Made by a program: the position numbers and the translations under genes. A model generated the notes under the pieces. The model was not told where the DNA came from. It saw nothing but the letters and a program-made list of their open reading frames with translations, and did not search any database. A stretch of DNA of 64,000 bases, from assembly GCF_902168435.1 (NCBI RefSeq), contig NZ_LR656175.1, positions 120,809 through 184,808 of the forward strand, given 5' to 3'. The stretch is from Bacillus marasmi (lineage in GTDB: Bacteria; Bacillota; Bacilli; Bacillales; Cytobacillaceae). Shown here piece by piece: positions 1 through 64,000 of the stretch (position 1 is the stretch's first letter; each line of letters starts with the position of its first letter).

Positions 1-59
1 TAATGTTACTTTCTTATCTTAGCGCAGTCTTGTTCCATCGGAAGGAGGGCGTAGAATGA
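1..59 (+). CDS. ABC-2 type permease, C-terminal fragment (NosY-like)
   Basis: Only the last 18 codons are inside the window. The frame reads from the window edge to a TGA at 57-59 and ends in a hydrophobic stretch followed by HRKEGVE, which is how ABC-2 membrane subunits usually finish. The stop overlaps the ATG of the following ATPase (ATGA), so the two are translationally coupled. Assignment as the partner permease rests on this coupling and the tail alone. Confidence 0.55.
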   Translation, partial: MLLSYLSAVLFHRKEGVE

Positions 60-679
60 TTGAAGTAAAAAATCTTTATCAATCCTTTGGAAATAAACAA
101 GTATTAGACGATGTAAATATGGTGATTGAAAAAAATGAAATAACCGCACTCGTCGGCCGTAATGGCGCTGGCAAATCAACGCTCATTAATAGCCTGCTGG
201 GATTACTCCCTATCAAAAAAGGGAAGATTAATATCAAAGGAAAAATCAGCTATCTTCCTGAAAAATTTATGCTTTATCCTGCATTAACTGGAATGGAAAA
301 CATGCAATTTTTTGCTGAGGCTATCGATAAAAAAGCTGACGCAGAGCGCATAGAGGAGCTTTTGCGATCGGTAAGGCTCTGGGACGATCGGGATATGCAG
401 ATAAAGGGCTATTCAAAAGGGATGCTTCAACGGCTCGGGCTCGCCATTACGCTTTACCAAAATAGCGAAATCCTGATCTTGGATGAGCCAACCAGCGGAA
501 TCGATCCAATCGGTCGCAAGGAAATCCTCGAGGTTTTGAGATCACTGACTGATAAAACGATTTTGCTTTCCTCTCATCATCTTGATGAAATTAAACAAAT
601 TTGTACGCATGTTGCGTTTCTAGAAAACAATAAACTTGAGAAATATACGGTTGAACAATTTCTACAAATGAACGGCTAG
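56..679 (+). CDS. ABC transporter ATPase, NosF/CcmA-like
   Basis: A 207-residue nucleotide-binding subunit of an ABC-2 type transporter. Walker A GRNGAGKST lies at residues 34-42, the signature YSKGMLQR at 119-126, Walker B ILILDEP at 139-145, and the H-loop histidines at about 174-175. It is shorter than the usual 230-300 residues but complete for the core fold. An AAGGAGGG site precedes the ATG, which overlaps the stop of the upstream permease. A copper-binding-type lipoprotein follows 13 bp downstream, which resembles nitrous oxide reductase or cytochrome oxidase maturation loci. Family is firm; substrate is inferred. Confidence 0.85.
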   Translation: MIEVKNLYQSFGNKQVLDDVNMVIEKNEITALVGRNGAGKSTLINSLLGLLPIKKGKINIKGKISYLPEKFMLYPALTGMENMQFFAEAIDKKADAERIEELLRSVRLWDDRDMQIKGYSKGMLQRLGLAITLYQNSEILILDEPTSGIDPIGRKEILEVLRSLTDKTILLSSHHLDEIKQICTHVAFLENNKLEKYTVEQFLQMNG

Positions 680-692
680 GAGGGCAATCCCT

Positions 693-1604
693 ATGTTGAA
701 AAAATCATTACATTATATGCTTCTCGGACTTGTATTACTGTTATTAAGCTCTTGTGGAACACCCGGGGAAAATTGGGTTGTTGATTTCACTGAGCCACTC
801 CGCTATACGAAAGGCGCAGAAACGCAAATTGAGGTTAAAATTATTGAAGAAAATGAGCCCGTTGTTGATGTGAGCGTCAGAGCGCACTTTGAAATGAGTT
901 CCATGAGTCATGGCAGTGTTGATATTAAGCTCGAGGAGCAAGGTGAGGGTATTTATAGCGGTAAAGCAGAATTCCCGATGGCCGGTAAATACACTGCAAC
1001 ATTCACACTTAAAAAAGAAGGCTACACAGTTGAAAAGATAGTTGATGTAGAGGTCGAGAAGGTCGAAGGGGTCGCCACCATTAATGGTGAGCCCATAAAT
1101 TCAGATGACCTCGAGTTCTACAAGTTTATTAACGAGTTGCATATCGCCATTAATCGCGAAGATGATAAAAAAAAATTTTCTGGAGCTGAGCTCGAGCAGC
1201 GGATGGCTCATTGGGATGATCAGCAACAACAAATTCAAAATAATAACCAGCTGTTAACCCAGATCATCCGCCTCCGCGCAATGGCACTACTTGGAAAAGA
1301 AAAAGGCTATACTGCTTCGGATGCTGAAATTAATAAAGAAGTCGAAGCCATTCGCGACAAGTATTATCAGTCTGAAGTGGCGAAAGACATGATTAATAAG
1401 TTTGGCGAGGATAAGTTTTGGAGCAAAGAACAGAAGCAATATGAATATATTGTATTAACGCAAAAGGTGCAAAAGGACGTAACTGAAAAAGTGAAAAAGG
1501 AAAATCCCAATGTCGGTGAACAGGAGATTAATTTCTTAGCACAAAAAGATTACGAAGAGCTGCTCGTTTCCCAAGTAAGTTCTTTGGATATCGTGATTTT
1601 GTAG
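693..1604 (+). CDS. Lipoprotein with FixH/YtkA-like domain and SurA-N-like helical region
   Basis: A 303-residue exported lipoprotein: signal peptide with lipobox LLSSC, lipidated Cys21. Residues about 30-125 look like the beta-sandwich FixH/YtkA domain found near copper and cytochrome oxidase assembly genes. From about residue 128 (ATINGEPINSDDLEFYKF) it resembles the helical N-terminal chaperone segment of SurA/PrsA-type proteins. No PPIase domain is present. It follows the ABC ATPase by 13 bp and presumably shares its transcript. Combination of the two segments in one lipoprotein is inference from sequence texture; role in metal-enzyme maturation is suggested only by context. Confidence 0.6.
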   Translation: MLKKSLHYMLLGLVLLLLSSCGTPGENWVVDFTEPLRYTKGAETQIEVKIIEENEPVVDVSVRAHFEMSSMSHGSVDIKLEEQGEGIYSGKAEFPMAGKYTATFTLKKEGYTVEKIVDVEVEKVEGVATINGEPINSDDLEFYKFINELHIAINREDDKKKFSGAELEQRMAHWDDQQQQIQNNNQLLTQIIRLRAMALLGKEKGYTASDAEINKEVEAIRDKYYQSEVAKDMINKFGEDKFWSKEQKQYEYIVLTQKVQKDVTEKVKKENPNVGEQEINFLAQKDYEELLVSQVSSLDIVIL

Positions 1605-1616
1605 GATCTCAGCCAT

Positions 1617-1804
1617 TTGACGGACACAGATGACCTTATTTGGATAAATTCTACTCTATATTTGTATTTAGCGGACATAGATTACCTTATTGATTAAAAA
1701 ATCACTAAATCATTACCGATTTTTATAGAATAAGGATTCTGGTGTCCGTTCGCCAATAAAATTCATCCTATTTTAATGAAATAGCGGCATATATGTCCGT
1801 CAAA
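1617..1804. repeat. GCGGACA repeat cluster, two forward and two inverted copies
   Basis: The gap 1605-1816 holds no gene but four copies of a short motif. Forward copies (GACGGACACAGATGACCTTA near 1619, GCGGACATAGATTACCTTAT at 1671) are followed by inverted ones (ATAAGGATTCTGGTGTCCGT around 1731-1750, ATATGTCCGTCAA ending 1804). The nested inverted arrangement could fold into a long hairpin. The same two-plus-two layout recurs at 24849-25031. Confidence 0.7.
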
Positions 1805-1816
1805 CTCATCATTCAC

Positions 1817-1838
1817 AAAGTGAGTGATTACTCACTTT
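1817..1838. promoter_or_regulatory. Upstream operator, probable TetR-family site
   Basis: Inverted repeat with arms AAAGTGAGT and ACTCACTTT around a GATT centre. It overlaps the -35 hexamer (1836-1841) of the ABC exporter promoter. The core GTGAGTGATTACTCAC is repeated 49 bp downstream. The TetR gene at 3756 is the likely binder (inference). Confidence 0.75.
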
Positions 1839-1864
1839 ACAAATCACTCTTTTTATTTTATTAT
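1836..1864 (+). promoter_or_regulatory. SigA-type promoter of the ABC exporter operon
   Basis: TTTACA at 1836-1841 and TATTAT at 1859-1864 are separated by 17 bp, each one mismatch from the SigA consensus. The element is enclosed by two identical palindromes, so occupancy of either would block RNA polymerase. Confidence 0.75.
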
Positions 1865-1867
1865 CTA

Positions 1868-1885
1868 AGTGAGTGATTACTCACT
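1868..1885. promoter_or_regulatory. Downstream operator, probable TetR-family site
   Basis: Inverted repeat AGTGAGT-GATT-ACTCACT, same core as the site at 1817-1838 and located at the expected transcription start, 25 bp before the ATG of the ATPase. Confidence 0.75.
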
Positions 1886-1909
1886 CCAAACAAAACGAGG
1901 TGACATACC

Positions 1910-2641
1910 ATGAGTAAACGCGAGAGCATAGTCAGTATTAAAGATGTCTCAAAGTCATTTGGTAAGCAACAAGTGTTAAAGAATGTATCCCTCGAGATTG
2001 CGAAAGGGGAAATTTTTGGGTTCCTAGGTCCATCCGGTGCTGGCAAAACCACATTAGTAAAAGAGCTTGCAGGTCTTGATACCCCATCAACTGGGGAAAA
2101 CCTTGTCTTCAACGATAAAATGCCATCGCTCGCACTTATGCAGCGAATCGGCTATATGGCTCAATCCGACGCTTTGTATGGTGAGCTTACTGCAAAGGAA
2201 AATCTGCAGTTTTTTGCTTCCCTCTACGGACTAAAGGGTAAACAGCAAGAGGCTCGAATAAAAACCGTGATGGAAATCGTAAACCTTCACGATGACTTAA
2301 ACAAGCTTGTTTCTAATTATTCTGGTGGCATGAAGCGCCGACTTTCGCTTGCAGCGGCCCTATTGCATGAGCCTGAGCTTCTCATCTTAGATGAGCCGAC
2401 CGTCGGGATTGATCCATTGCTGAGAAAAGGCATTTGGGATAGCTTTAATGAGCTCAATAAAAAGGGCGTAACGATTATTGTCACGACACATGTTATGGAC
2501 GAAGCCGAAAAATGTCACCGGCTCGGGATGATCCGTCAAGGTGAATTAATTGCTGTCGGCACTCCAGAAGAACTGAAAACTAACACGAATAGCGCGTCGC
2601 TTGAAGATGCCTTTCTAGCTTACGGAGGTGCTCAACTATGA
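1910..2641 (+). CDS. ABC exporter ATPase, DrrA-type
   Basis: A 243-residue ATP-binding subunit of a drug/lipid-type exporter. Walker A GPSGAGKTT at 40-48, signature YSGGMKRR at 137-144, Walker B LLILDEP at 157-163 and a following VTTHVMDEAE H-loop are all intact. A GAGGTG site lies 8 nt before the ATG. Its last codons overlap the start of the permease gene (ATGA), so the pair forms one two-gene transporter. Expression appears to be controlled by the palindrome-flanked promoter just upstream and by the TetR protein encoded after the permease. The substrate cannot be read from sequence. Confidence 0.9.
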   Translation: MSKRESIVSIKDVSKSFGKQQVLKNVSLEIAKGEIFGFLGPSGAGKTTLVKELAGLDTPSTGENLVFNDKMPSLALMQRIGYMAQSDALYGELTAKENLQFFASLYGLKGKQQEARIKTVMEIVNLHDDLNKLVSNYSGGMKRRLSLAAALLHEPELLILDEPTVGIDPLLRKGIWDSFNELNKKGVTIIVTTHVMDEAEKCHRLGMIRQGELIAVGTPEELKTNTNSASLEDAFLAYGGAQL

Positions 2642-3696
2642 GGGTTAAAGCATTGATGGTTCGGATATTGCGACAAATTGTTCGTGATAAGCGCACAATG
2701 GCTCTAATGATTATGGCACCTATCTTAATTTTAACGATGATGGATTTAGTTTTTAATGGCGAAGCTTATACTCCTAAAATTGGAATGGTCAATATACCTG
2801 AACCAATTGAAGCTAAATTAGAACTAGACGATGCAAAAATAACAGATTTTGATTCATCTGAGAAAGCTAGAGCAGCATTAGAGGAACGAGATATCGACGG
2901 CTATATTGAATTTGCTAATGGTACTCCGTCCATCATGCTCGAAGGCAGTGATCCATCTATAAATGGAGCAGTGATGAAATGGGTGCAAACGGCATTTAAG
3001 CCGTTACAATCAGTAGGCCAAGGCCAAAGTCAAGGTCAAGGTCAGGCTCCAGTAATTGAACCCGAAATCGAGTTTTTGCACGGCTCTTCAGATATGAGTC
3101 AATTTGATTATTTCGGTCCGGTCTTATTAGGATTCTTCGTATTCTTCTTTGTTTTCTTGATTGCTGGTGTTTCATTTTTACGTGAACGGACGAGCGGAAC
3201 GCTTGAGCGCTTATTATCTAGTCCACTAAGAAAATGGGAAATTGTTATCGGTTATGTATTAGGTTTTGGCGTGTTCACAATGCTCCAAGCAACGATTATC
3301 GCCAGCTATGCCATCTATATTTTAGACATGCAAATGGTCGGTACATTTTGGTTTGTGCTCCTGATTATCTTATTGCTATCAATGTCAGCGTTAACGCTCG
3401 GTACACTACTATCAGCTTTTGCTAACAACGAGCTGCAAATGATTCAATTTATTCCGCTTGTTGTCGTACCGCAGGTGTTCTTTTCCGGATTATTTAATCT
3501 GGAAACAATTACTGATTGGTTAAGCTGGATTGGCGTGGTGACACCGTTGTACTACGCTGCCAATGCACTCCGCGATGTTATGGTTCGCGGACTTGGTTGG
3601 GAATCAATTTATCAAGATATTTTTATTCTAATAGGCTTTTCGGTATTGTTTATTACTCTAAACATCTTAGCGCTTAGAAAGTATCGGAAGGTTTAA
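2638..3696 (+). CDS. ABC-2 exporter permease
   Basis: A 352-residue membrane subunit with the YhgE/DrrB-type layout: one N-terminal membrane helix (about 20-40), an extracellular domain (about 45-155) and five or six C-terminal helices (about 160-350). The extracellular domain carries a Gly/Gln run (GQGQSQGQGQ) that looks like a small slippage-prone linker. The SFLRERTSGTLERLLSSPL segment is the conserved coupling motif of ABC-2 permeases. GGAGGTG precedes the start by 7 nt and the ATG overlaps the ATPase stop. Confidence 0.9.
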   Translation: MRVKALMVRILRQIVRDKRTMALMIMAPILILTMMDLVFNGEAYTPKIGMVNIPEPIEAKLELDDAKITDFDSSEKARAALEERDIDGYIEFANGTPSIMLEGSDPSINGAVMKWVQTAFKPLQSVGQGQSQGQGQAPVIEPEIEFLHGSSDMSQFDYFGPVLLGFFVFFFVFLIAGVSFLRERTSGTLERLLSSPLRKWEIVIGYVLGFGVFTMLQATIIASYAIYILDMQMVGTFWFVLLIILLLSMSALTLGTLLSAFANNELQMIQFIPLVVVPQVFFSGLFNLETITDWLSWIGVVTPLYYAANALRDVMVRGLGWESIYQDIFILIGFSVLFITLNILALRKYRKV

Positions 3697-3755
3697 GAAA
3701 TCTAGCTTATGTTAAAATAAAAAAAATAAGTTTGTAAGTTAGGAGAATCACTGTC

Positions 3756-4406
3756 ATGACAGATCAAGACTTATTGCTATCACAATGGTTCGAAGATGCT
3801 GATGAATTAACTGATAAACAAAAGCAGATCCTCCTGGCAGCAATTGATTCTTTTTCAGAAAAAGGCTATGCTGCAACCTCAACAAGCGAGATTGCCAAAA
3901 AAGCCGGAGTGGCCGAAGGAACCATTTTTCGCCACTACAAAACGAAAAAGGATTTATTAATGGCAATTGTCGCACCAACGATGGCCAAATTTTTAGCACC
4001 ATTTATCATAAAGGATATTAGCAAGGTGTTAAAGACTGATTATGATTGTTTTGAGGATTTTTTAAGGGCAATGATTGAAAATCGAAAGGTTTTTCTACAG
4101 CAAAATCTATCTCTATTTAAAATCATACTACAAGAGCTTCCGTTCCAGCCCGAGCTTCAAGCACAGTTTAAAGCACATATTCTGCCAACCGTTTATGACC
4201 GGATTAAAGGACTGATCAAGCATTATCAGCAAAATGGGAGCATTATCGAAATACCACCGTATTCCGTGGTAAGGCTAATTGCCTCGACGATATTTGGTTA
4301 TTTGATCGGCCGCTATTTGCTTTTTCCAGAAATAGATTGGGATGAAGAAGCTGAGATAGAGCGAACCATTCAATTCATCATGCACGGACTTGCCACAAAG
4401 GAATAA
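3756..4406 (+). CDS. TetR/AcrR family transcriptional regulator
   Basis: A 216-residue regulator. The N-terminal helix-turn-helix covers about residues 41-61 (TSTSEIAKKAGVAEGTIFRH). The remainder is the helical ligand-binding and dimerisation domain, ending at the usual family length. AGGAG precedes the ATG by 10 nt. It follows the ABC exporter by 59 bp and is probably the repressor of that operon, acting at the twin palindromes at 1817-1838 and 1868-1885; no similar palindrome is seen directly upstream of its own gene. Family firm, target inferred. Confidence 0.9.
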   Translation: MTDQDLLLSQWFEDADELTDKQKQILLAAIDSFSEKGYAATSTSEIAKKAGVAEGTIFRHYKTKKDLLMAIVAPTMAKFLAPFIIKDISKVLKTDYDCFEDFLRAMIENRKVFLQQNLSLFKIILQELPFQPELQAQFKAHILPTVYDRIKGLIKHYQQNGSIIEIPPYSVVRLIASTIFGYLIGRYLLFPEIDWDEEAEIERTIQFIMHGLATKE

Positions 4407-4408
4407 GA

Positions 4409-4448
4409 AAAAAGGGGTCTGAACCCAATTAGGTTCAGACCCCTTTTT
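4409..4448. terminator. Bidirectional intrinsic terminator
   Basis: Perfect stem AAAAAGGGGTCTGAACC / GGTTCAGACCCCTTTTT with a short loop. A on one side and T on the other let it end both the TetR transcript and the minus-strand lipoprotein gene. Confidence 0.9.
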
Positions 4449-4463
4449 GTTTCACATGAAACA
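4448..4463. other. parS-like sequence, one mismatch
   Basis: TGTTTCACATGAAACA differs from the Bacillus parS consensus TGTTNCACGTGAAACA only at the central G (A here). It lies next to the terminator between convergent genes. Whether Spo0J/ParB binds a site with a changed core is uncertain. Confidence 0.4.
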
Positions 4464-4465
4464 AT

Positions 4466-5563
4466 TTATAGGTCGCTAGTAGCACTAGTGAGCTCAATCT
4501 TGTAGAGCTTGTCGGCATTTTTAGTGGGTGTGCCTCGACCATCGGTATTGTTGGAGATAAAATAAAGCGTGTCTCCCACGATGAACACATCACGAATACG
4601 GCCTAGTCCGTTAACTAAAATCCGAGTGGTTTTGTTCTCAACGTCAAATTCCCGTACCGCATTGCCTCTTAATGTGGCAACATATAACTTATTTTTATCA
4701 TAAGCCATACCTGATGGTGCCCAAGTCTCCTCGCCGGATTCAAACAAAGGGCTCTCCATTCCAATCTTTTCTTCTCCTCCGACAATTTCTGGCCAGCCAT
4801 AATTTTTCCCTGGCTCAATTTTGTTTATTTCATCATGAGCTGATGGTCCGTGTTCACTTTCAAACAGCACTCCCTCCGCACTCCAGGCAAGTCCCTGTGG
4901 ATTGCGATGTCCTAAACTATAAACATAAGAATTTGGAATAGGATTGTCACTCGGAATGGTTCCGTCTAGGTTCATGCGTAGAATTTTCCCGCCAAGTGAA
5001 GCAATATCCTGGGCGACTTTTGGATCACGCGCAGCATCACCAGTTGTAGCATACAGATAACCGTCTGGACCAAGCTCCAATCGACCACCATGATGATAGG
5101 CACCACTAGGGATTTTATCAAGCAACACTTTTACCTCGCTCCATTCATTCCCCGTTAACTGCAGCTCAATAATCCGATTATATTGTCCCGAACCGTTCTC
5201 ATAAGTGTAATAAGCAAACGCTTTGTGCGTCTTTTGGAAATCAGGCGCCAATACAAATCCTAATAATCCCGCTTCAGCTGCTGTCGCTAGGCGTTTGGTC
5301 AACTTCACCTTTTGGCGCGTCATTTCCCCGTTAGGTGCTACTTTCACCACATGGCCATTACGCTCACTAATGTAAAACGTATCTCCTGATTTGGCAATCG
5401 ACCATGGAATCTTTATGTTTTCAGCAACTACTGTTGGCTGGCTGCGATCGGCAATAACTGACTCCTCTTGATTTTTACGCGGTTGCTCAGTATTCGCACT
5501 ACATCCAATCAAAGTGGACAATAATAAAATCAGCAATAGTTTTGATTTAACGATAAGGCTCAC
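4466..5563 (-). CDS. PQQ-dependent sugar dehydrogenase family lipoprotein
   Basis: A 365-residue glucose/sorbosone dehydrogenase-type six-blade beta-propeller. Signal peptide with lipobox LIGC, Cys21, tethers it outside the membrane. Family landmarks include AEAGLLGFVLAPDF, YHHGGRLELGPDGYLYATTG and GHRNPQGLAW. Such proteins may oxidise aldose sugars with PQQ, but many Gram-positive members have no proven cofactor. The GTG start abuts GAGG, so the exact start is uncertain. It follows the HAD gene by 15 bp and probably shares its transcript. Confidence 0.85.
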   Translation of the reverse strand: MSLIVKSKLLLILLLSTLIGCSANTEQPRKNQEESVIADRSQPTVVAENIKIPWSIAKSGDTFYISERNGHVVKVAPNGEMTRQKVKLTKRLATAAEAGLLGFVLAPDFQKTHKAFAYYTYENGSGQYNRIIELQLTGNEWSEVKVLLDKIPSGAYHHGGRLELGPDGYLYATTGDAARDPKVAQDIASLGGKILRMNLDGTIPSDNPIPNSYVYSLGHRNPQGLAWSAEGVLFESEHGPSAHDEINKIEPGKNYGWPEIVGGEEKIGMESPLFESGEETWAPSGMAYDKNKLYVATLRGNAVREFDVENKTTRILVNGLGRIRDVFIVGDTLYFISNNTDGRGTPTKNADKLYKIELTSATSDL

Positions 5564-5578
5564 CTCAAATTCATTAAG

Positions 5579-6439
5579 CTACGATTCCAACACCGCCTGG
5601 ATAGCTTTTGCCACACCATCAAGCTCATTTGTTTCAGTAACATAATGAGCTTGGGCTTTAATATGCGCTGGTGCATTACCCATTGCCACCGCTTTCCCTA
5701 CAAGCTTTAACATGGATAAATCATTATCGTTATCTCCAATTGCCATTGTTTCTATAAGGGAAATCCCTTTACTGCTCACAAATTTTTGTAATGCAATGCC
5801 TTTTTGGGCTTGGACAGAAGTTATTTCCAAGTTTCCATCCCCTGACGAACTAACAGCGATATTTGTAAATGCTGCTAATGCTGACCGCGCTTCCTTAAGT
5901 TTCTCTAATTTAGATGAGAAGGCCAGAAGCTTATAAACCTCCTTGCTCTCATCCTTAAAGATCTCTTCAAAATTTTCAACGGAATGCACAAAGCCTTCAG
6001 AAATGCGCCCCTTTGCGAAAGCTTCCACCTGTTCCTTTGATATGTGATGATTTGCGCTTGTAAAAACGTCAACCATTACTGAGATGGCCTTTTCTAAGTT
6101 ATTCGTATATGTCCCATCATTCGTATAAACCTCAAAATAAATATCATCATTTGCTAAAATTGCCGCGATTGCGGTTGCATCCTCTTTGGAAAGCTGCTGA
6201 GAGGTAATCATTTTCCCATCGTTTCCTACCACGACGGCACCATTCACACTAATCACTGGGCAAACAATTCCCACCTGTTTCAAAGCATATTGAGCTTCTT
6301 GATAAGAACGTCCGGTGGCAACAATGAATTCGATTCCCTTAGCTTGTGCGAGCTGTATTGCCTGCTTATTTCCCTCCGAAATGCTCCCACTTCCTGTTAA
6401 TAAAGTTCCATCCATATCACTTGCGATGCATTTAATCAT
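5579..6439 (-). CDS. Cof-type HAD superfamily phosphatase
   Basis: A 286-residue cytosolic hydrolase. The nucleophile motif DMDGTLL starts at residue 8, the cap domain lies mid-protein, and the C-terminal IGDNDNDLSML supplies the Mg-binding acids. This matches the Cof/YxeH group, which dephosphorylates sugar phosphates, FMN or pyridoxal phosphate with broad specificity. AGAGGAG precedes the ATG. It heads a two-gene unit with the sugar dehydrogenase-like lipoprotein. Confidence 0.9.
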   Translation of the reverse strand: MIKCIASDMDGTLLTGSGSISEGNKQAIQLAQAKGIEFIVATGRSYQEAQYALKQVGIVCPVISVNGAVVVGNDGKMITSQQLSKEDATAIAAILANDDIYFEVYTNDGTYTNNLEKAISVMVDVFTSANHHISKEQVEAFAKGRISEGFVHSVENFEEIFKDESKEVYKLLAFSSKLEKLKEARSALAAFTNIAVSSSGDGNLEITSVQAQKGIALQKFVSSKGISLIETMAIGDNDNDLSMLKLVGKAVAMGNAPAHIKAQAHYVTETNELDGVAKAIQAVLES

Positions 6440-6508
6440 ATATGTTGTTCTCCTCTTCTTAGCGAATTGCTATATTACTATATTAACATGAGTGTGTTAA
6501 TAACCTAA

Positions 6509-7168
6509 TTAAATATACTTTGAGCCTTCACGAACACTTAGCGGCTTTAAGGTATGACTGTTAATAAACTGCTTCACTGAGTCAGGGTTTGTCTTTGAAT
6601 ACTCCCGCAGCGCCCATCCGATTGCTTTTTGAATAAAAAACTCCTGGCTATCAGCATTTGCAACGATATAACGATAAAGCAGATCCGCATCAGTCTCTTG
6701 CTTATATTTTAGTTGTATTAAAATCGCACTGCGCCGTAGCCACATATTCTCATGATGAGCCCAGCCATCGACCACTTCAGGTATTAATTCCTTCGCTTCT
6801 GCAACAACTGGACCAGCGATATTTGCTGCAAGAAGATCGACAGTATCCCACCAAGATTTTGTCGTTATTAATGTTTGAATTAAACCAATGTGCTGTTTAT
6901 TTAACTTCTTGACTGATTTTGCAAGATAATCTAATGCAAGATATTGGTACTCCCGCTCAGGCAGTTCCCATAAGCCCAAGACAAAAGCCTCATCAAATGG
7001 CTCTTTTTTAATACCAATTTTGTTAAATATTTCTCGGGTTAACTTTCGCCGTTCAGGCGTTTTAATTCCTAAATATGGAAACAAATTCTTCATGTAATTG
7101 GCCATCGGGATTGCATTTTCAGGATTCCTATGCTGTTCTAACGTAGTTTTAACCATATCCAACTTCAA
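6509..7168 (-). CDS. DNA alkylation repair protein, AlkD-like HEAT-repeat glycosylase
   Basis: A 219-residue all-helical protein of the AlkC/AlkD superfamily that removes positively charged alkylated bases. Recognisable segments are YLGIKTPERRKL near residue 33, the TTKSWWDTVDLLA segment near 105, and AIGWALREYSKTNP near 185, the last two carrying the Trp/Asp/Arg residues typical of the DNA-binding concave face. Start is TTG, six nt after an AGGAGG, in preference to the ATG four codons later. It stands alone between the HAD operon and the divergent yjiH-like gene. Confidence 0.85.
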   Translation of the reverse strand: MKLDMVKTTLEQHRNPENAIPMANYMKNLFPYLGIKTPERRKLTREIFNKIGIKKEPFDEAFVLGLWELPEREYQYLALDYLAKSVKKLNKQHIGLIQTLITTKSWWDTVDLLAANIAGPVVAEAKELIPEVVDGWAHHENMWLRRSAILIQLKYKQETDADLLYRYIVANADSQEFFIQKAIGWALREYSKTNPDSVKQFINSHTLKPLSVREGSKYI

Positions 7169-7283
7169 ATTAATCCTCCTCCTTCATGCCCTCATTTTAT
7201 TATTTTACGAAAAAATAAATCCTTTCTCTCAACTATCTCCCTTTTTCAAAAATAAAGAAAGATTGCGACTATAGTAAATTGGG

Positions 7284-7312
7284 TTGGCAAAAAAACATTA
7301 TTGCATTAAAAT
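7284..7312 (+). promoter_or_regulatory. SigA-type promoter for the YjiH-family gene
   Basis: TTGGCA at 7284-7289 and TAAAAT at 7307-7312 with a 17-bp spacer, 40 bp upstream of the ATG at 7353. Confidence 0.65.
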
Positions 7313-7352
7313 AAGTTTCGACTTATAAATATACTCCAGGAGAGAATATAGA

Positions 7353-8720
7353 ATGAAAGAATCTAGCATTACATTAAAAAAATCAAAATCGAACACAAAC
7401 ATTCTCCTATTTCTAATACCATCATTAATAGGAATTGTATTGTTTATGCTACCTATATCATATCAAGGACAAATGACTATTCCTATTGCCATCCTATCTG
7501 GCTTAGTGCAATCTGGTTTAGAAGGTTATTTGCCACAAATCATGACTGTCATCATTGTGCTAACCTTTATTTGTACAGCAATGGCAAAAATGATCCGCCC
7601 AGCCATTCTTGCTCGAAATCCGTTTTTAAAAACTTTGTTTGATGTAACACCTGTTTGGTTTTTTGCAAGAGGACTAGGTGCAGTGTACGCTGTGCTTACA
7701 GTATTTCAAATTGGTCCAGAATTTATTTGGTCTGAGAATACCGGCGGCTTACTGCTAAACAGCCTATTACCAATTTTATTCTCAGTGTTTCTATTTGCTG
7801 GTCTTTTCTTACCTTTACTATTAAATTTTGGTTTACTAGAACTATTTGGTGCATTACTAGTAAAAGTGATGCGACCTATCTTTAAATTACCAGGTCGCTC
7901 CGCTGTCGACTGTGTTGCTTCGTGGCTCGGTGACGGTACAATTGGTGTTTTATTAACGAGCAAGCAATATGAAGAAGGATATTATACAAAGCGTGAAGCC
8001 TCCATTATTGGTACAACATTTTCAGTTGTTTCGATTACATTCAGCTTAGTTGTTATTTCCCAGGTTGGCTTAGCACACCTATTTGTTCCTTTTTATTTGA
8101 CTGTTACTCTTGCTGGGTTTGCGGCTGCCGTTATTAGCCCGCGCATCCCACCGTTATCTAGAAAACCAGATACATTTATTACGGAATCAAAGGATGAGTA
8201 CTCAGAAGTCATTCCTAACGACTATACGCCATTTCAATGGGGAATGAAGCAGGCACTCGAAAAAGCAGAGACAAGTAAAGATGTTAATAAGTTCTTCATT
8301 GACGGTACTAAAAACATCCTAGATATGTGGATGGGTGTAGCACCAATTGTGATGGCACTTGGTACGACTGCACTAATGATTGCTGAGTATACGCCAATTT
8401 TCCAATGGCTTGGCACACCGTTTATTCCGTTATTAGAATTGATGCAAATTCCAGAGGCAAAAGCTGCAGCTGCTACACTGGTGGTTGGTTTCGCGGATAT
8501 GTTTCTTCCATCTGTAATGGCGGCCAGTATTGAAAGCGAATTGACTCGATTTGTGATTGCCGCGGTTTCAGTTACACAGCTTATCTATATGTCAGAAGTA
8601 GGCGGCCTGCTATTAGGCTCGAAAATCCCAGTCACATTCAAGGAATTAGTCATTATCTTCCTACAGCGGACACTGATTACACTACCAATAATAGTCATTG
8701 TCGCACATATACTATTTTAA
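7353..8720 (+). CDS. YjiH family membrane protein (nucleoside-recognition/Gate domain)
   Basis: A 455-residue integral membrane protein with about ten hydrophobic helices and the Gate (nucleoside recognition) repeat: the first near residues 150-260 and the second at about 325-440. The sequence PGRSAVDCVASWLGDGTIGV is typical of YjiH proteins. The transported or sensed molecule is unknown. An AGGAG site precedes the ATG; a strong terminator follows directly, so it is monocistronic. Confidence 0.85.
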   Translation: MKESSITLKKSKSNTNILLFLIPSLIGIVLFMLPISYQGQMTIPIAILSGLVQSGLEGYLPQIMTVIIVLTFICTAMAKMIRPAILARNPFLKTLFDVTPVWFFARGLGAVYAVLTVFQIGPEFIWSENTGGLLLNSLLPILFSVFLFAGLFLPLLLNFGLLELFGALLVKVMRPIFKLPGRSAVDCVASWLGDGTIGVLLTSKQYEEGYYTKREASIIGTTFSVVSITFSLVVISQVGLAHLFVPFYLTVTLAGFAAAVISPRIPPLSRKPDTFITESKDEYSEVIPNDYTPFQWGMKQALEKAETSKDVNKFFIDGTKNILDMWMGVAPIVMALGTTALMIAEYTPIFQWLGTPFIPLLELMQIPEAKAAAATLVVGFADMFLPSVMAASIESELTRFVIAAVSVTQLIYMSEVGGLLLGSKIPVTFKELVIIFLQRTLITLPIIVIVAHILF

Positions 8721-8728
8721 TAATAAGG

Positions 8729-8763
8729 ACACCCCAGTCGCAAAGGACTGGGGTGTTCTTTTA
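8729..8763 (+). terminator. Intrinsic terminator
   Basis: Stem ACACCCCAGTC / GACTGGGGTGT followed by TCTTTTATT, just downstream of the YjiH-family stop. Confidence 0.9.
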
Positions 8764-8775
8764 TTACTATGAAAT

Positions 8776-9093
8776 TTATGATTTGATTTTTTCGTGTTTA
8801 AAGCCTTTTTCAGTTTCAAATACTTCGTACCAGTGATACTCTGGCGATTTAAACCATTCATGTTTTGGTTGATACACAACATAGGATAAAGTACCCTCGG
8901 CATCCACCAGTGTGTTGAAAAGTGTAACAGTGTTGTAGCCAAATATTTGGTCTAAATATCCTTCAATGCCTTCTCTGATCTGATTTAGTTTACCATCTTG
9001 TTCCTGCTTATGTAATTTCAACAGACCATCGATAAACATACTCAACAAGAAAAAGGTGATTAGGATTAGCAAGACCATTAGTATTTTAATCAA
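8776..9093 (-). CDS. Small membrane-anchored protein of unknown function
   Basis: 105 residues: one N-terminal membrane helix (about 3-22) followed by a soluble, charged domain with aromatic-rich PKHEWFKSPEYHWYEVFET near the C-terminus. Start is TTG, seven nt after TAGGAGG. It ends against the terminator of the convergent YjiH-family gene. I do not recognise the family; the good ribosome binding site and clean frame support it being real. Confidence 0.7.
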   Translation of the reverse strand: MIKILMVLLILITFFLLSMFIDGLLKLHKQEQDGKLNQIREGIEGYLDQIFGYNTVTLFNTLVDAEGTLSYVVYQPKHEWFKSPEYHWYEVFETEKGFKHEKIKS

Positions 9094-9239
9094 GGTGCAA
9101 CCTCCTAAACGTTTTAAGATTCGTTACTATTTTACATTCACTTCAGATTGTGTACTGTGATGTAGATAACATAATGAACATATCTATAAAATTTTGTTTA
9201 GGAGGGTGACTTTGACTTTAAACTCCAATCAATTTGGGT

Positions 9240-10331
9240 TTATTTTGCTATCTGTAATAATTTGTTTTTTATTTCCTGGGTAATCTGGTCTAGTTTTTCA
9301 AAATCCATTGCCGGGGTGTAAATAGCCTCTAATTCATCATTTAGATCCTTCGCTTCTGCTAATAACCCAATCGCTTCCTTCATTTTCGCCTTATAGCGAC
9401 CTGAAATCTCAGCTATCTCCTCGCTATGTTTTTCATCCGTTCCTGGCGTGATTAAGTGTTCATACATATCGATGATTTCATCACCTTGACGATTTGGAAA
9501 ATATTCATGTGGCGCCGTGCTATCAAAGATAGAAAAGCCTAATTCTCGAACAATAACCATATCAAGGCTATTGGGGTCGAAGCCGCAATGGTATACCTCT
9601 ACCTCAAAGTCCCGTGATTCTGCATGAGCTACTAATTTTTTCAACAAGGTTGACTTTCCAGAGCCTGGACGACCTTTAATAAAATAACGATGCGGAGTTT
9701 CTTCAGTTAAGTTTTGAACGAAATCAACAGCTCCCTTTGGCGTAGCTGCACCTAAGAAACGATGCCGAACGATCGCTGCTCCACTGCCACGCTGAGTACC
9801 GAATAGTTCTTCAATAAGCTGGTCTGTAAATTGGTTCGTCTTTTCAAAATCCATATTTTCGATATAAATTTTCTCCCACTCATCATGGACCCTTAATGCT
9901 TCGGCAAAGGTGCTATAAGCCTTTTGAGTTGTAGCGTTAATCTTATTTGAAAGCTCAAGGATTCTTTCTTTATGAGGGGATAGTTTGCTAGAGTCCCAAG
10001 CTACACCAATATTTACATATTCCTCTACAGCTCCTGGTGCCTTCGGCTCAATTACATGTGGTGCAGTTCCATCGACGATGCCGGCTTTGAGTGCTGGGAT
10101 TTTGACTCCATCAATTGAGTCGTTGTCGGAAGGACAATGTAAATATTCTACATCAAAGCCTTGTTCTGAGAAGGCTTTCCCGATTCTTTTCATCAAGGTT
10201 GACTTACCTGTGCCTGGACCACCTTTTAAAATAAACAATTTATTTAAGTCTTGAAGGCTTGATTCATATAAGCTATAAAAGCCTCGTGCTGTATTTCCGC
10301 CAGCGTAATAATTTAATACCTTTGCCGTCAT
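9240..10331 (-). CDS. Duplicated P-loop ATPase (PRK06851-type)
   Basis: A 363-residue cytosolic protein made of two related halves. Each half has a P-loop (GGPGTGKST and GRPGSGKST, about 185 residues apart), a following FxVEY.HC strand, a D(G/S)TAPH motif, a coiled helical region and MDFEK near its end, so the gene arose by tandem duplication. The ATG two codons into the longer frame is chosen because GAGGGAG lies 7 nt before it. Function is unknown. The promoter side faces the 52-bp repeat array. Confidence 0.8.
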   Translation of the reverse strand: MTAKVLNYYAGGNTARGFYSLYESSLQDLNKLFILKGGPGTGKSTLMKRIGKAFSEQGFDVEYLHCPSDNDSIDGVKIPALKAGIVDGTAPHVIEPKAPGAVEEYVNIGVAWDSSKLSPHKERILELSNKINATTQKAYSTFAEALRVHDEWEKIYIENMDFEKTNQFTDQLIEELFGTQRGSGAAIVRHRFLGAATPKGAVDFVQNLTEETPHRYFIKGRPGSGKSTLLKKLVAHAESRDFEVEVYHCGFDPNSLDMVIVRELGFSIFDSTAPHEYFPNRQGDEIIDMYEHLITPGTDEKHSEEIAEISGRYKAKMKEAIGLLAEAKDLNDELEAIYTPAMDFEKLDQITQEIKNKLLQIAK

Positions 10332-10576
10332 ACTCACACTCCCTCGTTTCGTAAAGAGTTCTTACACTCAATCCAATTTATGCGTAGAGTATGACTTAGG
10401 TGATTGCCCACAGTGTGGGATTTTCCCTTAGGAAGAGAAGGGGTGTTAACTTCCTTATGCAATAACATTCTAAGGATTGGGGGTGTTTTCGTTTTTGAAT
10501 TTGAGGTTTGGATGTAAATTGATGCTGCGGAAGTTGAATTGGGAATTTCACAATGAGATTGGGGTACATTACGAGC

Positions 10577-10940
10577 CTCTATGGGACTTTCTCGCTTTTT
10601 TCGCGAGGTTTTTGGTCCATAGAGCATCCCTATGGGACACTTCTCGCTTTTTTCGTGTGGGTTTTGGTCCATAGAGCCTTCCTATGGGACACTTCTCGCT
10701 TTTTTCGAGCGGGTTTTGTCCCATAGAACATCCCTATGGGACACTTCTCGCCTTTTTCGTGTGGGTTTTGGCCCATAGAGCCTTCCTATGGGACACTTCT
10801 CGCTTTTTTCGTGCGGGTTTTGACCCATAGAGCCTTCCTATGGGACACTTCTCGCTTTTTTCATACGGGTTTTGGCCCATAGAGCCTTCCTATGGGACAC
10901 TTCTCGCTTTTTTCACGGGGGCTTTGGTCCATAAGATACT
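10577..10940. repeat. 52-bp tandem repeat array, seven copies
   Basis: Seven units of about 52 bp, each starting CTATGGGACACTTCTCGC, then a T-run and a CG-rich stretch, and ending GGGTTTTGGYCCATAGAG. The unit ends are inverted (CTATGGGAC versus GTCCATAG), so every copy can form a hairpin. The flanks 10332-10576 have no recognisable gene. ORFs crossing the array on both strands encode the repeat and lack ribosome binding sites. Confidence 0.9.
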
Positions 10941-10967
10941 TTCTTTCAGTCCGATCATTAGGCCTTG

Positions 10968-11444
10968 TTATTTTACTATATCAAGCATTGTTGCTGCGGT
11001 AAGCTCAGCTAGGTTGTTTACACTGACTTCGATTTGCAGTCCGATTTTGCCACCACTCACGACCATTGTCTCAAGACTTAAAGCATGTTCATCAATAAAT
11101 GTTGGATATTGCTTTTTCATGCCGATTGGCGAGCAGCCGCCGCGGATATAGCCTGTATTGGCTTGGATATCCTTGACTGGTAGCATTTCTAGCTTCTTTT
11201 CACCTGCAGCTTTAGCTGCTTTCTTTAAATCTAGCTCTAATTCTACTGGAATCACAAATACATAAATATTTTTGCTTGCCCCACGTGCCACGAGCGTTTT
11301 AAATACCGTATTGACGTCTTTACCTATTTTTTGGGCAACTGAGATGCCATCAATTTTTCCGTCTTTATTTTCATAGGTGTAGTATTGATATTCGACTTTG
11401 TGCGAATCGAGAATTCGCATTGCATTTGTTTTAGGCTGAGCCAT
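10968..11444 (-). CDS. ybaK: Cys-tRNA(Pro)/Cys-tRNA(Cys) deacylase YbaK
   Basis: A 158-residue trans-editing factor that hydrolyses mischarged Cys-tRNA(Pro). The fold runs from KTNAMRILD near the N-terminus through KTLVARG (about 45) to KKAAKAAGEKKLEML and the GYIRGGCSPIGMKK segment near 105-118 that lines the active site. Length matches the YbaK/EbsC subfamily rather than the ProX subfamily. AAGGAG precedes the ATG. It is a single gene beside the 52-bp array. Confidence 0.9.
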   Translation of the reverse strand: MAQPKTNAMRILDSHKVEYQYYTYENKDGKIDGISVAQKIGKDVNTVFKTLVARGASKNIYVFVIPVELELDLKKAAKAAGEKKLEMLPVKDIQANTGYIRGGCSPIGMKKQYPTFIDEHALSLETMVVSGGKIGLQIEVSVNNLAELTAATMLDIVK

Positions 11445-11584
11445 ATTCTCCGCTCCTTAAATAATCTACAACAACAGTATAGCTAATTTCCTTTTATCAG
11501 CAAACATAATGCCAAACAATGACACATGAATTTTCCGATATAGGAGAAATTATCCACTATAAGCTATTTTAGGAGGAGTACTAT

Positions 11585-13117
11585 ATGACGAAAAGCTACA
11601 GCCAAGGAAGAATGCCCCAATATCCAAAAGCCTACTGGCTTGATTCAGTCAGCATTCCATCATTTCCAAGCTTAACAGAGGATGTCGATGTCGACGTGGC
11701 CATTGTCGGTGGTGGAATTACCGGTATAACTAGTGCCTATTTATTATCACAAAAAGGGGTAAAGGTGGGCTTAATTGAATCGGGAAGGCTGTTAAACGGG
11801 ACTACTGGCAGTACAACCGCAAAGGTAACAGCACAACATGGGCTTATTTATGACGAACTCATTACGACCCTTGGTGAAGAAAAAGCAAAGCTCTATTATG
11901 AAAGTAATAAACAAGCGATGGACTTTGTTAAAAGTGTGGTCAAAGAGCAGCAAATCGACTGTGAGCTTCAAGAGGAAGACGCCTACATCTATACGCAATC
12001 AGCGGATTATATTCAACAGCTTACTAATGAAATAAATGCGTATGAAAAATTAGGTATTCCGGGAGAATTTGTTTCCTCCACACCACTTCCTTTTCCGGTT
12101 AATGGTGCTGTTATTATGAAAAATCAGGCCCAATTTCATCCGTTAAAATATTTGATTTATTTTATTAATAAAATCACCGAAAATGGTGGGCTTATTTTCG
12201 AACAAACACCAGCCGTTGATATTACGACTGGACCACGGGCTCAGGTTATTGCGAAAAATGGGAATAAATTATCCTGCAACCATATGATTATCGCCACCCA
12301 TTTCCCATTTGAAGACAAGCTTGGTTTCTTTTTTGCGAGGATGCATGCAGACCGTTCGTATGTGCTTGCTGTAAAAACGAAGCAGGAGTTTCCAGGAGGA
12401 ATGTATATAAACGCTGAACAGCCAACCCGCTCACTCCGGTATACAATGATAAATGGCGAAAAACTTGTTCTATTTGGTGGAGATCATCATAAGACTGGGC
12501 AGGGAATTGACACGTTCAAGCATTACGAGGCACTTGAAGCATTCGCAGACAGTACGTTTGGAATTGAAAAAATTCCATATCGCTGGTCTGCCCAAGATCT
12601 AACTACCTCTGACAAAGTTCCGTATATTGGAAAAATGACAGACCAATACAATCATATTTTCCTCGCAACTGGGTATCGAAAATGGGGTATGACAAATGGC
12701 ACGGTAGCTGCGCTAATGTTATCTGATATGATACTAGGAAAAGAAACACCATATGAGGAGCTATATCGTCCGTACCGTTTTCATGCCGATCCTGATTTAA
12801 AACAGCTCGTTACAGACAATTTAGATGTGGCCAAACATTTAATTAAAGGGAAACTTGAATTGGTTAAACGCCAGCCTGAGGACCTCGCTAACGATGAAGG
12901 TGCTGTTGTTTCAGTAAATGGCAAGCGAGCTGGCGCTTATCGGGATGAACAAGGCAATCTGCACATTGTCGATACAACCTGTACCCACATGGGCTGTGAG
13001 CTAGAATGGAATAATGGTGACCGTTCATGGGATTGTCCTTGCCATGGGTCTAGATTTTCAGTAGATGGTGATGTCCTCGAAGGTCCAGCCGAATATCCAT
13101 TACAAAAACTGGACTAG
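11585..13117 (+). CDS. yhfW: FAD oxidoreductase fused to a Rieske [2Fe-2S] domain (YhfW type)
   Basis: A 510-residue two-domain redox protein. The N-terminal DAO-type flavin domain starts with VAIVGGGITG (about 39-48). The C-terminal Rieske domain carries C466-T-H468 and C484-P-C-H487, with C471 and C486 placed to form the usual disulfide. B. subtilis YhfW has this architecture; its substrate is unknown. No export signal is seen, so it is likely cytosolic. TAGGAGGAG precedes the ATG; monocistronic with a strong terminator. Confidence 0.9.
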   Translation: MTKSYSQGRMPQYPKAYWLDSVSIPSFPSLTEDVDVDVAIVGGGITGITSAYLLSQKGVKVGLIESGRLLNGTTGSTTAKVTAQHGLIYDELITTLGEEKAKLYYESNKQAMDFVKSVVKEQQIDCELQEEDAYIYTQSADYIQQLTNEINAYEKLGIPGEFVSSTPLPFPVNGAVIMKNQAQFHPLKYLIYFINKITENGGLIFEQTPAVDITTGPRAQVIAKNGNKLSCNHMIIATHFPFEDKLGFFFARMHADRSYVLAVKTKQEFPGGMYINAEQPTRSLRYTMINGEKLVLFGGDHHKTGQGIDTFKHYEALEAFADSTFGIEKIPYRWSAQDLTTSDKVPYIGKMTDQYNHIFLATGYRKWGMTNGTVAALMLSDMILGKETPYEELYRPYRFHADPDLKQLVTDNLDVAKHLIKGKLELVKRQPEDLANDEGAVVSVNGKRAGAYRDEQGNLHIVDTTCTHMGCELEWNNGDRSWDCPCHGSRFSVDGDVLEGPAEYPLQKLD

Positions 13118-13152
13118 CTCAAAGAAATGATTAAGCCAATTTATAAACACGA

Positions 13153-13179
13153 AAGAGCTCAGTCTGCGACTGAGCTCTT
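13153..13179. terminator. Intrinsic terminator
   Basis: Perfect stem AAGAGCTCAGTC / GACTGAGCTCTT with a TGC loop, between convergent genes. Confidence 0.85.
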
Positions 13180-13181
13180 GT

Positions 13182-13583
13182 TTAATCTTGGTCTTCCTTT
13201 TGTTCGTTTTGGTCATCCTGATCATCTTGATCGTTTTGGTCATTTTCTTGACCAGGTTTTTGGGTTTTCATCGGATGATGTGGCATGGTGAAACCATTTT
13301 GCTCCATCATTTCGTAATGTTTCTCAAAGTGAGCAATCATCATTTGACCCTTTTCTTCTTCAATCACACCAAACTCCACATACTTCTGAATCATTTCTTT
13401 CTTTTTTTCGAGAATGTCCTTATGTAGCTTGGCTAGTTCTGCCTTTTGTTGCTCATTAAGCTGAACTTGTGGCTGAGCAGGTTGAACAGGTTTATTGACA
13501 GCATTTTTTTCAGCGTATGCTACCGAAATCACCATAGCAGATAGGAACACTGTGACCATGACACTCCATAAATATTTACGCAT
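13182..13583 (-). CDS. DUF2680 (YckD-like) secreted protein
   Basis: A 133-residue exported protein: signal peptide ending near SVAYA, then a helical DUF2680 region (about 40-85, LNEQQKAELAKLHKDILEKK) and an acidic Asp/Gln tail (NDQNDQDDQDDQNEQ). The longer frame begins 15 codons earlier, but that stretch contains the AGGAGG ribosome binding site 10 nt before the MRKYLW start, so the internal ATG at 13583 is chosen. Function unknown; the tail is low complexity and could bind metal. Confidence 0.8.
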   Translation of the reverse strand: MRKYLWSVMVTVFLSAMVISVAYAEKNAVNKPVQPAQPQVQLNEQQKAELAKLHKDILEKKKEMIQKYVEFGVIEEEKGQMMIAHFEKHYEMMEQNGFTMPHHPMKTQKPGQENDQNDQDDQDDQNEQKEDQD

Positions 13584-13710
13584 CTTTAGAAATCCTCCTT
13601 TTTTGTTGGTCGATTTATTATTTTCCAACTAAAGTTTTTTTATGTATGTTTTTCCAATTAAAAAAATACATAAAGTGCCAGGAGGCATCCGGATTCTAAT
13701 CCTCTAACTT

Positions 13711-14160
13711 TTAAGCCAGCTTTTTAATTAAGTATTTACAATGCTCATCACCATTTACATTGCATTGCACTTCTCGCAATATGAACTGTTTGTTCCAAAC
13801 CTTTGAAAGGGCACCTTCCAAAATCGCTCCTTCTAAATCACAAACCATTTTCCCTTCATGAGCAGGTAAGCCTTCACAGAAACAATCGTTAACGACTATC
13901 TCCATCTCTTTGTCAGTGTCGCGGACTATTGATGGAATACCAATTTTCAGTTCCACAAACATATTTAAAATATCCTCTACAGAATTTGCGGGTAGGCTAG
14001 TACCAATCTTTCTGCCGATGGCAAGTGTCGTACTTTTCCCGTTCATTGGGAGTCCCTCATACATTCCGATTAAACGAATGGCTCGAAACAGTTCGAGTGG
14101 TACATCTTTGCCAAGTCGGCTTCGTTTAATTTTTTTCATATCAGTAAATTCAAATGTCAT
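13711..14160 (-). CDS. V4R-like small-molecule-binding domain protein
   Basis: A 149-residue single-domain protein. The C-terminal part (VVNDCFCEGLP..., EVQCNVNGDEHCKYLIKK) resembles 4-vinyl reductase/V4R domains, which bind hydrocarbon-like or tetrapyrrole-like ligands, with conserved-looking Cys at about 107, 109 and 136-143. AAGGAGAG precedes the ATG. It is divergent from the GGDEF-EAL gene, and a consensus FNR box lies between them, so oxygen control is plausible. Family call is tentative. Confidence 0.55.
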   Translation of the reverse strand: MTFEFTDMKKIKRSRLGKDVPLELFRAIRLIGMYEGLPMNGKSTTLAIGRKIGTSLPANSVEDILNMFVELKIGIPSIVRDTDKEMEIVVNDCFCEGLPAHEGKMVCDLEGAILEGALSKVWNKQFILREVQCNVNGDEHCKYLIKKLA

Positions 14161-14221
14161 CGAAATTCTCTCCTTGAAACACTAATTTCTTCTATTGTCT
14201 TAGATTCAAAGCAAAATGTAC

Positions 14222-14263
14222 TTGATTTAAATCAATGTTCAAACAATGAATAGGTTGTATAAA
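14222..14263 (+). promoter_or_regulatory. FNR box and class II-type promoter for the GGDEF-EAL gene
   Basis: TTGATTTAAATCAA at 14222-14235 is a perfect match to TTGAT-N4-ATCAA. Its centre (14228.5) lies 29.5 bp before the first base of TATAAA (14258-14263), which places the box at about -41.5, the class II FNR position. On the other strand GACAAT sits at the mirror distance toward the V4R-like gene, weakly suggesting shared control. Confidence 0.8.
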
Positions 14264-14303
14264 TAGGTTAGATAGTAATGGAAAAGGAGTTTGGGGGATT
14301 TTC

Positions 14304-15959
14304 ATGACAGAATCAGACATAGTAGCTTTTTTCGAAGATAGAACTAGCGATGGCCCGCTTGAGAATTTATTTCAACAGTTTAGCCAAGGGGTGTTGATTG
14401 CTGATGATAATGGGAAAATCCTTAAGATTAACCAAGCCTTTGAATTATTATCGCAATATACAGCAAATGAACTTTTTCATAAAAATCTTGAAGATTACGC
14501 TTTTGGTTTACCCAAAAATGAACATATAAGTCGAGCTGGTAAATGGAAGGGGGAAATTCCATTCACTCGTAAAAGTGAGGAGTCCATCCATCTTTGGTTG
14601 GAGGTACTAAGTTACCAGTCTCAAGGAAAAAAACATTATCGCCTTTATTTATTTAGAGAGCTTCATCCTTTGGCATATAAGGATCCGCTCACTAATTTGC
14701 CTAATCGACGTTGTTTCCTTCAATGCATAGATAAGATCATTAAACAGAAACAATTCCGCGATGGTTTTACGATTATGTATTTGGATTTAGACCACTTTAA
14801 AAAGATTAACGATACTCTCGGACATAGATATGGCGATGAATTGCTTGTTGAGGCAGCCAAAAGAATTCGCGCCAGTATTCGTAAAAAGGATGTTGTAGCT
14901 AGGCTCGGTGGAGATGAATTTATCTGCCTCTTAACGAACCTCATTGACAAAAAGGTAGCAGAAAGCATTGCCGTGCGAATAATTGATGCCTTTTCCAAGC
15001 CCTTTTACTTATTAAATCAGGAGGTCTACATTTCTGTCACTATTGGCTTAAGCCTTTATCCTTTTGATGGAGAAACCTTTGAGGCACTGATTACAAATGC
15101 CGATATGGCGATGTATCAAGCAAAACGATTGGGCAAAAATCAGTGGCGTTGGTTTCAAGCAGAACACCAGGCAAGCCAATTCGAAACATTTATTTTGGAA
15201 AATCATTTACGAAAAGCGATCCAAAATAATGAGTTTACCTTGCATTATCAGCCGCTACTTAGCCTTAAAAATAGGAAAATTTCAAGTGTTGAAGCACTAA
15301 TACGCTGGAATCATCCTGAATACGGTCAAATTCCACCTAATGACTTTATTCCAATCGCTGAGGATACTGGCATGATTATACCAATCGGCAATTGGGTGCT
15401 ACTTGAGGCTTGTAAACAAAAAAGGAAATGGACCGCTCAAGGTTTTTCCTCCGTAAAAATTGCTGTAAATGTATCGCCAAGTCAATTTTTAAGGAGGGAT
15501 TTTCCAGCAACAGTTAAAGATATTATCAAGAAAACTAGCATGGACCCCAAACAATTAATTATCGAAATTACCGAAAACGCCATTATTCAAGATTTTGAAG
15601 TTGCTACTGAAAACCTTAATCAGCTTAAAACACTCGGAATTTGTATTTCTATTGATGACTTTGGGACAGGTTACTCTTCCTTACATTATTTAAGTAAATT
15701 GCCGATTGATTATTTAAAAATAGATCGTTCATTTATTTGCGATATTGAAACAAATCAAAAGAACAAAGTGTTAACAAAGGCGATGATTTCACTTGCTCAT
15801 GCTTTAGAGCTAGGCGTAGTTGCTGAAGGAATTGAAAACGATAGCCAAATGGATGAGGTTACAAATATGGATTGTGATGTGCTGCAAGGATATTTAATTA
15901 GTAAACCCTTAGAGCCTACTCAAGTCTGTGATTTTTTTTGTAACAAGAAAGGGGAATGA
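14304..15959 (+). CDS. PAS-GGDEF-EAL cyclic di-GMP turnover protein
   Basis: A 551-residue cytosolic signalling protein: PAS (about 18-115), GGDEF (about 120-285) and EAL (about 295-545). The active-site GGDEF is intact at 202-206 with an RKKD inhibitory I-site at 193-196. The phosphodiesterase signature EALIRWNHPE starts at 330 and DDFGTGYSSL follows. Both activities are therefore possible; which one dominates cannot be read. The PAS domain could sense redox or oxygen. The DUF2249 gene follows without a gap and the promoter carries a consensus FNR box. Confidence 0.92.
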   Translation: MTESDIVAFFEDRTSDGPLENLFQQFSQGVLIADDNGKILKINQAFELLSQYTANELFHKNLEDYAFGLPKNEHISRAGKWKGEIPFTRKSEESIHLWLEVLSYQSQGKKHYRLYLFRELHPLAYKDPLTNLPNRRCFLQCIDKIIKQKQFRDGFTIMYLDLDHFKKINDTLGHRYGDELLVEAAKRIRASIRKKDVVARLGGDEFICLLTNLIDKKVAESIAVRIIDAFSKPFYLLNQEVYISVTIGLSLYPFDGETFEALITNADMAMYQAKRLGKNQWRWFQAEHQASQFETFILENHLRKAIQNNEFTLHYQPLLSLKNRKISSVEALIRWNHPEYGQIPPNDFIPIAEDTGMIIPIGNWVLLEACKQKRKWTAQGFSSVKIAVNVSPSQFLRRDFPATVKDIIKKTSMDPKQLIIEITENAIIQDFEVATENLNQLKTLGICISIDDFGTGYSSLHYLSKLPIDYLKIDRSFICDIETNQKNKVLTKAMISLAHALELGVVAEGIENDSQMDEVTNMDCDVLQGYLISKPLEPTQVCDFFCNKKGE

Positions 15960-16211
15960 ATGATGTTAAATATTAAACAGGATGGAGTTCGGATGGTTAT
16001 TGATATTCGGGAATTAGTAAAGCAGGGGATGCATCCGAAGCGGGAAATTCTTGAGACGATTCAACATGCCCAAAAGGGTACTATCTTTGAAATTCATCTG
16101 CCACATGCAGCTCAGCCACTCGTAGCTGCCATTGAAAGTCTAGGTCAGGACTGTGTCGTCAACCAACTTGGCCCTGGACATTTCCGATTACTAACATTAA
16201 AAATGGACTAA
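15960..16211 (+). CDS. DUF2249 domain protein
   Basis: An 83-residue protein consisting of one DUF2249 domain, as shown by VIDIRELVKQGMHP, the central EIHLPHAAQPL and the terminal GPGHFRL. Such proteins are often found beside nitric oxide, haem and anaerobic respiration genes; the biochemical role is not known. It starts on the base after the stop of the GGDEF-EAL gene, with AAAGGGG inside that gene as ribosome binding site, so the two are co-expressed under the same FNR-type promoter. Confidence 0.8.
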   Translation: MMLNIKQDGVRMVIDIRELVKQGMHPKREILETIQHAQKGTIFEIHLPHAAQPLVAAIESLGQDCVVNQLGPGHFRLLTLKMD

Positions 16212-16217
16212 TTAAAT

Positions 16218-16250
16218 AAGGCTGATCTCTTAATTGAGACCAGCCTTTTA
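16218..16250. terminator. Intrinsic terminator
   Basis: Stem AAGGCTGATCTC / GAGACCAGCCTT with one internal mismatch, ends the FNR-boxed operon and possibly the convergent fnr gene. Confidence 0.8.
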
Positions 16251-16274
16251 CTATTTAATATTGAAACGAATTTT

Positions 16275-16967
16275 CTATGCTAATCCAGCAATTTCCTTTA
16301 GTTCTGCAATATCAAAAAGTTCTATCCCTTTGCGCCCGTTGAGCTTGAGTAGCTTGAGCTCTTGCAATGAGACTAGTTTCCTGCTCAGCGTTTCCGGAGT
16401 TGTACCGATTAATGACGCAAAGTCTTTCTTTGAAACTGGTAGGTCGAACGTAAGCTTTTTTTCTTTTTCATAAAAGGTAAGAAGAGCTTTTGCAAGACGC
16501 CTTTCTACCTCCATCAAGCTGATTGCGCTAATCCACTCGTCGGCAGCCTGAAGTCGTTCGCTTAATACCATCATAAACTTCATTGCAATATTCGGATTGC
16601 GTTCAAGAATTAAGCGGAAATCGTCCTTATGAATACTGCAAACCGAAGCTTGCTCAAGCACTTCGGCATGAGCATGGTGCTGCTTATTTTCAAGCAACGC
16701 GTATTGTCCGAAGAAATCTCCTGGAAAGAGCAAGCGAATAATTTGTTCCTTACCCTCATCCGATAGCTTTGATACCTTTACCATGCCTTTATGGACGATA
16801 TACAGTGTATCAGACTGTTCACCTTCTTGAAAAATATATTCTCCCTTTTGAAAGGTTTGACTGTTTATGGCCTGTTGAATTTGGCAAATTTCCTCATCAT
16901 TAAGCCCTTTAAAAATTGGCACATTTCTTACGCAAGAACCGGTCGACGTATGGCATTGGCAGTTCAT
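16275..16967 (-). CDS. fnr: Crp/Fnr regulator with FNR-type cysteines
   Basis: A 230-residue regulator with an N-terminal cysteine cluster (C3, C5, C12, also C28), a cyclic-nucleotide-type beta-roll, dimer helix and winged HTH. C110 in ASVCSIH aligns with Cys122 of E. coli FNR, so four ligands for an oxygen-labile [4Fe-4S] cluster are available. The recognition helix reads PETLSRKL and keeps the Glu, Ser and Arg that in E. coli FNR contact TTGAT half-sites; two such sites lie next door. B. subtilis Fnr instead has C-terminal cysteines. The ATG at 16967 follows GAGGTGAG; 12 extra upstream codons are unlikely. Confidence 0.88.
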   Translation of the reverse strand: MNCQCHTSTGSCVRNVPIFKGLNDEEICQIQQAINSQTFQKGEYIFQEGEQSDTLYIVHKGMVKVSKLSDEGKEQIIRLLFPGDFFGQYALLENKQHHAHAEVLEQASVCSIHKDDFRLILERNPNIAMKFMMVLSERLQAADEWISAISLMEVERRLAKALLTFYEKEKKLTFDLPVSKKDFASLIGTTPETLSRKLVSLQELKLLKLNGRKGIELFDIAELKEIAGLA

Positions 16968-17056
16968 AAACTCACCTCTAGTTTTATCCATATTTCTTAG
17001 CATAACCGATTTAATTTGAAAAAATTGTGCAATAAATCACCTTTACGAAGAGTTTC

Positions 17057-17098
17057 TTGATGTATGTCAAGGTTTTTGGAGATGATAACAAGTATCAT
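17057..17098 (+). promoter_or_regulatory. FNR box and -10 element upstream of the cupin gene
   Basis: TTGATGTATGTCAA at 17057-17070 has one mismatch to TTGAT-N4-ATCAA. The -10 candidate TATCAT starts at 17093, 29.5 bp from the box centre, the same geometry as at 14222-14263. The box lies between fnr and the divergent cupin gene. Confidence 0.75.
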
Positions 17099-17148
17099 AA
17101 GATTGTAAGCAGCATTATCAATTTAAACTTCCTTGGAGGGATTACCAT

Positions 17149-17490
17149 ATGGATAAGAAATCAATTAATGAAGCTATTACCTATAATGAAGAGCGTTTTA
17201 CAAAAAGGGTGATTTTTCAAAAAGGGGACAGCACCGTTTTTATCCTAAACTTTATGCCAGGCCAAGAACTGCCGGCACATAACCATCCAGGAACAGAAGT
17301 GTATTTGCTTGTTCTTAATGGATCCGGAACATTTACTATTAATGGAATTGATACAGAGGTCAGTGCAAATGACATCGTCCATTGTGCCGGGGACGAAAGC
17401 CTCGCGTTTAAGAGCACAGGGAGCGAGCCAACTAGCTTATATGTCATGCTAAACAAAGTCCCAGACGAGCGCTATGTGCAGAATATTTAA
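17149..17490 (+). CDS. Small cupin-domain protein
   Basis: A 113-residue single-domain beta-barrel. Cupin motif 1 is HNHPGTEVYLLVLNGSG (about 43-60), giving two His and a Glu as metal ligands; motif 2 is poorly kept. Enzymatic role is unknown. CTTGGAGGG precedes the ATG. It is divergent from fnr and carries its own FNR box, so it probably belongs to the anaerobic response. Confidence 0.8.
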   Translation: MDKKSINEAITYNEERFTKRVIFQKGDSTVFILNFMPGQELPAHNHPGTEVYLLVLNGSGTFTINGIDTEVSANDIVHCAGDESLAFKSTGSEPTSLYVMLNKVPDERYVQNI

Positions 17491-17697
17491 GGCCTTGTGT
17501 GGCTTCGATTGAATCTTAAATTGTCATGAGTATTTGGATGATATTTTGTTGTTTTTTATGAAAATTGGGCTGTTTTTCTTAAAAATCGAAATTGCGTGAT
17601 ATGAAAAATTGCAAATTAGCACCAAAATCTAACCAAAAATGCAAAAACAAATAAAAATTAACGATTTGAACTATAAATTTTTAAATGAAGAAAATTT

Positions 17698-17880
17698 TAT
17701 GCTCGGCTTTTCGGAAAATATGCTCGACTTTCAGGAATTTATGCTCGGCTTTTTAAAATTTATGCTCGGCTTTTTAAAATTTATGCTCGACTTCAAAAAT
17801 TCAACGCTGAACTTTTTTAGTATTTGCTCGACTTAAGAGCAATATGAGGTGTTTTTGGAAGGTTTGCTCGACTATTATGC
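17698..17880. repeat. 21-bp phased repeat array (TATGCTCGGCTTTT type)
   Basis: At least five consecutive 21-bp units starting TATGCTCGGCTTTT or TATGCTCGACTTTC, two of them identical, followed by decayed copies (AACGCTGAACTTTT, TTGCTCGACTTAAG, TGCTCGACTATTAT). A 65-codon ORF across it (17639-17836) encodes the heptad MLGFLKF repeatedly but has no ribosome binding site. The rest of the gap 17491-17931 is AT-rich with no gene. Confidence 0.8.
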
Positions 17881-17931
17881 GATATGAGCGAAAACAAGAC
17901 CACTGTTTCGCCCTCCTCCCCAAACCAATTA

Positions 17932-17963
17932 AAGGCTGACTTGCCCAAGAGCTAGTCAGCCTT
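17932..17963. terminator. Intrinsic terminator
   Basis: Stem AAGGCTGACT / AGTCAGCCTT with a 12-nt loop, T-rich on both sides, located just past the purU stop. Confidence 0.8.
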
Positions 17964-17973
17964 CTTTTATCAT

Positions 17974-18873
17974 TTAAAACACAATCGTCTTATTTCCGTG
18001 TACAATGATGCGGTCTTCTAAGTGCCAGCGTACTGCACGTGCCAATACACTACGTTCAATCGAGCGACCGATTTTCTTCAAATCCTCCACCCCATCACGG
18101 TGATCGACGCGCATTATATCCTGTTCAATAATTGGTCCCTCATCCAAATCATTTGTTACATAATGACTGGTTGCACCAATTAACTTTACACCACGCTGAT
18201 AGGCACGGTCGTAAGGTCGCGCTCCAACAAACGCAGGTAAAAACGAATGGTGGATATTAATGATTCGAAACGGATGTGCTGCAACAAAATTAGGAGTCAA
18301 AATTTGCATATAACGCGCTAGCACAATCGTATCAACCTCATATTCTTCCAACAGCTTAAGCTGCTGCGCTTCCACCTCAGCCCGATTCTCGCGGCTAGCA
18401 GGAATATAATAATACGGAATACCTAACGATTCAATAATTTCACGTGAATCGTCATGATTGCTTACCACTAAAGCAATCTCGGCCATCATATCACCGCTTT
18501 GCCATTCCCAGAGCAATTCTCTTAGGGCATGAAGTTCTTTTGATACGAATATCGCGATTTTCTTTAATTCAGATACAAGGGATAGCTGCCACTCCATTTT
18601 GAAGCCTTCAGCAATTTTACTAAATTCCTGCTTCAATTCTTCCTTTTTTGCTTGTAAGCCCGGACATTCAAACTCAATCCGAATAAAGAAAGTTCCTCCA
18701 ACTGGATTCGTAGAATATTGACTTGATTCAATAATATTAGCGTTGTGATCAAATAAAAACTTTGATACAGCAGCAACTATTCCGGGCTGGTCCGGGCAAT
18801 TGACCAATAGTCGGCCACGATTCTTACGTGCTTCCTTAAAGGTTGTTAATTTAGAATAAATGTCCTGGTTCAT
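17974..18873 (-). CDS. purU: Formyltetrahydrofolate deformylase
   Basis: A 299-residue enzyme that hydrolyses 10-formyl-THF to formate and THF, balancing the one-carbon pool. N-terminal ACT domain (about 20-100, LLVNCPDQPGIVAAVSKFL) and C-terminal formyltransferase domain with IINIHHSFLPAFVGARPY and the catalytic Asn/His/Asp set (DEGPIIEQD). ATG at 18873 is preferred over an upstream GTG because AAAGAGGA is 8 nt before it. Single gene. Confidence 0.93.
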   Translation of the reverse strand: MNQDIYSKLTTFKEARKNRGRLLVNCPDQPGIVAAVSKFLFDHNANIIESSQYSTNPVGGTFFIRIEFECPGLQAKKEELKQEFSKIAEGFKMEWQLSLVSELKKIAIFVSKELHALRELLWEWQSGDMMAEIALVVSNHDDSREIIESLGIPYYYIPASRENRAEVEAQQLKLLEEYEVDTIVLARYMQILTPNFVAAHPFRIINIHHSFLPAFVGARPYDRAYQRGVKLIGATSHYVTNDLDEGPIIEQDIMRVDHRDGVEDLKKIGRSIERSVLARAVRWHLEDRIIVHGNKTIVF

Positions 18874-18948
18874 ACACACAGTCCTCTTTTTCACTTTTTA
18901 GTTCAAATTATAAAGCAGTGACGCATTAATTTAAATATTTTTTCAAAA

Positions 18949-19037
18949 ACTTCAACAAAACGACTTGCGTTAAAGTTGAAGTCTCCCCAACAACAAGATT
19001 TGGAATTTATTGAGCATATTCATTTTTATGATATACT
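18949..19037 (+). promoter_or_regulatory. Inverted repeat and promoter upstream of the sensor kinase
   Basis: ACTTCAAC (18949-18956) and GTTGAAGT (18975-18982) form an inverted repeat that could be a regulator site. Downstream lie TTGAGC (19010) and TATACT (19032) with a 16-bp spacer, a plausible SigA promoter for the two-component operon. Confidence 0.5.
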
Positions 19038-19103
19038 AAAACCGATGCGAACAGACAAATTATTCAGAATTAATGATAAAAGAGCAAATAAAGGGGTAAT
19101 GAC

Positions 19104-19928
19104 ATGTCCTATTCATTTATTAAATGGTCCATATTACTATCACCAGCCTTGATGGTGGGAATTTGGGAGTACGTTCGACATGAATATCTACTTCCCTATA
19201 TTTCAATGGATGCAGGGAACTGGCTGTCACCTTTAATTGTCGTTTTCTTTACATTAATCTTCTCTACTCCGTTGTTTCGGAAACTTGAGAAAATGCAAGA
19301 TGAGCTTAATCAAGAACACGAGTATAAAGCGATGATGGAGGAAAGACAAAATATTTCTCAGGAGCTTCATGATGGAATTTCACAGTCGTTATTTTTATTA
19401 TCTGTAAAAGTGAATAAATTAGAGAAAAAAGTTACAGGTGAACAATTAAGTGAAGTCCATAAAATTAAGCAAACAGTCCAACACATTTACGAGGATATTC
19501 GTACGTCGATTCAAAATTTACGGACTCCTCCGCATGAAGAAGAACAAATTTATTTATACCAAACATTAAAGAAAATGTTAAAAGAGCTTAAAACAGAAAC
19601 TAATATAAAAGTTCACTTAGATTGGGATTTTCCTGAAAGATCATTATCCTATAAAGAAAAGCTCGAGCTTCTTTCTATTATGAAAGAGGCGTTTATGAAT
19701 GTCCGTAAGCATTCGCAATGTAAAAATCTGTACATCACAGCGAAGGAGCAAGACCTTAAGTTAATTTGTAAAATTAAGGATGACGGAATTGGCTATAAAC
19801 CAACAGAGGATAAAGATAGCCATCATGGTGTAAAGATTATGAGTAATCGTGCCCGCAGTATTGGCTGGAACTTTAATATTGAAACTGACACTTGCGGAAC
19901 GATGCTTTCGATTGTAAAAGGGGGATAG
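19104..19928 (+). CDS. Two-component sensor histidine kinase, NarL-partner type
   Basis: A 274-residue membrane kinase: two N-terminal helices (about 8-22, 40-55) with almost no external loop, a coiled linker, a HisKA_3 dimerisation domain with phosphorylatable His89 in SQELHDGISQSL, and a HATPase_c domain (KEAFMNVRKHSQ, DDGIGY). This is the DegS/LiaS/NreB class. It lacks the N-terminal Cys cluster of NreB, so the signal is probably membrane-derived. The response regulator gene starts 3 bp downstream. Confidence 0.9.
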   Translation: MSYSFIKWSILLSPALMVGIWEYVRHEYLLPYISMDAGNWLSPLIVVFFTLIFSTPLFRKLEKMQDELNQEHEYKAMMEERQNISQELHDGISQSLFLLSVKVNKLEKKVTGEQLSEVHKIKQTVQHIYEDIRTSIQNLRTPPHEEEQIYLYQTLKKMLKELKTETNIKVHLDWDFPERSLSYKEKLELLSIMKEAFMNVRKHSQCKNLYITAKEQDLKLICKIKDDGIGYKPTEDKDSHHGVKIMSNRARSIGWNFNIETDTCGTMLSIVKGG

Positions 19929-19931
19929 ACC

Positions 19932-20591
19932 ATGAACGATATAAAAATAACAAAAATTTTGATCGTTGATGACCATGCCCACGCTAGAGAAGCTATTAGG
20001 GAGCAACTAAGTGAATATAAAGACTTTCTTATTATCGGTGAAGCACAGAACGGTGAAGAAGCCATCTTTTTAGCTGATGAGCTCAATCCTGACCTAATTT
20101 TGATGGATATAAATATGCCTGGTATCGATGGCCTAAAAACGACAAAGCTTATTAAAGAACAGCACCCAAATATCATAATTGTCATCTTAACCGTTTCCGA
20201 AGATAGCACACATTTGTTTGAGGCTTTAAAGCAAGGGGCACAAGGCTTTTTAATCAAAAAGGTTAACCCCGGCGATTGGTATCCATATTTGAAATCAGTC
20301 GTATCGGATAACATTCCTGTTTCTTATGAATTTGTTAATGAAGTGCTGCAAACGATGTCAAGCCATCCTAAGAAAAACACTAGCACCATACCAAATCCAT
20401 TATCACAGCGCGAAATGGAAATATTAAAACTGGTCGCAAAGGGCTATACAAACAAAGAGATTTCAAACATCAGCTTCATATCAGAAAATACCGTGAAAAA
20501 TCATTTAAAGAATATCACCAAAAAGCTAGGTATCAAAAATCGAGTCCATTTAACAAGACATGCTATCGAAAATGGCTGGATTGAACCATAG
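19932..20591 (+). CDS. NarL/FixJ-type response regulator
   Basis: A 219-residue regulator: receiver domain (1-125) with acidic DD at 13-14, phospho-acceptor Asp59 in ILMDINMPG and Lys in IKKVNPG, then a LuxR-type HTH (about 150-215, LSQREMEILKLVAKGYTNKE). It is the cognate partner of the kinase immediately upstream; GGGGGA precedes the ATG. Targets unknown; the nosDLYF operon lies next to it on the other strand. Confidence 0.92.
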   Translation: MNDIKITKILIVDDHAHAREAIREQLSEYKDFLIIGEAQNGEEAIFLADELNPDLILMDINMPGIDGLKTTKLIKEQHPNIIIVILTVSEDSTHLFEALKQGAQGFLIKKVNPGDWYPYLKSVVSDNIPVSYEFVNEVLQTMSSHPKKNTSTIPNPLSQREMEILKLVAKGYTNKEISNISFISENTVKNHLKNITKKLGIKNRVHLTRHAIENGWIEP

Positions 20592-20738
20592 AAAAGCGGA
20601 GGGGGCTTGCTCAGGAGCGACAGGCATAAGACGAATCACGCAAGAGACGATAGTCTCTGGAGGGATTTGGCTTATGACCCCGAGCTCCTAGCCACCGCAG
20701 CTAGACAAATAGAAAAGCGAAGGGGGCTTGCTCAGCCT
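20591..20738 (+). repeat. Structured repeat element, type B, plus truncated copy
   Basis: A full copy (20591-20708) of the AAAAGCGGAGG...AGCTAGACAA element whose stems are AGGAGC/GCTCCT, CATAAG/CTTATG and AGAGAC/GTCTCT. A second copy begins at 20712 and is cut off after about 27 bp. See 24391-24804 and 26631-26749 for other copies. Confidence 0.85.
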
Positions 20739-20750
20739 AAATAAAATAAT

Positions 20751-20780
20751 AAAAACAGAGACGGATTAGTCTCTGTTTTT
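20751..20780. terminator. Bidirectional intrinsic terminator
   Basis: Perfect stem AAAAACAGAGAC / GTCTCTGTTTTT between the response regulator and the convergent nosF-like gene. Confidence 0.9.
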
Positions 20781-21496
20781 TATTTGAATCCATAAATTTC
20801 CTTATTTATTTGATAAAGTCTTGAATGTAAGTGGTCACGATCTACATCGTTTACTTCAATGACATGATAAATTTGACCTTGATGCAAAAATACAATCACA
20901 TCAGCAATCTGTGCGGCTACATCAAGCTGATGAGTTGATAATAAAATCGTCTTACCTTGTGCGCGAAGCTGTAGCAAAATATCAGCAAAGGTTGACACCC
21001 AAAATGGATCGAGTCCATTGGTCGGCTCATCAAGCAAAATCAAATCACTGTCACGAATATAACTTTGCGCGAACACTAAACGCTGTCTCATCCCTTTTGA
21101 CAGATGACCTAGCTTTTCATTGCTTTTTATATCTAAACCAACTAATTTCAAAGCCTTCTCGATTTGTCCTTTAGGAGCTCGAGCAAGTTTCGCATAAAAT
21201 GTTAGCCATTCTTTTACTGTTAAACCAGTCGGAAAATGAAAATCGTCAGGCATATAACTGATTTTATTTAGATAGCTTTTACGATTTAGATAATCTAAAC
21301 CACCAACAGTAACCTCTCCGCTCGAGGGCTTAAAAATTCCACCAATCATTTTGATAATTGTACTCTTGCCGGCGCCATTTCCACCGACTAATACTCCAAT
21401 TTGACCCTCATCCAACTGTAACGAAAATGGGGCTAGAACTTGCTTTTTATTAAAACTCTTTGTTAGATTTTTAATCTCTAAAATAGGTTGGCTCAT
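20780..21496 (-). CDS. nosF: ABC transporter ATPase, NosF-like
   Basis: A 238-residue ATPase with Walker A GGNGAGKST at 38-46, signature LSKGMRQRL (about 133) and LILLDEPTNGLDP (about 153). It is the last gene of nosD-nosL-nosY-nosF and overlaps the nosY stop by ATGA. NosFY with NosD supplies the copper-sulfur centre of nitrous oxide reductase. Given the operon the nos name is likely, but nosZ itself is not in the window. Confidence 0.85.
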   Translation of the reverse strand: MSQPILEIKNLTKSFNKKQVLAPFSLQLDEGQIGVLVGGNGAGKSTIIKMIGGIFKPSSGEVTVGGLDYLNRKSYLNKISYMPDDFHFPTGLTVKEWLTFYAKLARAPKGQIEKALKLVGLDIKSNEKLGHLSKGMRQRLVFAQSYIRDSDLILLDEPTNGLDPFWVSTFADILLQLRAQGKTILLSTHQLDVAAQIADVIVFLHQGQIYHVIEVNDVDRDHLHSRLYQINKEIYGFK

Positions 21497-22311
21497 TTTC
21501 TAACTTTCCTTCCTATTAGAAAAGTAGATATTGCTAGCATTCCAAAAACATAGAGTAGAACGTATATCAGTAAATACAGAAATGACTGAGTGCCTTTTAA
21601 GAAATCGATGATTTGATAGTATTGCTGTCCAAAAATCGAACCACCCTCAAATTGTATAACAAAGAAAACCCTTAAAAGCTCTGCTGGATTTAAAACTGTT
21701 AAACCTAATAAGATTGGTTTTACCAAATTATATTTTAAAAAGCTTAGGCTACCAATCAACAACATCGGCCATATCATAATAAAAATAAACCAGAGGGCAA
21801 TTGCAATCATCATTGACTGCCAGCGTGTCGAAGAAAGAACACCAATTAGAATACCGATAGCTAAAAATGCTGCGGTGACCAAAATGGCAAAAAGAAAAAT
21901 AAGTAGAATTCCGTTTACTGAAGTGGATCCATTAAAAATGAAGCTCATAGCGGTGAATACACCGAAGCTAAACGTAATAACAATTAGATGTGTAACAAAT
22001 TGACCTAAAAATTTCCCCATAATAAAGGATGTCATCTTAAAGGGATACGTTAACAAAAGTGCAAATCGTCCTGCTTCTCTCTCTTCGGTTATCGAGAAAG
22101 CACCTAGCAACATGACAATGAGCGGCAGTGAGTAAAGCAGCACATTGAAAGCTGTTGCGGTAACATTTGTGAAGCTGTTTAATCCATCGATATTGAGCTG
22201 AATCATAAAAATAAACGCCATTATCAATAGAAACAAACCGGCAAACAAGTAAAAAGACTTTTGCCTTAAGGACGATTTCCATTCTTGGCGAAAGAAAACA
22301 TATGTATCCAT
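21493..22311 (-). CDS. nosY: ABC permease, NosY-like
   Basis: A 272-residue ABC-2 membrane subunit with six predicted helices and the SITEEREAGRFALLLTYPFK coupling segment near residue 80. The ATG at 22311 is preferred because AAAGGGGGAG precedes it; the longer frame adds 19 codons with no ribosome site. Overlaps nosF by 4 bp and lies 97 bp after nosL. Confidence 0.85.
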   Translation of the reverse strand: MDTYVFFRQEWKSSLRQKSFYLFAGLFLLIMAFIFMIQLNIDGLNSFTNVTATAFNVLLYSLPLIVMLLGAFSITEEREAGRFALLLTYPFKMTSFIMGKFLGQFVTHLIVITFSFGVFTAMSFIFNGSTSVNGILLIFLFAILVTAAFLAIGILIGVLSSTRWQSMMIAIALWFIFIMIWPMLLIGSLSFLKYNLVKPILLGLTVLNPAELLRVFFVIQFEGGSIFGQQYYQIIDFLKGTQSFLYLLIYVLLYVFGMLAISTFLIGRKVRK

Positions 22312-22342
22312 GTAAAACTCCCCCTTTCTATTGAATGCAATG

Positions 22343-22372
22343 GAATGAGGCTGAAAAATCAGCCTCATCCTT
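22343..22372 (-). other. Hairpin between nosL and nosY
   Basis: ATGAGGCTGA / TCAGCCTCAT with a short A/T loop. No U-tract follows in the direction of transcription, so it is more likely a stability or processing hairpin than a full terminator. Confidence 0.55.
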
Positions 22373-22408
22373 TATAGATTATTCAGCATGGTTCATGCCT
22401 TCATCCAT

Positions 22409-22990
22409 TTACATGCTCTCATCAGAATGCATACCATCCATGCTGTCATTATGCATTTTCATTGTCATATTGCTTTTATCTTGTGGCCATTCATGTTTAT
22501 CTAATTCAGCCTTAGTCATAATAGTTCCCATACCGTTTTTATCGATGAACTTTTGTGCACCAGCTTCATCTTTAAAAGCAATAACACCATAACCCATTGC
22601 AGTTGTAATTTTTGGATCAAATACGTATACAGCTTTATCATAATCTAACCATTCTTTATCATGGTGACTACGAACGAATGCTTCATCAATATCATCAGTA
22701 CCATTTGTTCTAATCCATTTATTTACCATACAGCCGATATCATCAAATACTAAAGTTTTTCCATCCTTTAACACAATCTCAGTTGCATCTGCATTGTCTC
22801 CAACAGCCATTTTACAGTTTTCACATTTGTCGACAGCTTCATCAATTGGTTTTGGCTCAACTGCTGCCTTTTCCTCTGTTTTTGGATCCTCTTTCTTTTC
22901 AGTGTCTTTCGCTGAATCGTCTGAATTACAGCCTGCTACAGCAAACATTAACACAAATAGTAACATTAAAATCCCCAATTTTTTTTTCAT
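22409..22990 (-). CDS. nosL: NosL-type copper chaperone lipoprotein
   Basis: A 193-residue lipoprotein (lipobox AVAGC, Cys21). The NosL core shows C56-E-N-C59-K-M61 and FDDIGCMVNKW, the Cys/Met set that carries Cu(I) to NosZ. The C-terminus is Met/His-rich (MKMHNDSMDGMHSDESM). The TAA stop is followed in frame by nine more codons (MDEGMNHAE) and a second TAA. Its ATG overlaps the nosD stop (ATGA). Confidence 0.88.
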   Translation of the reverse strand: MKKKLGILMLLFVLMFAVAGCNSDDSAKDTEKKEDPKTEEKAAVEPKPIDEAVDKCENCKMAVGDNADATEIVLKDGKTLVFDDIGCMVNKWIRTNGTDDIDEAFVRSHHDKEWLDYDKAVYVFDPKITTAMGYGVIAFKDEAGAQKFIDKNGMGTIMTKAELDKHEWPQDKSNMTMKMHNDSMDGMHSDESM

Positions 22991-24279
22991 TGCAATTTCT
23001 TCCTCCCCAAAGAAAATAAAATAATACTTGCTAGTATGAATAGTATAGAAATATACATTATACCCATGTTTAAGCCTGACGAGCTTGCTTGTTCAATGTT
23101 AGGCTCCATTGTTGGTGATAAATCCTTAATCAATGTAGCCTCATCGCTTTTAAACAGCTTTTCCATCAACATCATTCCTGGCGATTGAAATAGCAGTCCA
23201 AAAGCAGAATTCTTATCCGTTATCTCCATAAAATATGGATCAGCAACAACTTTTAAATCACTTAAGTCATCACCATTCACATCCAAACCTTGTTGGTTAT
23301 CCCAATAGTTTTTTGCAAGATTGTTCTGATTTGAACCATCTCCATAGGTAAGGATCGTCGTTGCATTGATTTTAAAATCATTATTTGTAATATCATTGTC
23401 TGTAGACTGTTTAAAAATAATCCCTAAAGCATTTCCTTGAACATCATTCTTGGTAATTAGATTGGTAAAGCAATTGTCAATCATAATCCCAATTCGATTA
23501 TCCTTAATCAGATTATTTTGAAATTTCGAGTCGTGAACGTCATATAAATATAGACCTTGCGAATTAACATTTTGTCTATTTTCCAGCAACTTATTATTCT
23601 CATATAACTCATTATAGGAAACCATTATCATGCTGCCCGTATGGTTGTTTATAAATGTGTTGTTCCTAACTACATTATCCTCGGTATACATAAAATGTAG
23701 ACCATATCGAGAACGGGTAATCGTATTACCGTGAATTTGGTTGGCGTTACTATACTCAACATAAATCCCGTCACGTATATCCTGTACCGTGTTATCGGCA
23801 ATTTCATTATTAATTGAACGGTACAAATCAATACCGTTACCAACTTCACTAGCACCTGCGTAACCCTCAACTTTTACATTTCGAACTTTGATATTGCTGG
23901 CTTCATTTAATCGAACCCCTATCAGCGCTGTCTTAACTGTGACATTTTGGAGTGTATGCTCCCGTCCCGAGATAAAAATAGCGTAATCAGAATTCTTATT
24001 TTCCACACTTAGATTTTGAACGGTGGCACCTTTATTTTTAATGATAATCGCCGGTGATTCCCCATCCGATTTAATTGTTACCTTATTTTGCCCAGTGACT
24101 GTTATTGCCTTATTGATTACGATGGGTCCCGTATATGTCCCGCTTGGCAATTCAACCGTATCACCATCCTGACTATGATTGATAAGGTCTTGCAAGTTTT
24201 CTTCTGCGGCAACACTTGTAAATCCAAAGGCTATATAAAGCAGTATGAACAATGAGATCATTCTTTGAAAAAGTTGCAT
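22987..24279 (-). CDS. nosD: NosD-type periplasmic/extracytoplasmic beta-helix protein
   Basis: A 430-residue protein: signal peptide (1-25), right-handed parallel beta-helix with many N-rich turns (GNTITRSRYGLHFMYTEDN, NNTFINNHTGSM) typical of CASH/NosD domains, and a C-terminal membrane helix (about 403-424) followed by GRKK. It acts outside the membrane with NosFY in metal-centre assembly. First gene of the operon; a structured repeat cluster lies about 110 bp upstream. Confidence 0.9.
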   Translation of the reverse strand: MQLFQRMISLFILLYIAFGFTSVAAEENLQDLINHSQDGDTVELPSGTYTGPIVINKAITVTGQNKVTIKSDGESPAIIIKNKGATVQNLSVENKNSDYAIFISGREHTLQNVTVKTALIGVRLNEASNIKVRNVKVEGYAGASEVGNGIDLYRSINNEIADNTVQDIRDGIYVEYSNANQIHGNTITRSRYGLHFMYTEDNVVRNNTFINNHTGSMIMVSYNELYENNKLLENRQNVNSQGLYLYDVHDSKFQNNLIKDNRIGIMIDNCFTNLITKNDVQGNALGIIFKQSTDNDITNNDFKINATTILTYGDGSNQNNLAKNYWDNQQGLDVNGDDLSDLKVVADPYFMEITDKNSAFGLLFQSPGMMLMEKLFKSDEATLIKDLSPTMEPNIEQASSSGLNMGIMYISILFILASIILFSLGRKKLQ

Positions 24280-24390
24280 TTCTCACACCTCTCACCATAA
24301 ATATAGCATGTGGATTTTTGGTGACATATGACTCTTTATGGCTATAATTGTGACAAACAAATGACGAAAACATGAAGAAATGTGAAGTAA

Positions 24391-24804
24391 GAAAAGCGGA
24401 GGGGGCTTGCTCAGCCCCGACAAGCTTAAGACGAGCTGGCCGAAAGGTCGAACTTTACCTTTTGGACGGATTGGCTTAAGACCTCGAGGGGCTAGCCGCC
24501 GCAGCTGGACAAGAAAAGCGGAGGCGGCTCGTTCAGCCCCGACAAGCTTAAGACGAGCCGGCCGAAAGGTCGTTCTTTGACCTTTTGGACGGATTGGCTT
24601 AAGACCTCGAGGGGCTAGCCGCCGCAGCTAGACAAGAAAAGCGGAGGGGGCTTGCTCAGGAGCGAAAGGCATAAGACGGATCTCGGAAGAGACGACAGTC
24701 TCTGGAGGGATTTGGCTTATGACCCCGAGCTCCTAGCCACCGCAGCTAGACAAGAAAAGCGGAGGGGGCTTGCTCAGCCCCGACAAGCTTAAGACGAGCC
24801 GGCC
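24391..24804 (+). repeat. Structured repeat elements, three full copies and one truncated
   Basis: Head-to-tail copies: type A at 24391-24512 and 24513-24635, type B at 24636-24753, and a type A copy cut after about 50 bp (24754-24804). Each begins GAAAAGCGGAGG and ends GCAGCTRGACAA. Sequence differences between A and B preserve pairing in every main stem. Confidence 0.9.
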
Positions 24805-24848
24805 TGAGAATAACATAAAAGGCTCTTAACTAAAAGAAAACTATCATT

Positions 24849-25031
24849 AGCGGACACTCAATCCCTTATTTATGCTAATAACAGTATTTTTGAGGAGGAA
24901 GCGGACACTGAATCCTCTATTTGTAAAAAAGACTGTTTAACTTTCAAAATTTTGACCAAATAAGGTATCTGATGTCCGCAAAACTGATAAATGGAGCCTC
25001 TATATTGAAAATAAGGTATTCAGTGTCCGTT
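24849..25031. repeat. GCGGACA repeat cluster, two forward and two inverted copies
   Basis: Forward GCGGACACTCAATCCCTTAT at 24850 and GCGGACACTGAATCCTCTAT at 24901; inverted AATAAGGTATCTGATGTCCG around 24959-24978 and AATAAGGTATTCAGTGTCCG around 25010-25029. Same layout as 1617-1804. No gene lies between 24280 and 25141. Confidence 0.75.
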
Positions 25032-25090
25032 GAAAATTCAAACGCTTTTTGTATATCAAAAACAACTTTCTTTGCGAAAACAGCAAAATA

Positions 25091-25116
25091 AAAAGACCTG
25101 AATTCAGCTTCAGATC
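25091..25116 (-). terminator. Probable terminator of the zinc-ribbon gene
   Basis: Read on the minus strand, GATCTGAA / TTCAGGTC with one G-T pair is followed by TTTTTATTTT. Confidence 0.6.
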
Positions 25117-25141
25117 CTTTACCTATGTACTTACATTATTG

Positions 25142-25420
25142 CTACTCACGTTTTAATTTAACCATTAATTGCTTTAAGCCAGGTGGCAGTGACAATTGAA
25201 GTGCCGAGAACCAGGAGGCATTCATATCAACGCCAATTGAAGCGCTTACAGTTCTTTCATTTAAATCTGTGCCGCAGCTTTTACACTCAATTTGGTACTT
25301 ATTGTAGTTCTTTTCCCCACAACTATAGCAATATGCTTTTGTCCGGAATGGTTTTACACCACATTTGGGACAAATCTCTGTAGTGTTAGCTATCACGACT
25401 CCACAATTGGAACAATACAA
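25142..25420 (-). CDS. Zinc-ribbon protein
   Basis: About 92 residues. Two zinc-ribbon modules occupy most of it: C3-x2-C6 with C17-x2-C20, then CYSCG with CKSCG. The C-terminal part (SWFSALQLSLPPGLKQLMVKL) is amphipathic. TTG at 25420 is chosen as start because GGGGG lies 8 nt before it and the product then begins MYCSNCG, the usual N-terminus; the longer frame has no good site. Function unknown. Confidence 0.65.
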   Translation of the reverse strand: MYCSNCGVVIANTTEICPKCGVKPFRTKAYCYSCGEKNYNKYQIECKSCGTDLNERTVSASIGVDMNASWFSALQLSLPPGLKQLMVKLKRE

Positions 25421-25704
25421 TTTTTCTTCCCCCCATAAACAAAGATATGAACGAACCTTGTGCAAGTCTCTAAGTTTTAGCTATCCGATTGTTATAAAAT
25501 ATAAAATGTTTACACAATTATTATTATACTAAAATAAATACCATGATTTACACATCCCTCCAAAAAGTTAGAAAAGTATTCATAATTAGACATTTACAGA
25601 ACAAAATAAAGACAGTCTCGACTAAGACTGCCTTGAATATAATTTATATTGTTTAGTTCATGCAAAAAGCGGCTAAGTTCATAAGCCCTTGTATGTTTCT
25701 TACC

Positions 25705-26607
25705 TTATTGATATTGCTCTAATCTATGGAAGAAATCTTTAATAAAACCATAAAAGGCCTTCTCTGACGGTGAAAGTTCCCGTTTCTTTGGAACAATGAC
25801 TCCAACCGTTCTTCTGACTACTGGAAACTCAATTGGGATTTTAACCGTAAAACGAGGTGGCTTTACATCAAATGTACTTTCCGGAAGCAATGTAACTCCC
25901 ATCCCTGCTGCCACGAGACCTTTAATTGCATCTAGATCTTCTCCCTCTGAAGATGTTTTTGGGGTAAAACCAGCTTGCTTACAAGCGTCTATGGCAATTC
26001 TATGAAGGATCATTCCTTCTGGAAACAAAACAAACTCTTCATCCCTTAAATCATTCAGTCTAATGCTTTTTTGATTTGCTAATGGATGGCTAGCAGGTAA
26101 TAACGCCGTAATTCTTTCGGAAAATAAAATATGAACTTCAATATCAGCATCCTCGGGCGGAACTGGGCCTAAAAAGGCTATGTTTATTTCCCGATTTTTC
26201 ACTGCATCAATTAAAAATTTATATGAACCTTGTCTAAGTTGAAATGAAACATTTTGATGTTTTTCTTTAAATGCAGAAATAACAGTTGGCATAAAGTGAC
26301 TTGCCAAGCTAGTTGGAAATCCAATTTTAATCGTTCCTTTTTCTGGGTTTAAATATTCATCGATTTGCATTTTGGCATAATCGATTGCTTTTAATGCTGT
26401 TTCTGCATGCTCTAAAAAGAGCTTTCCAACCGGTGTTAATTTAACATTCCGTCCATCTTTTTCAAATAGTTGAACGCCTAGCTCATCCTCTAAGTTGCCA
26501 ATCTGTCTGCTTAGCGCTGATTGGGCGACATGGATTTGCTGTGCTGCTTCAGAAACATGTTCTCGTTTCGCCACTTCTATAAAGTAACGTAATTGTCGAA
26601 GCTCCAT
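25705..26607 (-). CDS. gltC: LysR-type regulator GltC
   Basis: A 300-residue LysR regulator that reads closely like B. subtilis GltC over its full length (MELRQLRYFIEVAKREHVSE, GEDLDAIKGLVAAGMGVTLL, TVKIPIEFPVVRRTVGVI). HTH at about 18-37, effector domain 90-295. In B. subtilis GltC activates gltAB and responds to 2-oxoglutarate, glutamate and RocG. Here it is divergent from a glutamate dehydrogenase gene rather than gltAB. AAAGGGG precedes the ATG. Confidence 0.88.
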   Translation of the reverse strand: MELRQLRYFIEVAKREHVSEAAQQIHVAQSALSRQIGNLEDELGVQLFEKDGRNVKLTPVGKLFLEHAETALKAIDYAKMQIDEYLNPEKGTIKIGFPTSLASHFMPTVISAFKEKHQNVSFQLRQGSYKFLIDAVKNREINIAFLGPVPPEDADIEVHILFSERITALLPASHPLANQKSIRLNDLRDEEFVLFPEGMILHRIAIDACKQAGFTPKTSSEGEDLDAIKGLVAAGMGVTLLPESTFDVKPPRFTVKIPIEFPVVRRTVGVIVPKKRELSPSEKAFYGFIKDFFHRLEQYQ

Positions 26608-26630
26608 TGCTTTACCCCTTTTTCAATATG

Positions 26631-26749
26631 TCTAGCTTCAGCGGCAGCCCCTCGAGGTCTTAAGCCAATCCGTCTTGAAGGTTAAATAACAACCTTCCAG
26701 TCGGCTCGGCTTAAGCTTGTCGGGGCTGAACGAGCCGCTTTTGCTTTTC
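26631..26749 (-). repeat. Structured repeat element, inverted copy
   Basis: A full-length copy on the minus strand with stems AGCCCC/GGGGCT, CTTAAG/CTTAAG and GAAGGTT/AACCTTC. The last stem differs in sequence from every other copy yet pairs perfectly. It sits in the gltC leader, 24 bp upstream of the start codon. Confidence 0.85.
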
Positions 26750-26754
26750 AATCA

Positions 26755-26780
26755 TTCTCGTTTTGAGATAGTTATTATCT
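26755..26780. promoter_or_regulatory. Candidate GltC operator, overlapping dyads
   Basis: TCTC-GTTTT-GAGA (26756-26768) overlaps AGATA-GTTAT-TATCT (26766-26780). The first has LysR-box character. It lies between gltC and the glutamate dehydrogenase gene. The remaining region to 27025 is AT-rich, with a possible -10 TATAAT at 26989-26994. Confidence 0.55.
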
Positions 26781-26968
26781 AAATTATATATTGTTTATGC
26801 TATTTTAAAAAGATACTATATGACTTGTAAATGGTTATTTTTTTACAGGATGTTAACAAATTCGACAAACTCCATCAAATACCAGCATGAATATCAGAAT
26901 TTATTATTGTTTCTAACCACAGATTAGAATAGAATACAAGTGGATAAGAAATAATATAAAAATTCTGA

Positions 26969-28408
<1,440 letters not shown>

Positions 28409-28432
28409 ACATTAATTCACACTATATAATAG

Positions 28433-28480
28433 AAGAGGATGATTTACCGGCTAGATCCGGGAAAATTATCCTCTTTTTTT
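28433..28480 (+). terminator. Intrinsic terminator
   Basis: AAGAGGAT / ATCCTCTT closing a larger stem-loop, followed by TTTTTTT, after gdhA. Confidence 0.85.
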
Positions 28481-28483
28481 GTG

Positions 28484-29710
28484 CTATCCATTATCCGGTT
28501 CAATTTTAGCTGGAAAGCTTACCGTTACCATTGTTCCTTTACCAATCTCACTATTATAACGAATTGCACCGTTATATTTTTCAATAATATTGAAGCAAAT
28601 CATCAAGCCCAAGCCCGTTCCTTTGCTTTTTAACGAATAAAATGGGGTGCCAATTACCTTTAATTCCTCATCTGTCATCCCTGAACCGAAATCTGTAATT
28701 GAGATATCGACCGTTAGCTTGTTTTGTTTTGCTTGAACAGAAACAGTAGAGCCATATGGCGAGGCTTCTATTGCATTCTTTAGTAAATTAATCATTAATT
28801 GTTTAAATTCAATCAAACTACAATTGATGTAGCTATCCTCTTTTATATCTATTTGTATGGAAATATTATTTATTAACGCAAAAGATTGGATTAAATCAAC
28901 TACACTATACAATGATTGCTTAACGTTAATCACCTGAGTAGCATCTCTAGTATCTTTTTCCTTTGCAATTGTTAAAAAGTCGGAAATTACTGTTTCTGCG
29001 ATGTTTAACTCATCAAGCATTAACCGAAAATGCTCCCGTTTCTCAACAAAAGCTTTGTCCTCATTAAATAGCTGCAAAAACCCCTTAACAACAGTGATTG
29101 GGTTCCTGATTTCATGTGCTACTGCAGCAACAAGCTGACCAGTTGTTTTCAATCGTTCCGCCTGTTGAATTTGTTCATAATATACTTGCATTTTTTTTAT
29201 TCTGGAATTCATGATAAAAAAAATAAGAAAAACCGTTGCTTGACTGGCCAAGGAGTTCAATACATTTCCAGTTAAGTCATTATACAAATTTGAATAAGAT
29301 TGCCCTTTATCAATAAAGTTTACATAGCAAAAGATAGAGCTAAGACCTAGCACATTTAGGCCAAGCGAGAAGTAAAAAACTCTTGGATCAAAAAATAATA
29401 TCGCAATTCCAGGGCTTAAACACAATAAAACAAATGTAGAAGTTGTTTCTGGATACATAATAAACAGAGCATAAAAGTAAATCATAGATAATATCGTAAT
29501 CGTCGCTTTAATCATAAGCGACTCACGTCTTGGATACACCCATAACGAGAATGCCAAAGCCATAACAAGAATTAAATGAACATAAAACTGTAATGATATA
29601 GCACTTGATCTCGTAAATACTACATATACCCCTGAAAACATGAATAATATGATTAAGATTATCGAAAGTCGGTAATATTTTAAGTTTGCAAAGCTATGAA
29701 GGTCCTTCAT
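28484..29710 (-). CDS. Membrane sensor histidine kinase, KinB/sporulation-kinase-like
   Basis: About 408 residues: six hydrophobic helices in the first 185, then a HisKA domain with His in AAVAHEIRNPITVVKGFLQL and a HATPase_c domain ending GTGLGLMICFNIIEKYNG. No PAS domain. This architecture resembles KinB-type phosphorelay kinases. No response regulator adjoins it, which fits an orphan kinase. ATG at 29710 has GAAGG 9 nt upstream; the ATG three codons earlier is too close. Confidence 0.85.
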   Translation of the reverse strand: MKDLHSFANLKYYRLSIILIILFMFSGVYVVFTRSSAISLQFYVHLILVMALAFSLWVYPRRESLMIKATITILSMIYFYALFIMYPETTSTFVLLCLSPGIAILFFDPRVFYFSLGLNVLGLSSIFCYVNFIDKGQSYSNLYNDLTGNVLNSLASQATVFLIFFIMNSRIKKMQVYYEQIQQAERLKTTGQLVAAVAHEIRNPITVVKGFLQLFNEDKAFVEKREHFRLMLDELNIAETVISDFLTIAKEKDTRDATQVINVKQSLYSVVDLIQSFALINNISIQIDIKEDSYINCSLIEFKQLMINLLKNAIEASPYGSTVSVQAKQNKLTVDISITDFGSGMTDEELKVIGTPFYSLKSKGTGLGLMICFNIIEKYNGAIRYNSEIGKGTMVTVSFPAKIEPDNG

Positions 29711-29886
29711 ATATGTCATCCTTCAGATGAATTTATTGGTGAGTTTGAAGCAAATTATACTATGTAGCGCAAAAAGTGCTAGCTCCCCATTTTTATATTA
29801 ATATAGTATCCAATAATTTTCTGTAATAAAATTCACACTCAAAATCATTATTCACAAAAGCCTCATTTTTATTGTAAAAATACTTA

Positions 29887-29944
29887 TTGACTTTAAAAAC
29901 GTCGAATAATATAGTTTAATTATCGACATTGATAATCATTATCA
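29887..29944 (+). promoter_or_regulatory. SigA promoter with perfect Fur box
   Basis: TTGACT (29887-29892), 17-bp spacer, TATAGT (29910-29915). The 15-mer TGATAATCATTATCA at 29930-29944 is the perfect 7-1-7 Fur operator just downstream of the expected start. Iron should repress the operon that follows. Confidence 0.9.
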
Positions 29945-29983
29945 CTGACAAGTATAAACATTCACACATTTTAGGAGGTTAAT

Positions 29984-30829
29984 ATGGTTCGCCTATATAC
30001 AGATGATCTTAACATTGGCTATGGGGAACGGTTAATCGTTAAAAATCTTAGTGTTCGCATTCCAGATAAACAAATTACAACGATTATTGGTTCAAACGGT
30101 TGTGGAAAATCAACCTTGTTAAAAGCGATTACCCGAATCATCACCCATCAATCTGGCTCTGTTGTATTAGATGGAAAAAACATTACGAAAGAGAATACTA
30201 AGCTACTTGCGAAAAAAATGGCAATCCTTCCGCAATCTCCAGAAAGTGCAAGTGGATTAACTGTCGGTGAACTTGTATCCTATGGTCGTTTTCCTTATCA
30301 AAATGGATTCGGACGATTAACTAAAAAGGATTATGAAGTAATTGATTGGGCACTAGAGGTTACAGGGACAATTGACTTCAAATACCGACCTGTTGATGCC
30401 TTATCTGGAGGACAACGTCAGCGCGTTTGGATTGCGATGGCCTTGGCACAAGAAACCGAAATTATTTTTCTAGATGAACCAACTACGTACTTGGACATGG
30501 CTCACCAGCTCGAAGTATTAGAGCTATTGCAAAAGCTAAATCACGAGCAACAACGTACAATTGTTATGGTTCTTCATGATTTAAATCAAGCTGCTCGCTT
30601 TGCCGACTATATCATTGCTTTAAAAAATGGTGAAATTGTCAAAGCAGGAGCATGCGAAGAAGTCATTAATCATGAAGTTTTGAAAAAAGTATTTAATATT
30701 GACGCCGAAATCGGAATCGATCCGCGTACGAAAAAACCAATGTGTCTTACTTACAACTTAATTAAAGGAGAAACTACAAATGAAAAAGCTATTAGTTCCA
30801 TTTATGATCGTACTCTTGTTAATTATTAG
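29984..30829 (+). CDS. Ferric-siderophore ABC transporter ATPase (FecE/YusV type)
   Basis: A 281-residue ATPase: Walker A GSNGCGKST at 36-44, LSGGQRQRVWIAMALAQ signature, IIFLDEPTTYLDMAHQLEVL Walker B and the VLHDLNQAARFAD H-loop. It is the first gene of a Fur-controlled siderophore operon and overlaps the next gene by 50 bp, an unusually long overlap. TAGGAGG precedes the ATG. Closest in style to YusV, which serves several B. subtilis siderophore systems. Confidence 0.92.
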   Translation: MVRLYTDDLNIGYGERLIVKNLSVRIPDKQITTIIGSNGCGKSTLLKAITRIITHQSGSVVLDGKNITKENTKLLAKKMAILPQSPESASGLTVGELVSYGRFPYQNGFGRLTKKDYEVIDWALEVTGTIDFKYRPVDALSGGQRQRVWIAMALAQETEIIFLDEPTTYLDMAHQLEVLELLQKLNHEQQRTIVMVLHDLNQAARFADYIIALKNGEIVKAGACEEVINHEVLKKVFNIDAEIGIDPRTKKPMCLTYNLIKGETTNEKAISSIYDRTLVNY

Positions 30830-31706
30830 TGCATGTAGCAATGATTCTACTGATACTGAAAAAAACTCAAATGATGATGCAAACAAAAAAGCAGAAACTA
30901 TCACATATCAATCTGAAACAGGCCCGATTGAAGTACCAGCTGACCCACAAAGAGTTGTCCTTCTATCTGGATTTGCTGGAAACGTACTAGATTTAGGTGT
31001 CAATGTTGTAGGTGCTGATACTTGGTCTAAAAATAGCCCGCAATTTGCAGCTGAGTTAAAAGATGTTGCAGAAGTTTCAGAAGATAATCTTGAAAAAATC
31101 ATTGAACTTGAGCCAGATCTTATCATTGCATTATCTACAGCTAAAAACCTTGATAAATTAAGCAAGATTGCACCAACAGTTACCTATACTTGGGGTAAAG
31201 TTGATTATTTAACCCAGCACGTAGAGATTGGTAAGCTTTTAAACAAGGAAAAAGAAGCTCAAGCTTGGGTAGATGACTTCGAAAAACGCGTCGCTGAAGC
31301 TGGCGATGAAATTAGAGCCAAAATTGGTGAAGACGCTACCGTATCTGTCTTTGAAAGCTTCGACAAGGATATTTATGTATTCGGTGATAACTGGGCCCGC
31401 GGAACAGAAATTTTATATACAGGTATGAAATTAAAAATGCCTGAAAAGGTTAAGCAAGTTGCTTTAGATGCAGGCTATTTTGCGATGTCAGTTGAAGTAT
31501 TACCTGAGTACGCTGGAGATTATATCATTTTAAGTAAGTATAAGGATGCCGACAGTTCATACCAAGAAACTGAAACTTACAAAAATATTCCAGCAGTTAA
31601 AAACAATCAAGTCTTTGAGATGAATGGTAACGGTGCTTCCTTCACTGATCCAATTACATTAGAAATGCAACTGAAATTCTTTAAAAAATCATTTTTAGAA
31701 AATTAA
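30780..31706 (+). CDS. Siderophore-binding lipoprotein (YfiY/FhuD-like)
   Basis: A 308-residue substrate-binding lipoprotein: lipobox IISAC, Cys19, low-complexity Asp/Lys linker, then a two-lobed periplasmic-binding-protein fold of the FecB/BtuF class (EVPADPQRVVLLSGFAGNVL, LEPDLIIALS). It delivers ferric siderophore to the FecCD permeases. TTAAAGGAG lies inside the ATPase gene, 7 nt before the ATG, so start and overlap are credible. Hydroxamate-type cargo is a guess. Confidence 0.9.
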   Translation: MKKLLVPFMIVLLLIISACSNDSTDTEKNSNDDANKKAETITYQSETGPIEVPADPQRVVLLSGFAGNVLDLGVNVVGADTWSKNSPQFAAELKDVAEVSEDNLEKIIELEPDLIIALSTAKNLDKLSKIAPTVTYTWGKVDYLTQHVEIGKLLNKEKEAQAWVDDFEKRVAEAGDEIRAKIGEDATVSVFESFDKDIYVFGDNWARGTEILYTGMKLKMPEKVKQVALDAGYFAMSVEVLPEYAGDYIILSKYKDADSSYQETETYKNIPAVKNNQVFEMNGNGASFTDPITLEMQLKFFKKSFLEN

Positions 31707-31713
31707 TCCCATA

Positions 31714-31737
31714 AAGAGGGTGACATTGTCATCCTCT
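31714..31737 (+). other. Intra-operon hairpin
   Basis: AAGAGGGTGAC / GTCATCCTCTT with ATT loop and a weak T-rich tail, between the binding protein and first permease. It may lower permease expression relative to the binding protein. Confidence 0.6.
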
Positions 31738-31759
31738 TCCCTATTCTAAGAAAGAAAAG

Positions 31760-32776
31760 ATGAGACAGATGACGAAAAATCAAGCTTCCATCCCATTTAT
31801 TATTAAACTTATCGTTAGTATCATGGCCTTTTTGATTATGTTTGTCATGGCGATGATTTTTGGTGCTGCCGATATTTCTTTCAAGGATGTTTGGCAAGCG
31901 CTCTCAACAAATGCAACTGGAGAAAAGCTCTCAATCATCCGCGAAATCCGCTTACCTCGTGAAATTGCTGCCATTTTTGTAGGTGCCGCTTTAGCAGTTG
32001 CTGGTGCAATCATGCAAGGCTTAACACGAAATCCATTGGCAGACCCAGGAATTCTTGGTCTAACTGCTGGTGCAAATGCCACTTTAGCGATTACAATTGC
32101 CTTTATTCCTACGATTAATTATTTTGGAATTACGATTGCCTGCTTTTTTGGCGCTGCACTTGGAACGCTATTAGTATTTGGCATTGGCGCCTTAAATAAA
32201 GGTGGGTTTTCACCAATCCGTATCGTGCTTGCTGGTACGGCTGTTTCCACTTTCCTTTATGCGGTTGCCGAAGGGGTTGGAATTTATTTTAAAATCTCAA
32301 AGAATGTGTCAATGTGGACAGCTGGAGGTATGATTGGAACCTCTTGGACCCAGCTCAAAATCATTGTTCCCTTTATTACCATTGGGATTATTATCGCGAT
32401 TATGTTCTCGAAGCAACTCACCGTATTAAGCTTAAATGAAGAGGTAGCGATTGGATTAGGTCAAAATATCGCAAAAATAAAAATTATCCTGTTTATCACG
32501 ATTATTTTATTAGCTGGTGCAGCTGTTGCCCTAGTCGGAAATATGGTATTTATCGGATTAATGATTCCACATATCGTCCGTTCTATCGTCGGTACGGATT
32601 ACCGTTATATTATACCGATGGCCGCAATTGTTGGCGCAACATTCATGTTGTTTGCTGATACATTAGGGCGAACGATAAACGCTCCGTTTGAAACACCAGT
32701 TACCGCCATCGTCGTGACGATGGGATTGCCATTTTTCCTGTTAATTGTCCGTAAAGGAGGGAAGGCATTCTCATGA
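31760..32776 (+). CDS. FecCD-family siderophore permease
   Basis: A 338-residue membrane subunit with about nine or ten helices. Family signatures include REIRLPREIAAIFVGAALAV, MQGLTRNPLADPGILGL and VGNMVFIGLMIPHIVR. It pairs with the next permease as a heterodimer. The ATG at 31760 has only a weak A-rich site; the internal ATG three codons later is possible. Overlaps the next gene by 4 bp. Confidence 0.92.
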   Translation: MRQMTKNQASIPFIIKLIVSIMAFLIMFVMAMIFGAADISFKDVWQALSTNATGEKLSIIREIRLPREIAAIFVGAALAVAGAIMQGLTRNPLADPGILGLTAGANATLAITIAFIPTINYFGITIACFFGAALGTLLVFGIGALNKGGFSPIRIVLAGTAVSTFLYAVAEGVGIYFKISKNVSMWTAGGMIGTSWTQLKIIVPFITIGIIIAIMFSKQLTVLSLNEEVAIGLGQNIAKIKIILFITIILLAGAAVALVGNMVFIGLMIPHIVRSIVGTDYRYIIPMAAIVGATFMLFADTLGRTINAPFETPVTAIVVTMGLPFFLLIVRKGGKAFS

Positions 32777-33783
32777 TTCATCCATCAATCATTAGAAAGC
32801 AACGCATCATTCTTGTTTTATTATTTACTTTAATCATAACAACGATATTCGTCAGCTTAGGTTTAGGTTTTTCGTCGGTTTCGTACGACCGAATACTTCC
32901 AACAATATTCGGTGAGGGGACTTTTAAAGAGGAATTTATCCTGTTTTCGATTCGCCTTCCTCGCATCATTATTACTGTACTAGCTGGGATGGCACTTGCT
33001 TTGTCTGGCTCGATTTTACAAGGCTTAACACGCAACGATTTAGCTGACCCTGGGGTTATGGGAATAAATAACGGCGCAGGTGTCGCCATCTCGATATTCT
33101 TTCTTTTCTCGCCAATTGAACCTGGATCACTTATATACTTGCTCCCGCTTGTTGCATTCGCTGGAGCATTGATTACTACCATCCTCATTTATTTGTTCTC
33201 TTATAGCCGTAAAACTGGACTGCAGCCTGTTCGTCTAGTTTTAGTAGGTATCGGATTTGCCTTTGCCCTAGCTGGAGTATCAGTTGTGTTAATTTCATCA
33301 GCCCCCCGGGAAAAGGTTGATTTTATCGCAAAATGGCTCGCGGGAAACATTTGGGGCACTGATTGGCCGTTTATATGGGCGCTCCTACCTTGGTTAATCG
33401 TTCTTATACCGTTTACTTTATATAAAGCGAACCGTTTGAATTTGCTAGGCTTGAGCGAGCCTGTGTCGATTGGCGTCGGCCTCTCAATCGAAAGAGAACG
33501 AATCATCTTATTGTTCACGGCAGTTGCCTTAGCAGCATCGGCAGTTGCAGTAACAGGAGGTATCGCCTTCATCGGTTTATTATCTCCACATATTGCGAAG
33601 GCATTGGTCGGTCCTCGTAACCAATTATTCATTCCTGTTGCCATATTAATTGGTGGTTGGCTCCTGTTATTCGCTGATACAGTCGGACGTAATTTAGTTG
33701 AGCCCGATGGCTTACCAGCCGGAATCATGGTAGCGATCATCGGTGCACCATACTTCATTTATCTATTGATGAAGCAGAAATAG
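32773..33783 (+). CDS. FecCD-family siderophore permease, second subunit
   Basis: A 336-residue paralogue of the preceding permease, with SIRLPRIIITVLAGMALALS, LQGLTRNDLADPGVMG and GGIAFIGLLSPHIAKALVG. AAAGGAGGG precedes the ATG, which lies inside the previous stop (ATGA). Last gene of the Fur-controlled operon. Confidence 0.92.
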   Translation: MIHPSIIRKQRIILVLLFTLIITTIFVSLGLGFSSVSYDRILPTIFGEGTFKEEFILFSIRLPRIIITVLAGMALALSGSILQGLTRNDLADPGVMGINNGAGVAISIFFLFSPIEPGSLIYLLPLVAFAGALITTILIYLFSYSRKTGLQPVRLVLVGIGFAFALAGVSVVLISSAPREKVDFIAKWLAGNIWGTDWPFIWALLPWLIVLIPFTLYKANRLNLLGLSEPVSIGVGLSIERERIILLFTAVALAASAVAVTGGIAFIGLLSPHIAKALVGPRNQLFIPVAILIGGWLLLFADTVGRNLVEPDGLPAGIMVAIIGAPYFIYLLMKQK

Positions 33784-33833
33784 AATATGATGGTGTTTTA
33801 GCAGCAGCAGTTAAATAGTCGATTTTAAAAAGT

Positions 33834-34320
33834 AAGAAGCTGGGACAGAACTAAATGATTTTTATGCAGGACTATATTAAAGTTCAGTGTTGATTTTCAT
33901 GTAGGTATGAGAATCTAAATAAGAGTAGAATTTCCTCTTATTGTATGTAAGGGGGGCTAAATGAGCTAAAATAAGAGTAGATTTTCCGCTTAACTACTCC
34001 CCAAAAGATAAAATCAATCGATTTTTATGAAATAAGCGAAAAAACTCCCGTTATTCTAAGGGAAATATGGGTCTTTTCCAAAATAAGCGTAATTCCTCCG
34101 CTTATTTTCAAACACAAGGAAATCAACATTCGGGTTAACAAACCCTCAAGCAAAAAAACTGCACTTAATGTGTGATCCAATCCACATTTATTTCAGGGTA
34201 GCTCTATAGTAAATAGGAATAAGAAAATCGAACTATTAGGAAATTCAAAGTAGAATTTCGCATGATAGTTCGGTTTTTTGTTTAGCTGAAATACTTTTGT
34301 CCCAGCCTCTTTTTTTTGGT
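33834..34320. repeat. Long inverted-repeat-bounded element with AATAAGCGG hairpins
   Basis: AAGAAGCTGGGACA at 33834-33847 and TGTCCCAGCCTCTT at 34298-34311 (one mismatch), followed by a T-run, enclose about 450 bp without a gene. Inside are four copies of a small palindromic motif starting AAATAAG at 33917, 33969, 34030 and 34081, such as AAATAAGCGTAATTCCTCCG. The enclosed DNA could be one long terminator-ended RNA; 34321-34477 shows nothing further. Confidence 0.6.
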
Positions 34321-34477
34321 TTTTAGAAACCTTTATATGTTTTCTTGAAAAAATTGAGCTAATACTTCTTGATTTTTCTTAAATCAGGTCATTTTTTCAG
34401 AAAAAATCGGTTAGTTTTCGCTTAAAAGCACATCATAAGCCGGTTGACCAGGTACTATTTGCACACAAAAGTTGGTA

Positions 34478-34660
34478 TATGCACAACATTTTGTGTATAT
34501 GCTTCATTTGAAAAATTATATGATACAACTTTTTGGATATATGCACGACTTTTCAAATATATGCACGACTTTTTAAGATTGAGCTACTTTTATGCACAAG
34601 AAATTGTGTTTATGAACGTCAAACGACATATATGCACACCAAATCAAGTTTTTGCACAAC
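34478..34660. repeat. 21-bp phased repeat array (ATGCACGACTTTT type)
   Basis: Roughly 20-21-bp units starting ATGCACAAC, ATGCTTCAT, ATGATACAACTTTTTGG, ATGCACGACTTTTC, ATGCACGACTTTTTAAG, then decayed copies. Same phase and related core as the arrays at 17698 and 43331. ORFs across it have no ribosome site and are not called as genes. Confidence 0.7.
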
Positions 34661-34703
34661 TTACTTAAAACTCAAAAACAATCTCCAACTTACTAACTTC
34701 CCA

Positions 34704-34979
34704 CTATACGAAAATCATGAATCCGCAGAATGCCGCAACCCATAATAGTGGTACTAAATTGATTATTACCGCCAATCGCGTATTTCCTCCTCGTAACTTC
34801 CACGCAATCAACGAACAAATAATAATCGCTACTGGATACAATGTTATCACTAACACGAATGCGGAATTTCCAAAACCAATTCCACTATCAAAACTCATAA
34901 ACGACATCATCCAAATGACGTACCAAGGTAGCAGACTTAATGAATAGATTATTTGGGTAATAATTAAAAATGGCTTCAT
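34704..34979 (-). CDS. Small three-helix membrane protein
   Basis: A 91-residue protein with three hydrophobic helices (about 5-25, 37-58, 68-90) separated by short polar turns such as KLRGGNTR. ATG at 34979 follows GAGAGG by 5 nt; a GTG two codons earlier is possible. No family recognised. Its position between a repeat array and gntR gives no functional hint. Confidence 0.6.
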   Translation of the reverse strand: MKPFLIITQIIYSLSLLPWYVIWMMSFMSFDSGIGFGNSAFVLVITLYPVAIIICSLIAWKLRGGNTRLAVIINLVPLLWVAAFCGFMIFV

Positions 34980-35109
34980 ATACACCTCTCACAAATCAAC
35001 TGAAATTTCAAACAATATTATTTTATGAATAATCGTATAGCGTAAATGAGGAAAGTACAAGCATTAGGAGAAAAAACCTTCATTTATTACCTGCCAAAAA
35101 TTTCTTGAG

Positions 35110-35123
35110 TTAAAGCGTTTGCA
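35110..35123 (+). promoter_or_regulatory. Candidate CcpA cre site for the gnt operon
   Basis: TTAAAGCGTTTGCA matches 12 of 14 positions of TGWAANCGNTNWCA and overlaps the -35 region of the gnt promoter. The B. subtilis gnt operon is known to be under CcpA control. Confidence 0.5.
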
Positions 35124-35162
35124 AAATCTAAAAATTATATTAAAATACTTGTATACAAGTAT
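35119..35162 (+). promoter_or_regulatory. gnt promoter and GntR operator
   Basis: TTGCAA (35119-35124) and TAAAAT (35141-35146), 16 bp apart, form the promoter. ATACTTGTATACAAGTAT at 35145-35162 is a perfect 18-bp palindrome identical in form to the B. subtilis GntR operator and covers the expected start site. Confidence 0.9.
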
Positions 35163-35186
35163 ACTTGAATATAAAGAGGTGGATAT

Positions 35187-35918
35187 ATGTCTAACACAAA
35201 TGAATTTTTATATCCAAAAAAGTGGCTTTCAAAAGCATCTACTGGAGATCGCATTGCTTGTGAGCTTAGAATGCGAATTATTTCTGGAATGATTGAAAGC
35301 GGTACCACCTTATCTGAAAATAAATTAGCTGCGGACTTTGCCGTTAGTCGCTCGCCTATCCGTGAAGCACTTAAAGCTCTTGCAGCTGAAAATATTATCC
35401 GATTAGAAAGAATGGGTGCAATCGTGATTGGATTATCCGAAAAGGAAGTGAAGGAAATCTACGATGTGCGTTTACTAATAGAAACGTTTGTATTTGAACG
35501 ATTAGTTAGAATTGATGTATCCCAATTAACAAACGAGTTAAATAAAATTTTAGAAATGATGAAAGTCGCAATCAAATATCGAGATGCAGATGAGTTTTCG
35601 TTTCAAGATGTTTTGTTTCATGAAACAATCATCCGTGCCATAGATCATTCGTATGTCATGATGATTTGGAATAACTTAAAACCTGTTATGGAAAGTTTCA
35701 TCCTATTGTCTATGCGGGTTCGTTTCCAGGACAAATACGATGACTTTGCAAGGATTATTACAAATCATGAGCTATATATTGATGCTATTAGAACAAAGGA
35801 TCGGCAGCTTATGATTCAGTCCTTACATCAAAATTTCGATGATGTACAAGACAAGGTTGAAGACTTATGGCTGTCACAACAAATGCTCTCGAAAGGTGTT
35901 GAGCAACAAGATGACTAA
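35187..35918 (+). CDS. gntR: Gluconate operon repressor
   Basis: A 243-residue GntR/FadR-subfamily repressor, the founding member's close match: winged HTH at about 30-90 (LSENKLAADFAVSRSPIREA) and an FCD effector domain with metal-binding His residues (about 100-230). It should bind the palindrome just upstream and release it with gluconate. First gene of gntRKPZ; its stop overlaps the gntK start by 8 bp. Confidence 0.96.
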   Translation: MSNTNEFLYPKKWLSKASTGDRIACELRMRIISGMIESGTTLSENKLAADFAVSRSPIREALKALAAENIIRLERMGAIVIGLSEKEVKEIYDVRLLIETFVFERLVRIDVSQLTNELNKILEMMKVAIKYRDADEFSFQDVLFHETIIRAIDHSYVMMIWNNLKPVMESFILLSMRVRFQDKYDDFARIITNHELYIDAIRTKDRQLMIQSLHQNFDDVQDKVEDLWLSQQMLSKGVEQQDD

Positions 35919-37452
35919 TTACATGTTGGGAATTGACATTGGTACGACTAGCACAAAGGCCGTACTATTCACTGAAAAAGGTGAAGTCATTCAAACTGAA
36001 AATATCGGATATCCCCTTTACACACCGGATATCTCAACAGCTGAACAAAACCCGGATGAAATTTATCAAGCGGTTTTACAAGCAATCTCTAATATTATGA
36101 AGCAGCATTCCCAAAAGCAGCTTTTGTTTATTTCGTTTAGTAGTGCGATGCATAGCGTTATTGCCATGGATGAAAATGACCAACCATTAACACCATGTAT
36201 TACCTGGGCTGATAATCGAAGTGAAGCTTGGGCCCATAAAATCAAACATGAATTAAATGGTCACGAGGTTTATAAACGTACGGGGACCCCGATTCACCCG
36301 ATGTCACCACTAAGCAAAATCACGTGGATTGTAAATGAACGACCTGAGATTGCCGAGAAAACCAAAAAATACATTGGTATTAAAGAATATGTCTTCAAAA
36401 AGTTCTTTGACCAATATGTCGTTGATTACTCCTTGGCTTCAGCAATGGGAATGATGAACCTTACCGCATTAGATTGGGATGAGGAAGCGTTAACTATCGC
36501 TGGAATCTCAAAGGATCAGTTATCAGAGTTAGTTCCAACTACAAAAAGCTTTAGCAACTGCAATACAGAACTAGCAAAGCAAATTGGTATTGATCCACAA
36601 ACTCCATTCATCATAGGCGCAAGTGATGGTGTACTGTCCAATCTTGGCGTAAACGCGATTCGAAAAGGTGAAATTGCCGTAACGATTGGGACAAGCGGTG
36701 CGATTCGTACCATCATCGACCGACCACAAACGGATGACAAAGGAAGAATCTTTTGTTATGCCTTGACGGAAAAACACTGGGTTATTGGCGGTCCAGTGAA
36801 CAATGGTGGCATGGTGCTGCGCTGGATTCGAGATGAATTTGCATCCGCTGAAGTTGAAACAGCAAAACGATTAGGAATTGACCCGTATGAAGTTTTAACG
36901 AAAATCGCTGAACGCGTGAGACCAGGTGCTGATGGATTACTATTCCATCCATATTTAGCAGGTGAACGTGCTCCATTATGGAACCCAGATGTACGTGGTT
37001 CATTTTTCGGATTAACTCTATCACATAAAAAGGAACACATGATTCGCGCCGCATTAGAAGGTGTCATTTACAATCTATACACTGTATTCCTCGCATTAAC
37101 TGAATGCATGGATGGTCCAGTAACAAGGATTCAGGCAACTGGCGGCTTTGCCCGCTCAAATGTCTGGCGGCAAATGATGTCAGATATCTTTGAATCGGAA
37201 GTCGTAGTTCCAGAAAGCTATGAAAGCTCTTGTCTTGGTGCGTGTTTATTGGGGTTATATGCTATTGGGAAAATTGACTCCTTTGAAGTGGCAGGCGAAA
37301 TGATTGGCAGCACCCTCAAGCATACGCCACAACAAGAAGCCGTTAAGGAATATCGAGAATTATTGCCAATTTTTATTCATTTATCGAGGAATTTAGAAGA
37401 AGATTATACCCGCATTGCAAACTATCAAAGAAGTTTAATTAAACACAACTAG
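35911..37452 (+). CDS. gntK: Gluconokinase
   Basis: A 513-residue FGGY-family kinase converting gluconate to 6-phosphogluconate. N-terminal ATPase-fold motif LGIDIGTTSTKAVLF, central GASDGVLSNLGVNA, and C-terminal ATGGFARSNVWRQMMSDIF. The ATG at 35911 inside the gntR end is chosen: the product then begins MTNYMLGIDIG like B. subtilis GntK, and GAAAGGTG precedes it. The longer frame adds 24 unrelated codons. Confidence 0.96.
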   Translation: MTNYMLGIDIGTTSTKAVLFTEKGEVIQTENIGYPLYTPDISTAEQNPDEIYQAVLQAISNIMKQHSQKQLLFISFSSAMHSVIAMDENDQPLTPCITWADNRSEAWAHKIKHELNGHEVYKRTGTPIHPMSPLSKITWIVNERPEIAEKTKKYIGIKEYVFKKFFDQYVVDYSLASAMGMMNLTALDWDEEALTIAGISKDQLSELVPTTKSFSNCNTELAKQIGIDPQTPFIIGASDGVLSNLGVNAIRKGEIAVTIGTSGAIRTIIDRPQTDDKGRIFCYALTEKHWVIGGPVNNGGMVLRWIRDEFASAEVETAKRLGIDPYEVLTKIAERVRPGADGLLFHPYLAGERAPLWNPDVRGSFFGLTLSHKKEHMIRAALEGVIYNLYTVFLALTECMDGPVTRIQATGGFARSNVWRQMMSDIFESEVVVPESYESSCLGACLLGLYAIGKIDSFEVAGEMIGSTLKHTPQQEAVKEYRELLPIFIHLSRNLEEDYTRIANYQRSLIKHN

Positions 37453-37474
37453 AATTACTTTAGGGGGAAATCAC

Positions 37475-38821
37475 ATGCCATTATTTATAGTTGCCCTTGG
37501 CATTATTGCACTACTCGTTTTAATCATGGGGCTAAAATTAAACACGTTTATCTCATTAATTATTGTCTCATTTGGAGTTGCGTTAGCTCTCGGAATGCCG
37601 CTTGATGCAATTGTCAAAACCATCGAAGCAGGTTTGGGCGGAACACTCGGCCATATCGCGCTTATTTTTGGACTCGGTGCGATGTTAGGGAAATTAATCG
37701 CAGACTCTGGTGGAGCACAACGGATTGCGACAACGCTTGTTAATAAATTTGGTGAAAAGAATATTCAATGGGCAGTCGTTGCTGCTTCATTTATTATCGG
37801 TATTGCTTTATTTTTCGAAGTTGGCTTAGTTTTATTGATTCCAATCGTATTTGCTATTTCAAAAGAATTAAAGATTTCTATTTTATATCTCGGAATTCCG
37901 ATGACAGCCGCTTTATCTGTTACACATGGTTTCCTACCGCCGCATCCAGGACCAACTGTTATTGCCGGTGAGTATGGGGCAAATATTGGCGAAGTATTAC
38001 TTTATGGCTTCATCATCGCTGTTCCAACCGTCATTATAGCTGGACCGATTTTTACCAAAATTGCCAAGAAACTAGTACCCGCTTCATTCAACAAAACTGG
38101 TAATATTGCTTCTTTAGGTGAACAAAAGGTGTTCAAGCTTGAAGATACTCCTGGCTTTGGTATCAGCGTTTTCACTTCTTTACTACCTGTTATTTTAATG
38201 TCGATTGCGACTGTTATTACTTTGCTCCAAAAAACAATCGGATTTGAAGATAATAGCTTGCTCGCAGCGATTCGTTTTATTGGTGAAGCAGGAACTTCGA
38301 TGTTAATTTCTTTATTAGTTGCCGTTTATACAATGGGGATTGCTAGAAAAATCCCAATTAAAGAAGTCATGAATTCTTGTACAACTGCCATTACTCATAT
38401 AGGAATGATGCTGTTAATTATCGGAGGCGGCGGTGCCTTCAAACAAGTATTAATTGACGGTGGTGTAGGTGACTACGTTGCAGAAATTTTTAAGGGAACT
38501 TCCCTTTCACCTATCCTACTCGCTTGGATTATCGCAGCAATCTTGCGAATCTCACTTGGCTCAGCTACTGTAGCTGCTTTAACTACTGCTGGTTTAGTGA
38601 TTCCAATGTTAGGTCAATCAGATGTTAACCTCGCCTTAGTTGTATTAGCAACCGGAGCTGGAAGCTTAATTGCCTCTCACGTTAACGATGCAGGTTTCTG
38701 GATGTTTAAAGAGTATTTTGGCCTAAGCATGAAAGAAACGTTTGCAACATGGACTTTACTCGAAACGATTATTTCTGTAGCAGGACTTGGATTTATTCTA
38801 TTATTAAGCTTATTCGTTTAA
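37475..38821 (+). CDS. gntP: Gluconate permease
   Basis: A 448-residue proton symporter of the GntP family with about 12-14 membrane helices. Typical segments are FGLGAMLGKLIADSGGAQRI, HGFLPPHPGPT and the terminal GSLIASHVNDAGFWMFKEYF. AGGGGG precedes the ATG, 22 bp after gntK. A hairpin follows it before gntZ. A second GntP-family permease is encoded at 56277. Confidence 0.95.
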   Translation: MPLFIVALGIIALLVLIMGLKLNTFISLIIVSFGVALALGMPLDAIVKTIEAGLGGTLGHIALIFGLGAMLGKLIADSGGAQRIATTLVNKFGEKNIQWAVVAASFIIGIALFFEVGLVLLIPIVFAISKELKISILYLGIPMTAALSVTHGFLPPHPGPTVIAGEYGANIGEVLLYGFIIAVPTVIIAGPIFTKIAKKLVPASFNKTGNIASLGEQKVFKLEDTPGFGISVFTSLLPVILMSIATVITLLQKTIGFEDNSLLAAIRFIGEAGTSMLISLLVAVYTMGIARKIPIKEVMNSCTTAITHIGMMLLIIGGGGAFKQVLIDGGVGDYVAEIFKGTSLSPILLAWIIAAILRISLGSATVAALTTAGLVIPMLGQSDVNLALVVLATGAGSLIASHVNDAGFWMFKEYFGLSMKETFATWTLLETIISVAGLGFILLLSLFV

Positions 38822-38835
38822 TTTGATGCAGAACT

Positions 38836-38906
38836 AAAGGCAGTAAAGTCCTCTCTTATCCCTGACATTTTTCAGGAAATAGATGAGGGTTTCACTGCCT
38901 TTTACT
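38836..38906 (+). terminator. Intra-operon stem-loop between gntP and gntZ
   Basis: AAAGGCAGT / ACTGCCTTT closes a larger structure containing CCTGA / TCAGG, followed by TTTTACTTT. It could act as a partial terminator lowering gntZ expression. Confidence 0.65.
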
Positions 38907-38927
38907 TTAACATAAGGAGCAGGTGAA

Positions 38928-40328
38928 ATGATCAATACAATTGGTGTAATTGGATTAGGTGTCATGGGGAGCAATATTGCGTTAAATATGGCCAATAAAG
39001 GTGAACAGGTTGCCGTTTATAACTATACAAGAGATTTAACTGATCTTTTTGTTAAAAATAACGAAGGTAAATCGTTCCGCGCTTATTACGACATTCATGA
39101 GTTTGTTCAGTCGTTAGAGGCCCCTAGAAAGATTTTTCTAATGGTTACAGCTGGGAAGGCTATTGATTCAGTTATTAATCTATTACTTCCACATCTTGAA
39201 GCAAATGACATCATCATGGATGGCGGCAATTCACATTTTCTTGATACGGAACGCCGTTATGATGAATTAAAAGCAAAAGGTATTGGTTATCTAGGAATTG
39301 GTATATCAGGTGGTGAAGTTGGCGCACTAAACGGACCATCGATTATGCCCGGCGGTGATCAAGAAGTGTATGAAAAAGTGGCTCCCATCTTCACTAAAAT
39401 TGCCGCCCAAGTAGAACAAGACCCATGTTGTGTTTATTTAGGTCCTAAAGGGGCCGGTCATTTTGTTAAAATGGTCCACAACGGAATCGAATATGCTGAT
39501 ATGCAGCTAATTACAGAAGCGTATACTTTCTTAAGAAATCGACTTAATCTATCTATTCTTGAGATTGCTGATATTTTTGATGAATGGAACCAAGGTGAGC
39601 TAAAAAGCTATTTAATTGAAATCACAACAGAGATTTTACGAAAAAAGGATGAAATAACAGGCTTACCGCTTATTGATGTGATCTTAGACAAAACAGGCCA
39701 AAAAGGAACAGGGAAATGGACAAGCATCCAAGCAATTGATAACGGGGTCCCTGCATCCATCATTACAGAGTCATTGTTTGCGCGTTATCTTTCTTCATTA
39801 AAAGAAGAACGAATCGTTGCAGCGGATATTTTGGCCGGTCCAGAAATGGAGCAGGTCGCCCTTGATCGATCTACTTGGATTGAGAATGTTAGACAAGCAT
39901 TATATTTGGGGAAAATTTGTGCCTACACTCAAGGATTTTCGCAATATAAAACAGCTGCAGAAACATATGGATGGGACCTACCGTTACAGGATATTGCCCT
40001 CATTTTCCGCGGTGGCTGTATTATCAGGGCTGAATTTTTAAACACCATTAGCGAGTGCTATCAAAAGGATCCGCAGCTAGTAAATCTATTACTCTCTCCT
40101 TATTTCTCAGAAAAAGTGAAAGAGTATCAGCCTGGTTTACGTAAAGTAGTCTGTGAAGGGATTGTTAATGGTATTTCATTCCCTTGTTTAAGTGCTTCGT
40201 TAGCCTATTATGATAGCTATCGAACTGGCAACTCAAACGCCAGCCTAGTACAAGCACAGCGTGACTATTTTGGAGCACATACTTATGAACGTAACGATAG
40301 ACCGGGGACATTTCATACAAACTGGTAA
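38928..40328 (+). CDS. gntZ: 6-phosphogluconate dehydrogenase
   Basis: A 466-residue decarboxylating dehydrogenase. N-terminal coenzyme fold IGVIGLGVMGSNIALNMANKG, substrate loop GISGGEVGALNGPSIMPGG, KMVHNGIEYADMQ and DKTGQKGTGKWTS are intact. Position as fourth gene of gntRKPZ and its wording match B. subtilis GntZ. Product is ribulose 5-phosphate. AAGGAGC precedes the ATG. Confidence 0.95.
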   Translation: MINTIGVIGLGVMGSNIALNMANKGEQVAVYNYTRDLTDLFVKNNEGKSFRAYYDIHEFVQSLEAPRKIFLMVTAGKAIDSVINLLLPHLEANDIIMDGGNSHFLDTERRYDELKAKGIGYLGIGISGGEVGALNGPSIMPGGDQEVYEKVAPIFTKIAAQVEQDPCCVYLGPKGAGHFVKMVHNGIEYADMQLITEAYTFLRNRLNLSILEIADIFDEWNQGELKSYLIEITTEILRKKDEITGLPLIDVILDKTGQKGTGKWTSIQAIDNGVPASIITESLFARYLSSLKEERIVAADILAGPEMEQVALDRSTWIENVRQALYLGKICAYTQGFSQYKTAAETYGWDLPLQDIALIFRGGCIIRAEFLNTISECYQKDPQLVNLLLSPYFSEKVKEYQPGLRKVVCEGIVNGISFPCLSASLAYYDSYRTGNSNASLVQAQRDYFGAHTYERNDRPGTFHTNW

Positions 40329-40339
40329 ACCGTAAACAT

Positions 40340-40385
40340 AATAAGGGAATCCCAATTGATGACTGGGATTCCCTTATTTTTTGGC
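40340..40385. terminator. Terminator of the gnt operon
   Basis: Perfect 15-bp stem AATAAGGGAATCCCA / TGGGATTCCCTTATT followed by TTTT, between gntZ and the convergent kinase gene. Confidence 0.92.
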
Positions 40386-40414
40386 TTTATATTATTGACT
40401 GGAAAGGTATTTCT

Positions 40415-42484
40415 CTAGTTATATTTTGGTAGAGTAATCATTGCCTTAAACAAATCTCCATCAATTTGAATCTCAAATTTGCCATGTTGATTTTCAATTA
40501 AACTTTTGGCAATCGATAAGCCTAAGCCACTGCCTTGGCTTGAGCGTGCCTCATCTCCACGCTTAAACCGTTCCATTAATTCTTCCTCAGAAATATTTAA
40601 CTCGTAAGCTGAAATATTTTTAAAAGAAAGACGAACTTCATTTCCTAAATCCTCAATATCGACGTAAACCCTAGAATTCCCAAGTGCATATTTGAAGATA
40701 TTGGAAAGCAGGTTTTCAATTGATCTCCACAGCAACTTCCCATCCGCACTGACATAAACCTTATCGTTAGGATGATTAAGCTTAAACTGCAAACCTAAAT
40801 CCTCAATCTTATCGTTCATTTCGCCTAAGCCTTGGGTAATTAATGATTCTACATCAATCCGCTCAAGATGAACTGGTATATTACCACTTGATGCTTTCGC
40901 TGCTTCAAATAAATCATCCGTTAATACCTTTAAGCGATTCGATTTTTGAACAAGCACTTCTATATACTCGTCCACTTTTGCAGGATCTTTTTCCTGCTTT
41001 AATAAGTCCACATACGTGATAATTGAGGTTAATGGTGTTCGGATATCGTGTGATACATTCGTGATAAGCTCTGTTTTGAGTCGCTCACTTTTTAGCTCAT
41101 TATGAACAGCATTCTTTAGACCATCGGAAATTGAGTTAATATTTTCGGCAAGGTCAGCAAATTCACCTTTTCCTTCGACTTCAATTCGATGATAGGAATC
41201 ACCATTCTTGATTCTCTCGACCCCAGCTTTGATTGCATTAAAGGTCTTGATTTTTTTCATAGCGAACCAAGCTGCCACACCAAGTGTAATCGGAAAAATA
41301 AAGAATGTTGCCGCCACTACTAATGGATAGCCGACTACGATTAGCACCGTTTTAACGGCAATATTTCCACCTTTGTACACTTGACCGACAAACCCAACAA
41401 GCTTTGCAAATAGCCAGTATAATAACGAATGCTTGAACAGGCTTCTATTTTTCACATGCTTAACAAGTGTCATGATTAGCAGAAACCCTAGTGCTGCAAT
41501 TGGAAGTGAGATTGGAATGATATAATCCAAATTAGGAAAAGTATTTTCAAGCATGGCCACCCATAATACAATTAGACCAAAGCAGATAGCTAAATTGATA
41601 TCATTAAATAAATGATCTAGAGTATTTAAGTGTAACTTTTCATCCTTAAACGAATCTCGGCCGATGACAATAACAAGATAGATAAAGGCTGCTAGGAAAC
41701 CGGCCAAATATGCAAATAAAACAACTAAGCTGTCCTTAACCTCAGCTTGATCCTTTTCCCATTCATTTATTTGTTGATTGAGAAACTTATCAGTAAAGCC
41801 AATATACACTACCGTATCATCCGTTATCATGGAATCCTTTGTATCAATAAATCGGTATACTTCCCTGTTATCGTTCAGCTTCTGCGGATAAAACTCGTGT
41901 TGATATTGATCAAATAATAGATACGCTGGATAGTCCTTAAATTGATTCTTTTCTTTTTTGGTTGTATTAGAAAACTCATTGACCCCATCACTGGCAAAGT
42001 ACAGTGGATTTTTGTATTCCTTAATATTTTGAAGCAGACGGTGATATTCTTTCAAATCCTCTTTGATTAATTGATCCTTAGCCTGTTTAATTTTTTCAGC
42101 ATATTCTTCGTTAAACACTTGACGGTTTTCTCCATCTGCTAATTGGGGGTTATAACTCCTGGAATTTCCTTGAAACTGAAAATACAATTCATCTTCCGCA
42201 GCTCTTAATTCACCCTCATCGATTGTAGCCCCGCTTAAGATATGCTCTTCACTCTTATAATTAGTAATTAACCATGTTAACTCACTAATTAGCAGCTCAT
42301 TTTCACGAACGATGGCATCACTTTGAAAATAGTTCTCTTCAAAAATAACGCCGAAATCACCATCATTTTTCACTTCAACTTCAATAATTTGTTTTAGTAA
42401 TAACGAGAAACAGGTAATCATGATCATGAAAACCACAACTTTTATAATTATTGAATGGCTATAACTTCTCGACTTTGTAGCCAA
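40415..42484 (-). CDS. Large membrane sensor histidine kinase (VanS-like)
   Basis: About 689 residues: an N-terminal helix (13-30), a long extracellular domain (to about 245), then six or so further helices (about 250-410), a HAMP-like linker, HisKA with His in TNVSHDIRTPLTSIITYVDL, and HATPase_c ending SSQGSGLGLSIAKSLIEN. The TTG start overlaps the regulator gene by 26 bp and abuts its GGGGAG, so the true start may be an internal GTG or ATG about 17-20 codons later. Partner of the regulator just upstream. Confidence 0.85.
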   Translation of the reverse strand: MATKSRSYSHSIIIKVVVFMIMITCFSLLLKQIIEVEVKNDGDFGVIFEENYFQSDAIVRENELLISELTWLITNYKSEEHILSGATIDEGELRAAEDELYFQFQGNSRSYNPQLADGENRQVFNEEYAEKIKQAKDQLIKEDLKEYHRLLQNIKEYKNPLYFASDGVNEFSNTTKKEKNQFKDYPAYLLFDQYQHEFYPQKLNDNREVYRFIDTKDSMITDDTVVYIGFTDKFLNQQINEWEKDQAEVKDSLVVLFAYLAGFLAAFIYLVIVIGRDSFKDEKLHLNTLDHLFNDINLAICFGLIVLWVAMLENTFPNLDYIIPISLPIAALGFLLIMTLVKHVKNRSLFKHSLLYWLFAKLVGFVGQVYKGGNIAVKTVLIVVGYPLVVAATFFIFPITLGVAAWFAMKKIKTFNAIKAGVERIKNGDSYHRIEVEGKGEFADLAENINSISDGLKNAVHNELKSERLKTELITNVSHDIRTPLTSIITYVDLLKQEKDPAKVDEYIEVLVQKSNRLKVLTDDLFEAAKASSGNIPVHLERIDVESLITQGLGEMNDKIEDLGLQFKLNHPNDKVYVSADGKLLWRSIENLLSNIFKYALGNSRVYVDIEDLGNEVRLSFKNISAYELNISEEELMERFKRGDEARSSQGSGLGLSIAKSLIENQHGKFEIQIDGDLFKAMITLPKYN

Positions 42485-43145
42485 CTCCCCACACCACCTT
42501 CAAATATTTTGGCTCGCGCGGATTGATTTCGATTTTTTCCCTGATTTTACGGATATGAACAGTTACCGTATTTTCCGGGTTAAATGATGGTTCATTCCAA
42601 ACTTTTTCATAAATTTCCTCAATCGAAAAAACTCTACCTGCGTTCGCCGTCAACAGCTTTAGTATTTTATATTGGACCGGCGTCAGATGAACACTTTCAC
42701 CATCGACCGTGATGGTTTTTGTTTCATCGTCAATCTCGAGTCCTCCAGTTTTATACACATTGCTTTTTGTTTCCATTCCGCCAAAGGTTGTGTACCTTCT
42801 TAGCTGCGATTTAACCCTCGCAATGAGCTCGAGTGGGTTAAACGGCTTCGTAATGTAGTCATCCGCGCCCAAGTTTAGTCCTAGAATTTTATCGGTATCC
42901 TCTGATTTGGCAGAGAGCATGATGAGCGGGATATTATGTTCCTCTCTAATCTTCGCTGTTGCTCTAATACCATCAAGCTTTGGCATCATGATATCCATAA
43001 TGATTAAGTGAAGTTCTTTTTGTTCGACAATTTGCAAGGCCTCAAGGCCATCAAACACCTTAAAAACTTGATAGCCTTCGTTTTCTAAATAAATTCCAAT
43101 TGCATCAACAATCGCTTTATCATCATCACAAACCAATATGTTCAT
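42459..43145 (-). CDS. OmpR-family response regulator (VanR-like)
   Basis: A 228-residue regulator: receiver domain with DDD near residue 8, phospho-acceptor Asp in IIMDIMMPKLDG and a Lys in DYITKPFNPLEL, then a winged-helix output domain with NTVTVHIRKIREKI. ATG at 43145 has TAGGAG 8 nt upstream and beats the GTG three codons earlier. It precedes and overlaps its kinase gene. Signal and regulon unknown. Confidence 0.93.
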   Translation of the reverse strand: MNILVCDDDKAIVDAIGIYLENEGYQVFKVFDGLEALQIVEQKELHLIIMDIMMPKLDGIRATAKIREEHNIPLIMLSAKSEDTDKILGLNLGADDYITKPFNPLELIARVKSQLRRYTTFGGMETKSNVYKTGGLEIDDETKTITVDGESVHLTPVQYKILKLLTANAGRVFSIEEIYEKVWNEPSFNPENTVTVHIRKIREKIEINPREPKYLKVVWGVGYKVEKL

Positions 43146-43330
43146 GGAACTCACTCCTAAATTGACTTTTTATCATTCATCACCCCTTAAGCTTATCTTC
43201 TAAAGGAATGATATCAATTAAATCTTAACAAACTCCTGATGCAAATCTTAAGATTTTCTTATTGTTTTAGCACATAATAGCGATGGCGAGGTCGAAGATG
43301 AAGTTGAAGTTGAAATTAAAGTTAAAGTTA

Positions 43331-43519
43331 AAGTTGAGCATATCAGTGCTACACCGAGCAATTCTTGATTAAGGTGAGCAAATACGCATTCAACTGGGCA
43401 AATACTCTTTCGACTGAGCATATCTTTGTGTTCCGATATTAAAGTTGAGCATAAAATTTTAAAAGCCGAGCATATATTTCAAAAAGCCGAGCATAAATCT
43501 TTAAAAGTCGAGCATATCA
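43331..43519. repeat. 21-bp phased repeat array, inverted orientation
   Basis: On the minus strand, units TATGCTCGACTTTTAAAGA, TATGCTCGGCTTTTTGAAA, TATGCTCGGCTTTTAAAAT follow each other at 21 bp, then decayed units TATGCTCAACTTTAA, TATTTGCTCACCTTAA, TTGCTCGGTG. Closely matches the array at 17698-17880. A GAAGTT/AAAGTT hexamer run (43290-43333) borders it. The rest of 43146-43771 is AT-rich without a gene. Confidence 0.8.
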
Positions 43520-43771
43520 CATCAGAAATCGAGAAAGTATATTAGAAATCATTTATACTACTTCAATTAATCAATGTATTTTAGGAAGATTTCCATTTAT
43601 TAATTAGATTCATTTAAAGTTCACACTTTTTTTATATAGATTATTATACTCTCTTTCCATTTTCTCTAAAAAACAGCGTCTATTCACGAAAGTTCATCGG
43701 TTTGTCACACGTTTTCACAACTGATTAACCAGTAGTGCTTACTTCACATACTGTAGTGGTGGGGGGATAGT

Positions 43772-44707
43772 ATGAATACTGCAGTTTTTATTCAGGAAAT
43801 GTTGGTCCTTTACAGTATTGCACTGTTAGGTTTCATTATGAGGAGAATCGGAGTGATGAACGAGCATGCTACCACAGTTATTACCCAACTGTTGCTCAAT
43901 ATTACTTTACCTGCCCTTATCCTATATACATTAGATGCATCGTTTTCAATGGACATTGTCATTGATTTTCTGTGGCTCGTTTCGATGTCTGTTTACGTTC
44001 TTACTATTTCTATTTTTCTCGCAATGTGGTTGAGTAGACACAAAGATTTATTAATACCACAAAAATCAGTTTTTGAAGGATTGATCATATTCGGTAATCA
44101 AGGCTTTATCGGCTACGCCATTAGCTATATTGTACTTGGTGAACAAGGTGTATTCTATTTAACCTTATATAATGTCTATTATTTGATTCTTATTTGGACA
44201 TACGGCATCTTCCTTTTTAGTAAAAATAAGGGGTTTATCAACTGGAAAAATATCATATTTAACCCTGGCATTATTTCTACATTAATTGGCTTAGGTATAT
44301 TGTTATTGCCGATTAGTTGGTCGATAACTATTTCATCAGCTCTTGAGCTTGTTGGTAAAATGACTATACCGCTATCGATGATGATGATTGGCATGTTAAT
44401 TGCCAATATTGAATTAAAGGAGGTTACAGCACAACTGAAAAATATACAATTATGGAAGATTGTCTTACTCAGGCTTCTGATTATTCCAGCACTACTACTG
44501 CCGTTTTCCCTTGTGGACGTTCCCAGTTCCTTGCTTTTAATTGCCGTGCTCGTTTCTGGAATGCCCTCAGCACCCACAATTTTTCTTTATGCAAAACAAT
44601 ATGGTGGAGATCTTCATTTTGCCACATTGGGGGTACTTTTAACGACCCTACTTTGCACCTTAACCATCCCTCTGCTTTATACAACAGTGTATATAATTGG
44701 AAAATAG
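43772..44707 (+). CDS. AEC-family carrier (auxin efflux carrier/malate permease type)
   Basis: A 311-residue membrane protein with ten helices in the 5+5 AEC layout. The N-terminal NITLPALILYTL motif near residue 47 and the C-terminal SGMPSAPTIFLYAKQYGGD are typical. Relatives export or import malate, malonate or similar organic acids. It is convergent with malate:quinone oxidoreductase, which makes a dicarboxylate substrate plausible. GGTGGGGGG precedes the ATG. Confidence 0.88.
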   Translation: MNTAVFIQEMLVLYSIALLGFIMRRIGVMNEHATTVITQLLLNITLPALILYTLDASFSMDIVIDFLWLVSMSVYVLTISIFLAMWLSRHKDLLIPQKSVFEGLIIFGNQGFIGYAISYIVLGEQGVFYLTLYNVYYLILIWTYGIFLFSKNKGFINWKNIIFNPGIISTLIGLGILLLPISWSITISSALELVGKMTIPLSMMMIGMLIANIELKEVTAQLKNIQLWKIVLLRLLIIPALLLPFSLVDVPSSLLLIAVLVSGMPSAPTIFLYAKQYGGDLHFATLGVLLTTLLCTLTIPLLYTTVYIIGK

Positions 44708-44723
44708 CGTTCAAAAAGAAAAA

Positions 44724-44739
44724 TGTTTCACATGAAACA
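44724..44739. other. parS-like sequence, one mismatch
   Basis: TGTTTCACATGAAACA, identical to the site at 4448-4463, again between convergent genes and beside a terminator. Confidence 0.4.
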
Positions 44740-44780
44740 TTGCCCTCCTTAAGAAAAATCTCTTATGTAAACAAATACAA

Positions 44781-44815
44781 AAAGATCCCTCGCATGAAGC
44801 GTAGGGATCTTCTTA
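44781..44815. terminator. Bidirectional terminator
   Basis: AAAGATCCCTCGC / GCGTAGGGATCTT with flanking A and T tracts, between the AEC carrier and mqo. Confidence 0.85.
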
Positions 44816-44823
44816 TTTTATCA

Positions 44824-46338
44824 TTAAACCAATTCTGGTACTTTCTCTTCTTGTTGTTTGCCTGCTAAGCCTAGTACCTCTGAAGTCGATGTTTTGACTT
44901 CTTGTAATAGAGCTGGATTTTTCAGTAATGATTCGCCAAATGACGGAATCATTTCTTTTATTTTTGGCTCCCATTCTTTTAATTGTCCTGGGAAGCATTT
45001 TTTAATGACCTCTAGCATAACGTGAACAGCAGTTGAGGCACCTGGTGAAGCACCAAGCAATGCTGCAACAGAACCATCAGCAGCAGTAATAACTTCGGTA
45101 CCAAATTGAAGTGTTCCTTTGCCAGATGGAGTATCTTTAATAACTTGTACACGTTGACCAGCTACGACTAAATCCCAATCCTCACTCTTAGCAGTTGGGA
45201 TAAATTCACGTAGTTCTTCCATACGTTGTTCTTTTGATAACATAACTTGCTGAATGAGATATTTAGTTAATGCCATCTCTTTTGCGCCTGCAGCTAACAT
45301 AGTTAATAGATTATCAGACTTAATAGATGTGATTAAATCCATCATAGAGCCGTTCTTTAAAAACTTAGGTGAGAAACCGGCAAATGGTCCAAATAGCAAC
45401 GATTTTTTATTATCAATAAAGCGAGTATCAAGATGCGGAACAGACATTGGTGGAGCACCAACCTTAGCTTTTCCGTATACTTTCGCATGATGCTGTTCAA
45501 CAACTTCTGGATTGTTACATACCATGAAAATACCACTAACAGGGAATCCGCCAATATGTTTGCTTTCAGGAATACCCGTTTTTTGCAATAAGTGCAGACT
45601 TCCGCCGCCTCCGCCAATAAAGACGAACTTTGCAGTATGAAGTTCAACGTTGCCTGTTTCAAGGTTGCGGATTTTTAATTCCCATGAACCATCACTAGTA
45701 CGTTTGATATTATCAACACTATGTTGGTAATTGATTTCGACATCATTATTCTTTAAGTGGTCAAACAACATACGCGTTAACGCACCAAAGTTGACATCTG
45801 TACCAGTGTCAATTTTTGTAGCAGCTATTGGTTCATTTGCTGGGCGATCTTTCATAATAAGTGGAATCCAGTCCATTAATTTATCATGGTCTTCTGAAAA
45901 TTCCATTCCTTGAAAGAGCGGATTGTTTGAAAGCGCTTGAAAACGCTTCTTCAAAAACTCAACATTTGTTTCCCCTTGCACTAAACTCATATGAGGTAAT
46001 GGCATGATGAAGTCTTCTGGATTTTGAATCAGATTACTTTTTACAAGATAAGACCAAAACTGCATTGAAACTTGGAACTGTTCATTAATGCTGATAGCCT
46101 TGCTAATATCAATAGATCCATCCTGTTTTTCACTAGTGTAGTTAAGCTCACATAGTGCTGCATGTCCCGTTCCCGCATTATTCCATTCGTTAGAGCTTTC
46201 TTCCCCTGATGTTGCGAGCTTTTCAAACACTTTAATTTTCCAGTCTGGAACTAATTCCTTCAGCAGTGACCCCAAAGTGGCACTCATGATTCCAGCACCA
46301 ATCAAGATAACATCTGTTTTAGTTTGTCTGTTGCTCAT
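44824..46338 (-). CDS. mqo: Malate:quinone oxidoreductase
   Basis: A 504-residue membrane-associated FAD enzyme oxidising malate to oxaloacetate with electrons to quinone. FAD motif [20 protein letters not shown] at the N-terminus, [19 protein letters not shown] and the terminal [19 protein letters not shown] are family hallmarks. ATG at 46338 has AGGG at a proper distance; an ATG three codons earlier does not. Single gene. Confidence 0.96.
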
Positions 46339-46724
46339 TTTTCCCATCCCTATATTCTAAGATTTGCAGAAAGGATGTATGTGCTCCTACAAAGGCGCTT
46401 GCAGTAAGCTAGGCCCAAAACCAATTCACACATCTTTTCTGGATCAATAATAACCTTTTATAAGTGTATCACTGTTATCTAAATATTAAAATATTTATTT
46501 ACTATTATATAATAGTTAAAAGCTATTTAAAAGCTGAATGTCTTTTCTCCTCTTTATTCAACTTTTAAACAGGATTTTTACCCCCTAATACAAATTTCAT
46601 TATACCATTATTTTCAGAATTTTCATCAAGTACTATTTTCACTTATAACCAGTAATATACAAACAAAACTTATTAACATTACCATTCAGCAAAGAATGGG
46701 GATTCACTAAAAAAATTTTCTATT
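46339..46724. other. AT-rich intergenic region, no gene seen
   Basis: 386 bp between mqo and the BenE-family gene, both on the minus strand. It holds poly-A/T stretches and must contain the mqo promoter, but I see no clear ORF, terminator or repeat of the local families. Confidence 0.5.
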
Positions 46725-47927
46725 CTACTTTTCTACTGTTTTAGCAATAATTGCCCCAACTATCAAGCCCCACACTGGAGCACTAATATGCAAGAAAGAG
46801 ATTTGTGATAATGGGATAAGAAATGCAAATAGTGAACTTAGTCGATATTTATTATTAGAGAAGCCCATTTGCAAACTAGATAAAAGCACACCAATTAACG
46901 AAAAACCGGCTAGCATTGCTACGAATGCTTGCGGCAATGCCTGAATAAACGGGACTATTTTCCATGCAAATATTCCAAATAATACTGTCAAAATTCCTGA
47001 TACCATTGAAGCGATATAGCGCTTTGATTTTTTTCCAGCATCCGAGTTTGAACAGATTGCCGTCATCATTCCGGCGATATTTGAACATTGCCCGCCAAAG
47101 ATGCTAGCAATAACTGAAAAAACACCACTTAGTGAAACAATTTTACGGATCGGAGGTTCAAAATCGGCGCTTTCCAATGCCCCAATTCCAGTAGCCACAT
47201 CATTGCTTAAAATTAACAAAGCTAGTGGTATAGCCAGTGTTACTAATCCCATCCACGTGAATTCCGGCATTGCAATTGAGGGGAGCTCCCACGGTATCCC
47301 TTTTGAGGCTAAATTGATTTCTTGTGTTAAAAATAAAAAAATAAATGCAACAACAACTGCAATCATAACGGCAGGTATTTTTTTTGATATTCTCGTGCTG
47401 ATAAAAAAGCTAAACAAGGCTGCACCACCTACTAATGGTAATGCCTCCACACCTTGTACGAGCTGAACAACGTAATTGGTTACTAGACCAGCTAACATAG
47501 CCGAAATGATTTCTTTTGGAACCCATTTAATCATTTTCGTAAATAATCCTGATAATCCAATTAGCAGAATCAATAGACCTGACATGAGGTATCCGCCAAT
47601 TAACTGCGAATATGTAAACTGTGCTGTAACTGTTGCTAAAAAGGCGACTCCTGAAATAGAGTGACCTCCAGTAATTGGGATTTTAAACAAAAATGGAAGG
47701 ATAATCCCAAATAAACCACCAAAGAAATACACAGAAAAAATCCAATTGATTGTTTGTTGATTAGAAAACTGCCCGGCAGCAGCTGCTTGGAGAATAATTA
47801 ATGCGGGGCCTGTCATGATTAAGGTAAAGGAGATTAATCCCGAACTTACATTTTGGCTTGTAAAATCTCGAAAAAAAGACTTCTGATTGTTTTCATGCGA
47901 TAATTTTTTCAGCTGTGGTTGCCCCAT
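46725..47927 (-). CDS. Benzoate/H+ symporter family (BenE) transporter
   Basis: A 400-residue membrane protein with about 12 helices and the NCS2-like inverted repeat: FKIPITGGHSISGVAFLATV in the first half and FGGQCSNIAGMMTAICSNSD in the second. The N-terminus FFRDFTSQNVSSGLISFTLI fits BenE. Benzoate transport is proven only for distant members, and no benzoate catabolic genes are nearby, so the substrate is open. GTGAGGGGA precedes the ATG. Confidence 0.85.
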   Translation of the reverse strand: MGQPQLKKLSHENNQKSFFRDFTSQNVSSGLISFTLIMTGPALIILQAAAAGQFSNQQTINWIFSVYFFGGLFGIILPFLFKIPITGGHSISGVAFLATVTAQFTYSQLIGGYLMSGLLILLIGLSGLFTKMIKWVPKEIISAMLAGLVTNYVVQLVQGVEALPLVGGAALFSFFISTRISKKIPAVMIAVVVAFIFLFLTQEINLASKGIPWELPSIAMPEFTWMGLVTLAIPLALLILSNDVATGIGALESADFEPPIRKIVSLSGVFSVIASIFGGQCSNIAGMMTAICSNSDAGKKSKRYIASMVSGILTVLFGIFAWKIVPFIQALPQAFVAMLAGFSLIGVLLSSLQMGFSNNKYRLSSLFAFLIPLSQISFLHISAPVWGLIVGAIIAKTVEK

Positions 47928-48012
47928 AATTTCCCCTCACCTTAAACTTAAGTCTTGCTTATTTCCTCAAGTTATGTTTTTTCCTAATAATATAAAACAT
48001 TTTAAAAACATG

Positions 48013-48044
48013 CAAAAGGGATTTGCCCAATAAAGACAAATCCC
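48013..48044 (-). terminator. Terminator of the NSS transporter operon
   Basis: On the minus strand GGGATTTG / CAAATCCC with a 11-nt loop followed by TTTTGC. Confidence 0.7.
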
Positions 48045-48072
48045 AACATCCTATCATTCTCCTAGCGAAAGT

Positions 48073-48177
48073 TTATTTTTGTTTAGACTTTGAAATAGCA
48101 TTCACGATACTTCCTGCCAGGCCGCCCCAAATAACAACGATTCCAATAACCATCATAGTAATCGCACTTCCGTCCAT
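48073..48177 (-). CDS. MetS-like small subunit of NSS transporter
   Basis: A 34-residue membrane peptide reading MDGSAITMMVIGIVVIWG at its start and ending AISKSKQK. One helix is followed by a basic tail, the form of the MetS small subunit that accompanies the MetP methionine/alanine importer of Corynebacterium. Its ATG shares one base with the stop of the transporter gene (TAATG), giving tight coupling, and AGGAGGTTTC lies before it. Confidence 0.85.
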   Translation of the reverse strand: MDGSAITMMVIGIVVIWGGLAGSIVNAISKSKQK

Positions 48178-49688
48178 TATTCTGAAACCTCCTCGCTCTC
48201 ATTCATATCAAGATTGGATTTTTTCCATTTTATCAGTGAGAATATAATTCCCAGCAAAATAACGCCAACTGCAACAGCCCAACCATATGCCGTAACAAAC
48301 CATGTCTCAAATCCACCATAGTTTTCAGCTATGTTTGTTTTAAGATTATCAAACATCATATACCCTAAAATAATTGGTGTAATAACACTTAAACAGATTC
48401 TCCACCAAGCACCAAGCTTTATGTCTGAGACAGAGTTTGCATGCTGCTGTAGGTTTTTCAGTTCTCTCGCAAACCAGGCAATAGCAATTACCTCTATTAA
48501 TCCAGCTAATGCAACACCAAAATTATTGATGAAATAATCGGCTACGTCTAAGAAGTATAAGCCACCTTTTGTAGCAAACATAATCGAAATAATCGCTGCT
48601 AAGCCACCACCAACTAATACAGATTTAGTGCGGGATACGTTGAATTTATCCTGAACACCGGCAACGAATGTTTCGACAATCGAGATTAGCGATGTTAACC
48701 CCGCTAACACTAATGATCCAAAAAATAGGAATCCAAAAAATTCATTAAAGGCTGGAAACTGATTGATAATTTGCGGGAAGACAACAAAGGCTAGGCCAAC
48801 ACCACCAGATACCACTTCATCCACGCCAACCCCTTGCTGCAAAGCCATAAATCCAAGGATACTAAACACACCAATTCCGGCTAATAGTTCAAAACCAGAA
48901 TTTGCAAAGCCGGTTATAAAGGCATTATTAGTAATATCTGATTTCTTCGGAAGATAGCTAGAGTACGTTACCATAATTGCAAAGCCAATTGATAAACTAA
49001 AGAATATTTGGCCATAGGCTGCCACCCATACTTTACCGTCGAAAATCACATCCCAATTAGGCTTAAAAAAGGCATTAAGTCCTGTGATAGCTCCATCTAA
49101 AGTTATCGCACGAATTACTATAATTAAAAATAATACAAAAAGTGCAGGTAACATGATTTTATTAGCAACCTCAATACCTTTTTTAACTCCCTTAAACAAC
49201 ACTCCTAATGTAATCACCCAGACAATAATAAGAGGAATTAGTACTCCTGGCACCAAACTGCCGAATTCGCCTGGTGTTTCTGCTAATTTTAAATATTCAC
49301 CAAATAAAAATCCCTCAGTATCGTCCCCCCAGCTTAATTTAAGCGAAAAAATAGAATAAGACATAGCCCAAGCAATGATAGCGGCATAATAGACGGAAAT
49401 AACGAATGAAATTCCTAATTGCCACCATCCTATCCATTCATACTTTCTACTGATTCGTGCTAATGACAATGGAGCTGACCCTCGGTACTTGTGACCAATG
49501 GTGAATTCCATAATTAAAAGCGGAATACCCGCGGTCAATAAGGCAAATAAATATGGTAAGAAGAATGCTCCGCCACCATTTTCATAGGCAACGGCCGGAA
49601 AACGCCATATATTCCCTAAACCAATCGCAGAACCTGCAGCTGCTAAAATAAACCCTGCACGAGACCCCCACTGTGGTCGGTTTTCCAT
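48177..49688 (-). CDS. Sodium-dependent amino acid transporter, NSS family (MetP-like)
   Basis: A 503-residue neurotransmitter:sodium symporter-family importer with 11-12 helices of the LeuT fold. AAAGSAIGLGNIWRFPAVAY near residue 15 is the sodium and substrate-binding unwound helix 1; FFSLSIGFAIMVTYSSY is helix 6. The MetS-like peptide that follows suggests a methionine/alanine-type importer. ATG at 49688 follows ATAGGAGGT; the longer frame adds 22 implausible codons. Confidence 0.92.
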   Translation of the reverse strand: MENRPQWGSRAGFILAAAGSAIGLGNIWRFPAVAYENGGGAFFLPYLFALLTAGIPLLIMEFTIGHKYRGSAPLSLARISRKYEWIGWWQLGISFVISVYYAAIIAWAMSYSIFSLKLSWGDDTEGFLFGEYLKLAETPGEFGSLVPGVLIPLIIVWVITLGVLFKGVKKGIEVANKIMLPALFVLFLIIVIRAITLDGAITGLNAFFKPNWDVIFDGKVWVAAYGQIFFSLSIGFAIMVTYSSYLPKKSDITNNAFITGFANSGFELLAGIGVFSILGFMALQQGVGVDEVVSGGVGLAFVVFPQIINQFPAFNEFFGFLFFGSLVLAGLTSLISIVETFVAGVQDKFNVSRTKSVLVGGGLAAIISIMFATKGGLYFLDVADYFINNFGVALAGLIEVIAIAWFARELKNLQQHANSVSDIKLGAWWRICLSVITPIILGYMMFDNLKTNIAENYGGFETWFVTAYGWAVAVGVILLGIIFSLIKWKKSNLDMNESEEVSE

Positions 49689-49793
49689 TGTGTATTGACC
49701 TCCTATTATTCTGATTTTCTCTTTAAACAAATTAATGAAGTAGTAACAGCACATTATTTAATTCATGCGTAGCATATCGATAGCAACTGACGA

Positions 49794-49807
49794 TGAAAAC
49801 GTTACCA
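49794..49807. promoter_or_regulatory. Candidate CcpA cre site
   Basis: TGAAAACGTTACCA matches 13 of 14 positions of TGWAANCGNTNWCA, about 106 bp upstream of the NSS transporter start. The rest of 49689-49918 shows no gene. Confidence 0.5.
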
Positions 49808-49918
49808 AAATTATGGGATTTCATTAACATAACTCATACTCTGGCTTGCACCCCCTTTTTTAAAGCTTATTCACCTTTTTACAATACTTTCGCCTTTTTT
49901 AAATTATTAAACATAAAA

Positions 49919-49951
49919 GGAGCCTGATTATCTTTACGATAAACAGGCTCC
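49919..49951 (-). terminator. Terminator downstream of the FusB/C-like gene
   Basis: GGAGCCTG / CAGGCTCC with a 17-nt loop; on the minus strand it is followed by TTTTATG. Confidence 0.75.
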
Positions 49952-50013
49952 CTAACATTCATATTCAAATATTAATAACCAACACAAATGGTTGTTTGCT
50001 TCACTTCATTTTA

Positions 50014-50667
50014 TCAACTTCCCAATGATTCTTTTAAAAAGGTTGTTAAGTACTCGACATTGGTTATTTTTTTATTACATTCACTGCTGTCTGCGCAGAT
50101 CAGATTGCCGATGGCCTTATAATAATCTGGGTTCCTCGCCTTTTTCGCTTTTGTTACAGTAGAGAAATAGACAACTTCACCCATGCCATGACAGATAGAA
50201 CATACATTTTTTTTACTATTTGATGTAAACTCACATTCAATACCGACCATATTCCCATCTAACTCAAATACGATAAATTTCTTATTAGATCTCAGGTCGT
50301 TCCAGCTTAAATAGGTTAGTTGACTATGGTCTATCTGTGTTAAATCAGGCAGTTTTAATTTTTTTTGCTTCGGAAACATTTTTTTCAGCTGCTGCTCAGT
50401 GATTTTTGGAAAAGGCAGCATATATTCCGACAGTCGCTGAATATATTGCTCGTACTCGTTTTCTGTTTTAGGTTTAGAAAGGTCCAACATTTCTTGCTGT
50501 TCCTTTGTCGCATTTGGGAAAAGGTCTAGAATTTTAGCATTGGCTAAATCAATTACAGCAGCCAATACGTTTTGAGGTACGTTACTTTTAGCACTTTCTT
50601 TAATTAAAGCAATCTGCTTTTTTATAAAATTTAACTGTTCATTTTTTATGAAATTTTCCTTCATCAC
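50014..50667 (-). CDS. FusB/FusC-family EF-G-binding protein
   Basis: A 217-residue two-domain protein: helical N-terminal part (1-90) and C-terminal treble-clef zinc finger with C156, C159, C191 and C197. Characterised members bind elongation factor G on the ribosome and release it, giving fusidic acid tolerance. Chromosomal homologues are common in Bacillaceae and their native role is ribosome rescue or translation tuning. The C-terminal FELDGNMVGIECEF strand pair fits. Resistance itself is not proven here. Confidence 0.85.
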   Translation of the reverse strand: MMKENFIKNEQLNFIKKQIALIKESAKSNVPQNVLAAVIDLANAKILDLFPNATKEQQEMLDLSKPKTENEYEQYIQRLSEYMLPFPKITEQQLKKMFPKQKKLKLPDLTQIDHSQLTYLSWNDLRSNKKFIVFELDGNMVGIECEFTSNSKKNVCSICHGMGEVVYFSTVTKAKKARNPDYYKAIGNLICADSSECNKKITNVEYLTTFLKESLGS

Positions 50668-50795
50668 TCAATCTCCAATCACGATACTACCTTCCTTCTA
50701 CACTATCATATACAGTTCAGCAAACTTCTAAAATGGAGATAATGACTTATAAACGTTTTTTACATAAAGTGAAACTTCCATCAGTGAGGGTTTTC

Positions 50796-50833
50796 TTCAA
50801 AAAACCGCACTGATGATAACACCAGTGCGGTTC
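50796..50833 (-). terminator. Intrinsic terminator
   Basis: AACCGCACTG / CAGTGCGGTT, followed on the minus strand by TTTTTTGAAG, directly after the CD3324-like gene. Confidence 0.88.
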
Positions 50834-50835
50834 CC

Positions 50836-51105
50836 TTACTTTTTATGTGAATACACTATTTTCTTAATCGTTTCAGTTGAAAGGAAGTATTCCTCAGCAA
50901 GCTGCCCAATACTGCTGCCACGATAAAACGAATTTCTAATGGCCTCATTGCGTCGATCAAGCATCTTTCTTGCGCCACTCGAAGTACCCCATTTTTGATA
51001 CTTTGTCTCTTGCTTAGGAATGTAGAGCGTTTCCCCCTGAACGTACTTTTGGATTTCCATAATTAACTTATCTGGTAAAACTTTATTTGCATTAATATAT
51101 TTCAT
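50836..51105 (-). CDS. CD3324-family small HTH protein
   Basis: An 89-residue protein with a C-terminal helix-turn-helix (about 64-85, SIGQLAEEYFLSTETIKKIV) and an N-terminal MKYINANKVLPDKLIMEIQK typical of the CD3324 family. Likely a small DNA-binding protein; targets unknown. AAGGAGCGG precedes the ATG. Confidence 0.8.
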   Translation of the reverse strand: MKYINANKVLPDKLIMEIQKYVQGETLYIPKQETKYQKWGTSSGARKMLDRRNEAIRNSFYRGSSIGQLAEEYFLSTETIKKIVYSHKK

Positions 51106-51170
51106 TTTTGCCCGCTCCTTATTTTGTTTTTGAAAATAAGGTGCAAAGCCAAAATATTAGAAAAGACTTT

Positions 51171-51359
51171 TCAGCGATGTATTAAATGTTTCGCCCCATG
51201 CAAAGTATCGCCTTTCCAATAATAGGCTTTGCATGAGTGGAAGAAGTACCAGACAATCTTATGTGATTCTCCATCTGTAAGCACCCCCTTTAGCTCTACA
51301 TTATAACGTAAATTGCTAATCAATTGAACAGCTTTTGCTTGGGTTATTTTAATAGTCAT
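51171..51359 (-). CDS. Small hypothetical protein downstream of nagZ
   Basis: 62 residues with no membrane helix or recognised domain; Trp/Tyr/His-rich C-terminal half. The ATG lies 2 nt after the nagZ stop, suggesting translational coupling, but there is no clear ribosome binding site of its own. It could be a real coupled gene or a chance ORF. Confidence 0.4.
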   Translation of the reverse strand: MTIKITQAKAVQLISNLRYNVELKGVLTDGESHKIVWYFFHSCKAYYWKGDTLHGAKHLIHR

Positions 51360-51361
51360 AG

Positions 51362-52663
51362 CTAATTCAGGCTTTTTTGGTAAGGTTCTACATGATACTT
51401 ATCCAAAACAGATTTGATAAGATTATTAAGCTTACTGATATTGACCTTTTCAGTCAATGTATCATCTAATTCATATTTTTCTTTTAACTGGAGTATTCTT
51501 GTAACACTTTCATCAATTCTTTCTTCTGATATTTCTCCATCCTCAACAGCCTTTTTCAATGTGGAAATCACTTTAATCATTTTCTCGTAATCATGAGCTA
51601 CCATGATTATATCGCTGCCTGCTTTTATCGACTCAACCGCAGCACTTCCAATATCAAAGTTACCTGTAATGGCCTTCATTGTCATATCATCAGTAATAAT
51701 TACACCATCATACCCTATTTTGTTTCTTAAAAGCTCAGTAATAACAGCTTTGGATAGTGATGATGGATAATCTTGATCAATTTTCGGCAGCATGATATGT
51801 GCAATCATCACCATATCAGCTCCTTCATTAACAGCGCGATTAAATGGAATTAACTCGAGCTTTTCAAGTTCTTTAAGTGATTTATTCACTGTTGGCAATT
51901 CCAAATGGGAATCAACAGAGGTATCTCCATGACCTGGAAAATGCTTTATTGTCGCGATAATTCTCTCTGACTGGAGTCCTTTCAACGTCTGAATTCCTAA
52001 TTCACTAACAAGTTTTGTGGTTTTGCCAAATGAACGGTCTCCAATGATTGGATTTTCAGGATTACTATTGACGTCTAGTACTGGGGCAAAATTAATATTA
52101 AAACCATAGGCACTTACTAGTTTTGCAAGAACACTTCCTATTTCAAAGGAGAATGACGGGTTGTTTAGCTTACCAATTTCGATATTGGTAGGTAGATTTA
52201 TTAAGCCTCCAGGCAGCTTTGATATTCTCCCACCTTCTTGGTCAATACCAAAAAATAAAGGTAGCTTATTGTTCTGATTCTTCAGCTTAAGAGAATTGAT
52301 ATAATCTACTGTTTGGACTGGGCTGTCCATGTTTTTCTTATTAAAAATTATCCCGCCAACTTTATAATCAGTTACTAATCGTTCTGCAAGTGAATCCGGT
52401 TCTGTGCCTGAGATGCCCGCAAAAGTCATCTGTCCTATTTTTTCATCCATACTCATATTATCAATAAGATTACGAATAGCTATTGAAGGATCGCTTTGAT
52501 TTGGTATAGTGATTTTTCCACTAACTCTGTCTGCATCAGAATGACCGACATTTTCAGGTGGTAATGGATCATTTTTTTCTGATTCTATTTTTATGAGTAA
52601 TACAGAAATCAGTGTCAAACCAAAAATGATTGATAAAATTACAAGCCATATTTTCTTGTACAC
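51362..52663 (-). CDS. nagZ: Beta-N-acetylhexosaminidase, GH3 family (NagZ-like)
   Basis: A 433-residue exported or membrane-anchored glycosidase that removes terminal N-acetylglucosamine from muropeptides. One N-terminal membrane helix (about 6-25), no lipobox, then a TIM barrel. KHFPGHGDTSVDSH at 240-253 holds the Asp/His acid-base dyad of NagZ enzymes, and ITDDMTM at 323-329 the nucleophile. It lacks the C-terminal domain of B. subtilis NagZ. GTG start after AGGAGGAAGAGA. Confidence 0.9.
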   Translation of the reverse strand: MYKKIWLVILSIIFGLTLISVLLIKIESEKNDPLPPENVGHSDADRVSGKITIPNQSDPSIAIRNLIDNMSMDEKIGQMTFAGISGTEPDSLAERLVTDYKVGGIIFNKKNMDSPVQTVDYINSLKLKNQNNKLPLFFGIDQEGGRISKLPGGLINLPTNIEIGKLNNPSFSFEIGSVLAKLVSAYGFNINFAPVLDVNSNPENPIIGDRSFGKTTKLVSELGIQTLKGLQSERIIATIKHFPGHGDTSVDSHLELPTVNKSLKELEKLELIPFNRAVNEGADMVMIAHIMLPKIDQDYPSSLSKAVITELLRNKIGYDGVIITDDMTMKAITGNFDIGSAAVESIKAGSDIIMVAHDYEKMIKVISTLKKAVEDGEISEERIDESVTRILQLKEKYELDDTLTEKVNISKLNNLIKSVLDKYHVEPYQKSLN

Positions 52664-52819
52664 TCTCTTCCTCCTAAAATTCTTAATTTCTACAATGAAT
52701 ATTACAGCTCAATTAATTAGACATATAAAAATAGTGTTTTGTTACATTTATCATACTTTCCGTAAATTGAAGTATTTAAATAAACATTAATTGTATTATT
52801 GGGTTTTTTGTACCCTATT

Positions 52820-52835
52820 TGTTTCACGTGGAACA
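52820..52835 (-). other. parS centromere site, perfect match
   Basis: The minus strand reads TGTTCCACGTGAAACA, identical to the parS sequence in B. subtilis spo0J and to the consensus TGTTNCACGTGAAACA. parS sites recruit Spo0J/ParB and cluster around the chromosome origin. It lies in the nagZ-ahpC gap. Confidence 0.88.
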
Positions 52836-52924
52836 AATCTCAAAATTGGATATATCTTACTCTAGACTTGGTTAAACTATTAAGGAATTGGAAGAATATT
52901 AAAATTTGGGAGGAATCGTTTATT

Positions 52925-53488
52925 ATGTCTCTTATTGGAAAAGAAGTACAACCATTCAAAGCACAAGCTTATAAAAATGGAGAATTTATCGAAGTATCGG
53001 AACAAGATTTCAAAGGACATTGGACTGTTGTTTGCTTCTATCCAGCAGACTTTACCTTTGTTTGCCCAACTGAACTGGAGGACCTTCAAAATCAATATCC
53101 TGCCCTTCAAGAACTAGGAGTAGAAGTTTTCTCTGTATCAAGAGATTCCCATTTTACACATAAAGCATGGCACGATACATCAGAAGCAATTGGCAAACTT
53201 ACTTATGCTATGATTGGTGACCCTGCACATGTTCTCTCCCGTCACTTTGATGTGCTCATTGAAGAGGAAGGAGCTGCAGACCGCGGTACATTTATTATTG
53301 ACCCTGATGGTGTGATCCAAGCTGTTGAAATTAATGCAGGCGGAATTGGTCGTGACGCGAGCACTCTCATCAACAAAATTAAAGCAGCGCAATATGTACG
53401 CAATAATCCAGGTGAAGTTTGCCCAGCTAAATGGCAAGAAGGAAGCGAAACACTTAAGCCAAGCCTTGATTTAGTAGGTAAAATTTAA
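52925..53488 (+). CDS. ahpC: Alkyl hydroperoxide reductase peroxiredoxin
   Basis: A 187-residue typical two-cysteine peroxiredoxin. Peroxidatic C47 in DFTFVCPTE and resolving C166 in GEVCPAKW are present. It reduces hydrogen peroxide and organic peroxides and is recycled by AhpF, encoded 15 bp downstream. The ATG at 52925 is chosen because GGGAGGAA precedes it and it gives the canonical MSLIGKEV start; the longer frame adds 42 unlikely codons. No good PerR box was found upstream. Confidence 0.96.
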
Positions 53489-53503
53489 GGAGATCGATTA
53501 TAA

Positions 53504-55033
53504 ATGGCACTTGATGCAGAAATTAAATCCCAACTAAATCAGTACCTACAACTACTTGAGAATGATATCGTCCTTAAGGTTAATGCAGGTACCGATAAAA
53601 TTTCAAACGAGATGTTAGAGCTAGTTGAAGAACTAGCCTCTATGTCATCTAAAATAAAAATGGAGAAAGCTGATTTACCAAGAACACCAAGCTTTAGTGT
53701 AAACCGTGTTGGCGAAGATACTGGTATTACATTTGCTGGTGTCCCATTAGGACATGAATTTACTTCATTAGTGTTAGCCCTTCTCCAAGTGAGCGGACGA
53801 GCACCAAAAGTGGATCAAAGTGTCATTGATCAAATTAAAAATATTGACGGTGAATATCACTTTGAAACCTATGTTAGTTTAACCTGCCACAACTGCCCTG
53901 ACGTTGTACAAGCTCTGAACATTATGTGTGTGTTAAATCCTACTATTTCCCACACAATGATTGACGGTGCAGCATACAAAGAGGAAGTTGATAGAAAAGA
54001 TATCTTAGCCGTTCCGTCTGTTTATCTTAATAGCGAGCCTTTTGGCAATGGTCGTATGTCAATTGAAGAAATTCTTTCAAAGTTGGGGGAAGGTCCAAGT
54101 GCAGAAGCACTTTCCGATAAAGACCCGTACGATGTCCTTGTCATTGGTGGCGGTCCTGCTGGATCAAGTGCAGCTATCTATTCTGCTCGTAAAGGGATCC
54201 GGACAGGAATTGTGGCTGAGCGTTTTGGCGGTCAAATTTTAGATACGCTAAGCATCGAAAACTTTATCAGTGTGAAAAATACTGAAGGTCCAAAGCTTGC
54301 AGCTGCTCTCGAAGAGCATGTTAAGGAATATGATATCGATGTCATGAACCTACAACGTGCGAAGAAATTAGAAAAGAAGGACTTCATTGAGGTTGAACTC
54401 GAAAGTGGTGCGATTCTTAAAAGTAAGACCGTCATCATCTCAACTGGTGCACGTTGGCGTAATGTGAACGTTCCTGGTGAACAAAAGTTTAAAAATAAAG
54501 GTGTAGCCTATTGTCCGCACTGTGATGGTCCATTATTTGAAGGCAGAGATGTTGCTGTTATTGGCGGTGGTAACTCTGGAATTGAAGCTGCGATTGACCT
54601 TGCAGGAATTGTAAAGCATGTAACTGTTCTTGAATTTATGCCAGAGCTTAAAGCGGATGAAGTTTTACAAAAACGCCTTTATAGCCTTCCAAATGTGACA
54701 GTTATTAAAAATGCTCAAACAAAGGAAATTACCGGTATTGATAAAGTAGATGGTATTACTTATATTGAACGTGAAACAGGCACGGAACATCATATTGAAT
54801 TAGCAGGTGTATTTGTCCAAATCGGACTTGTACCTAACACTGATTGGTTAGAGGGTTCACTCGAACGTAATCGAATTGGCGAAATCATCGTCGATAAAAG
54901 TGGAGCTACAACTATTCCTGGAGTATTTGCTGCGGGAGATTGTACTGACAGTCCTTATAATCAAATCATCATTTCAATGGGATCAGGTGCAACTGCGGCA
55001 TTAGGTGCTTTTGATTACTTGATTCGAAACTAA
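53504..55033 (+). CDS. ahpF: Alkyl hydroperoxide reductase flavoprotein
   Basis: A 509-residue NADH-dependent disulfide reductase. The N-terminal double thioredoxin fold carries C128-H-N-C131; FAD motif GGGPAG at 215-220; thioredoxin-reductase active site C337-P-H-C340; and a C-terminal [13 protein letters not shown]. Electrons flow NADH to FAD to C337/C340 to C128/C131 to AhpC. TAAGGAG precedes the ATG. Confidence 0.96.
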
Positions 55034-55048
55034 TATTGAGTACTACTG

Positions 55049-55088
55049 AAAAAAATCCCCCTTTGTAATAAAAAGGAGGATTTTTTTC
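55049..55088. terminator. Bidirectional terminator
   Basis: AAAAAATCCCCCTTT / AAAGGAGGATTTTTT between ahpF and the convergent glycerate kinase gene. Confidence 0.9.
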
Positions 55089-55115
55089 AATATAATGATA
55101 TTAAACCTACATAAA

Positions 55116-56252
55116 CTATGATTTCATTTTCCAAACAGCAGCTATATTCGCAGCACTTCTCTCTACGTATTTTTCTGCATGTCTAAAGGCATCTTCTAAT
55201 GATATGATTCCAGGGATAATACTGAATACTGCATCAATACCATGTTCATATACAATATGGCTATCATCAGACACGTTTCCGGCAATCCCTACGACGGAGA
55301 CTCCATATTTTTTAGCTGTCTTAGCAACCCCAATAGGCGTTTTTCCAAAGATGGTTTGCCCGTCAATCCTACCTTCTCCAGTGATGACTAAATCGGCATC
55401 TTTAACGATTTGTGATAGGCCAGTAGCTTCAATGACGATTTCGACACCACGCTTCAATTCTGACGGTAAAAAGGCCAATAACCCTCCGCCAAGTCCGCCC
55501 GCTGCTCCAGCTCCCGGTACATTGGTTATTATTTTGCCAAGGTCTCGTTCAATAATAGCTGCAAAATGGCTAAGGTTTTGATCCAACTGTGCTACCATTT
55601 CAGGAGTAGCTCCTTTTTGAGGCCCAAAGATAGCAGATGCGCCTTTTTCTCCTGTCAAAGGATTATCAACATCACAAGCTACCTCAATTTTAATATTCGC
55701 TAACCTCGGATCAAATCCTGAGATATTAATAGAGGCTAAGTCACAAAGAGAGCCACCACCCTCGCCAATTTCCATACCATTTTCATCTAGTAGAAGTGCA
55801 CCAAGAGCTTTAGCCATGCCCGCCCCGCCATCATTTGTTGCACTCCCACCAATTCCAATAATAATATGATTCACGCCATTATCTAGAGCAGCAGCAATTA
55901 ATTCTCCTGTCCCTCTAGTAGAGGTAATAAGCGGATTTCGCTTCTCTGTTGGCACAAGGTGTAAACCTGATGCAGAAGCCATCTCGATTACAGCTGTTGT
56001 TTTATTCCCAAGGATTCCAAAGAAGGCATCTACTGGTTTCCCTAGCGGTCCTGTTACCGTTTTATAAATAATTTCACCGCCTGTAGCATCCACTAGAGAC
56101 TGGACCGTCCCTTCTCCGCCGTCAGCCATTGGTACCTTTATATATTCAGCATCAGGAATTACTTGCTTGAAGCCTTTTTCGATCGCTTCAGCTGCCTCTA
56201 ATGCTGATAAACTTTCTTTAAATGAATCTGGAGCAATGACAATCTTCATCAT
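55116..56252 (-). CDS. glxK: Glycerate kinase
   Basis: A 378-residue GlxK/GarK-family kinase phosphorylating glycerate. KIVIAPDSFKESLSALEAAE at the N-terminus, PMADGGEGTVQSL, GIGGSATNDGGAGMAKALG and ITGEGRIDGQT are all conserved. Follows the GntP-family permease by 24 bp; the two form a glycerate uptake and activation unit. ATGATG: either Met may start, both in reach of GGAGAGGG. Confidence 0.94.
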   Translation of the reverse strand: MMKIVIAPDSFKESLSALEAAEAIEKGFKQVIPDAEYIKVPMADGGEGTVQSLVDATGGEIIYKTVTGPLGKPVDAFFGILGNKTTAVIEMASASGLHLVPTEKRNPLITSTRGTGELIAAALDNGVNHIIIGIGGSATNDGGAGMAKALGALLLDENGMEIGEGGGSLCDLASINISGFDPRLANIKIEVACDVDNPLTGEKGASAIFGPQKGATPEMVAQLDQNLSHFAAIIERDLGKIITNVPGAGAAGGLGGGLLAFLPSELKRGVEIVIEATGLSQIVKDADLVITGEGRIDGQTIFGKTPIGVAKTAKKYGVSVVGIAGNVSDDSHIVYEHGIDAVFSIIPGIISLEDAFRHAEKYVERSAANIAAVWKMKS

Positions 56253-56276
56253 TTTCCCTCTCCTGTCTAATTGATT

Positions 56277-57551
56277 TTATCCGAAAAATTGGAATACACC
56301 GTAAATCAATGTAGAAATAATCGCTAACGTTAAACCTACAAGCGTTTCGTATGGAATCACTTTTAGGCGTTCTTTAATTTCCATGTTCACGCTTCCTCCT
56401 GTTGCGTGGAAGAAGCTTCCGTGCGGTAAGTGGTCTAGAACGGTTGCACCAGCATGAATCATTGCAGCACCAGCAATAGCAGAAACACCCATTTCTAAAA
56501 TCGTTGAACTAAATACCTGGCTCGCTACAGCAGTACCTGCAGTTGTAGAAGCAGTTGCAGCTGACATAAAGATACCAGACACAGGTGCAAGAACATAACC
56601 TGGAAGTCCAATTACATTTAATCCTTCTATTAAGACGTCTTTCAATCCAGAATTAGCAATAATACCAGCTAGTGTACCTGTCCCAAGAAGCATAATGGCA
56701 ACACCAGTCATTTTTCCTAAACCTGAGATGGAATACTCGTTTATCTGTTTCCCTCTGCCCATTACAATCGCTCCCACAATACCACCAATAGGTAAAGCAA
56801 TCATCGGATCGATACTAATATCAAATAATGGTCTTAATGATAATAGTATAATCGTTACTAATGGTGCGATTAAAGCAGGTAAAAATGCAGGAAGCTGTCC
56901 ACCATTATGTGTTTCGATTTCTTGGACTTGAACAGTTGAGCCTCTTTTTACTAACTTTTTCGCAATTAAATAGGTAACAGCAAGTCCAAACATGGCTGGA
57001 ATAATCCCTGCTGCCATAATTGAAGTTAATGGAACATTAAACGCATCAGAAGCAGCTATGGCATTTGGGTTAGGTGACATAATGTTACCAGCTTTCCCTC
57101 CACCAATCATCGCCAGTAAAATAGCCGTTTTAGAAATACCGGCTTTTTTAGCAATTGCAAGGGCAATTGGAGAAACGGTTATAACAGCAACGTCGATGAA
57201 AACTCCAACTGCAGTTAAAATCATGGTTGCAATCGCTAATGCTAGCAATGCTCTTGTTTCCCCTAGTTTTTTGATAATTGTTTCAGCAATTACCGCTGCA
57301 GCACCTGATTCAATTAGAACTCCTGCTAAAATACCCGCAGCCAAAATCCGTAATACAGCTGGAATAATTCCTTTAGCACCTTCCATCATTAATGTAACAG
57401 TATTGGTTATATCTGCTCCTCCAACAAGACCACCGATTAACGCACCGGCAATCATTCCGTAGGCAGGTGATACTTTCTTTAAAATTAGTACAATGGCAAC
57501 AACTAGTGCAATGATTGCACCTAAAGCACTTACTTGAATTTGAGCATCCAT
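56277..57551 (-). CDS. GntP-family permease, probable glycerate transporter
   Basis: A 424-residue membrane protein with 12 or so helices, related to the gluconate permease at 37475. Family segments include GGKAGNIMSPNPNAIAASDA and the terminal IHAGATVLDHLPHGSFFHAT. Its operon with glxK and proximity to a CdaR regulator suggest glycerate or a related sugar acid. AAGGAGGAAG precedes the ATG, and a near-perfect cre lies 35 bp upstream. Confidence 0.88.
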   Translation of the reverse strand: MDAQIQVSALGAIIALVVAIVLILKKVSPAYGMIAGALIGGLVGGADITNTVTLMMEGAKGIIPAVLRILAAGILAGVLIESGAAAVIAETIIKKLGETRALLALAIATMILTAVGVFIDVAVITVSPIALAIAKKAGISKTAILLAMIGGGKAGNIMSPNPNAIAASDAFNVPLTSIMAAGIIPAMFGLAVTYLIAKKLVKRGSTVQVQEIETHNGGQLPAFLPALIAPLVTIILLSLRPLFDISIDPMIALPIGGIVGAIVMGRGKQINEYSISGLGKMTGVAIMLLGTGTLAGIIANSGLKDVLIEGLNVIGLPGYVLAPVSGIFMSAATASTTAGTAVASQVFSSTILEMGVSAIAGAAMIHAGATVLDHLPHGSFFHATGGSVNMEIKERLKVIPYETLVGLTLAIISTLIYGVFQFFG

Positions 57552-57585
57552 TGGATTACTTCCTCCTTGGTTGATGTACCACCAT

Positions 57586-57599
57586 TGTAAGCGTTTACC
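57586..57599. promoter_or_regulatory. CcpA cre site upstream of the glycerate operon
   Basis: TGTAAGCGTTTACC matches 13 of 14 positions of TGWAANCGNTNWCA and lies 35 bp before the permease start, where bound CcpA would block transcription. Confidence 0.7.
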
Positions 57600-57625
57600 T
57601 GGCGATTTACATTGTTCAGACCATC

Positions 57626-57656
57626 AAAAAAAGGCTTGGGGAATTCAAGCCTTTTT
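57626..57656 (-). terminator. Terminator of the CdaR gene
   Basis: AAAAAAGGCTTG / CAAGCCTTTTT with T-tract on the minus strand, separating cdaR from the permease operon. Confidence 0.85.
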
Positions 57657-57672
57657 GTGCATTTGCACAAAT

Positions 57673-58794
57673 CTATTTAATTTGATTTTGTAAAATAGAA
57701 AGATAAAGTACTAATAAATCCTTAACCTTACGTGGATCCTTGTTTGTTAAATCAGTAATCTTTTCCAAGCGATATCTTAGGGTGTTTCGATGAATAAAAA
57801 GCCTTCCCGCGACTTTATTCACATCTCCATTTTCTTCAATATATACCCTCAATGTTTCCAATAGTTCCCCTTTTTTATCATGTTGTTTTATTTGTTGAAA
57901 ATAAGGACCAATTTCCTCTCCAATCTTATGTTGGTTTGCTCGTGCAAGAAAAATAGGCAATTTATAGTCCTCATAAAAATAAATGGATTTATCAGGATCT
58001 ATTTTTTCCCCAACATTTAAAGTATAGACAGCCTCTTGATAAGACTCGGAAATCCCTTTAATTCCTTGGCGGTAGCCTCCAATTGCCATTTTACAACGTA
58101 ATTGTTGGTGTTTTTCCAATTCAGCAACCCATTTTTCCAATTGGTTTAAAGTATTGGTGTAATTCCATTCTGCTTGCTTTAAATCTACCTTTTTTAATAG
58201 AACTATGTACTCTGAATGCATCACATATAAGTCGTCTTTTTCCCGTTTATCGTGAATCCACTTATACCCTTTTGATTGGTTTTCAGTTGATAAGATGATT
58301 GCTACTCTTGGGATAGCTAAGTTAATATCGAGTCGGTTTACTCTTTCAAGGTATAATGGATTTACACTTTCCGTTCCTTGCAGTAGCTGAGAAATCAATT
58401 CCTCTTTTAATCTTTCATCCCACCGCATTTCATTGATGAGGACTGCTTGCTGAAGTATCATTTCTGCAGCCATTTTGACCAATTCTCCGTAATTTCGGAT
58501 TTCCTCAGGTGGTCCTGTAATCCCAATGACTCCAACGACTTGATCACGAAAGTTAATCGGCAAATTAATTCCCGCTTTAACTCCGTGAAGCAGTTCAGCG
58601 TCGGTTTCACTTATTTCAAAACCTGACTGGGTCGCTATTACCCTAACTGCCCCTTCATGAATGGAATCTATCCTTGTTTTATCACCTGAACCAATAATAA
58701 CTCCCTTCTCATTCATGACATTAATATTTCGATTTATGATTTTCATTGTTCGATTAACGATTTCCTGAGCCAAGGATTGATCTAAAAATCTCAT
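57673..58794 (-). CDS. CdaR-family sugar diacid regulator
   Basis: A 373-residue activator: N-terminal sugar diacid recognition domain (1-135, MRFLDQSLAQEIVNRTMKII; GVIGITGPPEEIRNY), a middle GGDEF-like linker, and a C-terminal PucR-type HTH (about 325-365, NGDVNKVAGRLFIHRNTLRY). E. coli CdaR controls glucarate and glycerate genes, which fits control of the adjacent permease-glxK operon. It has its own terminator, so is transcribed separately. Ribosome site is weak (GGGGAA). Confidence 0.9.
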   Translation of the reverse strand: MRFLDQSLAQEIVNRTMKIINRNINVMNEKGVIIGSGDKTRIDSIHEGAVRVIATQSGFEISETDAELLHGVKAGINLPINFRDQVVGVIGITGPPEEIRNYGELVKMAAEMILQQAVLINEMRWDERLKEELISQLLQGTESVNPLYLERVNRLDINLAIPRVAIILSTENQSKGYKWIHDKREKDDLYVMHSEYIVLLKKVDLKQAEWNYTNTLNQLEKWVAELEKHQQLRCKMAIGGYRQGIKGISESYQEAVYTLNVGEKIDPDKSIYFYEDYKLPIFLARANQHKIGEEIGPYFQQIKQHDKKGELLETLRVYIEENGDVNKVAGRLFIHRNTLRYRLEKITDLTNKDPRKVKDLLVLYLSILQNQIK

Positions 58795-59036
58795 GATATA
58801 TTCCCCATTTCAAACTTTGCTAAAAAGGCTGGGATTATTTTAACACTAATCATTCATTTAATCGATTTGCAGTAAAAAAGGCAACGACAATTAACTTCTC
58901 TCTGGAAAATTGATTACACTTATACATATACTGAAACCAATAAATTATTTGTCATGAAGAAAAAATTTGATTACCCATATCTTTTCATTACAGTTGTTCG
59001 TTTATAAAGTAGACACGTGTTGAAGGAGTGATTGTT

Positions 59037-59756
59037 GTGCACAACAAACTTTCTAAAGTCTCAAAGGACATTCAAGATTTTCAAGATAATCTAACTGATG
59101 AAAAGCTTCAAGAATTTTACCCGAAGCTTCGCCGATATTGCCAATTTATATCACAAAATTGCTGGGATAGAGATGAACTTGTTCAAGAATCTTTGCTAAA
59201 GGTACTGCAGCACTATATGCACCTACCCGAAATACCTACAGCTTTACTGAATAGAATTGCACGAAATGAGTGGATTGATACCGCACGAAAACGGAATAAA
59301 GAGTCGATTGAAGCAATCCCAGAACAGGCATATGATGAATCAAAACGAATTGAAGACCGTTATGAAGTGATTCAAAAATTAATGAATAACCTAACTCCAA
59401 AGCAGACAGTTATGTTTGCCTTAAAAGAGGGCTTTCTGTTTCAAATATCTGAAATTGCGATGCTATTTAACACCACCGAAACTGCTGTTAAAGCAACCAT
59501 TTATCGGGCCAAACAACGTTTGGAAAAGCAATGGACTATCGAAACAAACCCCATTATCAATCGATATTGGGATTTTGAAGACCAACAGCAAATTGAAAAA
59601 ATCCTTTATCATTCTTTTAAAAATCAAGATCCAACCATATTAATCAAATCTATTCCTAAAATCCCTTCTTTAAGGAAAGGTACCGACTTTACTTGCTCTA
59701 TGCACAAATCAAGTCACATTCACTTTCCTTCAAGCACTGTCCGTTTTGCAGCATAA
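59037..59756 (+). CDS. Sigma-70 family (ECF-like) RNA polymerase sigma factor
   Basis: A 239-residue sigma factor. Region 2 is YCQFISQNCWDRDELVQESL through LLNRIARNEWIDTARKR; region 4 is LTPKQTVMFALKEGFLFQIS through TETAVKATIYRAKQRL. A C-terminal extension of about 70 residues follows region 4, ending in a Ser/His-rich tail, and is not a known domain to me. GTG at 59037 has GAAGGAG 8 nt upstream; the GTG nine bases earlier is too close. No anti-sigma gene is adjacent; clpP follows. Confidence 0.8.
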   Translation: MHNKLSKVSKDIQDFQDNLTDEKLQEFYPKLRRYCQFISQNCWDRDELVQESLLKVLQHYMHLPEIPTALLNRIARNEWIDTARKRNKESIEAIPEQAYDESKRIEDRYEVIQKLMNNLTPKQTVMFALKEGFLFQISEIAMLFNTTETAVKATIYRAKQRLEKQWTIETNPIINRYWDFEDQQQIEKILYHSFKNQDPTILIKSIPKIPSLRKGTDFTCSMHKSSHIHFPSSTVRFAA

Positions 59757-59815
59757 AGGGAGGCAATGTTCCAAAGTGTTTCTTTTTTACAATTGAAGCA
59801 GAGGAGGTAAGATAA

Positions 59816-60397
59816 ATGAGTGTTATTCCATATGTAATTGAACAATCAAATCATGGTGAACGTTCATACGATATTTACTCAAGGCTTTTAAAAGATCGGA
59901 TTATTATGATCGGTGAAGAAATAAACGACACTGTTGCAAACAGTGTCGTAGCACAGTTGCTATTTTTATCTGCAGATAATCCTGATAAAGACATTTCTCT
60001 TTACATTAATAGCCCAGGAGGCTCAACCACAGCAGGTTTTGCTATTTTTGATACAATGCAATATATAAAGCCTGATGTAAGAACTATTTGCACCGGATTG
60101 GCTGGATCTTTTGGTGCCCTGCTCTTACTTGCAGGAACAAAGGGAAAACGTTTTGCCCTGCCTAATAGTGAAATTATGATTCATCAACCACTGGGTGGCG
60201 TTCGTGGGCAAGCAACAGAAATCGCAATTACTGCAAAACGAATTCTTAAACTCCGAGAACACATTAATCAGATTATTTCTGAACGAACAGGGCAGCCTGT
60301 AGAAAAGGTAGCAATTGATACAGAACGAGACTATTTTATGAGTGCAGATGAAGCTAAAGAATACGGGATTATTGATGAGGTAATCAATAAAGCATAA
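59816..60397 (+). CDS. clpP: ClpP protease subunit paralogue
   Basis: A 193-residue serine peptidase of the Clp machine. The triad is at canonical positions Ser98, His123 and Asp172. The region around the nucleophile reads [14 protein letters not shown] rather than the usual GMAASMGAFLLAAG, and the C-terminus is slightly short. This looks like a divergent second ClpP; the housekeeping copy is usually elsewhere in Bacillus chromosomes. GAGGAGG precedes the ATG; the sigma factor gene lies 59 bp upstream. Confidence 0.88.
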
Positions 60398-60432
60398 CAA
60401 GGAGCTTCCTCAATTTATATTTTGAGATTAGA

Positions 60433-60466
60433 AAAAACCGGCCTTCTTCACAAAAGGCCGGTTTTT
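60433..60466 (+). terminator. Intrinsic terminator
   Basis: AAAAACCGGCCTT / AAGGCCGGTTTTT with an ACA-rich loop, after clpP. Confidence 0.92.
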
Positions 60467-60580
60467 GTGTATTGGTGATGGCTTCAACGTAATTTATCAA
60501 CATGTGATTACAATCAGCAGCGTTTCTCACTTATATTAGGATGAAGGTTTGGAAATTCTATTTAGAAAGGAGTGGATAAA

Positions 60581-61588
60581 TTGAATAATCAAAATAGTCA
60601 TATGCCTTTTCTAGAACTAACCGCTACCGAAGTATCTAACCTTTGGTCTTCCTTTTTAATGAATAGTATGCAACAAAGACTTTTCGAATATTTTTTGGCT
60701 AGTACAGATGATAGCAAAATTAAACAAATTATAGAAAAGATGTTGACTCAAGCTCAAGAGAGTCTAAATGCACTCAAGGAGATATTTAATAAAGAGAATC
60801 TTAATACTCCTCAGGGTTTTACAGAGGAAGACGTAAGGGTTGACGCAACCAAAGTATTTTCTGATACATTTATTTTATATTTTTGTTTTGATTTGACACA
60901 TCTCTCGATGAGTACATATCCTATTGCATTATCAGATTGTACTAGAAGCGATATTCGCAATCATTTTCAAGTAAACATTGCATTCTCTGTGAAGATCCAG
61001 GATGAAATTGTAGAATTAATGTTATCCAAAGGAGTATATTTGAAACCTCCACATATAGCGATAGATAGTGAGGTTGAATTTGCTGATAACTCTATGTATT
61101 TTAATGGTTTTTTTGGTGGTTCAAGACCCTTAAATGCACCTGAAATCGCCAACTTAGCAAGGATTATCCATAGGGCACAGTTTTCAAAAATGATCTTTGT
61201 TACCTTTAGCAAATTGGCCAAAACAAAGGAGCTAAAACAACATTTTGGTAAAGGTAGAGATGGGATTGAAAAAGTATTAATCTCACTTCAAGAGGTTCTT
61301 GATAAAGAAAACATTCCGATTTCAGCCTCAGGGGATTATCAAATTTCCAACGTAGAAAACTCTCCTTTTTCCGATAAATTAATGTTATTTTTTGTGAATA
61401 CTTGTCTTGGAATATTCTGTTTTGTTATGATAAATCAGGCTATGACTTCTAGTTTAAGAACAGATATAGTTTCTAAATTAGGCAAAATATCAGATGAAAT
61501 GCAGAAGTTTTATGGTTTGGGATTAATTTTAGCAATTAAAGAAAATTGGTTTGAACAACCTCCCCAAGCTGTTGATAGAAAAGTTTAG
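60581..61588 (+). CDS. DUF3231 family protein
   Basis: A 335-residue helical protein made of two related halves: LTATEVSNLWSSFLMNSMQQ near the start and APEIANLARIIHRAQFSKMI... with a matching helical pattern later. DUF3231 proteins are common in spore-forming Bacilli, with a ferritin-like or DUF892-type fold suggested; function unknown. TTG at 60581 is chosen as AAAGGAG lies 8 nt upstream; a GTG at 60572 is too close. Single gene. Confidence 0.8.
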   Translation: MNNQNSHMPFLELTATEVSNLWSSFLMNSMQQRLFEYFLASTDDSKIKQIIEKMLTQAQESLNALKEIFNKENLNTPQGFTEEDVRVDATKVFSDTFILYFCFDLTHLSMSTYPIALSDCTRSDIRNHFQVNIAFSVKIQDEIVELMLSKGVYLKPPHIAIDSEVEFADNSMYFNGFFGGSRPLNAPEIANLARIIHRAQFSKMIFVTFSKLAKTKELKQHFGKGRDGIEKVLISLQEVLDKENIPISASGDYQISNVENSPFSDKLMLFFVNTCLGIFCFVMINQAMTSSLRTDIVSKLGKISDEMQKFYGLGLILAIKENWFEQPPQAVDRKV

Positions 61589-61617
61589 TTAGAAATTTAA
61601 TATTAATCCATGGGTTA

Positions 61618-61665
61618 ACAGGCCGAGATATCAAGTTTTATTATAAATTTGATATTTCGGCCTGT
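61618..61665 (+). terminator. Stem-loop after the DUF3231 gene
   Basis: ACAGGCCGAGATATCAA / TTGATATTTCGGCCTGT, 17 bp with one G-T-type mismatch; the T-tract is weak. The rest of 61589-61957 is AT-rich and holds the next promoter, but no gene. Confidence 0.75.
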
Positions 61666-61957
61666 TCCATTACTTCCATCAAACTTCATTTATATATAGT
61701 AAGGTTCCCCGTGATAAATAAGTTTTTACACAACTATTTCAAGTAATATTGTGTTTAACTTAGTATGTAAACTTTTTCGGTTATTTAAAATTTTACTTTG
61801 TTAAAAAACACCGCGCTGTTATTATTAAATGGTATTCCTTGAATTTTTATTGGATATTCTTATGTTTATAATATCTTAAAGTGAAATTGTATTATCGGAA
61901 CTATATCATCATGTTAACTAAAAGACAGCTCATGCATTTCTTAGAGGTGAAATAATA

Positions 61958-63532
61958 ATGAATATTCAAAATCTCCATAGTAAAAATGTTTTGCTAATTC
62001 GTATTTTATGGGGATGTTTTCTACTATGTATGTTTGTTCAAATTCTTAAACATAAAGACCCTACTTTTATCAGCGTCTTCTTTGCAAGTGGTATGTTAGT
62101 ATGTGGAACCATATCATATTTCGTTTTCAAGAAGCTTTTTATTAAGCAAACAATGTATTTATGCGTACTGGGAATGTCATTTGTTACATTTGTCCTTATA
62201 GATAATGAGCCTGTAATATCAAATTTCTATCTCATTTTTTTAGTCATTTTCATTTTATCTCTCTATCATGATTACCGCCCAATCATTTTTATGAGTATAA
62301 TAAGCATTTTTTTAGGCGCCTATTTTTATCAATACGAAGAACGCCTTAATTATACTTATCAAAAAGGTGATTATTCTTACTTTTTATTTACACTTTCTGT
62401 TACCTTTCTTGTAGCTTTCTTACAAATTCGCTATAGCAAAGCAGTAGAAAAAAGGGATAATGCTAAAAAGGAAGAAGTAAGAAGGGACAATGAACAACAA
62501 ATATTAGCCCTAATCAATTCAATGCCCGATTTAATATATATTCAGGACAGTACAGGGAGATTTATTGAAATGAATCAGTATGCTAAAGATTTGTTTAAAC
62601 TGAATCATATTGATTATAGGAATAAAAATTTAGACGAACTTTTTTCCAAAAATGAATGGTTTAGAAACTTTCAAAATTGCTTTTCCAACGATGAAATTTC
62701 TTGGGAGAAGGGTACACCTTATAGATTTGAATTGGAATTTGCTATAGAAAATCAATTATCCGCTACATTTGATATTATTAAGGTTCCTACCTTTTTTACT
62801 GACGGTAGCAGGAAAAATTTATTGGTCATAGGACGTAATATTACAGAACAAAAGAAAGCATATGACCTAATTTTAAGATCAGAAAAACTTGCTGTGGTCG
62901 GAGAGCTTGCTGCTGGTGTGGCACATGAAATTCGAAACCCTCTAACTTCAATAAAAGGGTTTATACAGTTAGCTGATCAAAAAGGAACATTTAATCCCCA
63001 TCACGTACAAATAATGTTAGGTGAAATATTAAGAATTGAGTCTATTGTTTCCGAATACTTATCATTGGCGAAACCAAACGAAAACTCACCAAAATCTCTT
63101 CAAAATATAGATACTCTTTTAAGAAATGTAATTACTCTGTTTGAGAGTCAAACAAATCTAAGAAATATCGCTATTCACTCAAAATTAGATCATTCTTATC
63201 AAATCATGTGCAACCCCAATGAAATTAAACAAGTGCTTATTAATATTTTTCAAAACGCTATTGAAGCGATTGGAAGTAATGGGGACATCTTTATATACTT
63301 GAAGAATATCCCGGGAAGTGGTGTAGAAATCACCTTTATAGACAACGGATGTGGTATTGAGAAAGAACGATTAAAGAAGATAGGTGAACCTTTTTTCTCA
63401 ACAAAGGAAAAAGGGACTGGGCTTGGATTATTAACCTCCAACCGTATTATTGTAAAACATAATGGTACTATAAAGATTAATAGTGAGGTAAATAAAGGGA
63501 CTGAAGTGAGAGTCTTTTTGCCAAATAGCTAA
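61958..63532 (+). CDS. PAS-domain sensor histidine kinase, sporulation-kinase-like
   Basis: A 524-residue kinase: five or six membrane helices (about 10-165), PAS domain (about 180-295, ALINSMPDLIYIQDSTGRFI), HisKA with His in AAGVAHEIRNPLTSIKGFIQ and HATPase_c with DNGCGIEKERLKKIGEPFFS. Its catalytic half resembles the kinase at 28484 and the KinC/KinB group. No response regulator is adjacent, as for phosphorelay kinases. AGAGGTG precedes the ATG. Confidence 0.88.
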   Translation: MNIQNLHSKNVLLIRILWGCFLLCMFVQILKHKDPTFISVFFASGMLVCGTISYFVFKKLFIKQTMYLCVLGMSFVTFVLIDNEPVISNFYLIFLVIFILSLYHDYRPIIFMSIISIFLGAYFYQYEERLNYTYQKGDYSYFLFTLSVTFLVAFLQIRYSKAVEKRDNAKKEEVRRDNEQQILALINSMPDLIYIQDSTGRFIEMNQYAKDLFKLNHIDYRNKNLDELFSKNEWFRNFQNCFSNDEISWEKGTPYRFELEFAIENQLSATFDIIKVPTFFTDGSRKNLLVIGRNITEQKKAYDLILRSEKLAVVGELAAGVAHEIRNPLTSIKGFIQLADQKGTFNPHHVQIMLGEILRIESIVSEYLSLAKPNENSPKSLQNIDTLLRNVITLFESQTNLRNIAIHSKLDHSYQIMCNPNEIKQVLINIFQNAIEAIGSNGDIFIYLKNIPGSGVEITFIDNGCGIEKERLKKIGEPFFSTKEKGTGLGLLTSNRIIVKHNGTIKINSEVNKGTEVRVFLPNS

Positions 63533-63581
63533 TCTTGGAAATTGCCAAAGTTTACTTCCTTGCAAAATGCAATAAAAAATC

Positions 63582-63620
63582 AGCACCTTCCTGCTAATTG
63601 GGGAAGGTGCTTTCTTCTTT
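63582..63620 (+). terminator. Intrinsic terminator
   Basis: AGCACCTTCC / GGAAGGTGCT followed by TTCTTCTTTC, after the kinase gene. Confidence 0.85.
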
Positions 63621-63707
63621 CTCAGAAAAGCCTCATTTACTTATAGTACGGTTCACCTTGTCTTATCTAAGTGAGGTTTCCTTAAAGTAACCAACAAAAG
63701 TAAGTAT

Positions 63708-63850
63708 AATAAGCGGAGAATTTCCCGCTATTTATAGAATGGAGCCCGTTTCGGGGAAAAATAAGTGGAGATTTTCCGCTTATGCACATAAAAATTGTCT
63801 ATTTTTACGTTTTTTTAGTCATTAAGCGGAATTTCTCCCTCTATTTAAGC
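63708..63850. repeat. AATAAGCGG hairpin repeats
   Basis: Three short palindromic copies: AATAAGCGGAGAATTTCCCG at 63708, AATAAGTGGAGATTTTCCGC near 63762, and ATTAAGCGGAATTTCTCCCT near 63821. Same family as the copies inside 33834-34320. Confidence 0.7.
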
Positions 63851-63907
63851 TATTTTCAATGCTATTTTTAATATAGGAGCATTCCTGTTAGAAGGATTTT
63901 CGGGGAC

Positions 63908-63937
63908 TTGAACAACAAAGAGCCCTCTTGGTATGAT
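63908..63937 (+). promoter_or_regulatory. Probable promoter at window end
   Basis: TTGAAC (63908-63913) and TATGAT (63932-63937) with an 18-bp spacer. GGGGTGTCAA and TTGACCCC downstream form an imperfect inverted repeat in the leader. Confidence 0.5.
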
Positions 63938-63996
63938 ACGGGGTGTCAAAATCTGCAGAAATTGACCCCTAATTTGTAACCAAGGAGGACTCCATA

Positions 63997-64000
63997 ATGG
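63997..64000 (+). CDS. Start of an unidentified gene, cut by window end
   Basis: ATGG preceded by AAGGAGGACTCCATA, a strong ribosome binding site at proper distance. Only the start codon is visible, so the product cannot be named. Confidence 0.45.

Follow-up and report, generated by a model that had tools for sequence, protein, structure and literature searches.

Copies of the element in the window

The window analysed here, a 64,000-nt stretch of the Bacillus marasmi genome to which all positions below refer, contains five full and two truncated copies of a structured repeat, which lie at three sites and in both orientations, as the earlier note had described. The full copies match a covariance model of the element with E values of 2e-33 to 6e-24, a model which was itself partly built from the window copies, and the sequences that had been quoted for stems 1, 2 and 3 are present in the window letter for letter. 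Genes were called by a simple reading-frame script, without annotation. At the first site, a full copy of the 117-nt type (20591..20707, + strand; stem 1 AGGAGC/GCTCCT, apical stem AGAGAC/GTCTCT) adjoins a response-regulator-like frame (19932-20591), and the frame's TAG stop codon and the copy overlap by one base, the G at position 20591. The copy is followed in tandem by the 5' 26 nt of a second, truncated copy (20712..20737, + strand) and by a terminator-like hairpin, AAAAACAGAGAC..GTCTCTGTTTTT (20751..20780), which was listed without a strand and was called on the - strand by a consensus scan whose total of six sites is no excess over shuffles (5.0). In the relatives G039 and G052, a similar hairpin stands behind the stop codon and the element is absent at that site; thus, the element at 20591 sits between a stop codon and a terminator. 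Another relative, G019, has another copy at this site.

The second site is a head-to-tail array (24391-24805, + strand), a point absent from the earlier note. It consists of two full copies of the AGCCCC/GGGGCT type (24391..24511 and 24513..24634), a third full copy of the 117-nt AGGAGC/GCTCCT type (24636..24752) and the 5' 52 nt of a truncated fourth copy (24754..24805). The copy at 24513..24634 has the top score among the 139 matches in its own genome (142.2 bits), and the copy at 24636..24752 is 96% identical to that at 20591..20707. At the third site, a full single copy (26629..26749, - strand) lies 21 nt upstream of a LysR-like frame (25705-26607, - strand); G019 possesses only a short hairpin remnant at this position. 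No closely related strain offered a clean empty site; elsewhere in relatives, the regions corresponding to the window sites have diverged or hold remnants.

Fold and covariation

The unit measures about 117-123 nt and has nearly fixed ends, GAAAAGC at the 5' side and GCTAGACA at the 3' side. Each full window copy taken alone folds as one long imperfect hairpin, with z values of -3.0 to -6.5 against dinucleotide shuffles, and two further stems, near GCGG..CCGC and GGCGGCT..AGCCGCC, lie outside those described before. The letters of the internal loop, CGACA.GC opposite GACC.CGAG, are nearly fixed in the lineage of B. marasmi; a kink-turn in this loop was considered on paper only and was dropped. 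The letters of the stems vary freely, provided that both arms change together. Short relatives of the element, 40-69 nt in length, are also present. None of the 4227 models of Rfam 15 matches the window at its gathering score, and at E values up to 1 only mir-628 is returned (E 0.9), far below its gathering score.

The five window copies by themselves hold few independent compensatory changes, and the main evidence comes from wider alignments, from which identical rows were removed before covariation and G.U pairs were counted. Two-sided changes are found in 29 of 33 pairs among 138 distinct copies of the own genome and in 28 of 33 pairs among 100 distinct copies of other genomes, where 96.3% of the cells are paired; both large alignments were fitted to the model and are hence biased towards it. 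Not one of 500 shuffles, which leave relatedness in place, reaches any of five covariation measures, and every slid structure scores far lower. A MAFFT alignment made without model fitting (A1), from which one of 28 representatives had been removed beforehand, still contains two-sided changes in 26 of 33 pairs. An additional covarying pair lies within the loop: G..C is found in 46 of the 85 own-genome copies that carry the loop motif, A..T in 35 and neither in four. The wider alignment, in which the earlier note had proposed to look for covariation, thus displays it strongly and supports the note's argument that pairing kept despite sequence change reflects selection on a folded RNA or single-stranded DNA.

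G.U pairs outnumber A.C pairs by 177 to 19 in alignment A4 and by 214 to 26 in alignment A3; when pairs that are mostly G.U are left out (two in A4, one in A3), the counts are 34 versus at most 19 and 97 versus at most 26. This excess points to the + strand as RNA, and compensatory change that tolerates G.U suggests that the selected form is an RNA fold or a fold of the sense-strand DNA. Alternatively, the paired changes could stem from mutation rather than selection. Template switching is known to occur at imperfect palindromes; by copying one arm of a quasi-palindrome onto the other, it would alter the two arms together, and in matching fashion, in a single event. However, it should also remove mismatched internal loops, and the loops are mostly constant while the central pairs of stem 1 vary freely; moreover, it leaves the excess of G.U over A.C unexplained. 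We therefore regard this explanation as very improbable.

Spread of the family

The covariance model was built and run on relatives, as had been recommended in the earlier note, and it revealed a large family with matches in most of the order genomes sampled. In B. marasmi itself, 139 matches in 95 clusters were obtained, with 150 of 928 candidates scored. Matches occur in 100 of 101 genomes of the family, in 118 of 150 genomes of the order (taken as Bacillales) and in three of 199 genomes of the phylum. An even 800-kb sample of G085 and G200 contained 12 matches besides the five of the window, too few for position statistics. When one own-genome copy was used as query, plasmids and phages gave no match at an E value of 1e-5; queries from other genomes, at E values up to 10, gave two plausible plasmid matches, in Cytobacillus spongiae and Anoxybacillus amylolyticus, and the remaining plasmid and phage matches at this threshold were short and chance-like. 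IMG/VR contains one exact-pattern match, on a viral contig. Among open-licence texts without their supplements, no paper was recognised as describing the element, also when six of its oligonucleotides were searched for, which is no proof that it is unpublished.

Signs of movement and arrays

Of the 95 own-genome clusters, 11 are inserted into another repeat family and 12 into the element itself. Comparison of these two kinds of nested insertion with uninterrupted copies revealed no target duplication of two or more bases and at most one base; at unique sites, inspection by eye showed no consistent target duplication. The three bases ahead of the 5' end of the element are variable. Two genomes harbour copies at scattered sites which are identical over all 122 letters: six of eight copies in G065 and three of three in G024, although these loci had been chosen for equal scores. 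Of the 20 copies fetched from G223, nine match a copy at another site with at least 97% identity. Identical scattered copies suggest recent movement, and together with the nested insertions they support the mobility that the earlier note had considered.

Of 46 neighbours in own-genome arrays, 17 share the stem-1 arm, where 8.4 would be expected, and 16 exceed 95% identity. Since the other 30 neighbours do not, tandem duplication was rejected as the sole origin of arrays; they would rather have formed in two ways, through duplication and through the insertion of new copies next to existing ones. An alternation of types, which locus L052 had prompted as an array rule, is not general in the own genome. 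Two possible functions of the element were likewise discarded: it is not an intrinsic terminator, as no T run follows its hairpin and terminator-like hairpins lie further downstream, and a promoter composed of the 3' end (TAGACA) and TATACT in the tail, noticed on inspection of several copies from G223, is not consistent.

Candidate movers

The earlier note had advised looking for a REP-type or TnpA-like transposase, and such genes do exist: B. marasmi has two RAYT-like genes of 192 and 200 amino acids. The element could thus be a REP-like hairpin that a RAYT/TnpA_REP protein or an IS200-type Y1 transposase mobilises in single-stranded form, and it is indeed present in 81 of 95 genomes with a PF01797-type gene versus 37 of 55 without one (Fisher p 0.013, uncorrected for descent). 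The role as mover, however, is not supported. Other palindromes (GGGGGACWGTCCCCC and GGTGCCTGTCACC), rather than the element, flank the two RAYT genes of B. marasmi; one copy of the element is found upstream of one gene, at a distance of 697 bp and with another frame intervening. In addition, 14 genomes with RAYT genes have no match to the element. Conversely, seven genomes (G003, G167, G172, G181, G207, G223 and G226) contain at least 20 copies and no PF01797 match; renewed searches of five of them found 102 matches in G167, 65 in G172, 52 in G207, 42 in G226 and 37 in G223, a genome in which nearly identical copies occur at separate sites. Draft gaps or recent gene loss could excuse these absences in part, and we consider a Y1-type mover distinctly unlikely. 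A reverse transcriptase was also rejected: RVT_1 is found in 80 of 150 genomes, and the element occurs in 60 of the 80 with and in 58 of the 70 without it (p 0.32).

Position behind stop codons and tRNA ends

What is new here is the placement of the element at gene ends. A text rule classed 23 of the 95 own-genome clusters as nested, and their removal left 72, still including no fewer than two nested ones (L143 and L174) that had escaped the rule. Of these 72, 34 begin at -2 to +6 nt from the stop of a same-strand frame, where a frame was counted if it had 40 or more open codons and its end lay at -2..+6 nt from the 5' end of the element, and 38 have no such frame ahead. Controls shifted by 20, 30, 40 and 50 nt gave five, one, two and two of 72, respectively, and the antisense 3' end gave two of 72. 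Nested clusters rarely have such a frame (two of 12 self-nested clusters and none of 11 in other repeats). A stop triplet in any frame lies within the 9-nt range in 61 of 72 clusters, and the position bias may partly arise because the element favours TAA/TAG-like letters on its 5' side and insertions within genes are selected against.

In the loci of other genomes, where 49 of 58 clusters were kept after removal of those near locus ends and of repeated junctions, a sense frame lies upstream in 19, 15 of them at -1 to +4 nt, and 30 have no sense frame upstream. By genome, and with arrays and nested copies included in these counts, the bias is strong in G223 (nine of 20) and weak in G226 (three of 14) and G172 (one of six). 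The position behind stop codons is therefore a bias that differs among lineages and not a rule. In all three cases of a tRNA gene found in 108 scanned loci, the tRNA ends exactly 3 nt ahead of the copy.

These positions raise the possibility that the element is mainly a 3'-UTR RNA module useful to the host, selected at gene ends for the protection of mRNA 3' ends, for processing by RNase III or other enzymes, or for an effect on terminating ribosomes. The sense orientation, the contact with stop codons and the three tRNA ends, the G.U excess on the sense strand and the preservation of the fold across the order are consistent with such a role. Excerpts of PMC3446304 also report that B. cereus repeats are co-transcribed in UTRs and that bcr3 alone correlates with a longer mRNA half-life, but the same source found no such correlation for bcr1. 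Moreover, nested insertions and copies away from gene ends resemble parasitic spread, and the location of the element varies among species of one genus. On balance, a mainly host-serving module appears rather unlikely.

Proposed reading

We favour, with a probability of about 60%, the view that Bacillus relatives carry a short mobile element, non-autonomous in kind, which forms a 3'-UTR hairpin and is moved by a putative trans-acting enzyme. The folded strand would be the substrate of movement. The element would insert without a target duplication of two or more bases, with about three extra bases at its 5' side and one at its 3' side and in a fixed orientation, and would often land directly behind a same-strand stop codon and, where one is visible, ahead of the terminator. 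Judged from this location, it is expected to be transcribed as a sense-strand 3'-UTR hairpin. A wider reading, which we put forward tentatively and hold to be rather unlikely, sees a superfamily of parasitic hairpins that spans the order, with some lineages specialised in exact gene or tRNA 3' ends in sense orientation and moving by means of a non-Y1 machinery, possibly via folded sense RNA or a widespread host enzyme; its probability was set slightly lower because G226 and G172 show little position bias.

An element whose copies can number a hundred or more in one genome and which lacks an Rfam 15 match provides hundreds of natural variants for solving its fold, and it affects the assembly and annotation of these genomes. 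It also offers a test case for why hairpin repeats collect behind stop codons, and for the search for a mover.

Comparison with known repeat families

REPs, BIMEs and REPINs with their RAYTs resemble the element as hairpin repeats that are single or in tandem and mostly extragenic, and E. coli REPs are known close behind stop codons. According to excerpts of PMC8266576, REPs comprise 20-50 nt after a tetranucleotide, mostly GTAG, and BIMEs are joined inverted REPs. In contrast, the element measures 117-123 nt, begins with GAAAAGC, forms direct arrays, does not require GTAG and is spread also in genomes that lack PF01797. MITEs, which are known for target duplications, are likewise short, non-autonomous and located beside genes. 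Families such as RUP, NEMIS and ERIC are described, in PMC3733652, as short non-autonomous mobile repeats that adjoin genes and have terminal inverted repeats of 15-30 bp. Such target duplications were not seen for the element; terminal repeats of that form are not apparent either, and its ends pair solely as parts of one interrupted hairpin. Structured RNAs of Bacillaceae are also found in Rfam, for instance Bacillaceae-1 (RF01690; excerpts of PMC2864571), none of which the window matches at the gathering score.

Closest by description are the B. cereus group repeats bcr1-bcr3 ("group A"), which, going by three sources (PMC2267715, PMC3446304, PMC6542083), resemble the element in size range, high copy number, intergenic location, predicted conserved structure, described mobility and frequent presence in UTRs. 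The element could belong to the same, already published family as bcr1. Published work describes bcr1 as a high-copy repeat of 147 or 167 bp with a predicted conserved structure (PMC2267715), as MITE-like and often located in UTRs (PMC3446304), and as bearing a TTTAT motif linked to its movement (PMC6542083). In other lineages, hairpin and 3' tail of the element together reach about 160 nt and the tail ends near TTTTATAC; the motif occurs in the tail of G065 copies and of one viral-contig copy, appears as TTTATAC in G024 and is not general in the own genome. In a set of 13 tails, four were left out because, by eye, they do not belong to the element. However, the likeness, compared by description, consists of size, type of fold and one short AT-rich motif, and bcr1 is reported to occur in the B. 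cereus group only (PMC6542083, and a title cited in PMC2267715), whereas the element occurs in 118 of 150 genomes of the order. Membership of bcr1 in the same family thus appears doubtful. If bcr1 does belong, a repeat now regarded as exclusive to the B. cereus group would turn out to be one local offshoot of an old family.

Distribution and fold of the element

The window holds the element at three places. Site 1 (20591-20737) has a full copy followed by a truncated one, both on the plus strand; site 2 (24391-24805) is a head-to-tail array, also on the plus strand, of three full copies and one truncated copy; and site 3 (26629-26749) is a lone copy on the minus strand. Folded singly, copies form one long interrupted hairpin with energies between -48 and -61 kcal/mol and z scores between -3.0 and -6.5 relative to shuffled sequence. 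All stem sequences quoted in the earlier note were found in these copies, and two further outer stems, absent from its list, pair as well. An Rfam search of the window returned zero families at gathering score, and the sole match between 20400 and 27000 (E 0.9) lies far under the cut-off of that family.

One copy matched 72 places in the own genome by blastn, and an exact 45-nt pattern of the element was present in 28 stretches of named genomes (17 Rossellomorea, two Cytobacillus gottheilii, one Sutcliffiella halmapala, two Bacillaceae and six 'Bacillus'). The covariance model proposed in the earlier note was made from an unfitted alignment of 27 diverse copies (A1) and, as R1, run against the own genome and its relatives. 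The own genome gave 139 matches, with 150 of 928 candidates scored, which fall into 95 clusters: 67 consist of a single copy, 15 have two, 10 have three and 3 have four. Gaps between clustered copies measure 0-5 nt in 43 of 44 cases (exactly 4 nt in 20), the exception being 28 nt. R1 matched 100 of 101 family genomes (25/25 genera), 118 of 150 order genomes (66/84 genera) and 3 of 199 phylum genomes. Of these three, one is the own genome, a second belongs to its order, and the third, from its class, has one match (E 3.5e-5). Per-genome counts in these samples were capped and are therefore lower bounds, and weak matches may be missed. Short relatives of 40-69 nt match the ends of R1 and miss most of its middle (loci L219:883-946, L221:12164-12203 and L215:3763-3824; own-genome contigs C41:45105, C25:178021 and C16:103668), and a remnant of this type stands at site 3 in the same-genus genome G019.

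Pairing is preserved while stem sequences change

The claim that pairing persists despite altered stem sequence was borne out in wider alignments. In A1, 26 of 33 pairs include at least one sequence altered on both sides yet still paired (RNAalifold). Among 116 matches from other genomes (A4, 100 distinct), 96.3% of cells pair and 28/33 pairs show two-sided changes; for 144 own-genome matches (A3, 138 distinct) the values are 96.0% and 29/33, both alignments having been made with R1 and thus being biased towards its structure. The covariation score of 0.436 in A4 compares with 0.136 for shuffled alignments and no more than 0.124 for slid structures; in A3, 0.422 compares with 0.161 and no more than 0.108. 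None of 500 shuffles of A3 or A4 reached any of the five measures, a count that is not a probability because the alignments favour R1 and copies within one genome are related. The stem-1 pair 25-113 is broken in 23 of 98 A4 cells, though it is seen as C-G, A-U, G-C and G-U.

Mean column identity is similar for paired and unpaired positions in two alignments (0.811 vs 0.849; 0.802 vs 0.810), and loops are therefore overall no more conserved than stems. Identity is 0.8-0.9 or above at the element ends and most CGACA/GACC.CGAG letters, and drops to 0.3-0.5 (A4) or 0.5-0.7 (A3) at the centre of stem 1. Across the CGACA/GACC.CGAG loop, a position that is A or G pairs with one that is T or C: 85 motif-bearing own-genome copies have G..C in 46, A..T in 35 and neither in 4, and 77 in A4 have A..T in 74, G..C in 1 and A..C in 2. 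Loop letters are lineage-specific, since copies of genomes G226 and G223 have a different interior while ends and architecture are kept. G.U outnumbers A.C by 177 to 19 in A4 and by 214 to 26 in A3, an excess mostly due to conserved G.U pairs, without which G.U falls to 34 and 97, respectively; this favours, but does not prove, that the plus strand folds, as RNA.

Insertion and copying

A text rule placed twelve nested clusters within another element copy and eleven within a second repeat family. Comparison with uninterrupted copies revealed target duplication of no or at most one base; instead, three variable bases are added 5' of the element and one 3'. Thus, GGGATTG|GCTTGTGACC becomes GGGATTG-nnn-[element]-n-GCTTGTGACC, and GCGCCGAGGAG|GCTCCC becomes GCGCCGAGGAG-nnC-[element]-G-GCTCCC, or nearly so, in 8/11 cases. 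The commonest array spacer, 4 nt, fits these one plus three extra bases. Many nested copies are probably descendants of few events. A composite of element within element seems to have spread whole to many places (L129, L130, L138, L146, L151, L152, L156, L157 and L178).

All 122 letters are common to 6 of 8 copies in G065, picked for equal scores, and to 3/3 in G024; in G223, 9 of 20 copies have a partner at 97% identity or more. G065 copies share a 3' tail, most ending TTTTATACTTTCTTA, after which several meet a terminator-like hairpin; a tail with this ending is also present on a viral contig. The conserved 3' tail of a subset of copies (L167:2115-2170, L156, L178, L312, L315 and L318) carries the DnaA-box-like TTATCCACA, found within one mismatch in 8/9 tails against 16/2000 shuffled tails, the set having been chosen only once the motif had been noticed.

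Two other repeats were also observed. One of about 190 bp, at window 24838-25029, has an inverted pair close to its ends and recurs at about 80% identity in the own genome (e.g. G000:C28:452-643) and in G019. A third family (GGAGTGGAAGG.. / GCGCCGAGGAGGCTC.. / GGAAATCAACATT; L137 around 229, L101:2810-3046, L096:5083-5429) serves as an insertion target of the element and, in relatives, fills sites 1 (G063) and 2 (G039).

Position relative to genes

With gene calls from a simple reading-frame script, the preceding frame lies on the same strand for 50 of 95 own-genome clusters and on the opposite strand for 43, with 2 undecided. A stop ending -2 to +6 nt from the first base of the element, after at least 40 open codons, was found for 34 of the 72 clusters that the text rule did not call nested, against 5, 1, 2 and 2 of 72 when the point was moved 20, 30, 40 and 50 nt upstream, and 2/72 in a mirror test at the 3' end. 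At other-genome loci, a sense frame lies upstream of 19/49 clusters, 15 of the 19 at -1 to +4 nt. The own-genome rule held for 9/20 fetched copies in G223, 3/14 loci in G226 and 1/6 in G172, and the bias thus varies by lineage. Two own-genome copies and one G223 copy start exactly 3 nt past a tRNA; no further copies directly behind a tRNA were present among 108 loci scanned.

At site 1, the relatives G039 and G052, which lack the element at this place, have the stop codon, a few bases and then a similar terminator-like hairpin, which indicates that the insertion in the window split the two apart; in G019 the site is taken by another element copy, and in G063 by a different repeat. The bases immediately 5' of the element are TAA-, TAG- and ATA-rich, and 61/72 clusters have a stop triplet, in any frame, within the 9-nt range used above. 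A liking for such letters, together with selection against insertion within genes, may account for part of the bias, although no such bias is seen on the antisense side.

Candidate movers and known repeat systems

The earlier note suggested looking for a TnpA-like or REP-type transposase. Two RAYT-like Y1 proteins are indeed encoded in the own genome (L243:1303-1881, minus strand; L244:1462-2064, plus strand), but each is flanked by a palindrome of its own (GGGGGACWGTCCCCC; GGTGCCTGTCACC), and a search for PF01797, the Y1 transposase domain, gave zero matches in seven genomes holding at least 20 element copies. Five of these, searched again, gave 102, 52, 37, 65 and 42 element matches. The two genes and their differing palindromes are probably REP/RAYT pairs. 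PF01797 is present in 125/150 order genomes, and relatives of the two genes in 95/150; the element is carried by 81 of these 95 and by 37 of the 55 others (p 0.013, uncorrected). Longer RAYT-related frames of the 250-300 aa class are common across the order sample. Presence of the reverse transcriptase domain RVT_1 was not associated with the element.

The element differs from REP/RAYT systems and from MITEs in defining features that were tested, and behaves like interspersed hairpins of the REP or, by description, the bcr1 (Bacillus cereus group repeat) type.
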